A DNA stretch of 64,000 nt from a virus. Below, piece by piece: positions 1-64,000 of this stretch. The stretch spans positions 62,001 to 126,000 of the IMG/VR virus record IMGVR_UViG_3300030329_006583. One strand, 5' to 3'. The position numbers and the translations under genes were made by a program. Under the pieces are notes generated by a model. That model was not told the origin of the DNA. It ran no database searches and saw nothing but the letters and a program-made list of their open reading frames with translations. Position 1 is the first letter of the stretch. Every line of letters begins with the position of its first letter.

Positions 1-944
1 TCACAGATCACATTTGAAAATGGGCCCGAAGGTTTAGATGACATACGATTGGCAATTTGGTGCGCAAATTTTCCATTAAGCTGCCCATAATGCACAACAC
101 GAGAAAACGTTTCTTCCTCTGCCAAATAGTCGCCGTTTTCAGGATCCCAAATTTTGACATTAGGATTTGACATAGCTGCATTAGTGGCATTATCAACAAA
201 TGCAGCAGTTGTTTCTAACTCATCGTTGGCCAAAGTATGCTCTTTATCTGACGTTTTAAGATCAGCTACTAAATCTTCCAGGCCGGTTTTGGGATCACCT
301 GCTTCACCTAGCAAATACTTTATTTCACCACCCATAACCGCCAATTCAATCAATTCTTGTGCCGCGTTATTATCTTGCAATGCAAAAGAAGTATAAGGAA
401 CACCGGAATAACCTAATTTTGAAAAATATGATTCATCAACCAAGGTATCAAAATTGGCACGTATAAGTGCCTCCATTGACTCAACGGTAATTTGAGCGGG
501 TTCATTAGGCATAGGTAAAAAATCAATACTAAGATCTTGAGCCGGTGTGCCAAAATTGAATAACACAAATCTAGGAACAAATGAAAGAAAATCCACTAGA
601 TTAATAATGGGTTCACCATTTTCCGGAATAAGGTAACCGGAGAAATCAAGCACCGTATCACCACCGGATAAACCCAGTGCTTCCTGTAACGCCAGTGATT
701 TTGGTGTTCCATCAAATAAACCGGAATCATTTTCACATTCATCCTCTGTATGTTTATTATAAAACCACTCTGCACTAAATCCTTTTGGTTTAGGTATCTC
801 TAGGACATTAAGAGGAATTCCGGGAAATGAAGTTGCATTTATATAATCTTCATTTACATATCCGTCAGCAACTGCATCCGGGCCTATAAAGCCTGCCTTG
901 ATACCCGCCAATACGGCCGCTGCTACTTTTGGAGGTGTTGTCAT
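1..944 (-). CDS. Partial structural-type protein, C-terminus beyond window
   Basis: An open frame of 314 codons runs from an ATG at 944-942 to the window edge without a stop, so the C-terminus is missing. The start follows directly after the stop of the 2250-aa gene (TAAATG), which indicates translational coupling and the same transcript. The N-terminus is MTTPPKVAAAVLAGIKAGF, and the rest is a soluble, acidic protein with Asn/Asp-rich loops and no membrane segment. I do not recognise a family. Its position in the chain of giant virion proteins makes a virion component likely, which is an inference from context only. Confidence 0.75.
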   Translation of the reverse strand, partial: MTTPPKVAAAVLAGIKAGFIGPDAVADGYVNEDYINATSFPGIPLNVLEIPKPKGFSAEWFYNKHTEDECENDSGLFDGTPKSLALQEALGLSGGDTVLDFSGYLIPENGEPIINLVDFLSFVPRFVLFNFGTPAQDLSIDFLPMPNEPAQITVESMEALIRANFDTLVDESYFSKLGYSGVPYTSFALQDNNAAQELIELAVMGGEIKYLLGEAGDPKTGLEDLVADLKTSDKEHTLANDELETTAAFVDNATNAAMSNPNVKIWDPENGDYLAEEETFSRVVHYGQLNGKFAHQIANRMSSKPSGPFSNVIC

Positions 945-3900
945 TTATATACCCCACATCGGGTTTTGGTGTATTTGTTCCACTTTATCTTTTTCCACCA
1001 ATGATATTGTTACAAAATATTGATCCGCTAAAAGATTGTCTTGACCAGCCCCAAATTGTGAATGTTTATAAACATATATAGTCTCATCCGGATAAATTGA
1101 TTCATATGCGCTAACCGCTATTGTGTCATCAATTAATACATTTTTTACATTTTCAATTATACCATCAGTCACATAGGATGTAATTACATCCGGATCATTT
1201 TGGGACTCACGAATTATAAATCTATCTACATCCACGGGAATAGCAAACACCCTATCAAATATCTTCATTGAAGTGGCTTGAGAAAATAGGTTGGTGGATT
1301 GAAAAGCAGCAGATGAAAGCATTAACTTAATATTGTCAAATTTCGCAGTAGTGAGATTCGTTGCCGGGCCTAAAACATTGTGATTTGCCAATTTAACCGG
1401 ATGCAATAATTTTGATTTATCAACTACACTGTTCCATTCTGGGGATACCCCTGGATATTCAGGATCTGCGTTGCTGCCTGCACCTTTGTGATTCTCACCG
1501 GCCAGTGCGGCAGGTATACTGGGTATATATACAGCTGTTGAGAATGGGTGTGCCATTAATGTAGAGGGAAAAATTTCACCGGTGGACACCATATTTGCAA
1601 AATCCTTCGGGGTACCTTGTTCACCAGGTGCCGGAAGTGCATTACCTTTTGCAACCTGCGTCAAAAATGCCACTGCATCAGTTGTCACATTTAAACCGTT
1701 TGAAAAATCATCATATGCATGTGTATATGTCATCTCATCCAATTCCATACCATACATCGAACGATAATACCTACCAAGTAATTCACTTACAATGTGATTT
1801 TTTAACAGTGATTGTTTATTGGTAGAACTCAACATATCCCAATATTGCTGAAACAAGAAATCCTTTTGATACATTGAAGTACCGGTTGGATTATTAAGTA
1901 AATTATTCCCCAAACCTGTTCCTGATACCCCACCAAAGTTATTGACAAAGTTAGGGGATCCACCTGCAAATGTGAAATCCGACGTCGGTTGTGTCATCGG
2001 CACAGTCAGGTAACGTGTAAATCTTGTATTTTCTAATATTTCATCAAAATTCTTGGGGGATAAAGCTGTAACGCCACCTGTAGGGGTGTCAAACCATTTA
2101 ATCGCAGGTAATTGACTATCAATTAAAAACATGTTCATATCAAACAAATAAACCAAAGGTTCAAACACCAAAGACGATCTTGCATGATCTTTACGATGAA
2201 CCTGTACTTGTACGATGGTTGAATTTGATCTCCGATAAGGTATTTCCTTAAAATCAATATCAGTTGCATCTATGTTTTGTTGCGTCCTTTGTAGCGAGCT
2301 CAACATGCCCGCGGGGATTCCTATACACATCACACGTAAATTTGCAGACTCCTTACCTTGAAAAGCCGGGAATAATCCGTTTTCACCAAACATGTTTCGT
2401 AATAATTTAAGATCAATATCATAAGGAGAATACCCAGCCCAATCACCATAATTAAGAACAGAACCCGGAGGTAACATGCCTGGTCGTACTGCGATTGATT
2501 CAAGTTCCCGGGTTCTCTTGCAAATCAAATTTGCTTGATGTGTGGTAATAGCTGCAAATTTAGATACATAATACCGGTGAAGCTCTGGGTGTGATGTTTT
2601 TAAAGTTTGTAGTGAAAGTTTTAAATTACCACCACCGGCTTCGGGGGTTGACGGAAATAAGCCTACTTCCCCACCAATAAAATCACCTGATACATTTGCA
2701 CCATTTAGTTCCGGAACACCCGTTGTGATCTGGGTATTAAAATTATTTGCAGCCGCATCAATGTTGTTGGCGTATGATTTAAGCAATGAAGTGGTGTATT
2801 TAATGAATGCATTTTCCCTCCTTGCCATCCGGTAAACGTCAGATAACGCATCCCATCCTGATAAAGTTGCATTTTGTAATACAGTATTAATCAATTCATT
2901 TCTTTCATATTTGTGTGTCGTGACAATTATTGGCTTGCCGTCATTGAGTTGATATTCCTCGCCATCCATGGTGTAATTATCAAAATTTTTATAAACCAAA
3001 GGATCTAGCGTAGATGTAGGGTATAAAAATTCAAACCAATCTGAATCCTGCAATTGGTTTTGGAAAAAACTTGCTATTGTAGATGGTGCAAAACTATCTT
3101 TTTTCATCCCTAAAATATCAATGTAGCTTTGTGCATCCATATCAAAAGCCTCAGATTGCTTGGGATCTTCTAGGTATGATAACATGAGTTTCATGTATAT
3201 AGCCAATTGCCTATTAACCTCAGTTTGAGCACGGACGGTTGTAACACCAGCGGCGCCTTGATATGAATCAATTACAATTAAATTGGCACCAATATATTGT
3301 GGTGCAGAGGATGCAAATCCACCTTCCTCATAAAAATTCTCATCATAATTTTGAAATAACTGAACACCTGCACCACCTTCAAAATAATCCCAATAACTCG
3401 TTCCAGGCCAAAACCCAGATACCCACTTTTTCATATAATCGGGATCAGCCTCAGGGGGTTGCAAATTATTTGCCGATAAGTAAGCAGCTTCCGCATCATA
3501 CTCATATGTGGTTGAAGCCTGCCCTTGCCCTTCAACATATACGGCGGGTACATAATTGCCCCCTAATTCAGTAAAAGTCCATGATGATGCCCCACCCAAT
3601 GATGGAACAAATGCAGAACCTGCTTCAAAAGCAAACTGGCCTTGTAACCTAGGGGATCCGAACACATCTTCCCAGGTTAGCGGTTGCCAAAAATTCCCGT
3701 ATTTTTTAATCATCTTATCTTGAAATTCATACAAAGCCGCGAGGTTGCCGTCCCATTCCTCCCCCCAGTATTCATATGGACCACCGGTTTTGTCGTTAAA
3801 ATTGTCATCATTCAACCACCCTTGATTTGGTACATAACCAAAATGTTCGTTGGTATCCGGTGTCAATGACCAGAGACACAAGTATGCAGATGCTTTTGAA

Positions 3901-6900
3901 GTAAGCCATGTCACCCACATCTCATACACAAACGCAGCCAAGGTATCTTCATCTAAACCATTATATATCGTTAAAATGGCACCGGTACCCTGTAACGATT
4001 GCGGTAAATTGCCGGCGGCGACGTTGGTTCCTTCAGGTGTTAATACGGAGTTACCTTTGTTTTTACGACTTAAATATGTGTATTTATCATCATTTTTACT
4101 AGCAACGTGATGTGCCTTGTCCTCTAACTCATCAAGATGTCTCCACATATTGTAACCAAAAGATCCGTAATCAAAAGGTGCAGAAGTATTCACTCCATCA
4201 AATGGCATTTGAAATCCTAACGCGCTTTTTAGCGATTCCTTTATCCAATTTATCCAATCCAGCGAAGCCCCCAAAAGAGGTTCATTTGTGGGCCAATCAC
4301 CCGGTTGCATTTGGTGGAAAAATGATTTCCAGGCCACATCAACCCCGCGGGTAGGTAGATCAAAATGTTCCCAAAACAACGGGCTTTGTGCCTTGCCAGG
4401 TGTAGGAGTAAACCCATCTCCAAATTGGATACCTTCCACTGGCTGATCGGGATCTGCGGTTATTTTTGTTGTCATTACCAAATTGTAATTGGCGTTAACA
4501 TTGGGTATGTTTGTGTTTTCCCCATATGTTTTTTGGGGGTATTTTTCCCCTGCGTGATACCCTAAAAGTGGACTCTTGTCTGCCCCACCTGCACCCATTG
4601 CACCCTTTAAAGGAGGGTGCATGGCATCGGTACCCATGGGTGGTGTTTCGCCCAATCCGGCAGCCCAATCTTCACCAACCCAAGTTGGAGCTGTATTTGC
4701 AACAGGTTCAAAATCAGCCGACATTAAATCATTGCCTATCATCTCAGCAACAGCTTTTGAAATATCATACAATAAATTCTCAACAGCTGCTTCAAATTCA
4801 CCACCAATAATTACATAATCTTGGCCCAAAGGATTAATATAAGCATCATCGATGTCACCATCTACATCATTTTGAGATGCCGCAACAATAATTGGCGTAT
4901 TGGAGTTCATTACCCCATATCCGGCACCGCTGGCTTGTGGAACACCATATCCCAACATATTTTTCTCTTGATCAAAATTAATGTTCTGTGCCGTTAAGGT
5001 GATATCTTCGGTACCGAAAATAAAAGGTGACGCATTATCCGGTGCATCAAATAATTCCTTCCTGAATTTAAGTGTTGCAAATCTCCATAACGTAAATATT
5101 TTATGAATAATATCAGGATGTTGATTTTCATGTTTGGCAATATTCAGGATTGCCAATAGAATCAAATTATCTTTTCGCACCCCTTCTACACTACTACCCC
5201 AATATAATTTACCTTCATTAATGATATTATTAGGTAAAACCTGATGTGCATTTGGCCACAGGACAGTATCACTAAAATGAAATAATTCCACACCCGTATC
5301 AGAATAACCTGGTACCGGGAGCCACCCACCGGGGAAATCATTGGGATCCGGCTTATGGGCACCAAACAACCATTCTGTCTGATCCATGTGACTACGATCA
5401 GAAATTGTGAACAAAAAATTGCTGCAATGCCTTAAAAATGGGCGTAATGTGTCGGTTGCAGAATTCACTCCATGGGTATGTTTGGAACCGTCTGGCTGAT
5501 CCCCGAATTTAAAACCAAAACCGGACGCGATATTAAGAACTTGATCTGATAAGTCGGCGGTGGTTTTCAGTTCTCCAACAAAATTTTGATAACGATCAAA
5601 TTCTAATAATGGCCTATCGTTTACCGGTGCAAACAATGGTTTGAAAAATATATCATTGGCAGCACCCGCAGGAGAAACCGGTGCTGCGGCGCCCCATGTA
5701 CTTGGGCGTGTTTCAAATGGGAGATATTTGCCATAATTACCAACCCCTCCAGGGTATTGTGAATCCACAATGTTACAAAAACTCATCAAAGTAAAAATAG
5801 GAGCTTTTGCTAGCATGTGCATCTCATCACCAGATGCTGTACCTCCCACAGTACCATATGTTAAGCCATTAGCGGCCAACAATAGTGAATGTGGGTTTTC
5901 TGAAAACATGTTGAATTCATTTGGCACACCCAATACCCTGGAAAATGGCTTATCATCTGTCAAAAAACGACCTTGGATATTGAATGACATTTGGTTGCCT
6001 GCGTCCAAAGATACTAGATTTGCAATTCCGGCAGATACAGAAAATTCACGTGACAATGCCATATTCAACAAAAATAATCGTTGTCTCACCTTATTACCGG
6101 CGGGTAGCATTGCCTGAAATTCATCCCAACCTGTTTTCCAATTTATAAGAACCGGAGAAGGTGATTTTTTATAAGAGAACTTTTCCAGTGAAAAAGAATG
6201 AGTGCCTTGAGGTGACATATGAGGATTAAGCCGATAATTTTCAATTAAATCAGACATACCTTCAATAGCCATGGGATTGATTCCCTCAAATTCAGTTCTC
6301 CACCCTGAATCTACACCTGCACCATAAAGTGGCGACAGTGGCGAATGTAATTTCATTGCACCATACATGTCGTGAACCAATTGTGCATAAACCTTGGTGC
6401 CCGGAAATGTTTTGAATGTTTCTTTTGGAAAACTTAAAAACGTTTCAAATATATTGCTGGGGGTAAAGGCTGATGTACTAAAAACCTCTGCGGGAATAAA
6501 ATTTGATTTATCATGACCGTCATATTTGGCCATTATATCTTCTTTCCACGTGTTGGTCCCGTTCTCGGCAGCGCCGGTCCACCCGCGTAAATTGGTGAGA
6601 TCCAATATGTCTTCAAGCCATATTATCCATGCCGTCAGGTATTGGGTCATCAAGGCCCAGTTTTTAGTTGCAGGTAATAACTTATTTTTAAAACCCCCTT
6701 CCAACTGATCTATGGTTATCTCATCCACACCCACAAATTCAATTTCATCACCGGTAATCTTGCATTTTTTTAATTTTTCATAACATTTCATCATGATATC
6801 GTATTTCAACTTACTTTGTTGCATACGATATTGCAATAATTCACGATAAGTTCGACGAGTGGGATTTTTGTTTTTCTCCAAAGATTGATCGTACGCCGCT

Positions 6901-7697
6901 TGGGATTGCGGATGGTTCATACTCAAATCTTCCAATGAAAGAAAATCCAATGACGCTATTATTTCCACTCGTGGACTAATGAATGGATTGGGTTTAGAAG
7001 GCATGCTCGAGCCAAACCCGGGTGGCGCGGCATCCCCTCCTGGCGGGGCATCCCCTCCTGGTGGGGGTTGGAAGGTGGTATCAGAAGGTATGTAATCCAA
7101 TATCGAGGTATCATTCCCGCTGTCAAAAGTTATGGCATCCTGGCTACCCGGAAGAGGTTGGGGATGAGACTTAAATCCATCAGTACCATAATTCCAAAAT
7201 TGAGTGATTTTGTTTTTACCCACTGCCGACGAATAAGGATCGGGTTTATCGGCAAAATCTTCATATGAATTATACATACCTGGAGTTGATGGGGAAATAT
7301 TGCCACCAGGTAACGGTGCATCAGGTTCCTTCTCCATGAATTCTTGCCAGGGTTGTGACGTCACTTTAGCTACCATAGAACCATTAGTTAATGTAGCCCG
7401 CTTGGAACCGTCTTGTTGCATATGCATAGGTGAAGCAGTTTTAAAGGCATTTGCTTCATTATCATCCGGTAACATGCTGGTTTCTGATTTATTAATCAAA
7501 GAACCATCCGTATCATTCCCTAGCCCAGGTGGGGTTAATTTCTCGTTGTATTGTTTGGTAACTGCCTGAGCCACCGTTTGCTCTTTGTCATCTATTCTTA
7601 ATTGAGCATCCAGTTCTAAATTAGCATCCGGTAATTCACTATTTGCCACCGGTTGCATATTAAATTTAACGTTTTGAAAAGAATTATCAGTTGCCAT
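945..7697 (-). CDS. Giant putative virion protein (2250 aa)
   Basis: This is the largest gene in the window. The first ~240 residues are low in predicted structure and rich in Pro, Gly, Ser and Asp, with a tandem PPGGDA-type stretch at residues 211-227. The remainder is a long aromatic-rich, globular-looking chain with many Trp, Tyr and Gly residues and no coiled coil, so it does not resemble a tape measure protein. No enzymatic motif was recognised. It lies upstream of the partial gene at the left edge and downstream of an FN3-like protein, all on one strand with short gaps (15 bp to the next gene). A structural role (tail, fibre or neck decoration) is inferred from size and neighbours. Confidence 0.8.
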   Translation of the reverse strand: MATDNSFQNVKFNMQPVANSELPDANLELDAQLRIDDKEQTVAQAVTKQYNEKLTPPGLGNDTDGSLINKSETSMLPDDNEANAFKTASPMHMQQDGSKRATLTNGSMVAKVTSQPWQEFMEKEPDAPLPGGNISPSTPGMYNSYEDFADKPDPYSSAVGKNKITQFWNYGTDGFKSHPQPLPGSQDAITFDSGNDTSILDYIPSDTTFQPPPGGDAPPGGDAAPPGFGSSMPSKPNPFISPRVEIIASLDFLSLEDLSMNHPQSQAAYDQSLEKNKNPTRRTYRELLQYRMQQSKLKYDIMMKCYEKLKKCKITGDEIEFVGVDEITIDQLEGGFKNKLLPATKNWALMTQYLTAWIIWLEDILDLTNLRGWTGAAENGTNTWKEDIMAKYDGHDKSNFIPAEVFSTSAFTPSNIFETFLSFPKETFKTFPGTKVYAQLVHDMYGAMKLHSPLSPLYGAGVDSGWRTEFEGINPMAIEGMSDLIENYRLNPHMSPQGTHSFSLEKFSYKKSPSPVLINWKTGWDEFQAMLPAGNKVRQRLFLLNMALSREFSVSAGIANLVSLDAGNQMSFNIQGRFLTDDKPFSRVLGVPNEFNMFSENPHSLLLAANGLTYGTVGGTASGDEMHMLAKAPIFTLMSFCNIVDSQYPGGVGNYGKYLPFETRPSTWGAAAPVSPAGAANDIFFKPLFAPVNDRPLLEFDRYQNFVGELKTTADLSDQVLNIASGFGFKFGDQPDGSKHTHGVNSATDTLRPFLRHCSNFLFTISDRSHMDQTEWLFGAHKPDPNDFPGGWLPVPGYSDTGVELFHFSDTVLWPNAHQVLPNNIINEGKLYWGSSVEGVRKDNLILLAILNIAKHENQHPDIIHKIFTLWRFATLKFRKELFDAPDNASPFIFGTEDITLTAQNINFDQEKNMLGYGVPQASGAGYGVMNSNTPIIVAASQNDVDGDIDDAYINPLGQDYVIIGGEFEAAVENLLYDISKAVAEMIGNDLMSADFEPVANTAPTWVGEDWAAGLGETPPMGTDAMHPPLKGAMGAGGADKSPLLGYHAGEKYPQKTYGENTNIPNVNANYNLVMTTKITADPDQPVEGIQFGDGFTPTPGKAQSPLFWEHFDLPTRGVDVAWKSFFHQMQPGDWPTNEPLLGASLDWINWIKESLKSALGFQMPFDGVNTSAPFDYGSFGYNMWRHLDELEDKAHHVASKNDDKYTYLSRKNKGNSVLTPEGTNVAAGNLPQSLQGTGAILTIYNGLDEDTLAAFVYEMWVTWLTSKASAYLCLWSLTPDTNEHFGYVPNQGWLNDDNFNDKTGGPYEYWGEEWDGNLAALYEFQDKMIKKYGNFWQPLTWEDVFGSPRLQGQFAFEAGSAFVPSLGGASSWTFTELGGNYVPAVYVEGQGQASTTYEYDAEAAYLSANNLQPPEADPDYMKKWVSGFWPGTSYWDYFEGGAGVQLFQNYDENFYEEGGFASSAPQYIGANLIVIDSYQGAAGVTTVRAQTEVNRQLAIYMKLMLSYLEDPKQSEAFDMDAQSYIDILGMKKDSFAPSTIASFFQNQLQDSDWFEFLYPTSTLDPLVYKNFDNYTMDGEEYQLNDGKPIIVTTHKYERNELINTVLQNATLSGWDALSDVYRMARRENAFIKYTTSLLKSYANNIDAAANNFNTQITTGVPELNGANVSGDFIGGEVGLFPSTPEAGGGNLKLSLQTLKTSHPELHRYYVSKFAAITTHQANLICKRTRELESIAVRPGMLPPGSVLNYGDWAGYSPYDIDLKLLRNMFGENGLFPAFQGKESANLRVMCIGIPAGMLSSLQRTQQNIDATDIDFKEIPYRRSNSTIVQVQVHRKDHARSSLVFEPLVYLFDMNMFLIDSQLPAIKWFDTPTGGVTALSPKNFDEILENTRFTRYLTVPMTQPTSDFTFAGGSPNFVNNFGGVSGTGLGNNLLNNPTGTSMYQKDFLFQQYWDMLSSTNKQSLLKNHIVSELLGRYYRSMYGMELDEMTYTHAYDDFSNGLNVTTDAVAFLTQVAKGNALPAPGEQGTPKDFANMVSTGEIFPSTLMAHPFSTAVYIPSIPAALAGENHKGAGSNADPEYPGVSPEWNSVVDKSKLLHPVKLANHNVLGPATNLTTAKFDNIKLMLSSAAFQSTNLFSQATSMKIFDRVFAIPVDVDRFIIRESQNDPDVITSYVTDGIIENVKNVLIDDTIAVSAYESIYPDETIYVYKHSQFGAGQDNLLADQYFVTISLVEKDKVEQIHQNPMWGI

Positions 7698-7712
7698 GTA
7701 AACTACCGTTCA

Positions 7713-10517
7713 TTAAAATGTTCTATTGTATCCCTGGGTTGTTGCCAATAAATCAGGTTTTCTAGAATTGCCTTCTGTAACATTATCCAAATACCCAAGA
7801 TTTGCATTAATATCCACTGTCACACCTTGTGATTCATTGCTCATCATATAATTGTTAAAACACAATCGCACCGTATATTTCCTTTGCCCAACCAAACCTG
7901 ATAATTTAGTATCCACAAATTTATATTTTCCAATACCTTTTAAGAGGTGAACAACACCAACAACAGCCTTAGTACCCTGGTATTCAGCCAACACCTGAAC
8001 GTGATCAATATTGTCTGTATTTCCCACAAGATCCCAAGAAATTGTAACCAAACGAGTCAACCCTTGTGTTGAAGCAACAACATTTTTTATTTCCACCGGT
8101 TGTACCGGAATTTCAATATCTTTAATAATCTGATATGTAGTTTCACCCTCTAAAAAAGTTTGCTCTATGTTTTTAGAATCCTCCGTGTCATCAAAAAATT
8201 CTGATTCCATTGGTAAGGTGGCACTTTGTAATGTTTTTTTACTAAGAAATTTTGAACGCAAGGTTTTATATTTATTGAGGGTAAGCTGATCTTTCACCTC
8301 AGTGGGTGCATCAATTAACATATCAAAAATAGATGCCTTTAACAGAGTTATCACGTAACGATAGCGATGTCCAGGCTTTAAATTCGGTGCCCGATATTTA
8401 CTAACCTCAAAACTTTCTCCGGCATCAGTTGATTTATTTAATCCCAATTTTTTGTCATTAGTTACCCCATCCAAAAATTTTCCCAATGGTTGAGCACCAA
8501 AATTAATTGAAGTGCCCGTCGTTAAATTTATCCGGTCAATTTTTACGCGTAACAATGATTGAAATTTACCTTTATTTTTTTCAATATCACCCACAAAACT
8601 AGATAAAGCCTCATTTTCTTTAATGACACGTACTATTTCTTGGTACCCTTCCTTTAGGAAACCTGCCTCGGTTTCAAACTGTACCTTCGATGTTTTACCA
8701 ATTGTTGTAACCTTTGGTTCACTTACACTCAAACTTAACCCTTCATCTAAAAACACATTATGTGTATAATAAGCCACATTTGGTGCCCTATATAGACTTC
8801 CATCTTTAGCACTAAACACCAACGTATATCGATATGTGTGACCATGAATTAAATTGTTATGCATAAATGTTTTATTGTTTGCCATGGAATCCAAGATTTC
8901 AAAACCATAAGGCGAAGTGGTATCCTTTCCAACTAATGTCTCCCGACTAAGCAAACCTAATGTAAAATTGCGAGGCTCACTTTTTGGTAGTGCCGCACTA
9001 ACATCATCTGCCATCATATAACATCTGGTTGCAGGAGAACTTATGTTATGTGCTTCTACCTGAACCTCTGTTTGTGACACACGCTGGGTGGTTATAACGC
9101 AATGTCCAATTGTTGTTATATCATAAGCAGGAACCGCGGTATCATAAACATAACTTTTTGTTTTTGCTGTTCCAACAACCACTGCTGAGCTAAATGATTG
9201 ACTAAAATTACCATGTGTATCCTCGGCAATTGCCCGATATATTACAGTGGTACCCGGTTTGTTGTTATCTGTTAATACACCGTTGGTGGGAAAAGCCAAT
9301 GGCACTTTTTTTACAAATTTATAACCACCCACCCCGGTTCCATTAAAGTAGTTCATCAAATTAATGGTTTTTTTATAAATGCTGACAGATGTTGCACGGG
9401 TATCCGTTTGATTGAACGTTAATTTAACAACACCCCTTCGTAACACAGATGATTGTAATTCTGGTTTTTCCAAAACAAAATTTTGCGATATAGCACCAAT
9501 ATTTAAAGAATGAGGTAACGTAATTGTATCCTTTACCACACCGTCATCATCCAATACTTCAAAGGTAAAATAAATAACTTCCGGTGACATTTGATCCGGA
9601 TAATTTATGGTGATAGGTAATTTAAATGTAGTAAAAGTAAGCCCTAGATTTCGAGTAACCAAGGTTTGTTCCATGGTATCAGCAGCACCCATAGAATCCC
9701 GGGCAATTAATACACCATAATATGATTTAGACCCAATAGGTAATAATGATGTTAAATAAGGATCTACATCAATATTGTCTTTGGGCATCCTCATAATGGA
9801 ATCTTTCACATTGGAATAAAATGAAGGCATAAATTGATGTGAATTATACATATGATGAGGTATAATACGACCCATTCTCGCCTGAACCGGATCTACCGGA
9901 AATGCATACGAAACAGCAGAAGCGGGATCCAATCCATCTAATACAGAATATAAAGCCAATCCCCTATTTCCGGATTGGGGGATAAAATTACTTCTACCAC
10001 CCCCGATATAAGATACTGTTTGAACTACATGTGTTTTGGAGTCTTTTTTAGCGCTCATCATGGTTGCATTTTTATCCACAATTTGCGTTACCATCGCCTG
10101 TTGCATAAAAGGATTTCTTATGTCAACGCCATCTTTTTCATATTGAGAACATTCAAGTGAAGAAACATTTGATAATAAACTACAATTTACCTCACCTACC
10201 TCTGTATTCTTTTTTTGTTTTCCAGAGCGTAAAAATTCATTTGCCCTTTTTTTAATCACTTTTGCCAATTGACGTTTAGATACAGATTTTATATTAGACT
10301 GGCGTGAATTACTAGGGTTTGTAAGGTGAGCCTTTACTTTAATAAAATAAGCAGAATTTTTTACTGCCTCTCTAATATTAACTGAAAATGTTAATTCATA
10401 AACATTGCGATAACCTGCAACCTCTCTGGATTTTGTCATGACAATTTCTGTCACAAAAGATTCAGGAATATTTAAAATATTTCCCCTTTCACCAATATTT
10501 CCGCTTATTATTGACAT
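7713..10517 (-). CDS. Putative tail protein with fibronectin type III-like domains (934 aa)
   Basis: A long beta-rich protein. The C-terminal ~120 residues (about 800-920) read as a fibronectin type III-like fold: a conserved Trp in the TISWDL strand, alternating hydrophobic strands and a KYTVRLCFNN strand. Similar FN3-like strands (FRYR/YRYTLVFSAKDG style) occur in the middle of the protein. FN3-like modules are common in phage tail proteins, where they are thought to mediate surface or glycan contacts. The ATG follows closely on the stop of the preceding 515-aa gene. The exact virion position is unknown. Confidence 0.75.
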   Translation of the reverse strand: MSIISGNIGERGNILNIPESFVTEIVMTKSREVAGYRNVYELTFSVNIREAVKNSAYFIKVKAHLTNPSNSRQSNIKSVSKRQLAKVIKKRANEFLRSGKQKKNTEVGEVNCSLLSNVSSLECSQYEKDGVDIRNPFMQQAMVTQIVDKNATMMSAKKDSKTHVVQTVSYIGGGRSNFIPQSGNRGLALYSVLDGLDPASAVSYAFPVDPVQARMGRIIPHHMYNSHQFMPSFYSNVKDSIMRMPKDNIDVDPYLTSLLPIGSKSYYGVLIARDSMGAADTMEQTLVTRNLGLTFTTFKLPITINYPDQMSPEVIYFTFEVLDDDGVVKDTITLPHSLNIGAISQNFVLEKPELQSSVLRRGVVKLTFNQTDTRATSVSIYKKTINLMNYFNGTGVGGYKFVKKVPLAFPTNGVLTDNNKPGTTVIYRAIAEDTHGNFSQSFSSAVVVGTAKTKSYVYDTAVPAYDITTIGHCVITTQRVSQTEVQVEAHNISSPATRCYMMADDVSAALPKSEPRNFTLGLLSRETLVGKDTTSPYGFEILDSMANNKTFMHNNLIHGHTYRYTLVFSAKDGSLYRAPNVAYYTHNVFLDEGLSLSVSEPKVTTIGKTSKVQFETEAGFLKEGYQEIVRVIKENEALSSFVGDIEKNKGKFQSLLRVKIDRINLTTGTSINFGAQPLGKFLDGVTNDKKLGLNKSTDAGESFEVSKYRAPNLKPGHRYRYVITLLKASIFDMLIDAPTEVKDQLTLNKYKTLRSKFLSKKTLQSATLPMESEFFDDTEDSKNIEQTFLEGETTYQIIKDIEIPVQPVEIKNVVASTQGLTRLVTISWDLVGNTDNIDHVQVLAEYQGTKAVVGVVHLLKGIGKYKFVDTKLSGLVGQRKYTVRLCFNNYMMSNESQGVTVDINANLGYLDNVTEGNSRKPDLLATTQGYNRTF

Positions 10518-10518
10518 C

Positions 10519-12066
10519 TTACTCAGAACCTAATAAAAATTTATTATTGGGATTAATTAAATATTCATCAAATATTTCGGCACCCGTTGCTGCATTTCCT
10601 ACTGAACTATTCAAAATCATTGTAAAAATATTCGCAAATCTTAAAGAAACTGCGCCAGTATTATCTTTATCCTGATACATTTTTCCTACATAAAACAAAC
10701 GCTGTTGATTCCCATTGGGATTACCATCCGATAATTCCCCTGCATCAATTACAGCTAATTTATTTATTTCCGCCTTATCCCTAGGGAATTCAAATATTTG
10801 CATAATTAAATTATTGTTTTTTGAAGTCTCGGGAAATGTCACCAAATTACCTATAATTTGTTTATTGCTTTTGGGATTATCGCCGGCTTTTGCTTTAAGC
10901 CTATCAATTACTTGGCTCAATTTTGTCTCACGCTGTTGGTATTTTGTTGCCGCCTCTGCAGGCCATTGCCACTGATAACACAAACGTGCCGCTGCAAAAT
11001 CTTTTTCATTTAAGCCTTGAACACCCAATGCCACTGCACCTATTTTATCCAATTCTGTTGCAATATCACCTTCCTTATAAGGTGTGATTCCTCCGCCAGT
11101 ATATTGTTTCACCTCATCGGGAGCATGAAATCCATCTTTAAAAAGAGATACATTTTCCAGAACACCGTTGGGTAAGCCGTCAATTTTAAAAGCACCATTA
11201 GGTAAAAAGTGTTCCAAAATGCCTAACATAACCACTAAGCCTAGACCATCCAAAAGACCGAGATCATCACTGTCAAGCAGTTTTACCACAGCGGCAGGTA
11301 ATCCCATAAACTCAGACATTTTTTTCATTGCTTGTTTGAAATCCATTTCCGGTAATTTCAAACCTGTCACTATGAAAGGTAGGATACGTGCCATTTGTGC
11401 ACCGGGTGGGAGTTTGTTAATGGGTGGCAAATACAGGAAATTCGGAACATGGGTAAATCGATGATCCTCCCAAACCCTGGGCAGCGTACTTCTTTCTAAC
11501 GTTTGTGGTACATCAGGTGAAGCCGAAGATTCATCTGTGACTGCTTTGGGTTCTGGGAGTGTATCAAAATTAATACTTCCTGTGCTGATTATAAACTTAT
11601 TATTGATGGCAAACGGATCAATGCTGGCCAAAAATCGCTGTGACTGATAATTCCCTTCCAGCCCTTTTATAAATTCATTTGGCATGCCCCCATTCAGTGG
11701 GTTAATGTTAACGCCTGTTGGAAATGCCCCAGTAAGGGAGAATTTATTTAATAAATTCGGCAACAATTCAAAAATACTACCTGAATATAATATGGGCGGT
11801 GCCTTAAGTGCTGTGATTAATCCATTGTGATCTGTTTCAATACACAACGTATCCTGAAACCTTTGCATGGCTTCAAAATAAATACGATCCCCTGCATCAC
11901 CCGCAACATCAGAAGCGGTTGGCGCCAACGCACTATCATAAAATGCATGTCGGTCGGTAAATGTAACATACCTAAATTGCATATGACCGGATGCGGCCTG
12001 GAATCTGCCGGGGGTGGTGATCAATGTATCCATCACCCTTTGTTTACTATTTAATATACCTGCCAT
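10519..12066 (-). CDS. Conserved-type phage structural protein (515 aa)
   Basis: I chose the ATG at 12066 (MAGILNSKQRVMD) because a purine-rich AAGGTGG lies upstream and the translation then starts at a clear phage-like motif. A frame extension to 12120 begins with TTG and would run into the terminator T-tract. The N-terminal pattern MAGILNSK-RVMD-TLIT followed by R-Q-ASG and a FTD-HAFY motif resembles a structural protein I remember from T4-like marine phages, but I cannot name a function. The rest is mixed alpha/beta with no catalytic motif. It is the first gene after the strong terminator at 12119-12150, so its transcription must depend on read-through or a promoter in the 50-nt leader. 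Confidence 0.75.
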   Translation of the reverse strand: MAGILNSKQRVMDTLITTPGRFQAASGHMQFRYVTFTDRHAFYDSALAPTASDVAGDAGDRIYFEAMQRFQDTLCIETDHNGLITALKAPPILYSGSIFELLPNLLNKFSLTGAFPTGVNINPLNGGMPNEFIKGLEGNYQSQRFLASIDPFAINNKFIISTGSINFDTLPEPKAVTDESSASPDVPQTLERSTLPRVWEDHRFTHVPNFLYLPPINKLPPGAQMARILPFIVTGLKLPEMDFKQAMKKMSEFMGLPAAVVKLLDSDDLGLLDGLGLVVMLGILEHFLPNGAFKIDGLPNGVLENVSLFKDGFHAPDEVKQYTGGGITPYKEGDIATELDKIGAVALGVQGLNEKDFAAARLCYQWQWPAEAATKYQQRETKLSQVIDRLKAKAGDNPKSNKQIIGNLVTFPETSKNNNLIMQIFEFPRDKAEINKLAVIDAGELSDGNPNGNQQRLFYVGKMYQDKDNTGAVSLRFANIFTMILNSSVGNAATGAEIFDEYLINPNNKFLLGSE

Positions 12067-12118
12067 AAGATTAATTATCCACCTTAAATATTTTACCGCA
12101 TTATTGTAAATAAGAAAC

Positions 12119-12150
12119 AAAAAAAAGGTGGGCGACCGAAGCCGCCCACC
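12119..12150 (-). terminator. Rho-independent terminator with UUCG tetraloop
   Basis: Read on the minus strand, a 10-bp GC-rich stem (GGTGGGCGGC paired with GTCGCCCACC, one G-T wobble) closes on the loop TTCG and is followed by eight T residues. The cUUCGg tetraloop is exceptionally stable. It lies about 30 nt downstream of the stop codon of the 924-aa tail protein gene and ends that transcript ahead of the 515-aa gene. Confidence 0.92.
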
Positions 12151-12181
12151 CGCTATGGAAACCCAACTATTCTACTAACAT

Positions 12182-14956
12182 TTAGTTAGTGGAAAGAGGG
12201 GGAGGTCCATTCATACCAGCATCACGACCGGTCGGATCAATCTCAGTCATATTTAACTGAAACCACCTTCCGTTGGTGTTGTTACGAATAGTAAGCATGG
12301 ACTCTTCCTCGACGATTGTCCAGTTACCACGGCTATTTGCAAGGTGAAGGTCACCTGTGTAGATGTTACCAAACCTCAATGCCGCCGTACCTAGGTCTAC
12401 ACCTAAATCACTACTAGGCTGGATTGAAGCAGCAGTAACACTAACATCATTGCTACCAGCATCTATCACAATATCAGCGGCTTCACCTCGAAGTGCAATA
12501 GTGGAATTACCACTATCTTCACCGATCCGAATGGTACGTGTACCGTTTGTACCGATGTTGATGTTTTGGTTAACATCATCACCACCCAAGGTAATTGTGC
12601 CACCGGATGATTCAAGCGCTATATTGCTTGAGGCATCAACCTCGAATGTGGTAACATTTGCAACACTTAATGCCCTTGCATCAGACACTGCAATAATGTT
12701 AGAACCACCTTCTTGGAGATTTAAACCACCAGCACCATTAACTGTCAATGCACCAGCAGATGTTGACCAAGTCGCAGCAGCAGCAGAAGTAAGCGTAAGC
12801 GCACCTGCAGAACTGGACCAAGTTGAAGCAGCACCAGCTGTCAATGTGATTGCCCCTGAAGGGGTAACAGACAATGACGTCATACCTGTTTCAGAAACAG
12901 CACCAGATCCATCAAACTCCCATGTACCTGTGTCATCACCAAGTGAAGCACCACTAGCACCTGTCACAGACATTGTACCAGCAGCCGAAGTTACATTAAC
13001 ATTACCAGCGGCGGCATCAATGGAAATTCCACCAGATGAAGTATCAAGTGTAATAGCACCAGATGCGTCCAGATCGAATGTTGATGAATCAACATCAAGT
13101 GCAACATCTGCAGCAGTACCAATTGAAATGCTATCAGCGGAGTCAATTGTCAATGCACCTGTAGCATCAATGTCCAGTGTTGTACCGGTATCCATGTTGA
13201 TACTACCAACATCGAAGTGTATACCACCAGCAGCATCTGTAGTCTTGAATGCAAATGCGTTAGCACTTCCAACAGAACCTGTAAACTGCAATTTACCACC
13301 ATTACTACGCATGAGCGCACCATTATCGGCTTCTATATGAACACCACCAGCACCTTGAGCACTGTAAAGCTTCACTGCAGGCCATGAACTCCTGGAACCT
13401 GACATAACGTTCCACCCTGATGATCGTGTGTACACGTTTCCACTAGCACAATTGACATCAAAGTCACCGCTGGAAAGATCAACATCCATCTCTGCAGCAT
13501 CTGCATCAATTTTACCGTTGGCGCTCAGGTGAATACCACCAGAAGTACCATTGGCGACTAGTTGAACCGCCTGGTTGTCATCCTCACCACCGACCAGTTG
13601 AACCGATCCGGCGCCGTTAGTCAAGACAATGTCTTTTCCTACACCACCCTGGGCACCCAGGTATATACCACCAGCAGAACCGATGTCAACTGCACGAGCC
13701 TGAGCATTAGCACCAGTCAAAGCCAGCTTTGTACCCGCACGGACTGCGAGCCATTGGCCGGAGTTATTGACATAGTTAGCTGCATCTCCAAAGGTGAGCT
13801 TGTTAGTGCTATTGAGTGTCAGACCTGTTCCGTCAGTATGAGTCAGAGTTGTATCAGAATCAGCACCAAAACTAAGGACAGCTGAATCAGAGAGAAGCTT
13901 GACATCATTACCAAGAACTGCATCTTTAACAACACTCAAACCACCGTCAGTCTGAAGTGAACCATCTGTTATAGAAGTGGCATCAGTTGCATCATCAACA
14001 ATAACCCGACCACCAAAATAACCTTGTTTTACAACACTCAAACCACCATCAGTTTGAAGTGAACCATCTGTTGTAGAACTGGCTTGTGTTGCATCATCAA
14101 CGATGACTCTTCCATCGGCGGTAAGTTGACCGGCAGACGTAATAGTAACACCGGAAGAACCGGCTCCGCCAGCAACATCAAAATCGCCATTGTCTTCAAC
14201 GCGGAAGACCTCCGTGCCATCATACTGCTTAAATACAAAATCATCAGAATCAACCTTGAGTTGCATAATGATCTCGCCAGCGGTTCCATCCATGTCAAGT
14301 GCCAATTGGGCTACACCACCGTCTTCGAATGAAATGTCACCAGAATCGGAATCAATTTTGACTGAATTGGCAGCATCCAGTTCAATATTTCCATCAGAAA
14401 CAAGATCCAAAATACCGTCAGCAGACTGATAAATGTACGTACCGGTATCACCAAAGTTAAGTTTAGCGTCAGTTGTCGAAGCACCGATTGTCACATCACC
14501 TGTGCTATCATTGTAAGTTAAATCAGCAGCACCACCAAAATCACCGTCATTATTGTATTGAACTTGTGTGTTTGAGCCTTTAGCATCACGATGGTCTGAA
14601 CCTGATTGTAGGCGAACACCATCCCAATAAAGATGACTTCCAACATTATAAAGCTTGTCGGTTGTATTACTGGGGGCGCTCATTTGCTCAAGGTTAAACG
14701 CACCGGATGCCACCAAGTCGCCACCGAAACAAGCAACACCAAAAGCATGCTCGCCAGCTTCCTTACCTTTACCGTCAATATTACCGGAAACGAAAAGAAG
14801 CACATCCTGACCGGGAAGGGCCGGGAATGCTGTTGCAGCGGCGGACTTTTTTCCACCTGGTCTAGCCACGATAAACGATCCTGTTAAACCTACATTATGT
14901 TGGCCATTACCTGCATTAGAAGCAGACATCTGGCTAAGTATTAATCCATTTGCCAA
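12182..14956 (-). CDS. Repetitive tail fibre protein (924 aa), TTG start
   Basis: A very Ser/Thr/Ala/Gly/Asp-rich beta-repeat protein with almost no Cys or aromatic residues, typical of trimeric beta-helical phage fibres. Residues ~270-345 contain two copies of a 34-aa repeat (RVIVDDAT-TDGSLQTDGGLSVVK), and residues ~570-760 consist of short GAITLTA / GALTLTS type repeats. The C-terminal ~60 residues (LGTAALRFGNIYTGDLHLANS onward, WTIVEEE) are shared with the 550-aa protein upstream. The TTG start at 14956 is chosen because AGGAGA lies 7 nt upstream and no ATG fits. Composition is noticeably more GC-rich and repetitive than its neighbours. Likely role: a long fibre or its distal part contacting the host. 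Confidence 0.88.
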   Translation of the reverse strand: MANGLILSQMSASNAGNGQHNVGLTGSFIVARPGGKKSAAATAFPALPGQDVLLFVSGNIDGKGKEAGEHAFGVACFGGDLVASGAFNLEQMSAPSNTTDKLYNVGSHLYWDGVRLQSGSDHRDAKGSNTQVQYNNDGDFGGAADLTYNDSTGDVTIGASTTDAKLNFGDTGTYIYQSADGILDLVSDGNIELDAANSVKIDSDSGDISFEDGGVAQLALDMDGTAGEIIMQLKVDSDDFVFKQYDGTEVFRVEDNGDFDVAGGAGSSGVTITSAGQLTADGRVIVDDATQASSTTDGSLQTDGGLSVVKQGYFGGRVIVDDATDATSITDGSLQTDGGLSVVKDAVLGNDVKLLSDSAVLSFGADSDTTLTHTDGTGLTLNSTNKLTFGDAANYVNNSGQWLAVRAGTKLALTGANAQARAVDIGSAGGIYLGAQGGVGKDIVLTNGAGSVQLVGGEDDNQAVQLVANGTSGGIHLSANGKIDADAAEMDVDLSSGDFDVNCASGNVYTRSSGWNVMSGSRSSWPAVKLYSAQGAGGVHIEADNGALMRSNGGKLQFTGSVGSANAFAFKTTDAAGGIHFDVGSINMDTGTTLDIDATGALTIDSADSISIGTAADVALDVDSSTFDLDASGAITLDTSSGGISIDAAAGNVNVTSAAGTMSVTGASGASLGDDTGTWEFDGSGAVSETGMTSLSVTPSGAITLTAGAASTWSSSAGALTLTSAAAATWSTSAGALTVNGAGGLNLQEGGSNIIAVSDARALSVANVTTFEVDASSNIALESSGGTITLGGDDVNQNINIGTNGTRTIRIGEDSGNSTIALRGEAADIVIDAGSNDVSVTAASIQPSSDLGVDLGTAALRFGNIYTGDLHLANSRGNWTIVEEESMLTIRNNTNGRWFQLNMTEIDPTGRDAGMNGPPPLSTN

Positions 14957-14970
14957 GAGATTTCTCCTAA

Positions 14971-14994
14971 GAATCCAAAAATGCGCTAGGATTC
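14971..14994 (-). promoter_or_regulatory. 5' UTR hairpin ahead of tail fibre gene
   Basis: GAATCC and GGATTC form a perfect 6-bp stem around a 12-nt loop in the leader of the 924-aa gene, directly upstream of its AGGAGA ribosome binding site. It leaves the Shine-Dalgarno sequence and TTG start single-stranded, as in leader hairpins that stabilise phage late mRNAs. The rest of the 244-nt gap (14957-15200) is A/T-rich, with an imperfect 14-bp palindrome around TGCGCA at 15041-15054 and no gene. Confidence 0.45.
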
Positions 14995-15200
14995 AAATAA
15001 AGAGTTAAAAAAAAAGAAGAGCGTAAATTCACATTAAAAACGTTTGCGCAGACGACAAATAACATGAAATTACGATCTAATTATTAGTGCAAATACAAAA
15101 AAACTAGAGTATTTTTGCAAGACACAAAATTTTAAAATTTAAAATATTTTGCTATTTGAAATAGGGTGAATTTTATATTTCTGGCGGGTCAAAAAAAAAA

Positions 15201-16853
15201 TTAATCTTTTATTTCTTCAAGAACAAATTTGTAATGTTTACCATTTTTATTGTTTTTAATGGTAAGGTACTCTTCTTCCTCAACAATTGTCCAATCACCT
15301 CTTTCATTTCGTAAATGAAGGTCACCGGTGTATACGTTGGCAAAACGATTGGTGGAACTCCCTAAATCAACAGTGGAATCTAGGCCCGGGATTATTGATC
15401 CGCTCATTACTAAATCCCCACCAAAAACAGAGGTTCCTTTTATGGTCGAGTCTTTAGAACCAATGGCTCCTGAAACAAAGAAACTAATGTCAGATGCCTC
15501 CTTGGGTTGCATTGCACCTGCAGCCATCCTGCTACCAGATAGAAAAATTACCTGCCTGTTACCGGCCCCATAATGGTCACGCAGTCGCATTATTTCTTCT
15601 ACAGAGGTACCATTAAACACATCAAACTTTAAATCATTAGTGCTTCCATCATGTGATATAGCAGCCCCCACAGTTCCACCTGAACCCGCAAATTCTAATG
15701 TAGAGCTCTCTGAGTTATTATTTCTTTGAAGCCTGATTGTTGGGCTTGAGTCTTTTGCATGCACCAATGTGCTAGGGTTATTAAGACCAATACCAATCCT
15801 GTCTGTATCACCTTTCACATACAATGTGTTATCGTCTCCAAGCGTTCGCACTTGAAAATCAACATCACCGCCATCCCCAATCTTTACGATATCCTGCCCA
15901 GCTTCAGATACGGTAATAAGCTGTTCGCCCCCTACTGTAATTCCAATTGCATCATCAGCAAACTGTATAAATGTGTCACTATCGCCGATGTGTTTGATGT
16001 ACTCTGCAACCTCTACATCCCCTAGAACCCCAAAAGATCCTGTAATTCCAACATTTCCGGAAAATTGTGATCCGGTCAAGGTGGCCACAACTCCATCGTT
16101 AATGTTGAGTGTGACATCCCCACTGGTTCCGCCACCGGTAAGACCAACCCCAGCGGTTACACCGGTAATATCGCCCACCGTGCCGTCATTAATAATTGTA
16201 ACCTGACCATTGGAACCGGTTGATATACCAATCCCTGCGCCGGCAATGAGGTATGATGTTCCATCAACAAGGTGGGTCAATGATCCAGACAGTCCTTGAT
16301 CAAATTTTACGACGCCAGTAAACGTAGAACCAGATATAGTTGCCACCACGTTATTATCAATATTTAGGGTAACATCACCACTAGTGCCCCCACCTATTAA
16401 GCCTGTACCGGCAGTTACCCCGGTGATGTCGCCATCTAGTGTTCTAACGGTAATTGATCGCGATGCAGAGTCGCCCACCAATGTAACATTAGCACCCGCC
16501 TTAAGGGAAAATGTTTTATTTGAAGAATCAAACGATATAGCAGAATCGCCGCTAACACTACCACCATCTGCAGTAAGTGAAATTCTATTAATACCATCAC
16601 CCACACCAGAAGTTCCAGAAAGTAATGGAATTCCAGAAAATGTCAATACACCATTTTCATTATATAATTTGTTTAAAATTTCCGGGGGGGCGCTGTGAGG
16701 TTGGAACACAACACCACGACCTGGCATATTAGGATCCTTTAAACCAATTTGAAAATCAGCCTGAGAAATTATTCGCCTAACTTCTTGATTTTTGGAATCT
16801 TTTAATACCAGAAAAGTTTGTTTTAGCGTTTTGTTTTTATCCTGTATTGCCAT
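15201..16853 (-). CDS. Tail fibre protein with GVTAGTGL repeats (550 aa)
   Basis: A second fibre-like protein. Two long internal repeats (about residues 135-185 and 225-275) share the pattern GDITGVTAG-GL-GGGTSGDVTLNI followed by VVAT-(I/L)-TGS-F-G, a motif common in marine phage fibres. A middle part (GDSDTFIQFADDAIGI, then DRIGIGLNNPSTLVHAK) resembles trimeric fibre segments seen next to chaperone or knob domains. The C-terminal ~60 residues (STNRFANVYTGDLHLRN, GDWTIVEEEEYLTIKNN) are paralogous to the end of the 924-aa protein. Its ATG lies 18 bp from the stop of the 901-aa gene. Likely role: virion fibre. Confidence 0.87.
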   Translation of the reverse strand: MAIQDKNKTLKQTFLVLKDSKNQEVRRIISQADFQIGLKDPNMPGRGVVFQPHSAPPEILNKLYNENGVLTFSGIPLLSGTSGVGDGINRISLTADGGSVSGDSAISFDSSNKTFSLKAGANVTLVGDSASRSITVRTLDGDITGVTAGTGLIGGGTSGDVTLNIDNNVVATISGSTFTGVVKFDQGLSGSLTHLVDGTSYLIAGAGIGISTGSNGQVTIINDGTVGDITGVTAGVGLTGGGTSGDVTLNINDGVVATLTGSQFSGNVGITGSFGVLGDVEVAEYIKHIGDSDTFIQFADDAIGITVGGEQLITVSEAGQDIVKIGDGGDVDFQVRTLGDDNTLYVKGDTDRIGIGLNNPSTLVHAKDSSPTIRLQRNNNSESSTLEFAGSGGTVGAAISHDGSTNDLKFDVFNGTSVEEIMRLRDHYGAGNRQVIFLSGSRMAAGAMQPKEASDISFFVSGAIGSKDSTIKGTSVFGGDLVMSGSIIPGLDSTVDLGSSTNRFANVYTGDLHLRNERGDWTIVEEEEYLTIKNNKNGKHYKFVLEEIKD

Positions 16854-16870
16854 TGCATAATCAACCTATA

Positions 16871-19576
16871 TCATAGTTCGTCTATTTCCGTTATAACTAT
16901 AGACGTTTTCAAATATGGATCATCATTTCTATCAACTGCAATTCCGTCAAAATAAGGTAAGGAAGATGTAGAGTGCGGGCTTAGATTTTGGGATATTGTA
17001 TCCATGGCATCAATTAAATCGTTATCATTATTTACAAATTTTATATCTATCGCCGGCTCCATTACCTTAACTAGTGCATCGATAGAATTGTTGTAAAATG
17101 CAGTATATTGTCTTTGTTCTAACCTATCCCTAAATTGACCGTATCTATCGTAGCGATACACCGCAGAGTTATAAAGAGGATCAATATTAATCAAACCATA
17201 CCTTAATGCATGGGCACCACTAAATTTTTCATCATCAATGACCTGTGTTCTTGTGGCCATTGTTCCTCCAGATAATTTTTTGGTTAAGAATTGTTCATTA
17301 TTAATCCCGACCTGAAATATAAATCTTCTTACATCTTTGGGTTCTGTTAAAATCTCAATCTGTGTATCACCAACAGAACCACTCAGTACCACAAAACCGT
17401 CATCAGAAAGAACACGTGTTGGATTTCCAACATACGGAAATGGCAAAGACCTGTATCCTTTCCATGTAGTTGTATCTCCATCTTGGGAAATTTCAAGGGC
17501 TCCTGAGAAATAATAGGCATTAACGTTAATTCTCTTAAATTGCCTTTGGCTGAAAATTGTACCACTCATCGCTAATCTACCAAAATAATTTTGTAAATTT
17601 GGCATCAATGAATCATAATATATCTCATTACTATCGATTATTTTTACGCCTTTAAGTAATGATCCTGTTGTGCCTTGCGTTCCCTCAGTGCACCGACCAA
17701 CAACGCCCCTAGTTCCCGCAGAAAGTTTTCCATCATACACTTCGTCAATATAGGTGCCTCTATACGTGTAAAAAGGTTCATTCTGGTATTGATCAACAGT
17801 ATCATAATTACCTAATGCCTCATGAATGGCGTCTGATGTTAGAGGCTGGTTTGTTTGACCGATGGTTGGGTAATTATCACAAACAATGGTTCCAAACATC
17901 GTTATTTTGCTCGGTCCTTTGGACATTACGTTGCGAAAAGTCTGAGCAAAGCCCGCTTCTGTGGCAGGATCACCGGTGGCTTTGTTCAAGGCAGGACATT
18001 GTTGGTTTGCCATCCCTATCACTAATTTGTCTGTTGGCATTAAAATATAGGGTGAATAACTCCTTAGGCTTCCATAGGGTTGGATGTATTGTTGATTTGG
18101 GTATACAGTGGAAGGAAATTTAAATGCGCTACCACTAGTTATTCCACCTACCACGCTGGCTTGAAAACTCCTTCCTGAAGCATTGGCAAACATATCACGG
18201 CCACCATCCGGATTGCCAAAATATGTCATATCATAATTTGCGCTGTCATATAATCGATCACGAGTAAATGTTCCCACCAATGCATTAGGATAAATTCCCG
18301 GGGTAACTGCAATCATTGGCAACTTAAATGTTCCCGTAACACCTGCATTGGTTCCGGTTAACACTAGGTTTTTTCGTTGATAACGACTTAATTGGTGCAC
18401 AGGAGCTGACGATTTACCGAAGGTACCGTATGTGATAACCTCTTTTTCCCTGTTGACAGTGTAAGGTCCATTAAAATTATCGTAATATTCATCTGTTTCA
18501 AGATCAAAATATATCTGTTTACCCGTATATACCTGCCTGTCTACCGGGGTTTCAAATTGATTTAAAATAAAGAATGCACCAGCTTGCGCAAATTTACCGT
18601 CATCTAATGCATCAATTGAAAATGTATTAACACTACCGGTCCATTCAAATGTTATTCTTTCAACCATAAATGGGTGATTAATATAATCTGACATATGCAG
18701 CAATTGAGAACCGGTGGCATCAAATTTTGAAGCCAACGGAAAACCGGCAAAATTTGAAGGAGCACCAGATGCCCTACCGGTTTTTTTAGGCACTTCACCC
18801 GTCAGGGCATTATCGGCTATGCCATTAGGAAATGCAATATAAGAAGACGATCTAACTGTGTTTGACCTATTTAAAAAATCAACATTACTACCGGTTGTAA
18901 GATCACCGATAATCTCCCATTGTTTTTGTTTCCAGTTAAAATATGCAATACCAGAATTAATTCCTGCCGCCAATCCCAATGCAGAATTTGCATATGGCGA
19001 ACTATGTGCCGATGTACCGGTGCTGAAATATATGTCGGTGTCGGTGGCAGGATTGAGTTCTATAACAATCTGTCTTTTATCTTTTAAAGGTGAACTAAAC
19101 CCAAAACCCATTGCAGGTTGTGGTCCACGCAAGGTATAAAACGACGATGTTGCGTTTAAATTAACCCGAGAATCATCATATGGTTTTAATGATTGTGAAG
19201 ATAAATTATTTGTTGTTAAACGAAACATTTTATCTGATACACCGGCAACAATACCGCGTGAAACAAAAATGCTGCCCGTGGTATTAGGATTGGCTATGCC
19301 GATAGAATAACCCTCTTTATTTTCAACAGAGGATGACCCAAAAATATAATCCGGTGGTAACATCAAAGGATATGACATTCCAACGGGTGATTGTGAATTA
19401 TTGGGAACTGATGCTGAAAACATCAAGGTAAGAGTATCATCAAAGATAGATGGTGTTTGCTTTACATAATCCTGATCACCGGTTCTTTTCAGTGCAGGAT
19501 ATGTTCCCATCGCCTCATCTTGCAACCTTAATTGCACACGGGGTGGTAATCCTAAAAATGGTCTTTTATTGCTCAC
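16871..19576 (-). CDS. Putative large structural protein (901 aa)
   Basis: A soluble beta-rich protein without signal peptide or membrane helix. The N-terminus (MSNKRPFLGLPPRVQLRLQD) is followed by long Ser/Gly/Thr/Tyr-rich stretches. No family was recognised. It forms a tight series with the 384-, 1280- and 528-aa genes (gaps of 18, 8 and 2 bp) leading to the baseplate wedge gene, so a baseplate-proximal or tail-tip role is plausible by synteny. No catalytic motif was identified. Confidence 0.75.
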   Translation of the reverse strand: MSNKRPFLGLPPRVQLRLQDEAMGTYPALKRTGDQDYVKQTPSIFDDTLTLMFSASVPNNSQSPVGMSYPLMLPPDYIFGSSSVENKEGYSIGIANPNTTGSIFVSRGIVAGVSDKMFRLTTNNLSSQSLKPYDDSRVNLNATSSFYTLRGPQPAMGFGFSSPLKDKRQIVIELNPATDTDIYFSTGTSAHSSPYANSALGLAAGINSGIAYFNWKQKQWEIIGDLTTGSNVDFLNRSNTVRSSSYIAFPNGIADNALTGEVPKKTGRASGAPSNFAGFPLASKFDATGSQLLHMSDYINHPFMVERITFEWTGSVNTFSIDALDDGKFAQAGAFFILNQFETPVDRQVYTGKQIYFDLETDEYYDNFNGPYTVNREKEVITYGTFGKSSAPVHQLSRYQRKNLVLTGTNAGVTGTFKLPMIAVTPGIYPNALVGTFTRDRLYDSANYDMTYFGNPDGGRDMFANASGRSFQASVVGGITSGSAFKFPSTVYPNQQYIQPYGSLRSYSPYILMPTDKLVIGMANQQCPALNKATGDPATEAGFAQTFRNVMSKGPSKITMFGTIVCDNYPTIGQTNQPLTSDAIHEALGNYDTVDQYQNEPFYTYRGTYIDEVYDGKLSAGTRGVVGRCTEGTQGTTGSLLKGVKIIDSNEIYYDSLMPNLQNYFGRLAMSGTIFSQRQFKRINVNAYYFSGALEISQDGDTTTWKGYRSLPFPYVGNPTRVLSDDGFVVLSGSVGDTQIEILTEPKDVRRFIFQVGINNEQFLTKKLSGGTMATRTQVIDDEKFSGAHALRYGLINIDPLYNSAVYRYDRYGQFRDRLEQRQYTAFYNNSIDALVKVMEPAIDIKFVNNDNDLIDAMDTISQNLSPHSTSSLPYFDGIAVDRNDDPYLKTSIVITEIDEL

Positions 19577-19594
19577 GACGCTATGCTCCCCATT

Positions 19595-20749
19595 TTATTT
19601 CTTTAAACCCCCATATACTATAGAATCAGTGCCCATATTCCAACCTGTATGATATGAAATTGCATATTCAAATCCGGATGTGGTACCATATACGTTCTTA
19701 TCAAACATTGATAAAACAGCAGACCCAGTGGCATTAAAAAGTATATTTTTAAATTCTGAGTCATTTTCAAGATTATTTGTCAACCCCCTCCCTTCAGAGG
19801 AAAATATAGAAGAAATACGAGCCTCTATATAACTTTCATCAGCAAAGGGTTTAATCTGGCTGGAGGTAATTACTGTTTTAACAATTCTATTTGTTGCCCC
19901 TGCAGGTAGAAATATAGGTAAATCTGTAATATTTTGTACCGGCGGATTTAAATTATCTGTGGGAATGTCTATATTAAATGCGGCAATTTCCCAATTTATA
20001 TTATAAGTTATCCATTGATCAGGTGTAAAAGACGGGTATTTCAATCTTCCAAACGAACCCGATGTATACCTTAAAACACGTCGATCATTAAATGGAGATA
20101 TTGGTTCACTATAATGCCTTCTCCCATTACCTGGTACCTCTTGTTCTTGAACAATGAATATATTAGGTCTTTGATTTATTGTGACAGGACTAGAATAATC
20201 AAGTGGCTCATTACTCAAATCTGCCTGCATAGATTCACGTTTATCATATGAAAGAGGTACCGTAAAATCAATCTTTTTACGAATGGGAAAAACCTCCACA
20301 ATACCGTTTAATTGCCCTAATGCAACATTTGATTGGCATCTATCTAGTGGTGATAAACTAGCAGTGATTGAAACATCATTAAGTAAAAATGCATTAGACC
20401 CCGAAGGATTTGTATTGATGGAATTTTTATCCACAAACATTATTCCATCGCCAATATTTCTTTCGAGTGTCGTTTGACCAAACATCAATTCTTCATATTC
20501 GTGATTAATGATAACATGATATCCTGGTCGTACCCCAATATTTTCACTACCTATTCCAGCCTGGGAGTCGTTAAAAGATATGCCTAATTCGCCATGGCTA
20601 CCCGACAGTGCCAAGCGTGACATTGGGCCCATTGATAAATGGGGAAGCAATGACATAAAATTATATTTTAATTTATTTGCACTAATCCCTTGCCTAAATG
20701 AAGACATGGTACCTGATAGTGTGATGCTGCTTCTTTTAGTACTCGCCAT
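19595..20749 (-). CDS. Putative structural protein (384 aa)
   Basis: A 384-aa protein with a Ser-rich N-terminus (MASTKRSSITLSGTMSSFR) and alternating beta-type segments. No membrane segment, Cys cluster or enzymatic motif is visible. It lies 8 bp downstream of the 1280-aa protein gene in the same direction. I do not recognise the family; membership of the tail/baseplate assembly is inferred from position. Confidence 0.72.
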   Translation of the reverse strand: MASTKRSSITLSGTMSSFRQGISANKLKYNFMSLLPHLSMGPMSRLALSGSHGELGISFNDSQAGIGSENIGVRPGYHVIINHEYEELMFGQTTLERNIGDGIMFVDKNSINTNPSGSNAFLLNDVSITASLSPLDRCQSNVALGQLNGIVEVFPIRKKIDFTVPLSYDKRESMQADLSNEPLDYSSPVTINQRPNIFIVQEQEVPGNGRRHYSEPISPFNDRRVLRYTSGSFGRLKYPSFTPDQWITYNINWEIAAFNIDIPTDNLNPPVQNITDLPIFLPAGATNRIVKTVITSSQIKPFADESYIEARISSIFSSEGRGLTNNLENDSEFKNILFNATGSAVLSMFDKNVYGTTSGFEYAISYHTGWNMGTDSIVYGGLKK

Positions 20750-20757
20750 TACCTTTC

Positions 20758-23700
20758 CTATGAACTATTGGGAACAATTGTTATAACCCATGTATTTTCT
20801 GTGTCAGATATTTCCACAAAATTTTCATACACCTTTTGAGGTGCAGCACCGGGACCAACATCCTCATAACCTACAACTTTATCTTTCACGCGTAACCTAG
20901 GTGGCACAAATATATCTGCCCAATCATATCTAAATTTTGCCCTCTCCAACATGTGTGATTCAATAGTAAATTGCACACCTAAAAAGTCTGTCTTTCGCGG
21001 TAGTAATCTTTCAATGATTATACCAATGGAATCATCAAACCACCGATAAAATTCAAAAAACTCTTTAATTTTAATTCGAGACGTCAATCTATTAAAATAA
21101 ATGTCTCTTAAATTCTCTAATGTAGGATATTCATCTGCAAACAAGTATTCCGTATTGCCTATAATGTTGTTCCATTCATCAAGAGTTGAAAACATGTTTA
21201 TTATATCTTCATTTAAAGCCTGAACAAATGAATTTTCTACAATAAAACGCGTGTCATCCTGTGGTTCTTCGCTTCTTAAGACATTGTATGTCGGTGTTGC
21301 AGAGGCATTATTCTCTATTTCATCTGCCCGATTAGAAAAACTTCTTATCCTCACTTTGTTTTCAGCGCTTCTTTCATCAAATTTTGGATCAATATATGAA
21401 TAATCAAACCTCTGTGAACGAAACGCCAACCTGTTGGGTTCAAAGCCGGTACCCGACATTGCGTACATTACTTTGGTACCATGGCCGTCCTCTGTAGAAG
21501 GACGCCAAGGAACGCCGCGGCACCCGCTAGCAAAATTCTGGCTATAATCAAATAAAACCACGTTGCCGCCGGCGGAGGCAGACTTTATTAATTGATCACC
21601 GCTAACATCCAATCTTAACCTTTCAAATGATCCGGTGGGAGTGGTGGTAAAGTTAAAGTTGACAAAAGGATTATTAACCCCTAGTGATTTAGGATTCCTG
21701 GTGCGCTCCTTAAATTCTGCATCTGTTAAAGCCTTGCTCCAGAATCGGATTTGAGAAACTTCACCGCTAAACCTAGTTTGGCGTGAAAGAGAGGGCACCA
21801 CGGGATCGTCTTGATTTAAATACAATCCCCTAGCATCTACATATAGGCTTTGGCTTCCGATGGTAATAAACGATCCCGAAGTATTACTATCATATTTTTT
21901 ACTTAATGCATCTCTTTCAGGATTTAATGATGCATATTTATCTGTCCATGGCAAAAACAATGTTGAGCTCATGTGATATTCGGTAATGCTTCCATAACTT
22001 TGCTTTGCAGCCTTAAGAAAATACGAAGAAGATATTACCGATCCAATTTCTTCACCGCACCTTCTCCCCCAACCGATTTTCCAGGTGTTACCATCAAAAA
22101 TATTTACACCTGTTAACACCATTTCCAGTGTAGGCATTTGTATAGAGCCAGGTGCAGCTGTGTCAATCCTGCCTGGGCGACCAAACAAAAACAAAGATGA
22201 TGTGGTCACATTTCCCACTTGACCCACGGTACCTGAAATTGCTATTAAATTAAACATAACACCGTGTTGACCACTTAAATTACTATTTGTGCCGGTTACA
22301 TTAAGCCTCATTAAACTCTGGGTTGCAAAATGAGTTGAGCTAGTAGGGATACTGGTAACGTCAAACCTATATAATGCTTCATATGTAAAAGAACCAGACG
22401 TAAACAATCCATCGTCAGGATTTCGAGAGATACCGTGTAAAAAAGTATTATGTGAAACATTTGGGCCACCAGATGGTGCATATTCATATGAACGCACCAT
22501 AGGCCCTTGAGGGGAAGGCATACCGACTTCAACCCTGGAAGCTGAAAGAAATGGGGAAATAATGAATGGCACATTAGGATGTACGCCCAGTGTATCTGTC
22601 GTAGCTGCAGTGGGGTTGGGTGCCAACGTTGCAGAATAATTAAGCATTCCTAAATGATCTGTTTTTAAACGCCGACTATCCTGTATTTTTGTTGATTTTG
22701 GACCACCGAATTCTCTAATTCTAAAATTATTATCCGGATTTAAACCAATAGATCTTATTAGCGCCTTGATTGAATGCACTGTGCCTTTACTGGTTATAAT
22801 TTCTTGAATATTGGTTAAAACTCTGCGCCATAATTCATTTTGCACATACCGTAATCCAAATTGACTATATGAAGGATCTGCCAATAAATTTTCACCATCC
22901 AAATATTGCTTCAATCCTGCATTAGAATAAAAACTCGGTAGCTGAAACCCATAATGATTTCCTAAAAATGTCAAAAACTGATCTGCGATTGTATTGTCTT
23001 TATCGTAATCCACACTCAACAAATCTGAAAAGTGATCTGTATACATTTTTAATTCATCAAAATATTTTCCCCACATTAACATCATTAATGACATTAATTG
23101 TGAAGATCCTAATTTTCCGCCCCCTGGAAAACTAATAGAACCTGTAGAATAAGGTTTGTCTAATTCACCCTTTATTGTAGAAAAACCTTCTGTAAATTGA
23201 GATTCCATCAAATAATGCGGTGGTATTAATTTTGTAATGAGGTTTGGATTATTTGCGTCATAAACACTGGCAGAAAGTAATAAATTTTTATTTAAATTCA
23301 TTACATTATCAACATAAGGAAAGAGTATCGGATTTAATTCAGCTCTTTCGTTTTTAATGGGCATTTTACCGGTTAAACCTATAACCTTTTCTACCTCACG
23401 TAAAGAACTAGTAAAATTAGTAATTGTTGAATGTAACGATTTTCCTGAACTATCTAAAACTAAATTATTGTTAGAATATGAACCACTAGGCTCATTAAAC
23501 TTAAAATATAATCTTAAATCTGGTGAAGAATAGACGTTTTTATAAAGAAATTCTTTTTGTTTAGTTTTTTCAATTACTGTATTATAAAGACGAAATTCAT
23601 CAATTGCACCTGACAATGTTTGTTTGGGTATAAAGTATTCTGGTTCCAGTGTAGTTGCATTTGTACCTGATATTACCAAACTTCCCGAACCTATAATAAA

Positions 23701-24600
23701 ATCACTGGCAATGAATTTAAAATCACCAAATGTGCCGGCGCTGCGAGATTTCGAGAACAATGTACCTGTTTTGTACATTTTAATGTCAGCCAATGTAGGC
23801 ATAGAAAAATTATCATAAACAACACTAACATAATTGAATCTACCTTTTTGTATTTGCATACTCGCAGATAAAACACCTGTAGAATCAGCAGAACTTCCGG
23901 AACTTATTACAAAAAATAGATCACATGTCTCAGTTGAACTAGAATCTGCAAGACCCAGCGTCAGGTGATTGCTGGCATCATAATATTTTTGTGCTATTAT
24001 TTGATTATCGTTTACTTGTGGTGGTACAAATACTGTCATTTCAAATGTAAGTGAATCATTTAAATTAGGACCAATAACAACATCACCCGTTTTGTCTTTG
24101 GATAATGCAGGATATAGGTTACCCGCCGAATCTTTAACACTTATATATGTTCCTAAATCTTTAGAAAATCCATTGGCCGGTGTTTCATCCACCATAGTGC
24201 CTGAAAAGTGTAAAAAGCCTCTATATTTTGGGAATCTATCGTAGATGTATTTTTCATAGCCTGTAAGTTCATCAAAAAATGCCTCAAATTCCTTTTTATT
24301 CCCATCAAATGGAAATTCATTAATTATTTTATCAAATGATACATTCACCTTTGATTCAGCTGAATTAAAAAATGTATGATTTTCAAAATTCACCCAATTA
24401 ATCGGAAGTTGTTGAGTTGATTTCATACCTTGTCGCCAGTGTGTAAGATATCTAAACGAACTGGTAGAATCCACATTAGTGTCTATAAAATTTTGCGATG
24501 AATCCAAAGCGGTTGGTGCAGATTCATAAAGTATTTTTTGTAACGTTGTTGGGGAAAATAACGACGTTTTTTTAAATAAGGAATCTTCGTTATTTGCCAT
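20758..24600 (-). CDS. Large baseplate/tail protein with LamG-like domains (1280 aa)
   Basis: Two segments look like LamG/concanavalin-type jelly rolls: about residues 165-360, ending in GAIDEFRLYNTVI, and about 850-985, with FSGEVSQIRFWSKALTDAEF. Both end in the typical I-(D/S)-E/Q-(I/F)-R-W/L pattern. Between them, around residues 590-650, is an LWRR-LTNI-EIITSKGTVHSIKALIRSIGL helix pair resembling the P2 gpI / T4-type wedge tail proteins that join baseplate to fibres. The size is close to that of T4 gp7, and the position two genes after the gp6-like gene agrees. Probable role: a wedge or fibre-attachment protein with carbohydrate-binding-like modules. The gp7 equivalence is inference. Confidence 0.78.
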   Translation of the reverse strand: MANNEDSLFKKTSLFSPTTLQKILYESAPTALDSSQNFIDTNVDSTSSFRYLTHWRQGMKSTQQLPINWVNFENHTFFNSAESKVNVSFDKIINEFPFDGNKKEFEAFFDELTGYEKYIYDRFPKYRGFLHFSGTMVDETPANGFSKDLGTYISVKDSAGNLYPALSKDKTGDVVIGPNLNDSLTFEMTVFVPPQVNDNQIIAQKYYDASNHLTLGLADSSSTETCDLFFVISSGSSADSTGVLSASMQIQKGRFNYVSVVYDNFSMPTLADIKMYKTGTLFSKSRSAGTFGDFKFIASDFIIGSGSLVISGTNATTLEPEYFIPKQTLSGAIDEFRLYNTVIEKTKQKEFLYKNVYSSPDLRLYFKFNEPSGSYSNNNLVLDSSGKSLHSTITNFTSSLREVEKVIGLTGKMPIKNERAELNPILFPYVDNVMNLNKNLLLSASVYDANNPNLITKLIPPHYLMESQFTEGFSTIKGELDKPYSTGSISFPGGGKLGSSQLMSLMMLMWGKYFDELKMYTDHFSDLLSVDYDKDNTIADQFLTFLGNHYGFQLPSFYSNAGLKQYLDGENLLADPSYSQFGLRYVQNELWRRVLTNIQEIITSKGTVHSIKALIRSIGLNPDNNFRIREFGGPKSTKIQDSRRLKTDHLGMLNYSATLAPNPTAATTDTLGVHPNVPFIISPFLSASRVEVGMPSPQGPMVRSYEYAPSGGPNVSHNTFLHGISRNPDDGLFTSGSFTYEALYRFDVTSIPTSSTHFATQSLMRLNVTGTNSNLSGQHGVMFNLIAISGTVGQVGNVTTSSLFLFGRPGRIDTAAPGSIQMPTLEMVLTGVNIFDGNTWKIGWGRRCGEEIGSVISSSYFLKAAKQSYGSITEYHMSSTLFLPWTDKYASLNPERDALSKKYDSNTSGSFITIGSQSLYVDARGLYLNQDDPVVPSLSRQTRFSGEVSQIRFWSKALTDAEFKERTRNPKSLGVNNPFVNFNFTTTPTGSFERLRLDVSGDQLIKSASAGGNVVLFDYSQNFASGCRGVPWRPSTEDGHGTKVMYAMSGTGFEPNRLAFRSQRFDYSYIDPKFDERSAENKVRIRSFSNRADEIENNASATPTYNVLRSEEPQDDTRFIVENSFVQALNEDIINMFSTLDEWNNIIGNTEYLFADEYPTLENLRDIYFNRLTSRIKIKEFFEFYRWFDDSIGIIIERLLPRKTDFLGVQFTIESHMLERAKFRYDWADIFVPPRLRVKDKVVGYEDVGPGAAPQKVYENFVEISDTENTWVITIVPNSS

Positions 24601-24602
24601 AA

Positions 24603-26189
24603 TTAATTAACCTTGAAACTAGTGTTAAGCGCCTGACTTATAACATTTCCCCCGGCTTCTTTATGAAGAAATTCAATTGTATAAATTCCACCTTTAGGTA
24701 AATCCATTGTCATTTCAAAATACATGCCTTCCGAATCAGATGATAATTTAGTCCCATTATTTTCTGTTTCAAATGGGATATATATTTCGCCGCTATTCAT
24801 ATCCTTTACACGATAATAAACATCACTCATAAAAATACTTTCAAGACTATAAGGTAGCCTTTTTGCTTTATAGACTGCATTAAAATCCCTCACAAAGACC
24901 CTGAACAAGGCTTTTTCATGTTGTTTATATTCGTTTTTTGAATTAGTTATAATAAAATTTAAATCCATGGGATTAACATTAAATGCCACCCTGTTAATTC
25001 TATCAATTTTAAGGCTACCGGTATAATAACCAACAGTTCCATCTGCAGAGCTCCAATATTCATCAAATGTAATTGAACCACTACGGGTAATCATTTCTGC
25101 CAGCGTGGTACCCCATGATACAAAATTGGAATCATCAGATGGAATGGCAAATGAAGCAGAATAAACCCCTGTCACATAATTAATAAAATCTGCGCCGCCT
25201 GCATGGGCTACGCGGGTGCCGGCTTGGTGTTGTGAAGCATTTGCGGTAAAACTAAACGATCCGGTTCGTAATGTCAACAACATACAATTAGCACCAGTCA
25301 CCTCAGTAAGGGCTGAACCTGAAACAATATTTGCCGGTAGGCCACGATGGAAATTCTTTAAAAATAAAGAACCACTTAGATCAAAATAAAATGATTTGTG
25401 ATGATCTATGACTGTATCATCCCATATCACATCCAACCTTGGCCTTAATTTTGCATTCCTAACATGGCGTGAGGCAAATCTTTTAACAAAACGTGTTTTG
25501 GTATCTTCTTCTTGGGAACCTGTGAATGAAAGCCGAAATCCGTGATCAGGTAAAATGCCTGCCAATGTTGCTGAGACAATTTTTGTCACGTCCATTGTAA
25601 GATTTTCAGTGCCTAATTCAAAATTCTGCGAAACCCCCAAGGCCTGCATCCCTTGTCCATCATTTAGGTTTCCAGAAATTATTATATCAATATTGGCCGG
25701 ATACCCATCGGCCGCTGTGGAATCAATATTCCCTTGTGCATTAGCCCCTGATAGGTGCCATTTGTTTAACGTACTGCCAATAAAAGAAGAAGTCAAGAAA
25801 TTAGCAGCGCCGAGATCATTATATGATGCCACATTCCTACCAATTCCTTCCTCAAAACTTTGAGAAAGTGGAAATAGCATTACATTAAAATTGGTTGGAG
25901 TAAGTTGTCCACCCATTATATCATATAGGTTTAAATTACATTTAAATTTAGAACTATTGATATTGAGCGTCTGATTCATGTGTTCCCTAATTCTAGAATA
26001 ATCAAACTTAATCAATAATCGGGTTAGCTCATTAGGTTTGTCAGTACCAGTAATCACAGATTCATTATATAAACGATATAAATCAAGTGTTGATGCATAT
26101 CCTACATTGGCATTAGATGCACTAAAATTATTATCAATGATTTTATTGGTTATGTAAGTATCCTTGCTGGCGCTTAATATAAGATACAT
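24603..26189 (-). CDS. Structural protein with DNRLRE-like N-terminal domain (528 aa)
   Basis: The N-terminal ~200 residues follow the pattern of DNRLRE-type domains: ASKDTYITN, then NVGYASTLDLYR, then RLLIKFDYSRI, and later strands with SFEEG and a W. These domains are beta-sandwiches typical of surface or adhesion proteins. The C-terminal half is beta-rich with no catalytic motif. The gene sits between the gp6-like wedge gene (13-bp gap) and the 1280-aa gene (2-bp gap), the place where T4-like phages keep further wedge proteins. Function in the baseplate is inferred from synteny. Confidence 0.7.
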   Translation of the reverse strand: MYLILSASKDTYITNKIIDNNFSASNANVGYASTLDLYRLYNESVITGTDKPNELTRLLIKFDYSRIREHMNQTLNINSSKFKCNLNLYDIMGGQLTPTNFNVMLFPLSQSFEEGIGRNVASYNDLGAANFLTSSFIGSTLNKWHLSGANAQGNIDSTAADGYPANIDIIISGNLNDGQGMQALGVSQNFELGTENLTMDVTKIVSATLAGILPDHGFRLSFTGSQEEDTKTRFVKRFASRHVRNAKLRPRLDVIWDDTVIDHHKSFYFDLSGSLFLKNFHRGLPANIVSGSALTEVTGANCMLLTLRTGSFSFTANASQHQAGTRVAHAGGADFINYVTGVYSASFAIPSDDSNFVSWGTTLAEMITRSGSITFDEYWSSADGTVGYYTGSLKIDRINRVAFNVNPMDLNFIITNSKNEYKQHEKALFRVFVRDFNAVYKAKRLPYSLESIFMSDVYYRVKDMNSGEIYIPFETENNGTKLSSDSEGMYFEMTMDLPKGGIYTIEFLHKEAGGNVISQALNTSFKVN

Positions 26190-26202
26190 TTAAATTTTCC
26201 CC

Positions 26203-28053
26203 TTAAGCCGATGTTCCCAAAATATCAAAATCAGGAAATTTTAATTGAAAAATGCTTCCCGCCGGAGGGACTATCATTCCTCTCACCTCCAAATTTCTGG
26301 GGGTGAATGTCACATTATCATAATTTCGCCCATCTATTATACCATAACGTGCCGTTATGCGTGGTAATTCAACCATTGATATTACACCCTGGGTATTAAC
26401 AATTATATTCACAATATCAGATAAAACTATGGGTTGATTAATTTGAAAATTATCAACTGTAAGAATTCCCTTTAATCTTTTTGCAACTTGTTGGATCACC
26501 AATTGTTTGTTGGCGCTTGGATTTGACACAATTGAAAATGAAACTGCAAAATTTAAAACCCTTGCGTCTAAAATATCCATTGCATCTGACACTAGTCTAA
26601 ATTCATTCAAATACGTACTTAAATTCTTTTTTAAGGCATCTGTAGCCGGTACCAAATGATGTTGTTGGTTTTTACAAATAACATGCAAATTTGCTGCCAA
26701 CATATTATTTGGGTTAGATGAAATTGCCGCACGATAAACCCTGCCAAATGTGGTAGGCAACGTGTAAATCCTGGCCAGCGTATCAGCCTTGCTAACCATA
26801 CGAGATTGCATTTGTCTTGCCTGCGGTATTTGTGCCCTTAGTTCTTCCAACGTGGGGGCGGGTAAACCGCCGACTGCATTTGTTTCATTGTTGGCACTAA
26901 CAGAATTTTTAACTTGCTCACCGATAACGGGATCTACAATATTTTTAAAAGTAAACCCAAGTTGAACAATTGTGTTAATTGCGCCGGGATCTGCATTATG
27001 ACTTAAACCACCACCATGCCGGTACTTGATTCTAAGCGTTGTGTTTTTAGGAGAAAATCCCAATGTTTGGCTCTTAAGTAGCGAATTGGGATCAATAACA
27101 AATCTTGAAAAGGTTTTTTTACCAAATAATGGAAGCGCTAACTCACTGGGATCTGGAATAATATCATCATCCAATGTATCTGCATCTCCTCCCCCAAACA
27201 CCAATTTTGTGGTCCTATCAAGCGGGTCTGTAAGCACCATAAACCTTCTGGGGGCAGGAATTATTTCCATTTGTTGCTTTACAATCTCACCATCTTTACC
27301 AATTGTAGGAGAGCCGCCATACACCACATCCTGACTCAGTGAATTCACCTCATAATACTGGTTTAAATTTGAATCCACAACTGAAATAACTTCTGTAATA
27401 TTAGGGTGAGGTAAAGGTATTCTCCTAAATGGAACATGTGAATTTGGTATATTAATAGTGTAAATAGATTCATTACCAGAAACACATGTTCCAACCAAAC
27501 TCAACGTATATGACATAGGCAATCCATTACTGTCTACTGTCAAAACCTGACTTGTGGCCTTAACATCCCCGAAAGGATCTTTTTTTCGAAAATCCAATTC
27601 ATCCACCAGATTAAAAATAATACCATTATTGGCGCTAATACGTGTACCTATTTCAATAACAGGCAAAGCATCCTCCATGGGACGCTTTTGACCATCCGGA
27701 GCTGTTTCTGCGGGCACAATTATACTAAATGTAACGTCCGCACTTGCGGGTGAGGCACCCGCGATAGGAACCCCGGCTGAACGCAGGTGCCTTACTACAT
27801 TGCTGGGTTCAACGGCCGTTAATGCGTTTAATTCATTGAATTGGTGATCCAAATAGAAAGACAATGAATCACCCACAAAAGCGGCCATATCCAAAAAGAG
27901 CCCGCCTACACTTCCTTCTGAGAAATCCTTGATTTTATCTGGGAAGTATGTTTTTGCATAACTCAATAATTCCGCCCTAAAACCATCGAAGTCCTTTGAG
28001 AGATAATTTCTCTCTTTTTCTTTTTTAACCTTTTTCTGAATATCTTGAGCCAT
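26203..28053 (-). CDS. 6: Baseplate wedge protein, T4 gp6-like (616 aa)
   Basis: The N-terminal ~100 residues carry the characteristic gp6 / baseplate-J pattern: DGFRAELLSYAKTYFPDKI, then FSEGSVGGLFLDMAAFVGDSLSFYLDHQ. The C-terminal part (about 490-610) has the conserved beta-rich segment ending in a VELPRITARYG motif. Length is close to the 660 aa of T4 gp6. It begins 3 bp after the gp25-like gene, the same adjacency as in T4 and cyanophages. In T4, gp6 dimers form the continuous ring joining the six baseplate wedges around the hub. Confidence 0.9.
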   Translation of the reverse strand: MAQDIQKKVKKEKERNYLSKDFDGFRAELLSYAKTYFPDKIKDFSEGSVGGLFLDMAAFVGDSLSFYLDHQFNELNALTAVEPSNVVRHLRSAGVPIAGASPASADVTFSIIVPAETAPDGQKRPMEDALPVIEIGTRISANNGIIFNLVDELDFRKKDPFGDVKATSQVLTVDSNGLPMSYTLSLVGTCVSGNESIYTINIPNSHVPFRRIPLPHPNITEVISVVDSNLNQYYEVNSLSQDVVYGGSPTIGKDGEIVKQQMEIIPAPRRFMVLTDPLDRTTKLVFGGGDADTLDDDIIPDPSELALPLFGKKTFSRFVIDPNSLLKSQTLGFSPKNTTLRIKYRHGGGLSHNADPGAINTIVQLGFTFKNIVDPVIGEQVKNSVSANNETNAVGGLPAPTLEELRAQIPQARQMQSRMVSKADTLARIYTLPTTFGRVYRAAISSNPNNMLAANLHVICKNQQHHLVPATDALKKNLSTYLNEFRLVSDAMDILDARVLNFAVSFSIVSNPSANKQLVIQQVAKRLKGILTVDNFQINQPIVLSDIVNIIVNTQGVISMVELPRITARYGIIDGRNYDNVTFTPRNLEVRGMIVPPAGSIFQLKFPDFDILGTSA

Positions 28054-28056
28054 CTC

Positions 28057-28542
28057 TTATCCCGCAATAAAAAGCACTATTTCAATTGCTCTATTAAATG
28101 AATTCAATAATGGTAAATCATATGTTACCAATATAGAAATTTTTGCAACGTGTTCATTGTCATCGTATAAAGTTTTAGGAACAAAATCTATCAAATTAAC
28201 ATAAGGCATAAAATCACTACATGCCTGTGTGATTCTTGACATTGCCTCAACGTCTGCATTTTCTGTACCTAACTCAAATGTAAGTTCCCTTAAATTTGCA
28301 CCATAATTATACATACATACTCTTTCGCCTTTATTCGTCAGCAAAAGATTCCTAAAATTATCAGCTACTTGATTTGCCAAATCTTTATTCATGGCAAACA
28401 AACCTTCGTAATCATAACCAAATTGCAGAGGTGTTTTTATCCCAACAGGTATCTCAACACCTTGGGTATTCTTAAGTTGTTGTTTTTGCCCTACTGACAA
28501 CCCAACACTTTTAAAATTATATTTTTTAAAGTTCTCTGCCAT
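28057..28542 (-). CDS. 25: Baseplate wedge protein, T4 gp25-like (161 aa)
   Basis: A GPW/gp25 family protein: the central FAMNKDLANQVADNFRNLLLTNKGERVCMYNYGANLRELTFE segment (about residues 50-92) contains the conserved L-T-KGER--YGA-L pattern, followed by acidic positions and the closing I-V-YDLPL strand. Length is usual for the family. An AAAGGA site precedes the ATG. gp25 connects wedge to sheath initiation in contractile tails. Confidence 0.92.
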   Translation of the reverse strand: MAENFKKYNFKSVGLSVGQKQQLKNTQGVEIPVGIKTPLQFGYDYEGLFAMNKDLANQVADNFRNLLLTNKGERVCMYNYGANLRELTFELGTENADVEAMSRITQACSDFMPYVNLIDFVPKTLYDDNEHVAKISILVTYDLPLLNSFNRAIEIVLFIAG

Positions 28543-28651
28543 TATTGTCCTTTAAATAGACTACATTTTAAATATGACGTAAAAAAAAACATCATACATA
28601 ATTAGCCAAAGAAATAATAAACAAAATTATTGTTAAAGGAAAATAAAGGTG

Positions 28652-28939
28652 TTATTCTTTTTTTTGACGAATGGCCTTGGGTATCACATCCCACCTTCCG
28701 TCAGGGCATCGCTTACCATAGGCAAATATCATCGCAGGAAATGCACAACCACATTTACTACAACTGCGCCACTTTCTATTTTTGTTAAAAAAAGTTTTTT
28801 CCTTCATGTATGGACATGTCATACACGCTTGAAAACGCTCATCTAGATAATTTTGTAAGGCAGGGGTAGGTTTCCTTGTTTGAAGCATACCGGACATCAG
28901 GTAATTAAGCCAACCATCTTTAATGTCACCTAAGCTCAT
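28652..28939 (-). CDS. Small Cys-rich, probable zinc-binding phage protein (95 aa)
   Basis: Four Cys pairs or singles lie in the order C-x2-C (residues ~37-40), C-x2-C-x-C (~59-64) and a late C in KRCPDGRWDVIP. The pattern CMTCPYM, SCSKCGCAF, K-CPDG-W is found in many small T4-like phage proteins and predicts a zinc ribbon or knuckle. The stretch SLGDIKDGWLNYLMSG precedes it. The ATG overlaps the stop of the 186-aa gene by one base. Role unknown; its fixed place between gp25- and gp5-like genes hints at baseplate assembly. Confidence 0.8.
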   Translation of the reverse strand: MSLGDIKDGWLNYLMSGMLQTRKPTPALQNYLDERFQACMTCPYMKEKTFFNKNRKWRSCSKCGCAFPAMIFAYGKRCPDGRWDVIPKAIRQKKE

Positions 28940-29499
28940 TACGGTTCCTCTGTCCCCCCTTCTCCCTCTTCTTCCTTCTTTTCGTCTATTTCTTCTTGTG
29001 TAAAAGGTTGTGGGGGTAATACACTGAGGATGAGATCAATTAAACAGGAACTTAAATTAATTGCAGCATCGAATGTAAGTCCCCAACCCACCAATATCTC
29101 CGGTAATGCAATTGTAATATCAAAATCAGGATCCAATGATAATTCCATCAATTCCAAAGGTAAAGTAAATAGCTTCAACACAAAATCTATCCCAAAATCA
29201 AAATTGGGAATGGGCAACCCCGGAAGTTCAACATCAATCCCGGGGGGGAATTCAAAAGCAATGCTGGGTAATTGAAAATCAATGTCAATGAATAAATCAA
29301 GGGGAAAAGCCGGTGGAATCTTAGCCTGAAGCTTAAGAAGAAAATCAAGTTCTAATGCAAATTCCGGGATGGGTATTGATAATCCCGCCCGAAAAGGATC
29401 CAAGTATAGATCAATGCTAGCTGTAAACATATCCAACATTAATTCTAATTGCGGATTGTATTTGCAATCAAAATTTTCTGATGGTGTTACTTCTGCCAT
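28939..29499 (-). CDS. Proline/leucine-rich small structural protein (186 aa)
   Basis: The protein is dominated by repeated P-x-F-x-L-D / F-E-L-D-F-L type strands (residues ~35-125) with an unusually high content of Pro, Leu, Phe and Asp. It ends in a charged tail of Glu and Gly (residues ~168-186). No known domain was recognised. It starts 9 bp after the gp5-like gene and overlaps the Cys-rich gene by one base. Probable baseplate accessory protein, inferred from context. The hydrophobic but helix-breaking pattern argues against a membrane protein. Confidence 0.75.
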   Translation of the reverse strand: MAEVTPSENFDCKYNPQLELMLDMFTASIDLYLDPFRAGLSIPIPEFALELDFLLKLQAKIPPAFPLDLFIDIDFQLPSIAFEFPPGIDVELPGLPIPNFDFGIDFVLKLFTLPLELMELSLDPDFDITIALPEILVGWGLTFDAAINLSSCLIDLILSVLPPQPFTQEEIDEKKEEEGEGGTEEP

Positions 29500-29508
29500 T
29501 TCACAATC

Positions 29509-31047
29509 CTACTTGGTGTATGTGGTGGTGCTCAATGCTGCCTTAAGTGCGTCTACAAGGGTGGTGTTGATGGATTCAATGGTACCAACCACCGGTGCAC
29601 CCAAATTACCGAATGTATTGGTATACAAGGCATTGTGAAGCTCACCAACATATACCTCAAATGCATCAACAACAGCTTGTCCATGGAGCACGGGTTGTGA
29701 CTCAACCCCTGCACTATTCTCGCCTAGATAAATCTTTCCAGCGTCCATTGCTATTTTACCATTGGAAAGCATGTTAATCTCACACTTATTCTCACCTTCT
29801 TTAACCAAACGTATGCTGCCACCTTCCCTTGCGATGATGCGCGCTTCGTCAGATTTTAATATTACATAAGGGGCGTCGTCCACTGTGGTGGCATCTGCGT
29901 TAACGTATGTCAACCCAAAATTAGTATCACCACTAGTTTTCATTGAAACATAGATTCTAGATAAATCTGATGTAAAATCCGGATCTCCTTCAGCTGGGTT
30001 AATCAAACGATTGCTAATTGGATCTTCCTGTGCATTAGGAACATTTCCAAAGTTAACCGGATTTTTGTTAGTTTCCTTAAATTCCCACGCATTATTTGTT
30101 TCAAGTTGTTTTGTGCCGTCGACTTGCCCTCGACCAACGACCAAATCAATGGTACCTCTATTATATGGTTCGCGGGGTTGGAAAGGATTTTCATCCAGGT
30201 TGCGCCCATAACCGGTGTCATCCGGTAAATCTGCCACCGGAGATATATCTTCTACCCAGTTTCCTGCTGGTGTTTCACCCTTTGTATCTTTAAAAGCGTT
30301 GCTAATATTCCCAGTACCTGCATCATTTGCCTTGTCTGTTTTAGGTGAAAAATCCTTTGTATATCCCCTGTCCATTCCCAGGCAAATCATTGCATTATTA
30401 GAACCCTGTAATACCAAATCGCCAGGCCTTTTAGTAAAACGAGGCACAGATTCAAATGCAATTGCCTTGTTACCGAGTGAACCGGTGTAAATTTCTTGAT
30501 ATGCATGCAATGGAGTTAAGGTCCAGTTGCTTTTGGAATCGGCCCCATTAGGAAAGCCGGGAACTGAAGGTGTATCTTCCATTACATCAGAAGAATCAAG
30601 TAGAGCCCGATCAAAATGCGTAAAATTAATGTCATCCACATAATTTGGGCCTGTAATTCTACACATCCAATACATAAGATCGGATTCTTCACCAGGAAAA
30701 GGATCTATTAACCATACCATTTCACCCGGATTTAATGGCATGCATAAATGAGGTGGAAAAAATGGGTAACACAAAAATAACGATGATTCACTAATGCCCT
30801 TGCCTGCAGAAACTAATTGCACAACAATTGAATTTCTGGGGGCTGAATTTATAAATTCCTGATTTTTACATCTATTATGTAAATTTTCAAGATATTCGGC
30901 CGGCAAAGAAGACAAATCATTGAAAACCTCAATAACTACACCGGCCACAAGGGTAGGGTTTATTTTAGCATTGCTACCTAAGTCAAGCAAACCAGGATCT
31001 TGATCATCAGCACTGCCTCCTCGTAACACATAATCAGCAAAATTCAT
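29509..31047 (-). CDS. 5: Baseplate hub / tail spike protein, T4 gp5-like (512 aa)
   Basis: The N-terminal third resembles the OB-fold of gp5/VgrG-type hubs: residues ~60-135 give NSIVVQLV, FFPPHLCMPLNPGEMVWLIDPF and MYWMCRITGP, matching the pattern P-h-P-(V/L)-PGE-VW-(I/V) and YW--RI seen in T4-like phage gp5. Residues ~375-450 are beta-helical (DDAPYVILKSDEARIIAREGGSIRLV, then IAMDAGKIYLGE), consistent with the central spike. No lysozyme domain catalytic pattern was seen, so this is the non-lysozyme form common in marine relatives. It would puncture the outer membrane. Confidence 0.82.
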   Translation of the reverse strand: MNFADYVLRGGSADDQDPGLLDLGSNAKINPTLVAGVVIEVFNDLSSLPAEYLENLHNRCKNQEFINSAPRNSIVVQLVSAGKGISESSLFLCYPFFPPHLCMPLNPGEMVWLIDPFPGEESDLMYWMCRITGPNYVDDINFTHFDRALLDSSDVMEDTPSVPGFPNGADSKSNWTLTPLHAYQEIYTGSLGNKAIAFESVPRFTKRPGDLVLQGSNNAMICLGMDRGYTKDFSPKTDKANDAGTGNISNAFKDTKGETPAGNWVEDISPVADLPDDTGYGRNLDENPFQPREPYNRGTIDLVVGRGQVDGTKQLETNNAWEFKETNKNPVNFGNVPNAQEDPISNRLINPAEGDPDFTSDLSRIYVSMKTSGDTNFGLTYVNADATTVDDAPYVILKSDEARIIAREGGSIRLVKEGENKCEINMLSNGKIAMDAGKIYLGENSAGVESQPVLHGQAVVDAFEVYVGELHNALYTNTFGNLGAPVVGTIESINTTLVDALKAALSTTTYTK

Positions 31048-31053
31048 AACAAA

Positions 31054-31422
31054 TCATCCACCTATTTGGTTAAATAAATCATCAGGATCAATTTGTTGTG
31101 CCTTTTCTTCGGATTTTGCTATTAATTCAGCCAACCTGAGAATCTGTTCATTTGATTTACACATTCTTTCTATATATTTTGTTAATGTGGATCCCAATGT
31201 TACATGTTCGGCTGTACCTGTTTGCATTTGCTGAAAGGCATCAGTAAATAACATTCCTGCATTTTCACGATCCATAACGGCATTGTGATATATTTCTTTC
31301 CAGAGGATTTTTTTCTTATCATCTATGGAATTTATATTATCTAATAATTCATTAAAATCCTCAACTTTCTCAGTTGTTGTTTTTAACTTATCCATGGCAT
31401 TAGATATTTTCTCTTCACTCAT
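31054..31422 (-). CDS. Helical phage protein of unknown function (122 aa)
   Basis: Almost entirely alpha-helical and charged; residues ~7-40 and ~75-110 form heptad-like helices (LTKYIERMCKSNEQILRLAELI), and the end is acidic (DPDDLFNQIGG). It overlaps the start of the gp55-like gene's stop by one base and precedes the gp5-like gene by 6 bp. Length and helicity would fit a small terminase subunit or a late-transcription accessory protein, but nothing in the sequence decides between these. Confidence 0.78.
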   Translation of the reverse strand: MSEEKISNAMDKLKTTTEKVEDFNELLDNINSIDDKKKILWKEIYHNAVMDRENAGMLFTDAFQQMQTGTAEHVTLGSTLTKYIERMCKSNEQILRLAELIAKSEEKAQQIDPDDLFNQIGG

Positions 31423-32147
31423 TACAATACCCCTGAATTTAATTTTTCTTTAACAATATTTTTATAATGTTTTCTAATAGATGACATTGCAACAGATAAT
31501 TGTTTTGGATTTAAACCCGAAATCTCCCTAACATATATAAAAACCGCGCGTTTGTTTAGAAAATCCAAATCATCAACTCTCTCAAATACTGTGATAATTG
31601 CATTAATACATATTTTTTCTTTGCTTCCTGTTACTTTCTTTTTAACCTTTTGTATTGTGTCAAGTATTTCATTTCTAGCATTGGCATTAATTAATAGTTC
31701 ATCAGGAGAGGGCACAAAATCAAAATTTGATAAACATCTTTTATCACCCGCAGACATGCCGTTAATGTCATCTAAGCTTACGTTTTTAATTGCCAACTTT
31801 TTATTTTTTCTGGAATTCATGATCAACCAATTTTTGGCTACCACGTTAAAATACGAAAATGCCTTTGTTCCCCTATCTGGTTTCCATTTATCGATTGTTT
31901 CATATAAAAATGTAACACAATCGCTTTTTAATGAATGGTAATCATCTTGTGGGCCCAAAAATCCATACACAAAAATTAAATTTTCAGCCAACTTATCAAA
32001 TGCAACATATATTTTATCAACATAGATTTTTTTTCTCTCTTCTTCATCTGTACTTTGTTGATATAACTCTATATTTTCCTGTGTTTCTTTATCAAAATAA
32101 AGTCTACCACCTGATTTACGTCGCCTGATCTTCTTTTTTCCCTTCAT
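31422..32147 (-). CDS. 55: Late-transcription sigma factor, T4 gp55-like (241 aa)
   Basis: Residues ~55-115 (DYHSLKSDCVTFLYETIDKWKPDRGTKAFSYFNVVAKNWL) match the sigma region 2 pattern of T4 gp55-type factors: helix, Y-x-E-x-I-D-K-(F/W)-x-P-x-(R)G, then FSYF--(V/I)-(A/T)--W. The basic N-terminus (KKKIRRRKSGGRLYFD) is also typical. In T4, gp55 replaces sigma70 on host RNA polymerase and reads TATAAATA late promoters with the gp45 clamp. The gene overlaps both neighbours by 1-4 bp. Its presence is the main reason to call the genome T4-like. Confidence 0.87.
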   Translation of the reverse strand: MKGKKKIRRRKSGGRLYFDKETQENIELYQQSTDEEERKKIYVDKIYVAFDKLAENLIFVYGFLGPQDDYHSLKSDCVTFLYETIDKWKPDRGTKAFSYFNVVAKNWLIMNSRKNKKLAIKNVSLDDINGMSAGDKRCLSNFDFVPSPDELLINANARNEILDTIQKVKKKVTGSKEKICINAIITVFERVDDLDFLNKRAVFIYVREISGLNPKQLSVAMSSIRKHYKNIVKEKLNSGVL

Positions 32148-32461
32148 ACTTCATCCTCTTCACTCACCATGGTTACGGCATCATCAACTTCTTCAACTTG
32201 AGTAAGGGCTGTGGCAATTTGCAATATGGAATCACGCGTTAAATCTATATCATTTAACACACGCCTAATTTCCGGACTATCATAAAATAAAGGTATATTC
32301 ATCACATCTGTAATACTAGCATATCTTTCATCAAGAACATCCAGTGATTGTTCAATGGTATCTTGAACATTAAGAATAATTATGCCAAATTTATAAACAT
32401 AATACAAACTTATACACAAACCTCCAATTGCCAATACCAATAAAGCAATGAGCCACCACAT
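32144..32461 (-). CDS. Single-pass membrane protein (105 aa)
   Basis: One strong N-terminal transmembrane helix (WWLIALLVLAIGGLCISLYYVY, residues ~2-24) without a signal-peptidase site is followed by an ~80-aa soluble, acidic helical part (VQDTIEQSLDVLDERYASITDV and an acidic end). This predicts an N-in anchored inner-membrane protein. It overlaps the gp55-like gene by 4 bp. A protein of this layout is common near late genes of marine T4-like phages. Function unknown. Confidence 0.8.
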   Translation of the reverse strand: MWWLIALLVLAIGGLCISLYYVYKFGIIILNVQDTIEQSLDVLDERYASITDVMNIPLFYDSPEIRRVLNDIDLTRDSILQIATALTQVEEVDDAVTMVSEEDEV

Positions 32462-32463
32462 TC

Positions 32464-33627
32464 TTACATGTACCTCCCAAGTGCCTCATTGTACTTTGCG
32501 TTTATAGCATTTTGTGTATGGGTTTTCAACAATTTTTCCCTTAATTCTTGAGCCCATTTTTGAGGCATATAAGGTGATTTTCGAAATTTTTGTAATCTCG
32601 ATATTGCATTGGCCTCGTCAAATTCCGCCCAACTAGAACCTTGCATGAATATCTGGTTATCTGTACGAGATTGTGGAATATTTTCCAACCTATAACTCAC
32701 AGGAATGAATTTTCCTAAATTTAAAAAATCTAGATGGCCCGACCAATTGGTGGCAATAATAGGTAATCCGCTGGCAGCTGCCTCCAATAAAGGTAATCCA
32801 AATCCTTCACCACGCGTTAATGAAACCAAACATTTTATTTTAGGGTGACGGTGCAATGAAGCAATTTCAGAAGAAGAATATCTTCCGTGTAATAAATGCA
32901 CTTTTGGATATTCACCGATCCGCACTTCACTTATAACCTGCCTAACTGTTTTTTCCGTGATGCTTTTGTCTATTGTTGTATTTCTACCGGAATTGGTTTT
33001 TAATACAATGCCAACATTTGGATCATCTTTAAAAATATGGCACATTAAACGTAAGGTATTGAATAAATTTTTACGATCGGTCTCAGGCGAATGTCCCGTA
33101 AATTGACCAAATAACAAAAAATTAAAATCTGTTTCAAAATCCAAATTAGACTCTGGAATGTTTTCTTCCACAATTTCATCATAAAAACATTCAGGGACTA
33201 CTGTAATTGGTGTAGTGCAATGACCCGAATTTAATAATACATTTTTTGTAAAAGTAGATGGCACTATCACATGTTGCATATTATTGCAATTCATAACCCA
33301 CTGTGGATTACACCTATCTGTTTCTACCACTGCAGATATCCCGATATTCACCGTTGCCAAATTTGGATCCCACTCATTAGGAAGTTGCACCTGCAAAGAA
33401 ACATCAAATTTATGATTTGTTAAATCATTGCTTCTCTTCATTATCTCGCCAACCAATCCACCCTCAAAATCCGGATTAATCATCCATGGTGTAATCCCCC
33501 AGGGAACCAATTGACAATAAACATCAATATCCGGCCTTGTCAATAGCCAACGAAAAATCTGCCTTGAATGGGTGCCGTATCCTGAATATGTTAGTAGAGG
33601 TGCTCTTAATAAAACTTGCTTTTTCAT
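32464..33627 (-). CDS. Glycosyltransferase, GT4-like GT-B fold (387 aa)
   Basis: Two Rossmann-like halves. The C-terminal half has the GT4 signature TRGEGFGLPLLEAAASGLPIIATNWSGHLDFL at about residues 268-300, with the E-x7-E pair that binds the nucleotide-sugar phosphate. The N-terminus (LLRAPLLTYSGYGTHSRQIFRWL) has the Gly-rich acceptor loop. This is the last gene of the 26-kb sugar island in reading order and is followed within 2 bp by the membrane protein. Donor and acceptor cannot be told from sequence. Confidence 0.87.
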   Translation of the reverse strand: MKKQVLLRAPLLTYSGYGTHSRQIFRWLLTRPDIDVYCQLVPWGITPWMINPDFEGGLVGEIMKRSNDLTNHKFDVSLQVQLPNEWDPNLATVNIGISAVVETDRCNPQWVMNCNNMQHVIVPSTFTKNVLLNSGHCTTPITVVPECFYDEIVEENIPESNLDFETDFNFLLFGQFTGHSPETDRKNLFNTLRLMCHIFKDDPNVGIVLKTNSGRNTTIDKSITEKTVRQVISEVRIGEYPKVHLLHGRYSSSEIASLHRHPKIKCLVSLTRGEGFGLPLLEAAASGLPIIATNWSGHLDFLNLGKFIPVSYRLENIPQSRTDNQIFMQGSSWAEFDEANAISRLQKFRKSPYMPQKWAQELREKLLKTHTQNAINAKYNEALGRYM

Positions 33628-33633
33628 ATTTTT

Positions 33634-34890
33634 CTATATTGTTATCTTGGTGTTAAAAGAATAAGTGTCCCTCCAATTCTCTATCGTGGACTTAAGTGTT
33701 TCATGCCATAAATCTATGGTGGTATCATGTGAAAATTCTTCTAGCACATATTTCCTGGCTTTTTGACCTAATTTTTCCCTACCTTCATCACCTAACTCAT
33801 ACATTTTCATTAATGCATCAGCAATTTCTTGTGCGCTGCAATAATCTTCGTAAATGTAAGGTACAGTTTGTGAACCAACCAACGACTTTAAACTAATGTC
33901 AAGTGCAAATCCATTTTCGGAATCATCTCTATGATCCACAACCTGGCGAGTTAAACCGCCTGTTTTAGCAGCAATGATAGGAGTACCGGTTTGCATGGCT
34001 TCCAACGTAGGTAAACCAAATCCCTCTGCATAACTGACATTAATACAACAATCTGAAATGTTATGAAGGGCATTCATTTGATCAAAATCAACTCTATCTG
34101 TTGAAAAAATAACAACATCTTTTAAATTAAGGTGTTCAGTTATCACCATTAAATTGGGGCCTTCCGGATCAGCGGGATCTGTGTGCATTATTAAATTGAC
34201 TTTTCTATGACCGTATTTTTTTTCAAGCTCATCAACAAACAAAGACCATGCCCACAATAAATCACCGGGACGCTTTCGGCGCGCATTTCTATTAACCCAC
34301 AAGCATGTAAAATAATCATGCCTTTCAGGCCCTATTAATTGATTTTTCCAATAAGATTTTTGTTGTGAATTTAATGGCTTAAATATATTTTCAGGTAATG
34401 AATGAGGAATAAAATTACTTTTTTCCGGAAATAATTCAGAGCACATTTCATATGTTAAATGTGAATGACAATTAATTAAATCAGTCGCTTCATATAATAC
34501 TTTATTGTACTCCGGGGTGGGCCTATTATCCCACACATGCCACCACACAATGGGACAGTGCTGGTGAATTTCATCCTCCATTTCAAATAACCAGATAAAA
34601 AATCTGGGATCTGTAAAAAGAAATATTGCATCTGGGCGCTCTGTTGCTAATGTTTGTCTCAATAAATCCGGATTACCAAACCCATCAATTGGTTTGATAA
34701 TAAAATCCGGATTAACTTCAATAACATCATAATTTGCATGTTTAATCGCGGCGCCGAATTGTCTAAATGACCATTCCCCAGGATATTTTCTTTGTAAACC
34801 CTCTATCAGGTGACGACTTTGTACCCCGACACCAGAAGTACATAAAGCGTGATCAGATAGCATTAATATCTTTTTCTTCTTTATTTCCAT
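33634..34890 (-). CDS. Glycosyltransferase, GT4 family (418 aa)
   Basis: A typical GT-B enzyme: N-terminal LMLSDHALCTSGVGVQSRHL loop (residues ~9-28), a central FTCLWVNRNARRKRPGDLLWAWSLF linker strand, and the C-terminal YAEGFGLPTLEAMQTGTPIIAAKTGG signature with E-x7-E at about residues 286-312. Length is usual for GT4. It lies 6 bp upstream of a second GT4-like gene with which it is similar in layout, possibly as a pair acting on successive positions. Downstream of a 125-bp non-coding gap that separates it from the dehydrogenase gene. Confidence 0.9.
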   Translation of the reverse strand: MEIKKKKILMLSDHALCTSGVGVQSRHLIEGLQRKYPGEWSFRQFGAAIKHANYDVIEVNPDFIIKPIDGFGNPDLLRQTLATERPDAIFLFTDPRFFIWLFEMEDEIHQHCPIVWWHVWDNRPTPEYNKVLYEATDLINCHSHLTYEMCSELFPEKSNFIPHSLPENIFKPLNSQQKSYWKNQLIGPERHDYFTCLWVNRNARRKRPGDLLWAWSLFVDELEKKYGHRKVNLIMHTDPADPEGPNLMVITEHLNLKDVVIFSTDRVDFDQMNALHNISDCCINVSYAEGFGLPTLEAMQTGTPIIAAKTGGLTRQVVDHRDDSENGFALDISLKSLVGSQTVPYIYEDYCSAQEIADALMKMYELGDEGREKLGQKARKYVLEEFSHDTTIDLWHETLKSTIENWRDTYSFNTKITI

Positions 34891-34909
34891 AGTGTTAAAT
34901 TAATCCACT

Positions 34910-34943
34910 AAGGTGTTTTGTAATTACTTGAACATAACACCTT
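34910..34943. promoter_or_regulatory. Inverted repeat in the 34891-35015 gap
   Basis: AAGGTGTT at 34910-34917 and AACACCTT at 34936-34943 form a perfect 8-bp inverted repeat, extendable by two more pairs after one mismatch, around a loop of about 12 nt. On the minus strand it lies ahead of the GT4 gene at 33634-34890. There is no T-run on the minus side, so it is a weak terminator candidate at best; an attenuator, mRNA-end or operator role is possible. The rest of the gap is AT-rich with no gene. Confidence 0.35.
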
Positions 34944-35015
34944 TTAAAGTTAGTTTTCAATTGAAATATTATATTCTTATTCTAATATCGTAAATTCAAT
35001 CACGTGAACACTATG

Positions 35016-35870
35016 TTAAATAATGGCTCTCCCAACCATCTCTTTCCAGTCTTCGTTTTTTCTAACTTCATCATTTTTTTGTTGTACAGAAGTTAATACA
35101 GTCGAATTTACGTCATTTTGCTGCATCTCATGAATCATTGCTGCCAAATCTTTGGGGAAACAATGACCCCCAAAACCAAAATCGCCATCAGGACCAGGAA
35201 CAGAAAAATGTGAAGTTCCAATTCTTTTATCATAAAGTGCATATTCCACCACTTTATCATAATCTACACCAATTGCCTCACAATATTGGTACATCTCATT
35301 TGCAAAACTAACCTTTGTTGAAAGGAAACAATTAATAAAATATTTAACCGTTTCTGCATGTGCAGCCGATGTTTTTACAATGGGAATCATTGGAAATGCC
35401 TTTCTAAACATAGACTTAATACGAGTAGAGGCTGGGCGATCGGCACCAATAATAATACGTGTTTGATTTTTAAAATCATCAAATGAATTTGCTTCAGTTA
35501 AAAATTCCGGACTAAAAGCCACTGTGATATTAGAGGCATTAATATTAAGCCTGTCTGTGGTACCAGGAGGAACTGTTGATTTAATAATGGCAATACGATT
35601 TTTGTAATTATTTGTGCCACATATCTCATCAATATCATTAATTACACTTTCCACAATACCGGTATGACACATACCGGTTGAAGCCATAGGTGTAGGCAAA
35701 CAAACAAATATGATCTCTGTATTTTTTACCACATCAACTAATGACTCACAATTTCTTAATTCGGGATTTAAATCAAAAGTATGTACATCATAATAACCTT
35801 TGAACCCTTCCCGAATTGCAGAACCCACAAACCCCTGTCCAATCACGCCTATTTTCATCTTGTTTTCCAT
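35016..35870 (-). CDS. Shortened UDP-glucose/GDP-mannose dehydrogenase-like protein (284 aa)
   Basis: The NAD-binding motif GVIGQGFVGSAI (residues ~8-19), VCLPTP, KSTVPPGTT and SPEFLTE motifs are all present, as is the catalytic Cys in FGFGGHCFPKDL near residue 244. These define the UDP-glucose 6-dehydrogenase family, which oxidises the C6 alcohol of a nucleotide sugar to the acid. Usual members have ~400-450 aa; this one stops soon after the catalytic Cys and lacks the C-terminal UDP-binding domain. The ATG at 35870 follows AAGGAG. It may act with a reduced or different substrate site. Confidence 0.85.
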   Translation of the reverse strand: MENKMKIGVIGQGFVGSAIREGFKGYYDVHTFDLNPELRNCESLVDVVKNTEIIFVCLPTPMASTGMCHTGIVESVINDIDEICGTNNYKNRIAIIKSTVPPGTTDRLNINASNITVAFSPEFLTEANSFDDFKNQTRIIIGADRPASTRIKSMFRKAFPMIPIVKTSAAHAETVKYFINCFLSTKVSFANEMYQYCEAIGVDYDKVVEYALYDKRIGTSHFSVPGPDGDFGFGGHCFPKDLAAMIHEMQQNDVNSTVLTSVQQKNDEVRKNEDWKEMVGRAII

Positions 35871-35879
35871 CACTTCTCC

Positions 35880-36707
35880 TTAAATACAATGTTCTGTATT
35901 TGCATATTCACAAAAACGGCATGCATCCCTATTTTTAAAATACAGGCCTTTCCTTACCGAAGAAACCATGTTTCTTACCATTTTTGTAGCTTTTTCTATT
36001 GCCTTTGGTCCTGCTGATATTTGAAAAAATTCACAAACATTACCTGGGGTACCGCCACGCTTTAAAAGAATAAAACCAGTACCTACATCTTTTAAAGGAA
36101 TATTATTCTTAGTTGCCCAATAGTGTTTATAAAGGATAATTTGTGCAAGTGTTAAATTATCTTGTTTTTTTCTTCTGTCCCAGCCATAAGATTTAGCTGT
36201 TTTCCAATCCAGTATCCAATATTTGTATGTGCCGTTTTTACGAGGCACTTTTATAACAACGTCTATAAATCCTTTAAAATTTATATCTTTTCCTTCAACG
36301 TTTTCATATAACATTTCCTCCGCTGATACTAATTCCCAATTGGGAAACGTTTTATCAAGAAAGGCAGGAACATCATTCCACATATTCTCTGCCCATGTAC
36401 ACCATGTTTCCAGGGGTTCATATTTATACCAGCCAGGTTGATTTTTAACCCATTCAGGATCGTCAAATCCATGTTCTTCCCAAGCATCCTTGATGCCTTG
36501 AATCAATTTTTCTTTTGGGATAATTCTAGAATTTAGATAACTTTCACAACCTTCATGTACAGCTGTCCCAAAATCTAGGTAGGGAGAGGGTTTTGAAAGA
36601 TCTATTTTGTCTATATGTTGTAACTTATGCCTATAAGAACATTCCTTCCAACCCCTAACTTCAGAGTAGGAAATATGTTCCTTTCCGGTGGGAAAATTAA
36701 TAATCAT
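35880..36707 (-). CDS. PD-(D/E)XK nuclease, RecB/Cas4-like with probable Fe-S Cys set (275 aa)
   Basis: Residues ~10-35 give ISYSEVRGWKECSYRHKLQHID, the N-terminal Cys and Q-(x)-Y/H region of RecB-family nucleases. The catalytic part is GFIDVVIKVPRK followed by YWILDWKTAKSYGWD (D and D-x-K, residues ~140-170). At the C-terminus C-R-F-C-E-Y-A----C supplies three more Cys, together with the N-terminal Cys matching the 4Fe-4S cluster layout of AddB/Cas4 nucleases. Likely role: DNA processing or recombination. It sits 9 bp from the dehydrogenase gene, inside the sugar island, which is an odd location. Confidence 0.85.
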   Translation of the reverse strand: MIINFPTGKEHISYSEVRGWKECSYRHKLQHIDKIDLSKPSPYLDFGTAVHEGCESYLNSRIIPKEKLIQGIKDAWEEHGFDDPEWVKNQPGWYKYEPLETWCTWAENMWNDVPAFLDKTFPNWELVSAEEMLYENVEGKDINFKGFIDVVIKVPRKNGTYKYWILDWKTAKSYGWDRRKKQDNLTLAQIILYKHYWATKNNIPLKDVGTGFILLKRGGTPGNVCEFFQISAGPKAIEKATKMVRNMVSSVRKGLYFKNRDACRFCEYANTEHCI

Positions 36708-36736
36708 AAAGTTAATATAAAAACTTTTTCATTTTT

Positions 36737-37600
36737 TTACAAATTTTTATTTTTCCAATTAGCAACATAATCAGGAAGATTTATTTGTGGTACCCAATCA
36801 GTTGCCAAAGTGGTTTCCTTAATATCGGCCAAAGTAATTTCAGCCTCACCTGGACGCTTGGGAATATAGGTTATATTATCGCCAAAAAATCTGGCAACTT
36901 CGTTAATCGAATAATTGGTACCTGTCCCCAATTGAAAAACATCACCATCCCACCGATCCTCTGAAAGTGCTATTAATCCCAACACAATATCACTTACGTG
37001 AGTAAAATCACGTCTTTGCTCTCCGGAGCCAGTTACAGTCAAAGGCTCAGATTTTTTTGTTTGGTTCTCAAATATACCAATCACGGTAGCATAAGGGCCT
37101 ACCTTGGGCTGCCTGTACCCATATACATTGAAAAACCTAGCAACCACTGTGGATAGACCATAAACCTTGCTATAAAGCTCACAGGTTTGTTCTCCGGTGT
37201 ATTTTGCAAAAGCGTAAGGATTTAGCATAGGACCACCAAAAGCAGAACTGCTTCCCGCATAAATCAATTTTGCATTTGATCTTCGACAAAATTCTAAAAC
37301 GTGTGAAGTTCCCATAATATCTATTGACAAATATTTTAATGGATCTTTAAAACTGGGTTGAATCCTTGCCAATGCGGCTAAGTGATATACTACGTCAAAC
37401 ACTTCATTTACATATTTATAGGAATTTAAATTCCTAACATCATCAATCCAATATTCAACATTATCCCTCATATATGCCCTGCTGCTGGATTCAGAGCACA
37501 AATTATCCATCACAACAATTTCATTATTTGAATTTGATGCCAATTCATCTACTAAATGTGATCCAACAAAACCTAAACCACCTGTTACCAAAATTCTCAT
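36737..37600 (-). CDS. NAD-dependent sugar epimerase/dehydratase, SDR family (287 aa)
   Basis: Extended SDR with the glycine motif TGGLGFVGSHL at residues ~6-16, the acidic DNL after strand 2, Ser triad YAGSSSAFG (about 118) and catalytic Y-A-F-A-K (residues ~129-133). The pattern fits UDP-glucose 4-epimerase/GDP-mannose 4,6-dehydratase relatives (NPYAFAKYTGEQ, RFFNVYG, GSGEQRRDFTHVSD, FQLGTG). Length of 287 aa is slightly short for the family. It probably epimerises or dehydrates a nucleotide sugar for the neighbouring transferases. Confidence 0.9.
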   Translation of the reverse strand: MRILVTGGLGFVGSHLVDELASNSNNEIVVMDNLCSESSSRAYMRDNVEYWIDDVRNLNSYKYVNEVFDVVYHLAALARIQPSFKDPLKYLSIDIMGTSHVLEFCRRSNAKLIYAGSSSAFGGPMLNPYAFAKYTGEQTCELYSKVYGLSTVVARFFNVYGYRQPKVGPYATVIGIFENQTKKSEPLTVTGSGEQRRDFTHVSDIVLGLIALSEDRWDGDVFQLGTGTNYSINEVARFFGDNITYIPKRPGEAEITLADIKETTLATDWVPQINLPDYVANWKNKNL

Positions 37601-37648
37601 TTAAAATCCCTTATTCAAATATATTAATATTTAAAATTCACATATTGA

Positions 37649-38224
37649 TTATAACCAATCTATGAATTGTTGTACAGAAACTAAATTCAAGTAATTTTGG
37701 CGATTTTCCACCAAATCATCCCATTGAAGATCAGTATATGTTTTATTGATTTTAATAGGTGATTGATTTTTCCTAACTCGTATTACACCGCATCCTTGGT
37801 CAATATTTACCGTTATCATGTCTAAACTTGGTTCTTGCCTATAATGAACACATGCCTTCCAGCAATCGCCGTTGGCACCATCTTTAAATTGCCTAAATTC
37901 CTGTAATGGATTGCAATCATGCATAAGAATTGTGCCACCGTCATTCAATATATTAAGTGAATTTTCTATGTCCTTATATACCTGCTCAGCATGGTGTAAT
38001 CCATCAATGAAAATAATATCAAATTTATCATTGTATTTTTCAAAATATTCATCACTAGTCATCCGGTGTTGTCCACCCATATTAGGATCAACACCCACCT
38101 TTTTATCGCAATTAATTTTATCAAAACAAGAAGCTGAATGGTTTACACCTATCTCCAGATAGGTTTTGTATTGAAAAATTTCAATACAGTGATTAATTAA
38201 TTGGTCTCTAGAATTATACAACAT
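37649..38224 (-). CDS. Class I SAM-dependent methyltransferase (191 aa)
   Basis: Motif I-like YLEIGVNHSASC (residues ~18-30), DIIFIDGLHHAEQVYKDIENSLNIL (acidic/VDG strand, ~72-96) and GGTILMHDCNP match the Methyltransf_24-type enzymes found in glycan and O-antigen clusters, often acting on sugars. The ATG at 38224 is preferred over the upstream GTG because GTAGG sits at a good distance. It is 13 bp from the acetyltransferase gene. Substrate unknown; sugar O-methylation is the likely reaction from context. Confidence 0.83.
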   Translation of the reverse strand: MLYNSRDQLINHCIEIFQYKTYLEIGVNHSASCFDKINCDKKVGVDPNMGGQHRMTSDEYFEKYNDKFDIIFIDGLHHAEQVYKDIENSLNILNDGGTILMHDCNPLQEFRQFKDGANGDCWKACVHYRQEPSLDMITVNIDQGCGVIRVRKNQSPIKINKTYTDLQWDDLVENRQNYLNLVSVQQFIDWL

Positions 38225-38237
38225 TGTTTTCACCTAC

Positions 38238-38744
38238 TCAAGGAGTTATTTCCCAATCACTTAAATGATACATGCATATTTGATCATACCATTTGCCTTC
38301 ACGCAGCAAAGATTTCAATAATTTTCCCTCTACCTTAAATCCCAAGTATTTATATACCCTTTGGCCTATATGGTTATATTCAACAGTCGTAAGACCAGTT
38401 CTTTTTAGTTTTAAAGTATCATAGCAAAAATTAAGCATTAACCTCCACATTGGTTTGGAATAACCTTTTCCCCGGTGGGTAATGTGAATATCTGCACCAA
38501 GTACACAATTCAAATTATTATGATCAATCTTGTAAAATTTACAAAAACCCACCTTTTCACCATTTACGCAAAATATTTTCCTAATTTCTGTTTTTCCATC
38601 AATGGTACCCCACCATTTCATGTGATCATTAAGGGTGATAGGGGTTGGGTTTGTAAGATTTTTTAATACCAAAGGATCATTATGCAATTCCACCAACCAA
38701 TGATGATCATCATCTGTTACGTCTCTCATTGTATATAAATTCAT
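38238..38744 (-). CDS. GNAT N-acetyltransferase (168 aa)
   Basis: The acetyl-CoA pyrophosphate-binding motif is HRGKGYSKPMWRLML (R-G-x-G-x-(G/S)), followed by the beta-bulge strand LTTVEYNHIGQRVYKYLGFKVEGK; both are characteristic of RimJ/RimL-like and sugar N-acetyltransferases (PseH type). The start at 38744 has GAGGG upstream and overlaps the stop of the preceding gene (TAAGATG); an upstream start would need no ribosome site. With an aminotransferase in the same cluster it could acetylate a 4-amino sugar. Confidence 0.85.
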   Translation of the reverse strand: MNLYTMRDVTDDDHHWLVELHNDPLVLKNLTNPTPITLNDHMKWWGTIDGKTEIRKIFCVNGEKVGFCKFYKIDHNNLNCVLGADIHITHRGKGYSKPMWRLMLNFCYDTLKLKRTGLTTVEYNHIGQRVYKYLGFKVEGKLLKSLLREGKWYDQICMYHLSDWEITP

Positions 38745-38745
38745 C

Positions 38746-39624
38746 TTATTTTCCCTCAAGATAATATTCACATGCCTCATAAAAATAAATGGAATGTGGG
38801 TTATCCCTAAATTTATGCCTTAATGATCCTCGTTGGTGACACAAAAACGGGGTTCCATCTGGAAATTGATATTCTTCGTTATATTGTTTTACGCCTAAAG
38901 GTAAATCACTTGGATGTGCCGGTGGGCATAAGACCTTTATGTCATGACCTGTGGGGGTTACACCCAAAAGAGGACTTCCGTTAATGAAGGTAAAATAAGG
39001 AATATTTCTCTCTATACAATAAGGCGCAATTTGCCACCCGCTATCCCTATGCAAAGAATAACCGATCGGTAAATTAAAAACAGATGAAAGCTCTTCAGAA
39101 TCTATAGGTAAAGGGGAATCAAGAAATACATCCAATCTTAATTGTGAAAAATCATAGTTTGGTGAAAGAGCAAACCAGGTACAGCTAGGACTATTTTTTG
39201 CAGTTTGAATCCTTCCTTCTCCTGCACAAGGCTGCCCAATATCTTCATAAGTGGTTGCAATTATGCCATATGAATTATCTTCCATCATTTTCTGAACCTT
39301 GGTATCCCATCCCTTATAAACAATAACTGTATCAGTATCTGCAAAAATATTTAAGCATTGGGGGTTCATTTTTTTTAATGCATAATGCAATCCATCAACA
39401 TGATAACTTGATGCATTTTTTTGATCAATATTAACCACGTGGGCGGCACTTAATTGTAGTTCGTTTTTAACGGAATCCACAACACTTTGCGGGGTGTTTA
39501 AAAAATAACCACAAAATTCCAAAGAATTTGTTCCGCTACTGGTGTCACGATAATTAGAAACCAAATAACGATAATAGTCCATGGAATTATTATCTATGAC
39601 AGAATGTATTTGAATAGCTTTCAT
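38746..39624 (-). CDS. Glycosyltransferase-like protein with DTD motif (292 aa)
   Basis: The segment LNIFADTDTVIVYKGWD (about residues 90-106) carries a D-x-D motif flanked by hydrophobic strands, as in GT-A glycosyltransferases, and HYALKKMNPQ precedes it. The C-terminal half (PIGYSLHRDSGWQIAPYCIERNIPY) is also mixed alpha/beta. No exact family was assigned. It overlaps or touches genes on either side within 4 bp and is part of the sugar island. Glycosyltransferase is the best call, with moderate certainty. Confidence 0.65.
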   Translation of the reverse strand: MKAIQIHSVIDNNSMDYYRYLVSNYRDTSSGTNSLEFCGYFLNTPQSVVDSVKNELQLSAAHVVNIDQKNASSYHVDGLHYALKKMNPQCLNIFADTDTVIVYKGWDTKVQKMMEDNSYGIIATTYEDIGQPCAGEGRIQTAKNSPSCTWFALSPNYDFSQLRLDVFLDSPLPIDSEELSSVFNLPIGYSLHRDSGWQIAPYCIERNIPYFTFINGSPLLGVTPTGHDIKVLCPPAHPSDLPLGVKQYNEEYQFPDGTPFLCHQRGSLRHKFRDNPHSIYFYEACEYYLEGK

Positions 39625-39627
39625 TTC

Positions 39628-40566
39628 TCAACCTTTTGTAATAATTTCGGCTATCTTTTTAACACTAGACCAATGATCTGTTGCTTTAATATACGAAATA
39701 GATTCCTTTATTTCATTATGAACCTGATCCAGTGTTTTGTTATGTATTTCTTCTATGATATCCGGAATTTCATCCATACATTCAAAAGTTTGAATCAATG
39801 AAATGTTATCAATCCCGTAGTGCTGCATACCATCCCTTTTATTTGTGACAGCATAACATCCCATAGCCGCAATTTCAATATCTTTTGTCCATGGGTAACC
39901 AAACCACATATCCCATTGTTTACCTTCAATAATAAAAGGTGGGTTATGCATATTATGCAAAAAGATTTTAGATAATCTCATAGACTCTAAAAAACCTTCA
40001 TGATTTTTTCTAGGAAGAAATTCCACATCAACTTTCATAGATTTTAAATTTTCAAAAAATTTCTTTCTATGGGATTTCATTCCTCCCATAAAAACAACGT
40101 CATATTTTCGCTGATTCCATGGAATATAGTTTTTGCATAATTCTGGTAAAATGCCCATAGTAACAGACATTCCGGGAAGTCCTCTATCACGAATAAAATT
40201 GGTCCAAAATTCCGTTGTATTGACAAATGTAATTACATTTAATTTTTCATTAATGTCATAATATGAACCTTCATAAGGTCCATCGGTAATAAAAGCTTCC
40301 CAGGGATCTTGTTCGTAAATAATTACAGGATGATTATTTAAATAATCTTTGATCAAACCTAAATTTTGTACCAATGTTCGCAGCCTTAATGAAGATATTA
40401 CCATATCAAATTTATGCAATTCACCCTTTATTTTATTTCTTTTAATATCATCCAAAGTAATATATGTGGTATTGAAATGCCGTCCTAAAGAAATTTGAAA
40501 TTGCCTATTGTAAGGAACCCCGGCAACATATTGATGAGAATCTATAATGGATAAAACATTTGACAT
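39628..40566 (-). CDS. Glycosyltransferase-like protein, GT-B/CgeB type (312 aa)
   Basis: A GT-B-like layout: N-terminal half with YEQDPWEAF after a hydrophobic strand, linker strand VVFMGGMKSHRKKFFENL (residues ~170-187), and C-terminal YPWTKDIEIAAMGCYAVTNKRDGMQHYG, matching the acceptor/nucleotide site of CgeB-like and GT4-related proteins (E-(I/A)-x-A-x-G). It lies 3 bp from the DTD protein and 11 bp from the formyltransferase gene. Donor is unknown. Confidence 0.72.
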   Translation of the reverse strand: MSNVLSIIDSHQYVAGVPYNRQFQISLGRHFNTTYITLDDIKRNKIKGELHKFDMVISSLRLRTLVQNLGLIKDYLNNHPVIIYEQDPWEAFITDGPYEGSYYDINEKLNVITFVNTTEFWTNFIRDRGLPGMSVTMGILPELCKNYIPWNQRKYDVVFMGGMKSHRKKFFENLKSMKVDVEFLPRKNHEGFLESMRLSKIFLHNMHNPPFIIEGKQWDMWFGYPWTKDIEIAAMGCYAVTNKRDGMQHYGIDNISLIQTFECMDEIPDIIEEIHNKTLDQVHNEIKESISYIKATDHWSSVKKIAEIITKG

Positions 40567-40577
40567 AAATTATTATA

Positions 40578-41243
40578 CTACCTCTTTTTTATAAACTCAA
40601 TCTTTTTAAAAAGTAATTTACCTTCGGAATCTTCTAAAAACACATTTGGATAAGGATCTTCTCGACACCTTATCATATTATACAAATCACGCGTAGAAAG
40701 TGTTAACAATTTATCCGGGGTCAGTTCACTATCACTTGGTTTGAGTCTTTTACACTTTATATGTGGCACATTTAAATCCTGTGCAACTGAAATGTGATTA
40801 GGATATGTGTCTAAAAATTCCAAAAGTAACTTCAATCCCTGGTACCTTAATTCCAAAAATATTTCAGTAATACCCTTTTCAAGGTTTAAATCACACTTGC
40901 TAATTATATTACCTTCATCATAGTTTTCATTTAATTCAAATAAACTCAGTTTTGTTTTAGTGAGACCATCCAGTATTTGATTTTGAATAGGTGATCCACC
41001 GGCATAATTGGGTAAATCTGAGGGGTGTAAACCTACAACGGTGTTTTGGCTGAGGATTTTGGGGGTTATATACCAACTCCACCCGGCTAAAATTATAATG
41101 TAATTTTCACTTTCTTTGACGCAATTACTTAAGGATTCTGGTGATGTAACATGAATAATGCAATGTTCTGTGTTATTACATAAATCATTTAGCAAATCTA
41201 TTGCCCAACTTCTATAACCACAAAAAATAATATTTAATGCCAT
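40578..41243 (-). CDS. Formyltransferase-like protein, Asn of catalytic triad altered (221 aa)
   Basis: A formyl_trans_N-type protein: GLHPSDLPNYAGGSPIQNQILDGLTKTKLSLFELNENYDEGNIISK (about residues 84-130) contains the H-P-S-x-L-P, G-G-(S/A)-P-I-Q-(x)-I-L-G and Y-D-E-G-(N/I)-I signatures with conserved His and Asp. In methionyl-tRNA and sugar N-formyltransferases an Asn lies two residues before the His; here it is Gly (V-G-L-H). Thus activity may be reduced or different. The ATG at 41243 is preferred because GAGG precedes it. Formyl transfer from 10-formyl-THF to an amino sugar is the likely reaction. Confidence 0.8.
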   Translation of the reverse strand: MALNIIFCGYRSWAIDLLNDLCNNTEHCIIHVTSPESLSNCVKESENYIIILAGWSWYITPKILSQNTVVGLHPSDLPNYAGGSPIQNQILDGLTKTKLSLFELNENYDEGNIISKCDLNLEKGITEIFLELRYQGLKLLLEFLDTYPNHISVAQDLNVPHIKCKRLKPSDSELTPDKLLTLSTRDLYNMIRCREDPYPNVFLEDSEGKLLFKKIEFIKKR

Positions 41244-41247
41244 TATT

Positions 41248-41934
41248 TCATGCCTCAAAAGGATGATTGGTGTACCACCAATGATTGTGCGTTAAAAGAT
41301 ATATGGATCCTCTTGTTTGAATAACATTTTCCGGCGAATCATTTCTCCAACACAGGTGAGGATTTAATCCTTCATTAACGTATGTTGTTGATTTTAAAAT
41401 ACGGGAATCATACGTCTCATATTGTAAACCCATATCACTGATTTGCTTCCAATTTTTTTCTACATAAGGTAAAGAATTATAGACGTAATTAATATCACGA
41501 TGACATGCAATTCCCTTAATATCAAAAAAACAATTCAATAAATTAAATTCCGCATTCAATACGCGTAACGGCTCAACATTATTTATCATTGCATATTCCA
41601 AAAAATTACTATGCAACCCTATTTCACATCCTTTTTCTTCGGCATTTTTTAACATTGAGAAAACAGGATAATCCATCACATTATAATTTGATCCAGCCAC
41701 ACGTGCATATATACTAGATACAACACCACACTTTATTTCGATGTCTATCATCTGTTGGAGTGTTAAAGGTTTAAGATCAACATCATGCCTTAAAATAAAA
41801 TGTCCTTTGTCGGGACATCCACCTTTTATGAATTCATCAACTGTACAAAAAACATAACCATTACCCAAAGCCAGCTCGATAATACTTTGATAATAATCCA
41901 TGCTAAATTTATTGTGAGAATCAATATTTTTCAT
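41248..41934 (-). CDS. Polysaccharide deacetylase-like (NodB-fold) protein (228 aa)
   Basis: FILRHDVDLKPLTLQQMIDIEIKCGV (about residues 46-72) gives the first NodB-type D-x-D metal motif (H-D-V-D), and EIGLHSNFLEYA (about 115-126) gives the His-Ser motif, although the second His of H-S-x-x-H is replaced. The pattern resembles NodB-fold proteins in O-antigen clusters, which may remove N-acetyl groups. The partial motif lowers confidence in activity. It overlaps the RmlD-like gene by 4 bp (stop/start overlap). Confidence 0.72.
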   Translation of the reverse strand: MKNIDSHNKFSMDYYQSIIELALGNGYVFCTVDEFIKGGCPDKGHFILRHDVDLKPLTLQQMIDIEIKCGVVSSIYARVAGSNYNVMDYPVFSMLKNAEEKGCEIGLHSNFLEYAMINNVEPLRVLNAEFNLLNCFFDIKGIACHRDINYVYNSLPYVEKNWKQISDMGLQYETYDSRILKSTTYVNEGLNPHLCWRNDSPENVIQTRGSIYLLTHNHWWYTNHPFEA

Positions 41935-42776
41935 TTTATTCCTTCTAGTAGGGATTTTACCATAATTTCATACGCAGGAATAGAAAGCTGAGATTGTAAA
42001 TCGGTGGTGGATGACAATATTCTACTTATTTTTTTAGAATGAAATATGGGTTCAATGTCTAATTTTAAATCCATTACGGTATTTAAATTTTGTAATAATT
42101 CATATTTGGAAATAAAATCATCACAGTGAATATGATAAACACCTTCATTCCATAATTTATTATTCACTATCTTTATAATCGCATCGGCAGCAGCAGGGGC
42201 TGTTAAGCCATTCCAATAATGATTTTTATAACCCTTTATTTTCTTTCCTTTATTGGATTTTGCCCACTCCAATAAACCTAATTTTCTAGCACTATTTAAT
42301 TCATTACCTATTATGCTCATACGAAGAGTCATTGCATGTTTAGGTTCACCCCATAATTTTGTTTTTCCATAAAGATCATCGGGAAAAGGCACCTCTCTTT
42401 CATCCAGTGTTTGATTATTTTCACCGAAAACGCAATCAGTACTAATGTGAATTAATTTACTTGTGGTTTTTGATATATGTTCCTGCAGTTTTTGTGGAAA
42501 CACTGTATTAACAATAACACAATTTTTTTCATATTGTTCTTCACAGAGCCTTTGTTTAATAATACCAATGCAATTTATCACATAATCATATTTTTCAATT
42601 TCCAAAGAAGTTATATCATCATCAAATACATCAAAATATACTTCGTTAGGATTTAATGAGTCCTTAAGTCTAGATGTGCCATAAACATCATGATTTGAAC
42701 GTTCAAATATTTTAAAAACCTGATGTCCTAACATCCCGTTTTTTCCAAGCACCAATATTTTTAAAGAATCCTTCAT
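41931..42776 (-). CDS. dTDP-4-dehydrorhamnose reductase-like (RmlD-like) sugar reductase (281 aa)
   Basis: An extended SDR with GKNGMLGHQVFKIF (residues ~9-22) as the nucleotide-binding loop, VINCIGIIKQRLCEEQ, the catalytic ISTDCVFGENN and Y-G-K-T-K (around residue 140), the RmlD hallmark motifs. It reduces a 4-keto sugar nucleotide, typically the last step to dTDP-L-rhamnose or a related deoxy sugar. The ATG at 42776 was chosen over an upstream GTG. Placed among a dehydratase, aminotransferase and formyltransferases, it could reduce the 4-keto intermediate made by the dehydratase. Confidence 0.82.
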   Translation of the reverse strand: MKDSLKILVLGKNGMLGHQVFKIFERSNHDVYGTSRLKDSLNPNEVYFDVFDDDITSLEIEKYDYVINCIGIIKQRLCEEQYEKNCVIVNTVFPQKLQEHISKTTSKLIHISTDCVFGENNQTLDEREVPFPDDLYGKTKLWGEPKHAMTLRMSIIGNELNSARKLGLLEWAKSNKGKKIKGYKNHYWNGLTAPAAADAIIKIVNNKLWNEGVYHIHCDDFISKYELLQNLNTVMDLKLDIEPIFHSKKISRILSSTTDLQSQLSIPAYEIMVKSLLEGIK

Positions 42777-42784
42777 TATCACTT

Positions 42785-43516
42785 TTAAGATGTTTTTAAT
42801 TTTTCTAAAAATTTTTCCACATTTTGAACCGCAATATTGTAATGATTTATAAATTTTTCATCATTATAACTAAAATTTTTATGGTCCATAAAATTAGAAG
42901 CCATCATTGCCCCAATTAGTACATAACCCCTCTTTGTATCTTGGTGTGTCTGCCACAAATTGAAAACCTTTTGTAATATTTCACCTTGATTTTTTAAGCG
43001 CCTATGTAAACCAAAATGAAAAGCCTGTACATTTGTAGAATAATGACAGTGTTTAGCAGCAGGAATTAATTGTTTTGGGACATTAAATCCATTTATAATT
43101 TTTTTATGATTTGTATCTACCCTATCACAATATAATTCGGAATTTGGCGGATTAAAAACAACCGTTGGTTTAAAACAATTGAGGCCGGCAATCAGATCAC
43201 CGGTAAAATAATCATCTATTAACACCTGCATCCCTGTAACTTCATCATCACCAAACATGATATCACATATTTCACTTAATATGTTTTCCCTTATTAAAAC
43301 TGTATCACCGTCTATTTTTACGATTAAATCAAATTCATTTTTTCTTTTTTCAAACGTGCCCCACAATAAATTGTGTGCCTCTAGTTCAGTTTTATCTTCT
43401 ATAATAAAATGTTCTATATTCACGCCTGTTTGTGAATTAATTGCATTCAAACATTCGGTAATATCTCCTTCACCACATGTCATAGTGCCAACTAATATTT
43501 TCGGTAAATTACCCAT
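42785..43516 (-). CDS. Glycosyltransferase, GT2-like (243 aa)
   Basis: GT-A enzyme: PKILVGTMTCGEGDITECLNAINSQTG at the N-terminus, and FDLIVKIDGDTVLIRENIL (about residues 81-100) with the D-x-D metal site, then a TGMQVLIDDYFTGDLIAG acceptor-region strand. The ATG at 43516 is used; a GTG at 43531 is an alternative. It lies within a compact run on the same strand between RmlD-like and formyltransferase genes. Confidence 0.8.
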   Translation of the reverse strand: MGNLPKILVGTMTCGEGDITECLNAINSQTGVNIEHFIIEDKTELEAHNLLWGTFEKRKNEFDLIVKIDGDTVLIRENILSEICDIMFGDDEVTGMQVLIDDYFTGDLIAGLNCFKPTVVFNPPNSELYCDRVDTNHKKIINGFNVPKQLIPAAKHCHYSTNVQAFHFGLHRRLKNQGEILQKVFNLWQTHQDTKRGYVLIGAMMASNFMDHKNFSYNDEKFINHYNIAVQNVEKFLEKLKTS

Positions 43517-43530
43517 TCTTTTGCATCTCA

Positions 43531-44262
43531 CTATATCTGTTTTTTAAGCTTACCATCATCATATCCCTCCATTTTTAAAAAAACCTTTTTTCCTTCCAAC
43601 ATTATATAAGGGGCTGGCATATCATCAAAAGTAAGAGATTTTATTTTTCTTAAAAACAATTTTGAATCAACTAATATATCAATTTCATGATTTAAATCTT
43701 TTTTACGATATGAATATTGTTTGGTTTCATAACATGGATAATCAATCTCATTTTTATTGATTAATTTCATGAAATTTTTCTTAAGAAGTTTAAATCCAAT
43801 GTCGTTAGATTTTAAAAATACATCTTCGGCTACATCATCATCATCAATTGCAAAAAAATCAGAATCAATTATTTTTCCTTCATCTATTTTTTCATCTATA
43901 AAATGCATTGTGCTTCCATGCACGCATTCATTGTGCATTAATGCCCATGTAGCACAATGCCTACCTTGGAATTTTAATTCATATGAATGATGAAAATTTA
44001 CTATTCCCATTTTTACTGCATCAATATCATTTTTTGGAATTTTTTTCCAATAGCCCAATGAAAACACAATATCTGAATTTTCAATTACATTCTCATAAGT
44101 TCCAAGATTTATATCTAAATCTTTTACCAATTCTTCATTATTAGTGTGCACATAAGATAATTCAAAATTCTTTATTTTGCTAGTATTTACTATCCATACC
44201 AGATAATCAAGAAATAAATTCTGCCTACCGTTAAACAGAATTCCACACCGTACATTCATCAT
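43531..44262 (-). CDS. Sugar N-formyltransferase-like protein (243 aa)
   Basis: The motif IVNFHHSYELKFQGRHCATWALMHNECVHGSTMHFIDEKIDEGKIID (about residues 90-136) has the full N-x-H pair and the D-E-G of the formyl_trans_N active site (Asn-His-Asp), unlike the formyltransferase at 40578-41243. The family transfers formyl from N10-formyl-tetrahydrofolate; versions with a short C-terminus act on 4-amino-4-deoxy sugars. The start ATG at 44262 overlaps the aminotransferase stop (TAATG). Presence next to a DegT aminotransferase strongly supports action on an amino sugar. Confidence 0.82.
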   Translation of the reverse strand: MMNVRCGILFNGRQNLFLDYLVWIVNTSKIKNFELSYVHTNNEELVKDLDINLGTYENVIENSDIVFSLGYWKKIPKNDIDAVKMGIVNFHHSYELKFQGRHCATWALMHNECVHGSTMHFIDEKIDEGKIIDSDFFAIDDDDVAEDVFLKSNDIGFKLLKKNFMKLINKNEIDYPCYETKQYSYRKKDLNHEIDILVDSKLFLRKIKSLTFDDMPAPYIMLEGKKVFLKMEGYDDGKLKKQI

Positions 44263-45398
44263 TAACAACTCTCACATAATGTTAGTAAGGTATTGGCAAT
44301 ATGCACAATATCATTTGATTCCAACCACCAACCACAAGGTAAGGATATCTGGTGTTTATTGAAATATTCTGTTTGCGGTAAATCTTTTTTACTGCCTTTA
44401 AAACACGTATAATTATGATTAGGAATATGAACCAAACCTGCGTTAATACCAACATTATTTAATTTTTCAAGTAATATATCCCGATCAATTGATTCATCAA
44501 TAATGCATGTATAAACCCAAAATGAGGGCTCTGAATTCTCGGGGTATTGTAGGGGCATTACTAACTGTGAATTCTCAAATTGTGTTGCGTATATACCTGC
44601 ATTACGACGATGTGAATTAATGATTTTATCTAAATGTGGTATTTGTGTCAAACCTAATGCAGCAGCAAGGTTATTCATATTGAATTTATAACCATTTTCT
44701 TCAATATCCCATTCCCATCTTTGGCCTTTCCATTCACCCTCTGTGGTTTTTGTTGAATCCCTGTCTAAACCAAACCATTTAAGCTTTTTTGCTTTTTGAT
44801 AATCGTCATAATTTTTAACAACCAATGCGCCTCCATCACCGGTGGTGATGTGTTTAATTGCTTGAAAACTATAACACGTAAAATCTGCATAATGACTTAT
44901 GTCTTGATTTTCATATGTAGTCCCCAAAGAGTGTGCGGCATCTAGTATTAACTTAATATTGTATTTTTTGCATATAACATTTAGTGATGTCATATCACAA
45001 GGTAGGCCGGCCCAATTCACGCATAATATGGCCTTTGTTTTATCATTAATTAATTTCTCCACCTCACCTGGATCTATATTTCCGGTATTGAAATTAATAT
45101 CGGCCCACACCGGTTGTGCACCCAACTGCATAATTGGCATATTTGTGGCTACACATGTCATAGCCGTTGTTATCACTTCATCACCACGGGTTACACCGGC
45201 TGCGTGAAGTGCCATGGTGAGACTGCTTGTGCAACTATTAGTGAGAACAACTTGTGAAGTACCAAAATAATCCGCTAGTTTGCTTTGAAACTGCAATACT
45301 TTTTCACCTTCATTAATAAACCCACTCTCTAGCACATCCTTAAATTGTTTTAATGCTTCATCAATATCTACATGTACCTTAAACAAAGGGTAAGACAT
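44262..45398 (-). CDS. DegT/DnrJ/EryC1/StrS family sugar aminotransferase (378 aa)
   Basis: A PLP-dependent nucleotide-sugar aminotransferase: TNSCTSSLTMALHAAGVTRGDEVITT (phosphate-binding region), ILDAAHSLGT (Asp/Ala/His), and FQAIKHITTGDGGALV with the PLP Lys near residue 180. Length of 378 aa is standard. These enzymes aminate 4-keto sugar nucleotides produced by a 4,6-dehydratase. It overlaps the dehydratase gene by one base and the formyltransferase by one base, forming a dehydratase-aminotransferase-formyltransferase series on one transcript. Confidence 0.92.
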   Translation of the reverse strand: MSYPLFKVHVDIDEALKQFKDVLESGFINEGEKVLQFQSKLADYFGTSQVVLTNSCTSSLTMALHAAGVTRGDEVITTAMTCVATNMPIMQLGAQPVWADINFNTGNIDPGEVEKLINDKTKAILCVNWAGLPCDMTSLNVICKKYNIKLILDAAHSLGTTYENQDISHYADFTCYSFQAIKHITTGDGGALVVKNYDDYQKAKKLKWFGLDRDSTKTTEGEWKGQRWEWDIEENGYKFNMNNLAAALGLTQIPHLDKIINSHRRNAGIYATQFENSQLVMPLQYPENSEPSFWVYTCIIDESIDRDILLEKLNNVGINAGLVHIPNHNYTCFKGSKKDLPQTEYFNKHQISLPCGWWLESNDIVHIANTLLTLCESC

Positions 45399-46378
45399 TA
45401 TTTTTCCCCTTCTTTTGTTAACAAGCCCAAAGATATTAAATACTCCTCAAGCTCATCACTACCTATCACATCATCAGCACTAGTATAGCTAAAGGGTGGG
45501 CGGGTGGAATCTATTTCTTTATGAGAAGGATTAATTACATAATGTGTACCGGTATCACGCGTTCTTAATGATTCAGGTTCACAGATTAATGCTTCATGCA
45601 TTTTTTCACCAGGACGAATACCAATAGTTTTAACTTCTTTTCCTGATCTACGCCCAAATATTTTGGCTAAATCATAAATTCTCATGGCTTTTAGGCGAGG
45701 AATCCATATTTCTCCTGAGATTGCATTTTTAATAGCATGTAAAATAAGATCAACAGATTCATCCAAGGTCATAATAAATCTGGTCATATCTTTATGCGTT
45801 AAAGTAATTGATTCTGCATGAGAAGCTTGGTGATTAAACAAAGGAATAATGCTGCCTCGGGACGTCAAAACATTACCATACCTAACACAGATAAAACGTG
45901 GGTGGTTACCATAAAAAAACTCACGACTCACTGTCATTTTTTCCGAAACAGCTTTACACATACCATACGTATTTAATGGTTCACAAGCCTTATCAGTGCT
46001 AACCATAAGCACTGTATCAATTGCTAAATTTTTATAATTTTTTTCCACTGCCTTGACAATATTTTGAATTCCTGTGATATTTGTCAATATGCTTTCATTG
46101 GGTGTAAGCTCACATGTATCAACCTGTTTGAGAGCAGCTGCCATAATAATGATATCCGGATCTGTTTTAAGAATTACTTCTTCCACCCTATCATAATCCC
46201 TGATATCTCCAACATGAAACATTAAACCTGGTGGGTTGGAATATTCTGTTCTAATTTTCCAGTGTTTAGCTTCGTCACGAGAAAATATATGTAATGAATT
46301 ATTATCAACTAAGCGAGAAATCAAAGCCTTGCCTAGAGAACCAGAACCACCAAATATTAAACACTTTTTATCTTTCAT
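45398..46378 (-). CDS. UDP-GlcNAc 4,6-dehydratase-like (PseB/CapD type) (326 aa)
   Basis: Short-chain dehydratase of the PseB/FlaA1/CapD group: GGSGSLGKALISRL (residues ~10-23), AAALKQVDTCE (about 98-108) and catalytic MVSTDKACEPLNTYGMCKAVSEKM (about 125-150), with RYGNVLTSRGSIIP and IRPGEKMHE typical of the group. It removes water from UDP-GlcNAc to give a 4-keto-6-deoxy intermediate. Directly upstream of the aminotransferase, matching the pathway to 4-amino sugars such as pseudaminic or bacillosamine-type compounds. Confidence 0.9.
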   Translation of the reverse strand: MKDKKCLIFGGSGSLGKALISRLVDNNSLHIFSRDEAKHWKIRTEYSNPPGLMFHVGDIRDYDRVEEVILKTDPDIIIMAAALKQVDTCELTPNESILTNITGIQNIVKAVEKNYKNLAIDTVLMVSTDKACEPLNTYGMCKAVSEKMTVSREFFYGNHPRFICVRYGNVLTSRGSIIPLFNHQASHAESITLTHKDMTRFIMTLDESVDLILHAIKNAISGEIWIPRLKAMRIYDLAKIFGRRSGKEVKTIGIRPGEKMHEALICEPESLRTRDTGTHYVINPSHKEIDSTRPPFSYTSADDVIGSDELEEYLISLGLLTKEGEK

Positions 46379-46391
46379 TTCAATACCATCA

Positions 46392-47255
46392 TTATTTTAA
46401 TTTAGTTACCACAAATTCATTAGGCGGCACAATATTTAAGGAACCACGTGTGGGTAGATACCCAGCGTCACTTAATATTTGTTTTGTTTGATTACCAAAT
46501 AAAGAACCGCTTAACGTATCACCATCATTACCTAGACTCGTAAAAACACCACCATCAATACAACCACATAATTGATAATATTGATAAAATTTAGCCTGAA
46601 ATTGAAGCTCGGTAAAACTATCCAACATTGATAATTCATCAAAAACCAATTTCATAGTTTCCATTCTATTTAAACAACAAATTAAAGAAACAAAATTATT
46701 CAAATACACAAAGGGAATATCTGTTTTTTGAAAAAAAACTTTCTCTTTAGTAAAATAATTGGTTTGCCTTACCCATGCATGAGTCCTGGATTTTTCAGTA
46801 TGTATATCTTTATCGTATAAATGGCATTCCGACACGCTAAATTCTTGACACCTTACCGAACCAACTAAATCACATACATCTAAAAATTGTTCTGCATATG
46901 ATAGTTTTTCAATATCATAATAAACACAATCAGATTCAATGGGATAAATGTATTTGAATTTTTTTCCCATTATTTCTACATGATTATCAACTGCCCATTT
47001 AATAGCACTCCAATAACCTACATTAATATTAGATTTATAAACGTTTCTAAAATTATCTTTTAAAAATTTTAAAGTATTAGCGTAAGTAGAATCATTATCA
47101 AAAACAAGGATATTATCACGATAAACTTCTAGAAACTGGGTGTCTTGTAAACTCTTTACTGTTTTTTCCAAGCAAACGTGACGGGTTTCTTCCTTGCTAC
47201 ATGTTACCAAAACATATAACGTATCATGTGTTAATTTTTCTACATTCGTTTTCAT
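46392..47255 (-). CDS. Putative glycosyltransferase, GT-A-like (287 aa)
   Basis: The first half has the shape of a GT-A fold: LYVLVTCSKEETRHVCLEKTVKSLQ, ILVFDNDST, then INVGYWSAIKWAVD and YIYPIESDCVYY (residues ~12-115) with an acidic S-D-x-V/D motif in place of the usual D-x-D. The remaining part is mixed. It is six bases from the UDP-galactopyranose mutase gene. Transferase is the best assignment, with moderate confidence; specificity unknown. Confidence 0.7.
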   Translation of the reverse strand: MKTNVEKLTHDTLYVLVTCSKEETRHVCLEKTVKSLQDTQFLEVYRDNILVFDNDSTYANTLKFLKDNFRNVYKSNINVGYWSAIKWAVDNHVEIMGKKFKYIYPIESDCVYYDIEKLSYAEQFLDVCDLVGSVRCQEFSVSECHLYDKDIHTEKSRTHAWVRQTNYFTKEKVFFQKTDIPFVYLNNFVSLICCLNRMETMKLVFDELSMLDSFTELQFQAKFYQYYQLCGCIDGGVFTSLGNDGDTLSGSLFGNQTKQILSDAGYLPTRGSLNIVPPNEFVVTKLK

Positions 47256-47260
47256 AAAAA

Positions 47261-48349
47261 TTAATGCATTTTCTTATATGTAGAAAGTGCAGATGCTATT
47301 ACCTGATCCATATCATAATATTTGTAACTTGCCAACCTTCCACCAAAAATAAAATTAGGGAAAGCTGCTTTTTCTTTATTATATTGATGATATCGCTCAT
47401 TGTTCACTTCGTCGTTCACCGGATAGTATGGAATTGAATTTTTGTTACACTTTACCGGGGTTTCGTATGTTACAACAGTTTTGGGTGAATTAGATTTCTC
47501 AAAATGTTTATGTTCAATAGTTCTTGTCCATGGCACCTCATCCCCTGTCCAATTAATCACCGGTGAACCTTGGTAGTTTTCTAAATCCATTACATTGTGT
47601 TGAAAATCTAAAGTACGATATTCTAATTCACCATGCTTGTAATCAAAAAATTCGTCTATTTTACCGGTATATACAACCTTATGGGCTTTCTTATTCCATT
47701 CATCCTTGTTTTCAAAATAATTCACGCCACACTTAACTTCCACCCCTTTTAACAATTCCTCGAATATCTTGGTATAACCACCAACCGGGATGCCACAGTA
47801 CTTATCATTAAAATAACTGTTGTCATACGTTAACCTAAATGGGAGACGTTTAATAATAAATGAAGGTAAATCTCGTGGTTCTCGCATCCACTGTTTTTTA
47901 GTATATCCGTAGATTAATTTTTCATATACATCGGTGCCCAATTGGGAAATTGCATATTCCTCAATATTTGTAGGGGATTCACAGTGAATTGAGGTTTCCT
48001 CTATTTTGTTTAATGCATCCTGAGGTGTGGTTGTGTTCCACAGTTGATGGAATGTCCACATATTAAAAGGGAGCGAATATAATTCACCTTTAAAATTGGC
48101 TACCGGGGAGTATGTAAATTGTTTAAATTCTGTAAACTTATTAACAAATTCCCATATTTTATCGCTATTTGTATGAAAAATATGAGGGCCATAATAATGT
48201 ACGTTAATCCCCTCCATGTTTTTAGTGTAACTATTTCCACCTATGTGTGTTCTCTTATCAATTACCAAACAGCTTTTTCCATCTTGTTTGGCTTGATAGG
48301 CAAAAACAGATCCAAAAAAACCGGCACCAACAATTAAATAATCATACAT
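47261..48349 (-). CDS. glf: UDP-galactopyranose mutase (362 aa)
   Basis: A clear Glf: the FAD motif VGAGFFGSVFA (residues ~7-17), VIDKRTHIGGNSYT, GPHIFHTNSDKIWEFVN (His-rich flavin loop), and C-terminal PYYPVNDEVNN and FGGRLASYKYYDMDQVI (about residues 318-355) with the conserved Arg. Length is close to the 367 aa of E. coli Glf. It interconverts UDP-Galp and UDP-Galf, so the phage-modified glycan probably contains galactofuranose. It lies 3 bp from the next gene. Confidence 0.95.
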   Translation of the reverse strand: MYDYLIVGAGFFGSVFAYQAKQDGKSCLVIDKRTHIGGNSYTKNMEGINVHYYGPHIFHTNSDKIWEFVNKFTEFKQFTYSPVANFKGELYSLPFNMWTFHQLWNTTTPQDALNKIEETSIHCESPTNIEEYAISQLGTDVYEKLIYGYTKKQWMREPRDLPSFIIKRLPFRLTYDNSYFNDKYCGIPVGGYTKIFEELLKGVEVKCGVNYFENKDEWNKKAHKVVYTGKIDEFFDYKHGELEYRTLDFQHNVMDLENYQGSPVINWTGDEVPWTRTIEHKHFEKSNSPKTVVTYETPVKCNKNSIPYYPVNDEVNNERYHQYNKEKAAFPNFIFGGRLASYKYYDMDQVIASALSTYKKMH

Positions 48350-48352
48350 AAA

Positions 48353-49495
48353 TCACTTCAAATTCGTAATAAACGTTTCCCAATTTTTCCAATATTCCTC
48401 ATGATGAATACGTTGGGATATTTCATTCATTCCATTAACAAGATGGGAAACTAAATCTGGATTATTTTCAAGTTCATATAATGCTTGTGCCGCCTCCTTG
48501 GCATTTGTAACATGAATAGAATTCTTCCCATGAACCAAAAGACCGTTCGAATGGGTTGCATCAACGTAATCCTTCAATACCACAACCGGGGTGCATGCAA
48601 ATCTGGCATATGCCTCAACCCCACCGGCCCAATCATAACCCTTGAAATGCACAACTGCCTTAAGACCTTGAAATTTTTGAGCTGCCTGGCGTGGACTCAG
48701 GGTGGTGTAATTACCGGTGGGGCCCGATCCATCATATCTTATATCTGCCCCTTGCCTCCTAATATTTCCACCATAATTCACCGCTTGGATATTATGTGGT
48801 TTTAAATATTGGTTCATTTGATTAAACAAGGCAAATTCATTGGGATGACGCACATGAAAATTATGATTAAATGAGGCAAAACCTTTTCTATTTTCTGATG
48901 CAATAATTCCTCCCACACCTAAAATATCAAACTCTACTTGATTTCTATAAAAATTTATATTATTTCTATCGTTATACTCTTTATCATAATTGGCCGGTAA
49001 CATTCTGCATATATTATGGCAATCATTCGATCTTAAAGGACTAAAATGATCAAAGGTTGATGATACCCATTTTGCATTGGGAAATTTTTGTTTTGCAAAA
49101 TTTTTATATATGTCAAAAGAACCTATAACGTGATCGGTCGTGTGAAACAAATCAATTTTAATATCTTCTTTATCAAAATCAACCAAACTACATGTGATAT
49201 TTTCTTCAGTTAAAGGGGTTAATCTGTTTTGTTTCAATAAAAATTGATCTTCACCGTAAATCAATAAATCCTGATTTTGGGAATCAAATTTATAATATTC
49301 AAAATTTGTAATCCCGGGATTATGTGTCGATCTATGCAATAAAACTGGCCATAGAGGTGACATATCCCACGATAACCCACCGGTACCGGGGAATGGATAA
49401 AACACATTATGTCCTAAACGTGCATAATGATAAATCAATCCTGAAAGACCACCCCTGGAGCCGCGATCTAAAATACACACATTTAATTTATTCAT
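48353..49495 (-). CDS. Glycosyltransferase-like protein, GT-B type (380 aa)
   Basis: The N-terminus (LNVCILDRGSRGGLSGLIYHYARLGHNV, residues ~3-30) is a GT-B-type Rossmann start with a Gly-rich acceptor loop, and a C-terminal segment VHFKGYDWAGGVEAYARFACTPVVVLKDYV (about residues 280-310) contains an E-x7-type site in a weaker form. The ATG at 49495 lies inside the stop region of the carbamoyltransferase gene (overlap of 8 bp). I assign it to the glycosyltransferase superfamily from fold-like features and context rather than a clear family motif. Confidence 0.65.
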   Translation of the reverse strand: MNKLNVCILDRGSRGGLSGLIYHYARLGHNVFYPFPGTGGLSWDMSPLWPVLLHRSTHNPGITNFEYYKFDSQNQDLLIYGEDQFLLKQNRLTPLTEENITCSLVDFDKEDIKIDLFHTTDHVIGSFDIYKNFAKQKFPNAKWVSSTFDHFSPLRSNDCHNICRMLPANYDKEYNDRNNINFYRNQVEFDILGVGGIIASENRKGFASFNHNFHVRHPNEFALFNQMNQYLKPHNIQAVNYGGNIRRQGADIRYDGSGPTGNYTTLSPRQAAQKFQGLKAVVHFKGYDWAGGVEAYARFACTPVVVLKDYVDATHSNGLLVHGKNSIHVTNAKEAAQALYELENNPDLVSHLVNGMNEISQRIHHEEYWKNWETFITNLK

Positions 49496-51140
49496 TATCA
49501 AGAACCTTTTTTAATAGAATTTCATATTGTGGAAAATATAATGCATCAATATCAGTATTTAAAAAACAATTAATCGCATGTTGTGGTGTTTCACATATAG
49601 GTTCCCTATCATTAAAACTAGTGTTGAGTATAATAGGCACACCGGAATGTGTATGCCATTTTTTTAAAAACCCATAGTACCATGCATTGTCATTTTCCGT
49701 TACAGTTTGCAATCTAGCACTTCCATCAAAATGAACGACTGCTGGTACCTTATCCTTCATTTCATCTTTAAACATCAATACAAATTGCATGTACGCGCTT
49801 TCGATAGGATTTTTAAACCAATTTTGTGCCTCTTCATACAAGATTGACGGAGCAAAAGGTCGATACCATTGGCGATGTTTAACTTTCGCATTTACCCTAT
49901 CTTTCATTTCTTTTCGGCGAGGATCTGCTAAAATGCTTCTATTCCCTAATGCCCTACGACCTGATTCTGAACCTTCATTAAAAATTGAAACAATGCCTCC
50001 TGACTTTAAAAGGTTTATCACATCTTCATCATTTGATTTATTTATTTCAATATCTGTGGGTAAATTTTGTAATGCAGCATCTACATCCTCTTTTTTCCAC
50101 TCTTCACCAAGATAGGGTGAAAGATTATCATTCCATTGAACGCGCGGATTTCCTAAATGATGATGCCATACCCATTGTGCTGCACCTAATGACAAACCGC
50201 CATCGTACGGTACCGCTGGAATATAAACACCATCTATACGATCCGGAAACCAACTTTTTATTTTTCCAGCTATCACAGAGTTTAATGAAACACCGCCGGC
50301 CAAACATATGTTTTTGCAATGTGGCGACGCATTTAAGGCAAATTCAATAAATTCCTTCACCAATCTCTCTGTGGCGCTTTGTAAACCTGCCGCTAAATCA
50401 AATTTATCTTGTTCAGATCTATCGGCTATTTCAGACCATTTATTCAGATATGGGTGAACAGGATCCTTTCCTTTTACATACGCACCCTTAGGTTGATTTG
50501 GAGGTTTAAATCCCGCAGACAACACATCCGTTGTAAGCATTTTATAAAAATCATCATGATATTTTGTAGGATCACCAGGTGCTGCCATGGCCATCACAGA
50601 ACCCTCTTGTCCCCCTAGGGGCCACCCATTCTGTAATTTAAATATATAACGTGTTACCCGAGTCCAAACTCCGCCTATGTTAATTTGATGAGTTGGAAAT
50701 TTTCTAATACCGGTTAATTGTGTATCACTGCCATACCACAACGTTGTTGCTGTTTCACCACCATTATCATCTTCCACACCACCCCCATCCAAGGTTATAA
50801 CAATTGCATCATTAAATTTACTTGAATAAAATGCATGTGCTGCATGTGCTTGATGATGGGAAATAAAAAAGAACTTACCACCATTTTTTTCCGCCAATTC
50901 TTTTGCGGTATTAAAAGATACTTGATGTTGTGAAGTCTTTGAAGTTGGATAAACGGTGGCAAAATTAACTATATCTTCAATATCATCATCATTCAACCTA
51001 TCAAACATAAATTTAATAGAATCAGTTTGTGGAGATTTTTCACGATTGTATCTTTCATATTCTGCGTGAATGGTTGGTATACCATTCTCTAATATACAAA
51101 AAGAGCTATCGTGTCCTGACCATATTCCTGCTATTTTCAT
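49488..51140 (-). CDS. Carbamoyltransferase, NodU/CmcH family (550 aa)
   Basis: N-terminal KIAGIWSGHDSSFCILENG (residues ~2-20), HHQAHAAHAFYSS with metal-binding His residues (about 97-110), ITLDGGGVED, then the C-terminal YrdC-like/ATP part with GGVSLNSVIAGK, GRRALGNRSILADPR and RPFAPSILYEEA. All are hallmarks of the NodU/CmcH/TobZ O-carbamoyltransferases, which use carbamoyl phosphate and ATP to carbamoylate sugars. Length is normal. The ATG at 51140 follows GGAGGAA. Carbamoyl decoration of a sugar is the likely role. Confidence 0.93.
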   Translation of the reverse strand: MKIAGIWSGHDSSFCILENGIPTIHAEYERYNREKSPQTDSIKFMFDRLNDDDIEDIVNFATVYPTSKTSQHQVSFNTAKELAEKNGGKFFFISHHQAHAAHAFYSSKFNDAIVITLDGGGVEDDNGGETATTLWYGSDTQLTGIRKFPTHQINIGGVWTRVTRYIFKLQNGWPLGGQEGSVMAMAAPGDPTKYHDDFYKMLTTDVLSAGFKPPNQPKGAYVKGKDPVHPYLNKWSEIADRSEQDKFDLAAGLQSATERLVKEFIEFALNASPHCKNICLAGGVSLNSVIAGKIKSWFPDRIDGVYIPAVPYDGGLSLGAAQWVWHHHLGNPRVQWNDNLSPYLGEEWKKEDVDAALQNLPTDIEINKSNDEDVINLLKSGGIVSIFNEGSESGRRALGNRSILADPRRKEMKDRVNAKVKHRQWYRPFAPSILYEEAQNWFKNPIESAYMQFVLMFKDEMKDKVPAVVHFDGSARLQTVTENDNAWYYGFLKKWHTHSGVPIILNTSFNDREPICETPQHAINCFLNTDIDALYFPQYEILLKKVLDNE

Positions 51141-51142
51141 TT

Positions 51143-52165
51143 TTATTCCTCCAACCAATCCTGTATGTGTTCAGGCTGTGTGTCCTCTATGTCACTAACA
51201 TCTGCAGCTGAATTATCAAAATAATGTGCAGGACCTTCACTTTTAATTAAATCCTTACTATATTTTACCTGATCTCCATCATGTGTTTTGGCATAATCCC
51301 AGCCCAATGGAAAACAAACATCAACAAAAGATAAAGGCGAAGCATCGTTTGCCTCATCAATTAAAAATGGGGCCGGATTGACTTCATAATACAAACCACC
51401 AGCCCCGTCACTGGGTGGTGTATAGTGACCCAACCTTTTATCGCCTCTCACAACTGCATGCATTCCTCGAGGATCATTCCAGATGGATGCAACAGATGGT
51501 ATATGTGGATGTAATGGGATTAATTTTTCTAATCCAATTGCCTCTTTGGCTTTTTTGTCCATATAATCCTCAGCGGAAGTAAATCCATCGTGTGTTAACT
51601 CCATCCCTGAATCTACAGGGTAATTGCCTATCTCTTTAAACAATTTCGGAGAATACAAACCTGTTGTATTTAAATGAACATTAATCCTTTTCCAATATTT
51701 CCTTTTAGTGAGTGGTGATTGCAATAACCTGGTATTTAAATCTATGTCATTTTTTACAGTAACCCTTCTCACTGCATGAATAGACATATGATATAATTCC
51801 AAATTATGAAAATCTTTCACGGTTTCTAGAAAAACAGTGGAATTAATGATTTGGGTATCATCCTGAAAAAAGCATAGTACATTACAATCTTCAGGAACGT
51901 GCTTTAATATTTCATTTTTTCCTTTCCATTCATCTTGGGCCGGATCCCTTTCTGTCCTTAATATCAATTTGTCGATTTCTGCATGATTTTCTAAAATATT
52001 TAAAAGATCTGGTTCTGTGGATCCATTATCCACATAAATTACATTAATATTAATGTCATTTGCAGGATTTTCTTTTACTGCCTTAATACTTTGCAAAAGG
52101 GCCAACGAATAATATTTTCTATTGCATCCCGTGATCCCAATTGTTAAATTAACGTTTTCACTCAT
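51143..52165 (-). CDS. Glycosyltransferase, GT2 family (340 aa)
   Basis: GT-A enzyme: LTIGITGCNRKYYSLALLQSIKA (residues ~7-29), NVIYVDNGSTEPDLLNIL, and NVLCFFQDDTQIINSTVF (about 92-110) with the D-D metal motif in place of D-x-D. The C-terminal ~150 residues are of unknown function. It starts 2 bp from the cupin gene stop and ends next to the carbamoyltransferase start. The TTAAAATG start with AAAGGG supports the ATG at 52165. Confidence 0.85.
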   Translation of the reverse strand: MSENVNLTIGITGCNRKYYSLALLQSIKAVKENPANDININVIYVDNGSTEPDLLNILENHAEIDKLILRTERDPAQDEWKGKNEILKHVPEDCNVLCFFQDDTQIINSTVFLETVKDFHNLELYHMSIHAVRRVTVKNDIDLNTRLLQSPLTKRKYWKRINVHLNTTGLYSPKLFKEIGNYPVDSGMELTHDGFTSAEDYMDKKAKEAIGLEKLIPLHPHIPSVASIWNDPRGMHAVVRGDKRLGHYTPPSDGAGGLYYEVNPAPFLIDEANDASPLSFVDVCFPLGWDYAKTHDGDQVKYSKDLIKSEGPAHYFDNSAADVSDIEDTQPEHIQDWLEE

Positions 52166-52166
52166 T

Positions 52167-52538
52167 TTAATCACCCTTTAAAATACGATAACTGTCACTA
52201 TCGAAATGTTGTGTTGAAAATTCAAATAGCTCCGTATCTTCAAGTGCTATCATCCTATGTCTTAAACCCCGGTAGACATGAAAGTTATCTCCCGGGCCTA
52301 AAATCACTTCTGACGCTGAATCAATATCGTCTGAATCTGAATATATTACGCGTAACTTACCAGATTGAACATAGAAAACCTCGTCTTTTAATTTGTGATA
52401 ATGCCACGAACACATCTTACCTTTCACAAAATATAATAGTTTTCCGCAGTATTCTTCACAATTAACAATCCATTTTTCAAATCCCCATCCCTTGGGCACA
52501 AATTTGATAATATGATTGGTATTAATATCGTTCTTCAT
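52167..52538 (-). CDS. Cupin, sugar-isomerase-like (123 aa)
   Basis: A single cupin barrel: GWGFEKWIVNCEEYCGKLLYFVKGK, then the first metal motif SWHYHKLKDEVFYVQSGKLRVIY (H-x-H, E) and the second motif GPGDNFHVYRGLRHRMIALED with a His (residues ~40-100). The pattern recalls the small phosphomannose-isomerase-type cupins found beside nucleotide-sugar genes. It overlaps the kinase gene by 17 bp. Located in the heptose module, it may act on a sugar phosphate; the precise reaction is not deducible. Confidence 0.8.
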   Translation of the reverse strand: MKNDINTNHIIKFVPKGWGFEKWIVNCEEYCGKLLYFVKGKMCSWHYHKLKDEVFYVQSGKLRVIYSDSDDIDSASEVILGPGDNFHVYRGLRHRMIALEDTELFEFSTQHFDSDSYRILKGD

Positions 52539-53298
52539 ACTCTTTCCTACTCAATTGATAAGTACCAGATTTTGTAACACTTAGGGAGGCACATTTGTTT
52601 GCGCATTTAACAGAATCTATTAAATCACCAGTTTCCAACCATCTACACACCATAGTTGATAAAAAAACATCACCGGCGCCACATACATCATGTACATCAA
52701 CAGTGTCAGTTGAGTAAATTTTATCCCTATATAATGCGCCACGTGAACCTAAGGTAACAACCAAATCTGTGTCACCAGAGAGATTAATGCAATTATTAAA
52801 TTCTTTTTCATTTATTTTAACAATACAATTTTCAAAAATTGACATGTCATGTTTCTTGGTGTCAACAAATACCTGGGTATTATAGTGTGACACTATATAC
52901 CGAATTAATTCCTTGGTTATATAACCTTTGTCATAATCTGATATTACAATGGCATCATATGATTCATTGGGCAATGATGATGTCTGTAGTGGCACAATAT
53001 GCCCTTCTATGTCATGACGCATAATTTGATAATTTGTTTTTTTATCAATAAACCTAATTTTTTTAATCTGTTGTTTATCATTGCAAAGGTAATTTATTTC
53101 ACCTACCAGTATATTTTTAAAATTTTGATAAACATTTGCGGACATCCCGTGTTTATGTTCTTTGGTAATTTGAGTTAAAATAGGTACCGGTGCCTCAGGA
53201 CTCAACCTATTACATTCTCCATATACATATTCATCGATGCATGCATCACCGATCAACAATATTTTGTATTGTTTTTGTTGTTGAGTATCCTTTAACAT
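52522..53298 (-). CDS. HldE kinase-domain-like protein, PfkB family (258 aa)
   Basis: PfkB-type sugar kinase resembling the N-terminal domain of HldE (D-glycero-beta-D-manno-heptose-7-phosphate kinase): YKILLIGDACIDEYVYG (residues ~10-27), RLSPEAPVPIL, AIVISDYDKGYI, FVDTKKHD, and the GAGD motif VDVHDVCGAGDVFLSTMVC with the catalytic Asp. It is shorter than the ~310-aa HldE kinase domain because the start is squeezed into the neighbouring gene. ATG at 53298 lies inside the upstream gene (53 bp overlap in another frame). The domain order relative to HldE is reversed. Confidence 0.88.
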   Translation of the reverse strand: MLKDTQQQKQYKILLIGDACIDEYVYGECNRLSPEAPVPILTQITKEHKHGMSANVYQNFKNILVGEINYLCNDKQQIKKIRFIDKKTNYQIMRHDIEGHIVPLQTSSLPNESYDAIVISDYDKGYITKELIRYIVSHYNTQVFVDTKKHDMSIFENCIVKINEKEFNNCINLSGDTDLVVTLGSRGALYRDKIYSTDTVDVHDVCGAGDVFLSTMVCRWLETGDLIDSVKCANKCASLSVTKSGTYQLSRKEYEERY

Positions 53299-53638
53299 AT
53301 TCAAAAATTTTTACCTCACATATATCATTACCAACTACATTTTCTACCTGATAATCTCCTCCCTTCACAATTATATCAGGTTTTATAGATTTGATTAAAA
53401 GATAGGGTGTCTCTTCTTCGAAGATTATTACTTCATCAACACATGATAATTCTAACAATAATGCCCTTCTGTCATCTTCACAATATACGGGTCTTTTATC
53501 ACCTTTTAATTTCTTAACACTAGAATCACTATTTAAACCAACGATTACCTTATCACCAATCTCCTTACAATATTTTAACAATTCGAGATGACCTCTATGA
53601 AACACATCAAAACAACCATTTGTGAAAATAACTTTCAT
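53246..53638 (-). CDS. HldE nucleotidyltransferase-domain-like protein (130 aa)
   Basis: A stand-alone cytidylyltransferase-fold protein like the C-terminal domain of HldE (ADP-heptose synthase): VIFTNGCFDVFHRGHLELLKYCKEIGDKVIVGLNSDSSVKKLKGDKRPV has the H-x-G-H motif (F-H-R-G-H, residues ~13-17), the GLNSDxSV and KG-x-xRP motifs. The C-terminus STTKTIQNI matches the HldE end. It starts 4 bp inside the stop of the GT9 gene and runs 53 bp into the kinase frame. Likely reaction: heptose-1-phosphate plus ATP to ADP-heptose. Confidence 0.9.
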   Translation of the reverse strand: MKVIFTNGCFDVFHRGHLELLKYCKEIGDKVIVGLNSDSSVKKLKGDKRPVYCEDDRRALLLELSCVDEVIIFEEETPYLLIKSIKPDIIVKGGDYQVENVVGNDICEVKIFEYVKGYSTTKTIQNIVDR

Positions 53639-54459
53639 ATATTGCCTTTTATTGCTTCAACTATTTCATTTAAATCATGATATTGGGCATCATTATTACA
53701 TTGTTTACAGGCGATTTTTAATCCACATGGACCATGGGTAGATATTATTATGTTTTTATTTTGTGGATACTGTACCATCCTCTTATCTTGATAACCGGTA
53801 ATTATTACAACAGATTGTGTATTAAATGCTGTTGCACCATGAACCAGGCCACCTTCTGAAGATACAAATAATTTTGACTTGCCAATTATTCCACACGCAA
53901 TCCTAAAACTTTCTGTAAATGTAAGATCTACACAATTTTTTAGTTTTTTTGGACTGGTACCTACCTGTACAACTTGTATTTCCTTTGAAATTTCATCAAC
54001 TATATTTTGCCATTTTTCAAAAGGGTATTCCCTATTTGGCGTGTAATCATGATTAGAAAATGGTTCTATTGTCACAAAATCTTTTTCCAAGTTGGTGATT
54101 GCCGCTTGTACTAGTTTTTCTTCTGATTCATCTAAGAAAATATCACACTTAAGTTCTGGGTTTTCAATCCCATAAACTTCACAAACCTGTTGTATAATAT
54201 GCTTTTCAAATCTATGAAATGCCTTATTAGGTGTATCCTGTTTACAATAATTCGATGCAGGATTGTTTAATTGAAGTGGCACACAATTCTCATTTTGTGC
54301 ATTTTCAGGCTGCCAAATGTGAGGATTATTATAAAATATTACAGACTGCACCGGTTTGATGGTCTGACCATGTTGTTCAAATGGGAAAGATTTAAGCCCG
54401 GATCTTTTATATATTTCTCTTGCGGCAGCTGTCCACGTCAAGTATCCACCTAAACCCAT
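53635..54459 (-). CDS. GT9 (heptosyltransferase-like) glycosyltransferase, short N-terminus (274 aa)
   Basis: GT9 relatives include ADP-heptose:LPS heptosyltransferases. The C-terminal part shows the pattern VQVGTSPKKLKNCVDLTFTESFRIACGIIGKSKLFVSSEGGLVHGATAFNTQSVVIITGY, with the G-(L/G)-x-H-x-A site (S-S-E-G-G-L-V-H-G-A). The N-terminus begins directly with GLGGYLTWTAAAREIYKRSG, the acceptor loop region, so the usual first beta-strand is missing. An in-frame reading upstream exists but overlaps the preceding gene and shows no expected strand. With the split HldE beside it, a heptose donor is likely. Confidence 0.85.
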   Translation of the reverse strand: MGLGGYLTWTAAAREIYKRSGLKSFPFEQHGQTIKPVQSVIFYNNPHIWQPENAQNENCVPLQLNNPASNYCKQDTPNKAFHRFEKHIIQQVCEVYGIENPELKCDIFLDESEEKLVQAAITNLEKDFVTIEPFSNHDYTPNREYPFEKWQNIVDEISKEIQVVQVGTSPKKLKNCVDLTFTESFRIACGIIGKSKLFVSSEGGLVHGATAFNTQSVVIITGYQDKRMVQYPQNKNIIISTHGPCGLKIACKQCNNDAQYHDLNEIVEAIKGNI

Positions 54460-55373
54460 TAATGTCCTCCCTCTAAAACCCTCATATACATCTGTGCCAC
54501 TTTCTTTATGTCCAGGTATGAATTATCAATTTCTAATTTTGGGAGCTCTAGGGAAGGTATTAGAATCTCGTAGGGATTATCATAATCAGTCAATTCGAAA
54601 TTATATAGGTTGTTTTCTTCTATGACTATCCCATTTTTTCTTACAATTTCCTTTGTTCCCCCAGAGCTAGAACAAATAACCGGGCAACCTTGAGAAAGGG
54701 ATTCTACCACAACATTTGGACAATGATCCAACCATGCCAAATGTATCATCCAATCCGCGGCTGAAAACATCTGCAAACATGCATCATGAGATATTGAACC
54801 GGTATAAAAAACATCATCATGATTGACCGGACAGTCCGGACTAGATCCCATCACCACCAAACAGGAGCTTGGGTATTTTTCTTTAAGCTTAAAAAATATT
54901 TCCATATTTTCTTTAAGTCTTTTTTGCCTATGCCAGTTTGCAGAACAAACAAACATATGTTTATATGCATTACGGATATTTAAAATCTCAGGTATATCAA
55001 CATTCACCCTTCTGAGTTCTATGCCGTTATGAATAACAACACCTCTTCTTTCCCCCCAATGGTGACATGTCATTTTTTTATCAAATTCAGACTGCCAAAT
55101 AACATAATCACAATTATCATATGCTAACTTTATTCCTTGGTTATGTGTTTTAAATTGGTCTGGTTTAAACCATATACCATCTAATCGCTGAACCTTCATG
55201 GCGTCCAATTTTAATGGTGTTGCCGGCTCAATAAAAATTAAAACAGAATCATAATCATGATTATAACCTACAATTTCATTTCCCATATTAACTAATTCAC
55301 CAGCCAATCTATGCGCAAAAGAATTAGGTCCACTAGTGGAGGAAAAATTGACATTTGAAAAATGAATCTTCAT
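54459..55373 (-). CDS. Glycosyltransferase, GT4-like (304 aa)
   Basis: GT-B: SSTSGPNSFAHRLAGELVNMGNEI (residues ~12-34) as the N-terminal acceptor loop, VCSANWHRQKRLKENMEIF linker (about 145-163), and the E-x7-type VVVESLSQGCPVICSSSGGTKEIV (about 230-255). Length of 304 aa is short for GT4. Start ATG lies after an 15-bp gap from the next upstream gene. Stop overlaps the GT9 gene start by one base. Confidence 0.85.
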   Translation of the reverse strand: MKIHFSNVNFSSTSGPNSFAHRLAGELVNMGNEIVGYNHDYDSVLIFIEPATPLKLDAMKVQRLDGIWFKPDQFKTHNQGIKLAYDNCDYVIWQSEFDKKMTCHHWGERRGVVIHNGIELRRVNVDIPEILNIRNAYKHMFVCSANWHRQKRLKENMEIFFKLKEKYPSSCLVVMGSSPDCPVNHDDVFYTGSISHDACLQMFSAADWMIHLAWLDHCPNVVVESLSQGCPVICSSSGGTKEIVRKNGIVIEENNLYNFELTDYDNPYEILIPSLELPKLEIDNSYLDIKKVAQMYMRVLEGGH

Positions 55374-55388
55374 ATATACATTTTAAAT

Positions 55389-56312
55389 TTAATTTTGATA
55401 AAGTTCATTTAGTGTAGAGAACAATTGTGTCATACATTCTTCCCAAGATATAGGAACATAAAGATTTTGAAAATGACTATCATTAAGAATTAATTCTTCA
55501 AGTTCAGTAAATCCACCAAAAACCTTACTTTGTTTTAAGCCAGCATCGGCAAATTCAATAGCACCACCGCCCTCTGCATGTACATATGTAGGCAATCCCA
55601 GCGCCAGAGATTCCAGGATATGATTAGGACCCGGATCAAATCTTGAACCACTAACATATATGTCATGCTTTAATAATTCGTGTGCCAATTCAATACCCGA
55701 TAATGGCGAAATACAATGAGTGTTTTTAAAAGAATTACGATGACGGCCCACATATGTAAATTCTATATCATCCCTTTTTCCCGCCAAATAATCTAAAAAA
55801 TCATATACATCAAATCCCTTGAGGATGTTATTAGACCAATGATGGGTCACTATTTTTAATTTATCAGAATTTGACTTTGTGTTTTTTCTTAGTTTCAAAT
55901 ATGCAGAATTCACACCATTATGCTGAACAGATGTGCTAGGGCATGCCCAGCCTTTTGCACCGAAATATTCCTCCATCCATTTTGAAACAAATATTGTGTG
56001 ATCGATCATTTGGCTACACTGAAGCAGCATTATATCCATATGCTCGGTGTTTTTTCTTGCATCACATTCATTAATTCTCTGAACTAACTTGCAATTTGGA
56101 TTGTGCAACTTATATTGGGAGGCGTCATTAATATTAAATCCCCCCGAATCGCTACGAGGATCCATAAGAAAAATAAGATCTATATTGGTATGTCCTAGGT
56201 TGGTGACAATCTCAATGGAATTAAGATTACAAAAATCAAAAAATCCCTTAACAAAATGATTACCTCCACCCCATGGGCCAGGACGAGGAGAACGATTGAT
56301 TGCAATTTTCAT
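55389..56312 (-). CDS. Glycosyltransferase, GT4-like (307 aa)
   Basis: N-terminal NRSPRPGPWGGGNHFVKGFFDFCN (residues ~5-28) with a Gly-rich loop, LKIVTHHWSNNILKGFDVYDFLD linker (about 145-170), and FDPGPNHILESLALGLPTYVHAEGGGAIEF (about 235-265) with the E-x7-E type site. Resembles the 304-aa enzyme of the preceding gene in length and layout. It overlaps the GT2 gene by 4 bp. Specificity unknown. Confidence 0.86.
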   Translation of the reverse strand: MKIAINRSPRPGPWGGGNHFVKGFFDFCNLNSIEIVTNLGHTNIDLIFLMDPRSDSGGFNINDASQYKLHNPNCKLVQRINECDARKNTEHMDIMLLQCSQMIDHTIFVSKWMEEYFGAKGWACPSTSVQHNGVNSAYLKLRKNTKSNSDKLKIVTHHWSNNILKGFDVYDFLDYLAGKRDDIEFTYVGRHRNSFKNTHCISPLSGIELAHELLKHDIYVSGSRFDPGPNHILESLALGLPTYVHAEGGGAIEFADAGLKQSKVFGGFTELEELILNDSHFQNLYVPISWEECMTQLFSTLNELYQN

Positions 56313-57031
56313 GATATAAATCCCCGGCTTCTTAGATAATCACCTTCACTTTTCTGAAACTTTGCATCATCGGTTTGAAATGTTTCGGGTTTCATGTCAA
56401 TTGTGTAATGGTAGGTAACTATGGGTTCATAATGCCAATTTCCTGCTGCTTGATGTAACACTGGGAGATATATTGTTTGATCACCAATTCGTTTAAAATA
56501 CTCCCCATCTTCACCACGAAAATTTGCATCTTTTACGTTTTCAATAAGTGATTTTCGAAATGTTTTTAAATGTGATGATACCCATGGATGTTCATAAGGA
56601 TTGGCAGTTTTAGGTAGTGGTGCTGATATATTGTGATTAGAAAATGACCATCTATGTGCAGTCCATAATGCACCAACATTTAAGGTATTATAATGATGAT
56701 TAATAATAGTCAATGCATCACAATCACACAACCAATCATCGCCATCCAATCTGCAGATAATATCATTTGATTCTGTTTCCTTGAGTCCTTCAACAATATT
56801 TTTAATTTCCCAATGTTTTTCTGTGTTAACAGTTAAGCTTATTTTATCATCACCAAAACCAAATTGTCTTTTGAAATTATCTATTACTTCAGGGGTGCCA
56901 TCAGTTGACATGTCATCCCTAATTATGATTTTCCAATTATTATGTGTTTGAAAACCCACTGAAAAAAGGCTTCGGGTAATTGTTGATGCAGCATTGAACG
57001 CCGGCATAATAAAAACAAAACGATTATTCAC
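56309..57031 (-). CDS. Glycosyltransferase, GT2 family (240 aa)
   Basis: A canonical GT2: FVFIMPAFNAASTITRSLFSVGFQTHNNWKIIIRDDMSTDGTPEVI (residues ~5-50) and NDIICRLDGDDWLCDCDAL (about 90-108) with D-G-D-D as the D-x-D metal motif. Later ED-like position HLKTFRKSLI, GEDGEYFKRIGDQ. It overlaps the large fusion transferase stop by 8 bp and the GT4 gene by 4 bp. Confidence 0.9.
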   Translation of the reverse strand: MNNRFVFIMPAFNAASTITRSLFSVGFQTHNNWKIIIRDDMSTDGTPEVIDNFKRQFGFGDDKISLTVNTEKHWEIKNIVEGLKETESNDIICRLDGDDWLCDCDALTIINHHYNTLNVGALWTAHRWSFSNHNISAPLPKTANPYEHPWVSSHLKTFRKSLIENVKDANFRGEDGEYFKRIGDQTIYLPVLHQAAGNWHYEPIVTYHYTIDMKPETFQTDDAKFQKSEGDYLRSRGFIS

Positions 57032-58961
57032 CTAAATATTCCTTAATACATGTTGGATGTGATATATCAAGTTCCAGGTGTTGTGTTGGTTTAGAGAAAT
57101 CTACTCTTTCATGAAAAACCCATCCCCCCATCTTTTCTTTTAATTCTTGGGCCAGGTTATCAATTTCTTCTTCAGTAACATCTTTCCACGCTTTATCAAA
57201 AAACATGTTATTTTCAGGAATGTCTTCTTGTGTAATGTTATAAAGGCTAAGCCAGTGTTTTGACCAATAGTTTTTATACGTTCTTATTTTTCTTCCCAAA
57301 TCAAACCAAGAATAATGATGAACAGAGGGTAATAATTCTATGTTTCTACCAAACCATTCCTGATATTTTTCAAATGCTTCCTTATTTCCTGCCATGGCGT
57401 GAATCCTTAGGTTATGTGCATCTGTATGATAAAAAGATGCATGTGCTATTACTTCACCGGTATCATTATCAATATAATCACAACCATCTGTACCCATTGC
57501 TGCGTACAAATTATTGTCTTCATCATATTTTCTAAAATTAGCAGGAATTCCATGAGTAATGTGATTTTTATTTCTAGAAATTCTCCACTTCCATGGAGTT
57601 ACATCCATTCTCACCTTTTCTTCAGAACCCCAATATTCCACAACTGGAAGACACACTAAATCTACTTGTGTAGGAAATGATTTAATCAAATTAAATATTT
57701 TTTCATAATCATTTTCATGCACTACTTCATCGGAATCCTGTTGCCAACAAAAATCTCCGTTGCACAAAGATCTCGCGTGTGCCTTCTGTGTACCATCAAA
57801 AACTGCATGTCTGGGGTGATTCCAATCTTTTTCATTTTTGAATACTTTCAATCTCTCTTCTGTTTTTGACCATTCCTCTAGTTTTTCCCAGGTGCCATCA
57901 GTTGAACCACCGTCAACCACTATCACTTCATCACAAAAACCCAACATCGATGTAATAGAGGCTTCATAAGGATATTTTTGAGAAATACAATCTTTCGTTG
58001 TAGTATAACCAGAAAGGCTAGGTCTCCAATCCATTGAGTGTTTAATTCCTTTCCAAAACGTTTCTCGAGCGGCATACAAATAAGCCTCGGTATCGAATGC
58101 ATCATCTGTATTAAACCATATTTCATCCTTATGCTGAACATTATCATTTAAGTGAAGTTTGCAACCTAACATTTTCGCTTCTATCACCATTCTTGGGCAT
58201 GTATCACCCCCAGCTGGCAAATAAACAAAGCCTTCGGCTTGTGCCAATCTCTCTAGTACTTCTTCATAAGGTAAATTCCATACTACTTCATAATCTTTAT
58301 TGTTTTCCTTGCACCATTGTTCTGCAGATTCTGCACCTTTAACCCAGCTCGTAGAACCCAATACAATCCAACCCTTTCTTTCATGGGATGAATATTTTTC
58401 ATTTAATAATTTAACAGTAAGAAAAAAATTATGATCAAAAACAGAACTTAATACTGTATTATTTTTTTCCTCAAGAAATGGAAATACTTTAAAATATATT
58501 TCTTGCTGTTTTTCTGACATCCACCAAAGAGATTGTGCCCCATAATAAAATGCAGATATCATTTTTCCATGCATTTCATTGTGACAGTTACACATATGTG
58601 ACTCGGCGGCATAATGCTTGTCTGGTGAACGGTACTTACAATACTTGTAATCATATTCTAAAATAGAATAATTTAAATTTCCAACAATGCTGGGAATTAA
58701 ATTCATATCCATATTGGAAAAGTTACCAAATACCCAATATTTTTCATATCCGGATTCTAGAATTTCCAACGTTAAATCTTTACTTTTTAGTTTAAAAATA
58801 TCAAAAGGACATGAGGTTATTAATGCATCAGATGTAAGTTCAGCACCCCCACAATATTCTTCAGCAAACATGTCTGAAACAAAGATTATTTCTGTGTTTT
58901 CCGGAATTTCAATAGCAGTTGAATTCGATGATGTGTTAAATGGACTACTAGAACCAAACAT
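57024..58961 (-). CDS. Two-domain glycosyltransferase, GT-B-like plus GT2 (645 aa)
   Basis: The first ~330 residues are GT-B-like: IIFVSDMFAEEYCGGAELTSDAL, WIVLGSTSWVKGAESAEQW, and GFVYLPAGGDTCPRMVIEAKMLGCKLHLNDNVQ (E-x-K-x-x-G-C). From about residue 330 a GT2 domain begins (ISQKYPYEASITSMLGFCDEVIVVDGGSTDGTWEKL) with DFCWQQDSDEVV as metal motif (D-S-D). The fusion of an acceptor-side GT-B with a GT2 catalytic domain is found in bacterial capsule systems. ATG at 58961 has GGAGG upstream. It is the first gene of the island transcript, next to a 181-bp regulatory gap. Confidence 0.84.
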   Translation of the reverse strand: MFGSSSPFNTSSNSTAIEIPENTEIIFVSDMFAEEYCGGAELTSDALITSCPFDIFKLKSKDLTLEILESGYEKYWVFGNFSNMDMNLIPSIVGNLNYSILEYDYKYCKYRSPDKHYAAESHMCNCHNEMHGKMISAFYYGAQSLWWMSEKQQEIYFKVFPFLEEKNNTVLSSVFDHNFFLTVKLLNEKYSSHERKGWIVLGSTSWVKGAESAEQWCKENNKDYEVVWNLPYEEVLERLAQAEGFVYLPAGGDTCPRMVIEAKMLGCKLHLNDNVQHKDEIWFNTDDAFDTEAYLYAARETFWKGIKHSMDWRPSLSGYTTTKDCISQKYPYEASITSMLGFCDEVIVVDGGSTDGTWEKLEEWSKTEERLKVFKNEKDWNHPRHAVFDGTQKAHARSLCNGDFCWQQDSDEVVHENDYEKIFNLIKSFPTQVDLVCLPVVEYWGSEEKVRMDVTPWKWRISRNKNHITHGIPANFRKYDEDNNLYAAMGTDGCDYIDNDTGEVIAHASFYHTDAHNLRIHAMAGNKEAFEKYQEWFGRNIELLPSVHHYSWFDLGRKIRTYKNYWSKHWLSLYNITQEDIPENNMFFDKAWKDVTEEEIDNLAQELKEKMGGWVFHERVDFSKPTQHLELDISHPTCIKEYLGE

Positions 58962-59142
58962 ATACCCATACCTCCAGAGCTTAAGCAAATTTATTTCAAA
59001 TTATTCTGAATGTATATTATACAAAACTAATTACTGTAGTATTTTATTTTTGCTAGATCTGGATCCCTGAATATCTGAATATCTGATTATATTCAATTAG
59101 ATCTATTAATCTGATCAGTATTTAAATTAGATCTTTATAGTA
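58962..59142 (-). promoter_or_regulatory. Repeat-rich intergenic region upstream of the sugar island
   Basis: The gap holds three copies of (T)TAGATCT (59054-59060, 59097-59104, 59127-59134), a tandem TGAATATC doublet (59068-59083), and a palindrome CTGATCAG at 59111-59118. On the minus strand TTTTGTATAATATAC supplies a -10-like TATAAT at about 59017-59030, suited to start the island transcript. Combination of repeats and promoter-like sequence points to a regulated promoter or a protein-binding region. No gene was seen. Confidence 0.5.
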
Positions 59143-60441
59143 TTACAATATACTAGTAGCTAGAGAAGCAATTTCAGATCTGTGCCCATTTATTAAATGT
59201 ACATGACCGGTTAACATAGATTCTTTGAATTTTTGTACCACAATTGTTAGGCCATTAGATCTTTTATCAATGTAAGGTGTATCCACTTGATCTGTATCAC
59301 CCAATAAAACTATTTTAGAACCTTTACCGATTCTGGTAATTATTGTTTTTAGTTCATGAATGGTGGCATTTTGTGCTTCATCAACAATTACAAATGAATC
59401 ATTAAATGTTCTTCCTCTAATATATGACAGAGGGGAAATTTCTATTTCACCCTTTTGACGCATACTTTCAAAATACGATATATCGTTAAATGCGTGTCTA
59501 AAATTATCTATTAATGGTGCCATCCATGGTGCCATTTTTTCATCAACATCACCAGGTAAATAACCTAAATCCCTACCTACCGGTTCAATTGATCGTGTAA
59601 CTACTATTCTTTTATATTTTTTTTTAAATAAACCTGATAGTGCACTCATGAGTGTAATAAATGTTTTACCAGATCCTGCAATTCCAGTAATTGTGACTAG
59701 CTGTATATTGGGATTATTTAATAATCCGACTGCAAATGCTTGTTCTTTGTTTTTAGGTTCAATCCCTAAATCACTGTTAAAAGAAGCCAATCGATTTTTT
59801 TTAATATATCCGTTTTCATATATGCCTAATAAAGATTTGCCAAGCGGCGATTTTCCAATAATAAATTGATTTTCAAATACTTTTTCATCACCATTATATT
59901 GTATTTTTCCATGTTCGAAAAACAGATCAACATCACTATCAGAAAGTTCCAGCTGTATTTTACCTGAATATGCTGTATCTGCAGATAATTCTAGATGATC
60001 CTTCCAATAGTCTTCACCAATTAATCCTAATGCATCACATTTAACACGAAGGTTTATGTCTTTTGTAACAACTTTAACAGGGGTATTTTTAAATTCTAAG
60101 GCTAATTTAAGTGCACTACCCAATATTTGATTGTCGGCTAATTCTATGTCCAAACCATCAGGGATATTATTTCTAGAGTACTTGGTTTCAATTCTAATGG
60201 TCTGATCAGATTCCGGAATAGTTACGGCCTTATCCAATCGCCCAATGTCTCTAAGGCTATCTAGATAGCGATTGACATACCTGGCAGATTCACCTAATAA
60301 ACCAGGCTTATTTTTAAATTTGTCTAATTCATCTAAAACGGGAAGTGGAAGAACCACGTCATTTCCGGGGAATGAATGAATAGCTGTCATATCATAAAGA
60401 AGAACACTAGTGTCAACCACTAATACTTTTCTAGAGCTCAT
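59143..60441 (-). CDS. phoH: PIN-PhoH ATPase/ribonuclease (432 aa)
   Basis: N-terminal PIN domain: KVLVVDTSVLLYDMTAIHSF with the catalytic Asp (residues ~6-25), LPVLDELDKFK, and D-x-(Q)-I-L. C-terminal PhoH helicase-like ATPase: ITGIAGSGKTFITLMSAL Walker A (about 250-267), RSIEPVGRDLGYLPGDVDEKM, and SFVIVDEAQNATIHELK Walker B (about 345-360), GDTDQVDTP. The combination is the PhoH2 toxin-like helicase-RNase. I chose the ATG at 60441 with AAGGAAAT 5 nt upstream rather than a TTG-like upstream extension. PhoH genes are common in marine phages. Confidence 0.92.
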   Translation of the reverse strand: MSSRKVLVVDTSVLLYDMTAIHSFPGNDVVLPLPVLDELDKFKNKPGLLGESARYVNRYLDSLRDIGRLDKAVTIPESDQTIRIETKYSRNNIPDGLDIELADNQILGSALKLALEFKNTPVKVVTKDINLRVKCDALGLIGEDYWKDHLELSADTAYSGKIQLELSDSDVDLFFEHGKIQYNGDEKVFENQFIIGKSPLGKSLLGIYENGYIKKNRLASFNSDLGIEPKNKEQAFAVGLLNNPNIQLVTITGIAGSGKTFITLMSALSGLFKKKYKRIVVTRSIEPVGRDLGYLPGDVDEKMAPWMAPLIDNFRHAFNDISYFESMRQKGEIEISPLSYIRGRTFNDSFVIVDEAQNATIHELKTIITRIGKGSKIVLLGDTDQVDTPYIDKRSNGLTIVVQKFKESMLTGHVHLINGHRSEIASLATSIL

Positions 60442-60454
60442 GCAATTTCCTTTC

Positions 60455-60475
60455 GTGTACATTTAACGTATACAC
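60455..60475. promoter_or_regulatory. Imperfect palindrome in the divergent PhoH / HTH gene promoter region
   Basis: GTGTACAT (60455-60462) and GTATACAC (60468-60475) around TTAAC form a 21-bp near-palindrome (GTGTAY-AY pattern). It lies in the ~70-bp spacer between the divergent PhoH gene and the lone plus-strand gene, immediately upstream of the PhoH ribosome site. The shape suits a dimeric DNA-binding protein; the HTH protein transcribed away from it is one candidate. A T4-type late promoter motif TATAAATA follows at 60490-60497 on the + strand. Confidence 0.4.
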
Positions 60476-60511
60476 AATATTGTTCTTAATATAAATATGG
60501 AAACGTTTAAT

Positions 60512-60808
60512 ATGAAGCATAAAATAAATTTAATGAATTTATCAAATGGGGAAAAAGAAAAGATTGATTGTGATAGTACGTGTTATGAAATTTGCAAAAA
60601 TTATGATGTAGAGTGTAATCAAACACTTTGCAATTATTGGATTAACGATAATAAAAACAATAATTGTGTATTTCTTAGTGCTAATAACGGTGCTAAAACA
60701 TTACAACAGATTGGTGACATATTTGGCATTACAAGAATGCGCATATGCCAAATTGAAAAAAATGCCTTGAAAAAGCTTTGTAAAAAAAGTAAAAAATACG
60801 GGTATTAA
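60512..60808 (+). CDS. Sigma-region-4-like HTH protein (98 aa)
   Basis: The only convincing plus-strand gene. The C-terminal half TLQQIGDIFGITRMRICQIEKNALKKLCKK (about residues 66-95) is a close match to sigma70 region 4.2 (T-L-E-E-(I/V)-G--(F/Y)-G-(V/I)-(T/S)R-x-R-(I/V)-x-Q-(I/L)E--AL-KL). The N-terminal part has six Cys residues (CDSTCYEIC, CNQTLC) that could bind metal. No region 2 is present. ATG at 60512 has GGAAA 8 nt upstream; an ATG at 60497 lacks a ribosome site. It ends tail-to-tail with the FtsZ-like gene, overlapping by 4 bp. Probably a transcription regulator. Confidence 0.82.
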   Translation: MKHKINLMNLSNGEKEKIDCDSTCYEICKNYDVECNQTLCNYWINDNKNNNCVFLSANNGAKTLQQIGDIFGITRMRICQIEKNALKKLCKKSKKYGY

Positions 60809-61953
60809 ATACCACCCAACAAAGTAATTGCAACCAATCCGGGAATTCCTTCTTTTACGTAAACACCTGAAAATAGTGTGTTTGTTCTTCCGCCAACATA
60901 AGAAAATGCCGATTCCAGTCTTTTGCTCACCATTGGATCACCTGCCATTTCACTATTTGCAATCAATAACAAAACACCGGTCTCTGTGTTGCCTGTTGGT
61001 CCGGGACAAGGGGAAGATTTAAGAGAACCTTGGAATACACTAGCACCTAAATCAGATTTTGAAACATCCCTAATAACAGTACTCCCAATTACCATTCTAC
61101 CATTAACACCCAAGCATTTTTCTAAATCCTTTGAATCAAATGTTTGAATAGGTGATGGTTCATCTGCTAATTTAAAAACCTGACTCAATAATTTTGCAAA
61201 GTTTTTATTAGCAGCTGGGAACATATTTAACATCCCAACCTTTCCTCTTAGAAGTTGTAACTGTTTTTCATTATCAATTACAATATGAGGATAATCGCAG
61301 ACATCTTCTAGAACAGATTTATAATTTGTTGAAATTGTGGGATTTAATAATTCTTGTGCAGTAGGTTTTGAAACAACATAAACCACTTTACCAGAAGCCT
61401 CTGACGATGAAAGGTATCTACTAATAGAGCCATGTAATTCGGCACATGCACTCCCGGTACCGCCACCACCACCGGCTAATACAAATACCCAATCCACTTT
61501 CCCTATTTTGGATCTTAATGCATCTTCAACCATGGTACTATTATTGCGTAATACCTCTTTCCCCAAAACAATATCTTTTCCGACCCCATCTGCACCAGGG
61601 ATTACTAACACATGCTGATCTTCTACGCCGGTAGGTAAATCCTTGAGTGTGGTGTTAACAAGCAATGTTTTATTAAACCCTAGATCCATAAATGCTTTTG
61701 CTAATTTTCCACCACCACCACCAACTCCGATAAAAGCGCAATTAATGGCACTAGTAAATGTATTTTCCGGAAGAAGCTGATCATCCGCAATGGGTTCATC
61801 ATCATATGCTTCCACAAAATCAAATTCATCCATCACATCTGGTGGATTGATATAATCGTCATCCTGTTTTTTCTTTTTGCTCACGATACGCTCCTTCTTA
61901 TTTTTGAGTGGAAGATTATAATTAGTCATAGATTTTACTACTGTTGACGGCAT
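60805..61953 (-). CDS. FtsZ/tubulin-like GTPase (382 aa)
   Basis: Tubulin/FtsZ superfamily. After a ~65-aa charged, probably disordered N-terminus comes IGVGGGGGKL (residues 75-84, FtsZ G-box 1), LLVNTTLKDL (97-106, as FtsZ -INTDAQ-L), the tubulin signature VLAGGGGGTGSACAEL (158-173), VVYVVSKPTAQE (190-201), and IVIDNEKQL (224-232, base-contact Asn). TFDSKDLEKCLGVNGRMVIGS (271-291) is the T7 loop: D273 and D276 align with the two catalytic Asp of FtsZ N-x-D-x-x-D, so the polymer can probably hydrolyse GTP. Length equals FtsZ. It could form a filament for positioning phage DNA, as PhuZ/TubZ do, or interact with host FtsZ. It lies beside tmRNA. Confidence 0.82.
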   Translation of the reverse strand: MPSTVVKSMTNYNLPLKNKKERIVSKKKKQDDDYINPPDVMDEFDFVEAYDDEPIADDQLLPENTFTSAINCAFIGVGGGGGKLAKAFMDLGFNKTLLVNTTLKDLPTGVEDQHVLVIPGADGVGKDIVLGKEVLRNNSTMVEDALRSKIGKVDWVFVLAGGGGGTGSACAELHGSISRYLSSSEASGKVVYVVSKPTAQELLNPTISTNYKSVLEDVCDYPHIVIDNEKQLQLLRGKVGMLNMFPAANKNFAKLLSQVFKLADEPSPIQTFDSKDLEKCLGVNGRMVIGSTVIRDVSKSDLGASVFQGSLKSSPCPGPTGNTETGVLLLIANSEMAGDPMVSKRLESAFSYVGGRTNTLFSGVYVKEGIPGLVAITLLGGI

Positions 61954-62006
61954 ATGTCCCTTATTCCACCTTCATATATATACGGTAATTCCTTAAATTA
62001 ATTAAG

Positions 62007-62405
62007 TGGAGACGCCGGGAATCGAACCCGGGTCCTAAATACCTCCAACATCATGTCATTCACAAGGTTAGCCATTTTACTCTAAACCGGCAAAGTAACT
62101 CGAATTATCCCATCCCATATCGAGTATCTGGGATCCACCTGTATAAAAAGGTAATCACTTATTTCTAACTGAAAACCTTTTTTACCACCAGGGTAACCAT
62201 TCAGCCCTATTTACTCGAAGGCCAATCGAGTTTTGCTGGTCTTAGTTAAAAAGGCTCCCAGCAGCCTCGGATTAAGCAGCTAGTGCGTAATCGTTGTAAG
62301 TGTCAGTGTTGGCACTTATTAAGTTCAGCGTTTTTACAGAGACCTTCGCTGCCCTCTGCCTTGCACATAATGGTTTTGATACTCAGTCGAAACCTTTACA
62401 TCCCC
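62007..62405 (-). ncRNA. ssrA: Transfer-messenger RNA (tmRNA, one-piece)
   Basis: Both ends of the tRNA-like domain are present on the minus strand. The 5' end GGGGATG pairs with CGTCTCC at the 3' end, seven pairs including G3-U70, the alanyl-tRNA synthetase identity element. The conserved GGTTTCGACT stretch follows the 5' end, and the T-arm CCGGGTTCGATTCCCGG precedes the 3' end. The discriminator base A is followed by CTT, so CCA is not encoded and must be added. The tag frame is intact and several pseudoknot-forming arms are visible between. Length 399 nt. Immediately upstream is the Hc1-like gene, downstream the FtsZ-like gene. Confidence 0.95.
62272..62313 (-). other. tmRNA tag reading frame ANTDTYNDYALAA
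   Basis: Reading from a GCC resume codon to TAA gives ANTDTYNDYALAA (a charged Ala is added in front). The YALAA end is the usual degradation signal read by ClpXP-type proteases. The frame is preceded by an A/T-rich segment and flanked by stem-forming GC stretches as in known tmRNAs. Confidence 0.92.
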
Positions 62406-62420
62406 AATATTAATTTAAAT

Positions 62421-62606
62421 CTATTTTCTAGATTTTTCTTCACTAATTGTTAATTTTACCAGATCTTGAGCTTCCTTTTTCAATAATCTTAAACCCTTTC
62501 TAGCTCTTACACCGGCTGATGCATTTCCACTAGCATTTTTATGTACGTCTAACTCAAGACTCTCTACCAATACCTTTATTTCGTTCCACTTATCAATGAT
62601 TGACAT
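62421..62606 (-). CDS. Histone H1/Hc1-like DNA-binding protein (61 aa)
   Basis: The sequence MSIIDKWNEIKVLVESLEL, VHKNASGNASAGVRARKGLRLLKKEAQDL resembles the Hc1-type bacterial histone-like proteins (PF07432-like pattern: K-(x)-LVESLE-DV-K--GN-A-G-RARK-L--LKK-AQ). They bind and condense DNA through a single helical hairpin. ATG is preceded by TAAGGAGA at good spacing. It lies 15 bp from the tmRNA. It could condense phage DNA or alter host nucleoid structure; the role is inferred. Confidence 0.83.
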   Translation of the reverse strand: MSIIDKWNEIKVLVESLELDVHKNASGNASAGVRARKGLRLLKKEAQDLVKLTISEEKSRK

Positions 62607-62616
62607 AATTTTCTCC

Positions 62617-62832
62617 TTAAATTATAATATTAGAATCATTTTGATTCTGCGCTTCTGTGATATCATCCATGAATTGCTGACAACATTGCGAAATTTCCGT
62701 GAGTGCATTATTATCTTCTAATTCTAATGATAACAAATAACAAATTTTTAAAATCTGTTGTTGTGTAACACCATAATCAAGTATGGTTTTTACAATTTCT
62801 CTGCTCACTATTGATTTTTCTATTGCGTCCAT
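62617..62832 (-). CDS. Small helical phage protein (71 aa)
   Basis: Three predicted helices: DAIEKSIVSREIVKTILDYG, VTQQQILKICYLLSLELEDN, and NALTEISQCCQQFMDDITEAQ, with a hydrophobic C-terminus (SNIII). The motif SREIVK-IL-(D/N)(F/Y)GV--QQI-KI-LL-LEL resembles small proteins seen in T4-like marine phages. Function unknown. ATG preceded by GGAGTAAAA. Lies 10 bp upstream of the Hc1-like gene. Confidence 0.75.
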   Translation of the reverse strand: MDAIEKSIVSREIVKTILDYGVTQQQILKICYLLSLELEDNNALTEISQCCQQFMDDITEAQNQNDSNIII

Positions 62833-62842
62833 ATTTTACGTT

Positions 62843-63307
62843 TTACTCCACCGCCCTTCTATCTATAAATGATTCTATCTTAAATTTATCTTCTTTTTCA
62901 AAAACCAACATTTTACCGGTGATTTCATTTTCAACGTCATCTTTTGTCAAAACTACAAAAGATCCCCATCTTTTATTATCTATAATAAATTTAACATTTT
63001 CATAAGTGGGCAAATCACATTTATACGATTCTAGAATTTCAACTACACCTTTATCCAAAGTATATTTTATATCAATAATGGAGGATTGTGATTTTAAATC
63101 ATCCTTCCCAGCCATAATATGAGATTTACAAATATCAAATATTTTATGTATCACCCCACAATTATTACATGTAACATATTTTGGAATGACTGTATCACTA
63201 TCATCAATAATAGAAAACACAACGAATTTATGATATGCAAAATTCTCTTTATTCCTAAACTGAGGTAATACACAATGACATTCAATTATGTGTTTAATCC
63301 CATCCAT
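62843..63307 (-). CDS. Zinc-ribbon-containing phage protein (154 aa)
   Basis: The segment KYVTCNNCGVIHKIFDICKS (about residues 42-62) contains C-x2-C and a later Cys, suggesting a zinc ribbon. The N-terminal HIIECHCVLPQF and C-terminal LPTYENVKFIIDNKRWGSFVVLTKDDVENEI are conserved-looking beta/helix segments like those I associate with T4-like phage proteins of unknown function. No catalytic motif. Spacing to the next genes is short (10 bp). Confidence 0.78.
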   Translation of the reverse strand: MDGIKHIIECHCVLPQFRNKENFAYHKFVVFSIIDDSDTVIPKYVTCNNCGVIHKIFDICKSHIMAGKDDLKSQSSIIDIKYTLDKGVVEILESYKCDLPTYENVKFIIDNKRWGSFVVLTKDDVENEITGKMLVFEKEDKFKIESFIDRRAVE

Positions 63308-63316
63308 GTTTTTATT

Positions 63317-63523
63317 TTATTGCTTTTTAACTACAGATAACACATTATTTGATCCACGATCAAACGACATATTGACACTATTTGTCACTGTATTTAATAA
63401 TGATTTTAATTCTTCTTTTGTTAATGTTGATCTGTATGTTTCTACCACTGAATTATTAATTTGAGAAACAACAAAATCCCTTAATTCATATAATTTTCTG
63501 CCAAGTTCACTTTCTAAACTCAT
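63317..63523 (-). CDS. Small helical phage protein (68 aa)
   Basis: The start at 63523 (MSLESELGRKLYELRDFVV) is chosen because GGAGGGTGG precedes it by 2-3 nt; a frame extension to 63565 lacks a ribosome site. The protein is helical and charged, with a SLLNTVTNSVNMSFDRGSN middle and no known motif. It lies between the YkuK-like gene and the zinc-ribbon gene. Confidence 0.7.
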   Translation of the reverse strand: MSLESELGRKLYELRDFVVSQINNSVVETYRSTLTKEELKSLLNTVTNSVNMSFDRGSNNVLSVVKKQ

Positions 63524-63534
63524 ATCCACCCTCC

Positions 63535-63556
63535 ATGGAAAATATATGGAAAATAT
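63535..63556. repeat. Tandem 11-bp repeat
   Basis: ATGGAAAATAT occurs twice back to back in the 83-bp gap 63524-63606, adjacent to the ribosome site of the 68-aa gene. This may be a regulatory repeat or a slippage product; the rest of the gap is AT-rich. Confidence 0.6.
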
Positions 63557-63606
63557 ATTCCTCACGTAACACTAGTTAAATTGAAGTATGAAATTTGTAT
63601 AAATAA

Positions 63607-64000
63607 TTATTTCGTGTATTTATCGGCAACGGTAGCAGATGCCCATGAATCAGGTTTTAAAAGATAATTAAATCCCATTCCTAATGCATAATTCGCTAAT
63701 GATTTTGCATATTTTGCACTTTTATGAATGATATTTTGATTGGCATCAATATGAATTGTGATTTTTTTTCCGGTTTCCGTTTTAATCGAATTTGCAATAT
63801 GAATAGATCTTTCTACTTCTTCAAATAATCTAGCTTGTAGATTGTTGTAATGGTGCCTAGGTTTTTGAGATTTATTGACGAAATATACCCCACCATTACC
63901 AGGCCATGTCAAACAAATGGCTGTAACATATGTAATATTTTCTTTAACAACATGAGAATCTGAACCTACATGAATTTCAACAGGATTTAAATTTTTTATT
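63607..64000 (-). CDS. YkuK/DUF458-like RNase H-fold protein, 5' part beyond window
   Basis: The frame is open to the window edge, so the N-terminus is missing and the TTG-type start at 63912 is not real. The visible start region contains EIHVGSDSHVVKENITYVTAICLTWPGNGGVYF, with the H-V-G-S-D-S-H motif and acidic residues of the RNase H-like YkuK family; the end ITIHIDANQN and LLKPDSWASATVADKYTK match the conserved C-terminus (PDS-AAS-VADRYTK). The visible part is 131 codons. YkuK proteins are uncharacterised RNase H-fold nucleases. Confidence 0.8.
   Translation of the reverse strand, partial: IKNLNPVEIHVGSDSHVVKENITYVTAICLTWPGNGGVYFVNKSQKPRHHYNNLQARLFEEVERSIHIANSIKTETGKKITIHIDANQNIIHKSAKYAKSLANYALGMGFNYLLKPDSWASATVADKYTK

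Follow-up and report, generated by a model that had tools for sequence, protein, structure and literature searches.

A predicted tubulin/FtsZ subfamily with reversed tails in large uncultured T4-type phages

The 64,000-nucleotide stretch of viral DNA analysed here (the window; positions 62001-126000 of a virus record of 267,118 bases) encodes a GTPase that, judged by its sequence, represents a new subfamily of the tubulin/FtsZ superfamily, set apart by a reversed arrangement of its tails and by a new phage setting, that of gp23-type phages. We give about an even chance to the reading that these proteins are a distinct phage tubulin/FtsZ subfamily forming a dynamic filament that organises phage DNA or virion assembly. 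Phage tubulins have been discussed mostly as the PhuZ proteins of nucleus-forming phages, together with the TubZ proteins of a few large Bacillus and Clostridium elements. In jumbo phages, tubulin has been described for the nucleus-forming group and, as TubZ, for phage c-st (PMC7950403, PMC10299810). A survey of 224 jumbo phages distinguished two types of FtsZ/tubulin (PMC7824862), and among marine jumbo phages tubulin was reported to be unique to the PhiKZ-like cluster (PMC9123017). No description of the window family was found in the freely readable papers that were searched.

Fold, nucleotide site and selection

The GTPase gene is a single ORF of 382 amino acids on the minus strand of the window (60805-61953), and it occurs once in the 267,118-base record. 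A first-pass annotation, made from the letters of the window alone, had placed an FtsZ/tubulin-like GTPase here with its strand unstated, and the frame was recovered in full. The protein matches the Pfam Tubulin model at 33.9 bits against a curated cut-off of 33, and FtsZ chains in the PDB match it at 1e-9; among its relatives, 44 of 45 match Pfam Tubulin and all 45 match the NCBIfam ftsZ model. The PHROG tubulin PhuZ profile gives a marginal match (E=0.026). By profile comparison, the window protein is thus a member of the tubulin/FtsZ superfamily, its similarity lying far beyond chance.

An AlphaFold2 model built with 45 aligned relatives (pLDDT 87.1, pTM 0.81) predicts a complete two-domain tubulin fold, with most of residues ~61-382 above 90 and residues 1-37 under 50. 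Searched with Foldseek against the PDB, it recovers CetZ at 1.3e-19 (3zid, the top match), FtsZ at 2.6e-19 along with many more FtsZ entries, and TubZ at 1.5e-17 (TM-score up to 0.68), the matches running over ~320-370 columns that cover both domains. Structure prediction had been proposed as a check by the annotation, and the tubulin fold and the C-terminal (activation) domain (residues 282-382, 60808..61110, minus strand), with its tail-less end, are both present in the model, so that the refuting outcome named by the annotation, absence of either one, did not arise. Viral structural matches in BFVD are led by an uncultured-phage protein labelled "FtsZ cell division GTPase" (A0A6J5RW92, 17% identity) and an "FtsZ" of Myoviridae sp. 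ctcyQ27 (20% identity), followed by tubulin/PhuZ-like proteins at 12-15% identity.

The residues expected of a nucleotide site of this fold are in place, as the annotation had claimed from the letters. The T1 phosphate loop (residues 76-83, GVGGGGGK; 61705..61728, minus strand), with glycines G76-G82, is conserved in relatives, and so is the T4 tubulin signature (residues 161-168, GGGGGTGS; 61450..61473, minus strand), which holds the T4 loop G162-S168. In alignments with FtsZ, N228 falls on the base-contact asparagine and N249 on the next base-contact position, an aspartate in FtsZ; we take both positions to be base contacts, and D273 and D276 to be the T7 aspartates. These two aspartates (61137-61135 and 61128-61126, minus strand) lie in the FDSKDLEK stretch of the T7 loop (residues 269-277, IQTFDSKDL; 61123..61149, minus strand), which aligns with FtsZ NVDFADV such that both coincide with the FtsZ T7-loop aspartates; the FtsZ T7 asparagine is not retained, being replaced by T271 in most members. 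All 82 distinct relatives are identical at D273, D276, N228, N249 and GGGTGS, and the T1 glycines, K83, N100-T101-T102, K104, D105, G163-S168, P197, Q200, E201, N204 and A248 are likewise invariant. Close relatives compared in pairs give dN/dS values of 0.006-0.05. The gene is under very strong purifying selection, and this low ratio together with the invariant residues rules out a chance ORF or a pseudogene.

Tails and translation starts

Ahead of the folded part lies an acidic N-terminal tail (residues 42-64, DEFDFVEAYDDEPIADDQLLPEN; 61762..61830, minus strand) that is conserved in the family, with a core of DFDFVxxY, a net charge that averages about -10.7 and low AlphaFold2 confidence. At the opposite end no tail was found: in 82 relatives, 6-13 residues follow the last-strand PGL(I/V)A. 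The window family therefore shows neither the linker and conserved peptide of FtsZ nor the C-terminal helix and acidic knuckle of PhuZ nor the flexible TubR/TubY-binding tail of TubZ. PhuZ has a C-terminal helix and requires its acidic knuckle (PMC3678025), while the flexible C-terminal tail of TubZ serves both the arrangement of filaments and the binding of partners, TubR included (PMC5322520). TubZ-type proteins start at the first strand and end in a tail of ~60 residues, whereas the window family does the opposite. On these alignments, its tail arrangement is the reverse of the TubZ type, with an N-terminal tail present and a C-terminal one absent.

The acidic tail is preceded by two candidate starts. 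The long form opens at the ATG at 61953 (60805..61953, minus strand; 382 aa, beginning MPST), and its residues 1-23 (61885..61953, minus strand) open with the conserved M[APG]S[STG] start and continue as a basic stretch of variable sequence. A predicted short form of 359 amino acids (60805..61884, minus strand) would begin at an internal GTG at 61884, codon 24, six bases after a Shine-Dalgarno-like AAGGAG (61891..61896, minus strand). Most relatives have such an internal start with a Shine-Dalgarno-like sequence ahead of the acidic stretch, and about half of the loci add an upstream in-frame start that is M[APG]S[STG] or a near match. A scan of 76 loci for starts of this type found 40 in frame and open, 4 in frame and interrupted, and 2 in other frames, and serine codons from both families occur among them. 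The in-frame excess and the use of both serine codon families indicate that the constraint acts on the protein. The simplest reading of the double start is that one gene gives rise to two protein forms, as predicted from the sequence. Were M[APG]S[STG] a general phage signal, it would be met elsewhere; a search of 2197 ORFs turned up the extended motif in none of the other gene clusters, and that explanation was rejected.

A few observations touch on the same region. A plus-strand ORF of 97 amino acids at G000:C1:196133-196426 has a start resembling that of the long form (MPSGIKRSFG), which may be chance. The GTPase gene may be interrupted at L101:10001-11647, where a match 1,647 bases long is split between two neighbouring ORFs. 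The T4 late promoter TATAAATA is absent upstream of the GTPase gene. The sequence TATTTATA stands upstream of it in 12 of 82 relatives (~1 expected; for example L010, L012 and L027), and CATATTTA does so in 14 of 82; the two are possibly a phage promoter.

Kinship and phage setting

Against the family profile, TubZ-type proteins of plasmids reach 77, 62, 54, 51, 43 and 42 bits, with a distant outlier at 14, compared with 59 for Bacillus phage G gp138, 38 for E. coli FtsZ and 20 for the best PhuZ. The top-scoring references are thus of the TubZ type (Bacillota plasmids plaBV1, a B. pumilus plasmid and pBM400, and phage G gp138). In hhalign, the plaBV1 plasmid protein aligns over its full length (2e-16) and gp138 across the GTPase part (9e-12), while phiKZ PhuZ does not align. 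Identity between TubZ-type proteins and the window family is 25-29%, and the TubZ-type T7 region SKISTLDRKDL resembles the family's SPIQTFDSKDL. FtsZ shares with the family its fold, loops and T7 aspartates but only ~20% identity. Archaeal CetZ, which supplies the top Foldseek match, has 18% identity to the window protein, and its kinship is given by profile score only (1.5e-7).

The annotation had also proposed a phylogeny. A maximum-likelihood tree with 30 rows, several of them long and CetZ left out, puts the window family in its own long-branch clade (100/99), apart from the FtsZ clade (100/100) and the PhuZ clade (100/100), and no supported clade joins it with the TubZ-type rows. The label "FtsZ-type" accordingly holds for the superfamily and for both catalytic aspartates but not for FtsZ specifically, since TubZ-type proteins score higher and the clade is separate. 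As a family name, FtsZ was rejected on that separate clade, on the NCBIfam ftsZ score of the window protein (43.5 bits, far under the family cut-off of 295.2) and on the missing DIPxFLR-type peptide and linker. A PhuZ identity was rejected on near-undetectable similarity, a best profile score of 20 bits and a separate clade. The GTPase is neither a canonical FtsZ nor a canonical PhuZ or TubZ, and with its relatives it makes up a clade of its own.

A first scan of viral contigs found 61 relatives and a second one 173; the family is thus encoded by no fewer than 173 IMG/VR contigs, and the members that were aligned share 56-72% identity with the window protein. Among isolate phages the sole relative is Bacillus phage G gp138, at 25% identity. 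Each of the 27 records tested has a single copy of the gene. Of 28 records, 18 carry a T4-type gp23, among them every record that reaches 119 kb; the other ten, contigs of 76-118 kb, may be fragments. In the window phage, the T4-type setting proposed by the annotation stands for gp25 and gp6, both in the window, and is extended by a major capsid gene, gp23, in another part of the record, but its "gp55" was not confirmed, having no Pfam match and one weak match to a PHROG of unknown function. The nearest isolate capsids include those of Flavobacterium phages, at ~49%. In a scan of genomes, only four MAG contigs carry the GTPase gene, three from Flavobacteriales and one from Halobacteriovorax; these are probably binned phage DNA, and a host or prophage gene was rejected on this ground. 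Together with the Flavobacterium phage capsids, they make Bacteroidota a tentative first guess at the host. Tandem pairs of gp23-type capsid genes occur in two related records (G002:C1:176509-180120 and G015:C1:139350-142938), and an adjacent pair of tail-sheath genes, ~1,090 aa each, at G000:C1:25939-32546 recurs in several relatives.

PhuZ likewise brings a tubulin fold to jumbo phages and likewise acts without an operon partner, but it belongs to nucleus-forming phages, whereas the window family sits in gp23 phages. In ten records, the multisubunit RNA polymerase of the nucleus type was not found, with working controls and records that may be incomplete, and chimallin was not detected in a search run without a positive control. 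The carriers thus appear, from their gene content, to be large uncultured T4-type (gp23) phages with no sign of a phage nucleus detected.

Genomic neighbourhood and possible function

Directly upstream of the GTPase gene, the window carries a tmRNA gene (62004..62405, minus strand; ARAGORN, and Rfam RF00023 at 128 bits) and then a gene for an Hc1-like histone-like protein of 61 amino acids (62421..62606, minus strand; Pfam PF07432, 3.8e-10), both of which the annotation had named as neighbours. A convergent sigma-70 region 4 gene (60497..60808, plus strand; Pfam PF04545, 3.9e-10) overlaps the GTPase stop by 4 bases and holds the same position in related phages, and a PhoH/PIN-domain gene follows downstream (59143..60462, minus strand; Pfam PF02562, 1.2e-53). 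The order in the window and in similar phages is DUF444/SpoVR/PrkA, GroEL-like, small genes, Hc1, tmRNA, GTPase, sigma-region-4 (convergent) and PhoH. Additional arrangements occur, and across its genomic contexts the gene has no constant neighbour; this speaks against an operon with an obligate partner and is as expected for a stand-alone filament.

In the mechanism we favour, subunits with bound GTP would join head to tail, and D273 and D276 of one subunit would supply the missing part of the next subunit's active site and so trigger hydrolysis, which would make the filament dynamic. By analogy with the C-terminal tails of TubZ and PhuZ, the acidic N-terminal tail may bind a partner or tether one subunit to another, and the long form would be a second isoform whose additional basic stretch could serve to anchor the filament or to mark it. 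In the infected cell such a filament would organise phage DNA or the assembly of virions, with neither a phage nucleus nor a TubR-tubC centromere involved. A bolder version, possible yet doubtful, makes the family a third kind of phage cytoskeleton that depends on neither the phage nucleus nor plasmid-style partition: an N-tailed tubulin in two forms set by alternative starts, one with a signature basic N-terminus, that organises T4-type virion production in space across a large group of jumbo phages. If a conserved single-copy tubulin does operate in gp23 phages without nucleus signs, intracellular filaments would be in more general use among large phages, cytoskeletons may occur in phages more widely than currently assumed, and phage tubulin function could be probed where no nucleus needs centring. 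The N-terminal tail and the two predicted forms would be variations on tubulin polymer regulation, and testable ones.

Other functions have to be weighed against this filament. The protein might sabotage host division by poisoning or replacing host FtsZ, such that infected cells stop dividing, grow and yield more phage per cell. FtsZ is its closest PDB family, and the disordered 60-residue N-terminal region could bind host division proteins; however, ~20% identity makes mixed polymers unlikely, the FtsZ C-terminal peptide to which division partners bind is missing, the nearest sequences are of the TubZ type, and the strong conservation of its own catalytic site suggests an active GTPase over a mere binding decoy. 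The annotation had suggested that the protein could position DNA or manipulate host division; a conserved gene that lacks a fixed partner is more in keeping with a filament working by itself than with an inhibitor of division, and we regard sabotage as unlikely. Sequence similarity to TubZ raises instead a type III (TubZ-like) partition system that would segregate phage DNA in a carrier or plasmid-like state. The family's nearest relatives, from Bacillota plasmids and phage G, mostly lie behind a small upstream ORF, a candidate tubR by size and place (94-112 codons in six of seven plasmid relatives, 98 codons ahead of gp138), as in tubR-tubZ. Yet no TubR-sized upstream partner is present in the window or conserved among relatives, no tubC-like or iteron-like repeat array was found in 60400-63700, and the C-terminal tail to which TubR binds in TubZ is absent. 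A classic TubR-TubZ operon was rejected for want of the partner gene and of repeats at the gene, and partition more broadly is quite unlikely.

A direct part in head or neck assembly, or a place in the virion itself, is suggested by ~25 loci in which the GTPase gene has the gp23 capsid gene on one side and, on the other, a block made up of a head-tail adaptor gene, two genes of unknown function and a tail-sheath gene. It is far from structural genes, though, in the window phage and in other contexts, and certain phages with a related capsid, including a 273-kb record, lack it, so that the gene is common but not universal and is not essential to that type of virion. Intact GTPase chemistry moreover points to a polymer and not to a structural part, and a morphogenesis factor seems very unlikely. 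The converse proposal, a tubulin-fold enzyme or regulator that does not polymerise, would suit the long branch of the clade and the absence of both polymerisation-aiding tails, those of PhuZ and TubZ. It sits poorly with the invariance, in 82 relatives, of the T7 aspartates, which in tubulins and FtsZ serve solely the nucleotide of the neighbouring subunit, and is likewise very unlikely.

Several features of the surrounding DNA are recorded here for their own sake. The tmRNA, which in relatives often lies immediately ahead of the GTPase gene, encodes variable tag peptides (ANTDTYNDYALAA in the window; ANDNVEFDYALAA, ANNNYHFEADRLAA and others in relatives). Genes for PrkA kinase, SpoVR and DUF444, the bacterial yeaG/yeaH/ycgB trio, are phage-borne here and adjacent to one another, with a GroEL-like gene alongside; the cluster lies at G000:C1:127777-132212, just past position 64000 of the window, and is also found at L006, L010, L013 and L067. 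Within the window, ~26 kb (32464-58988) appear by eye to form an island of glycosyltransferase and sugar-nucleotide genes, among them sugar epimerases, a UDP-galactopyranose mutase-like gene and nucleotidyltransferases.
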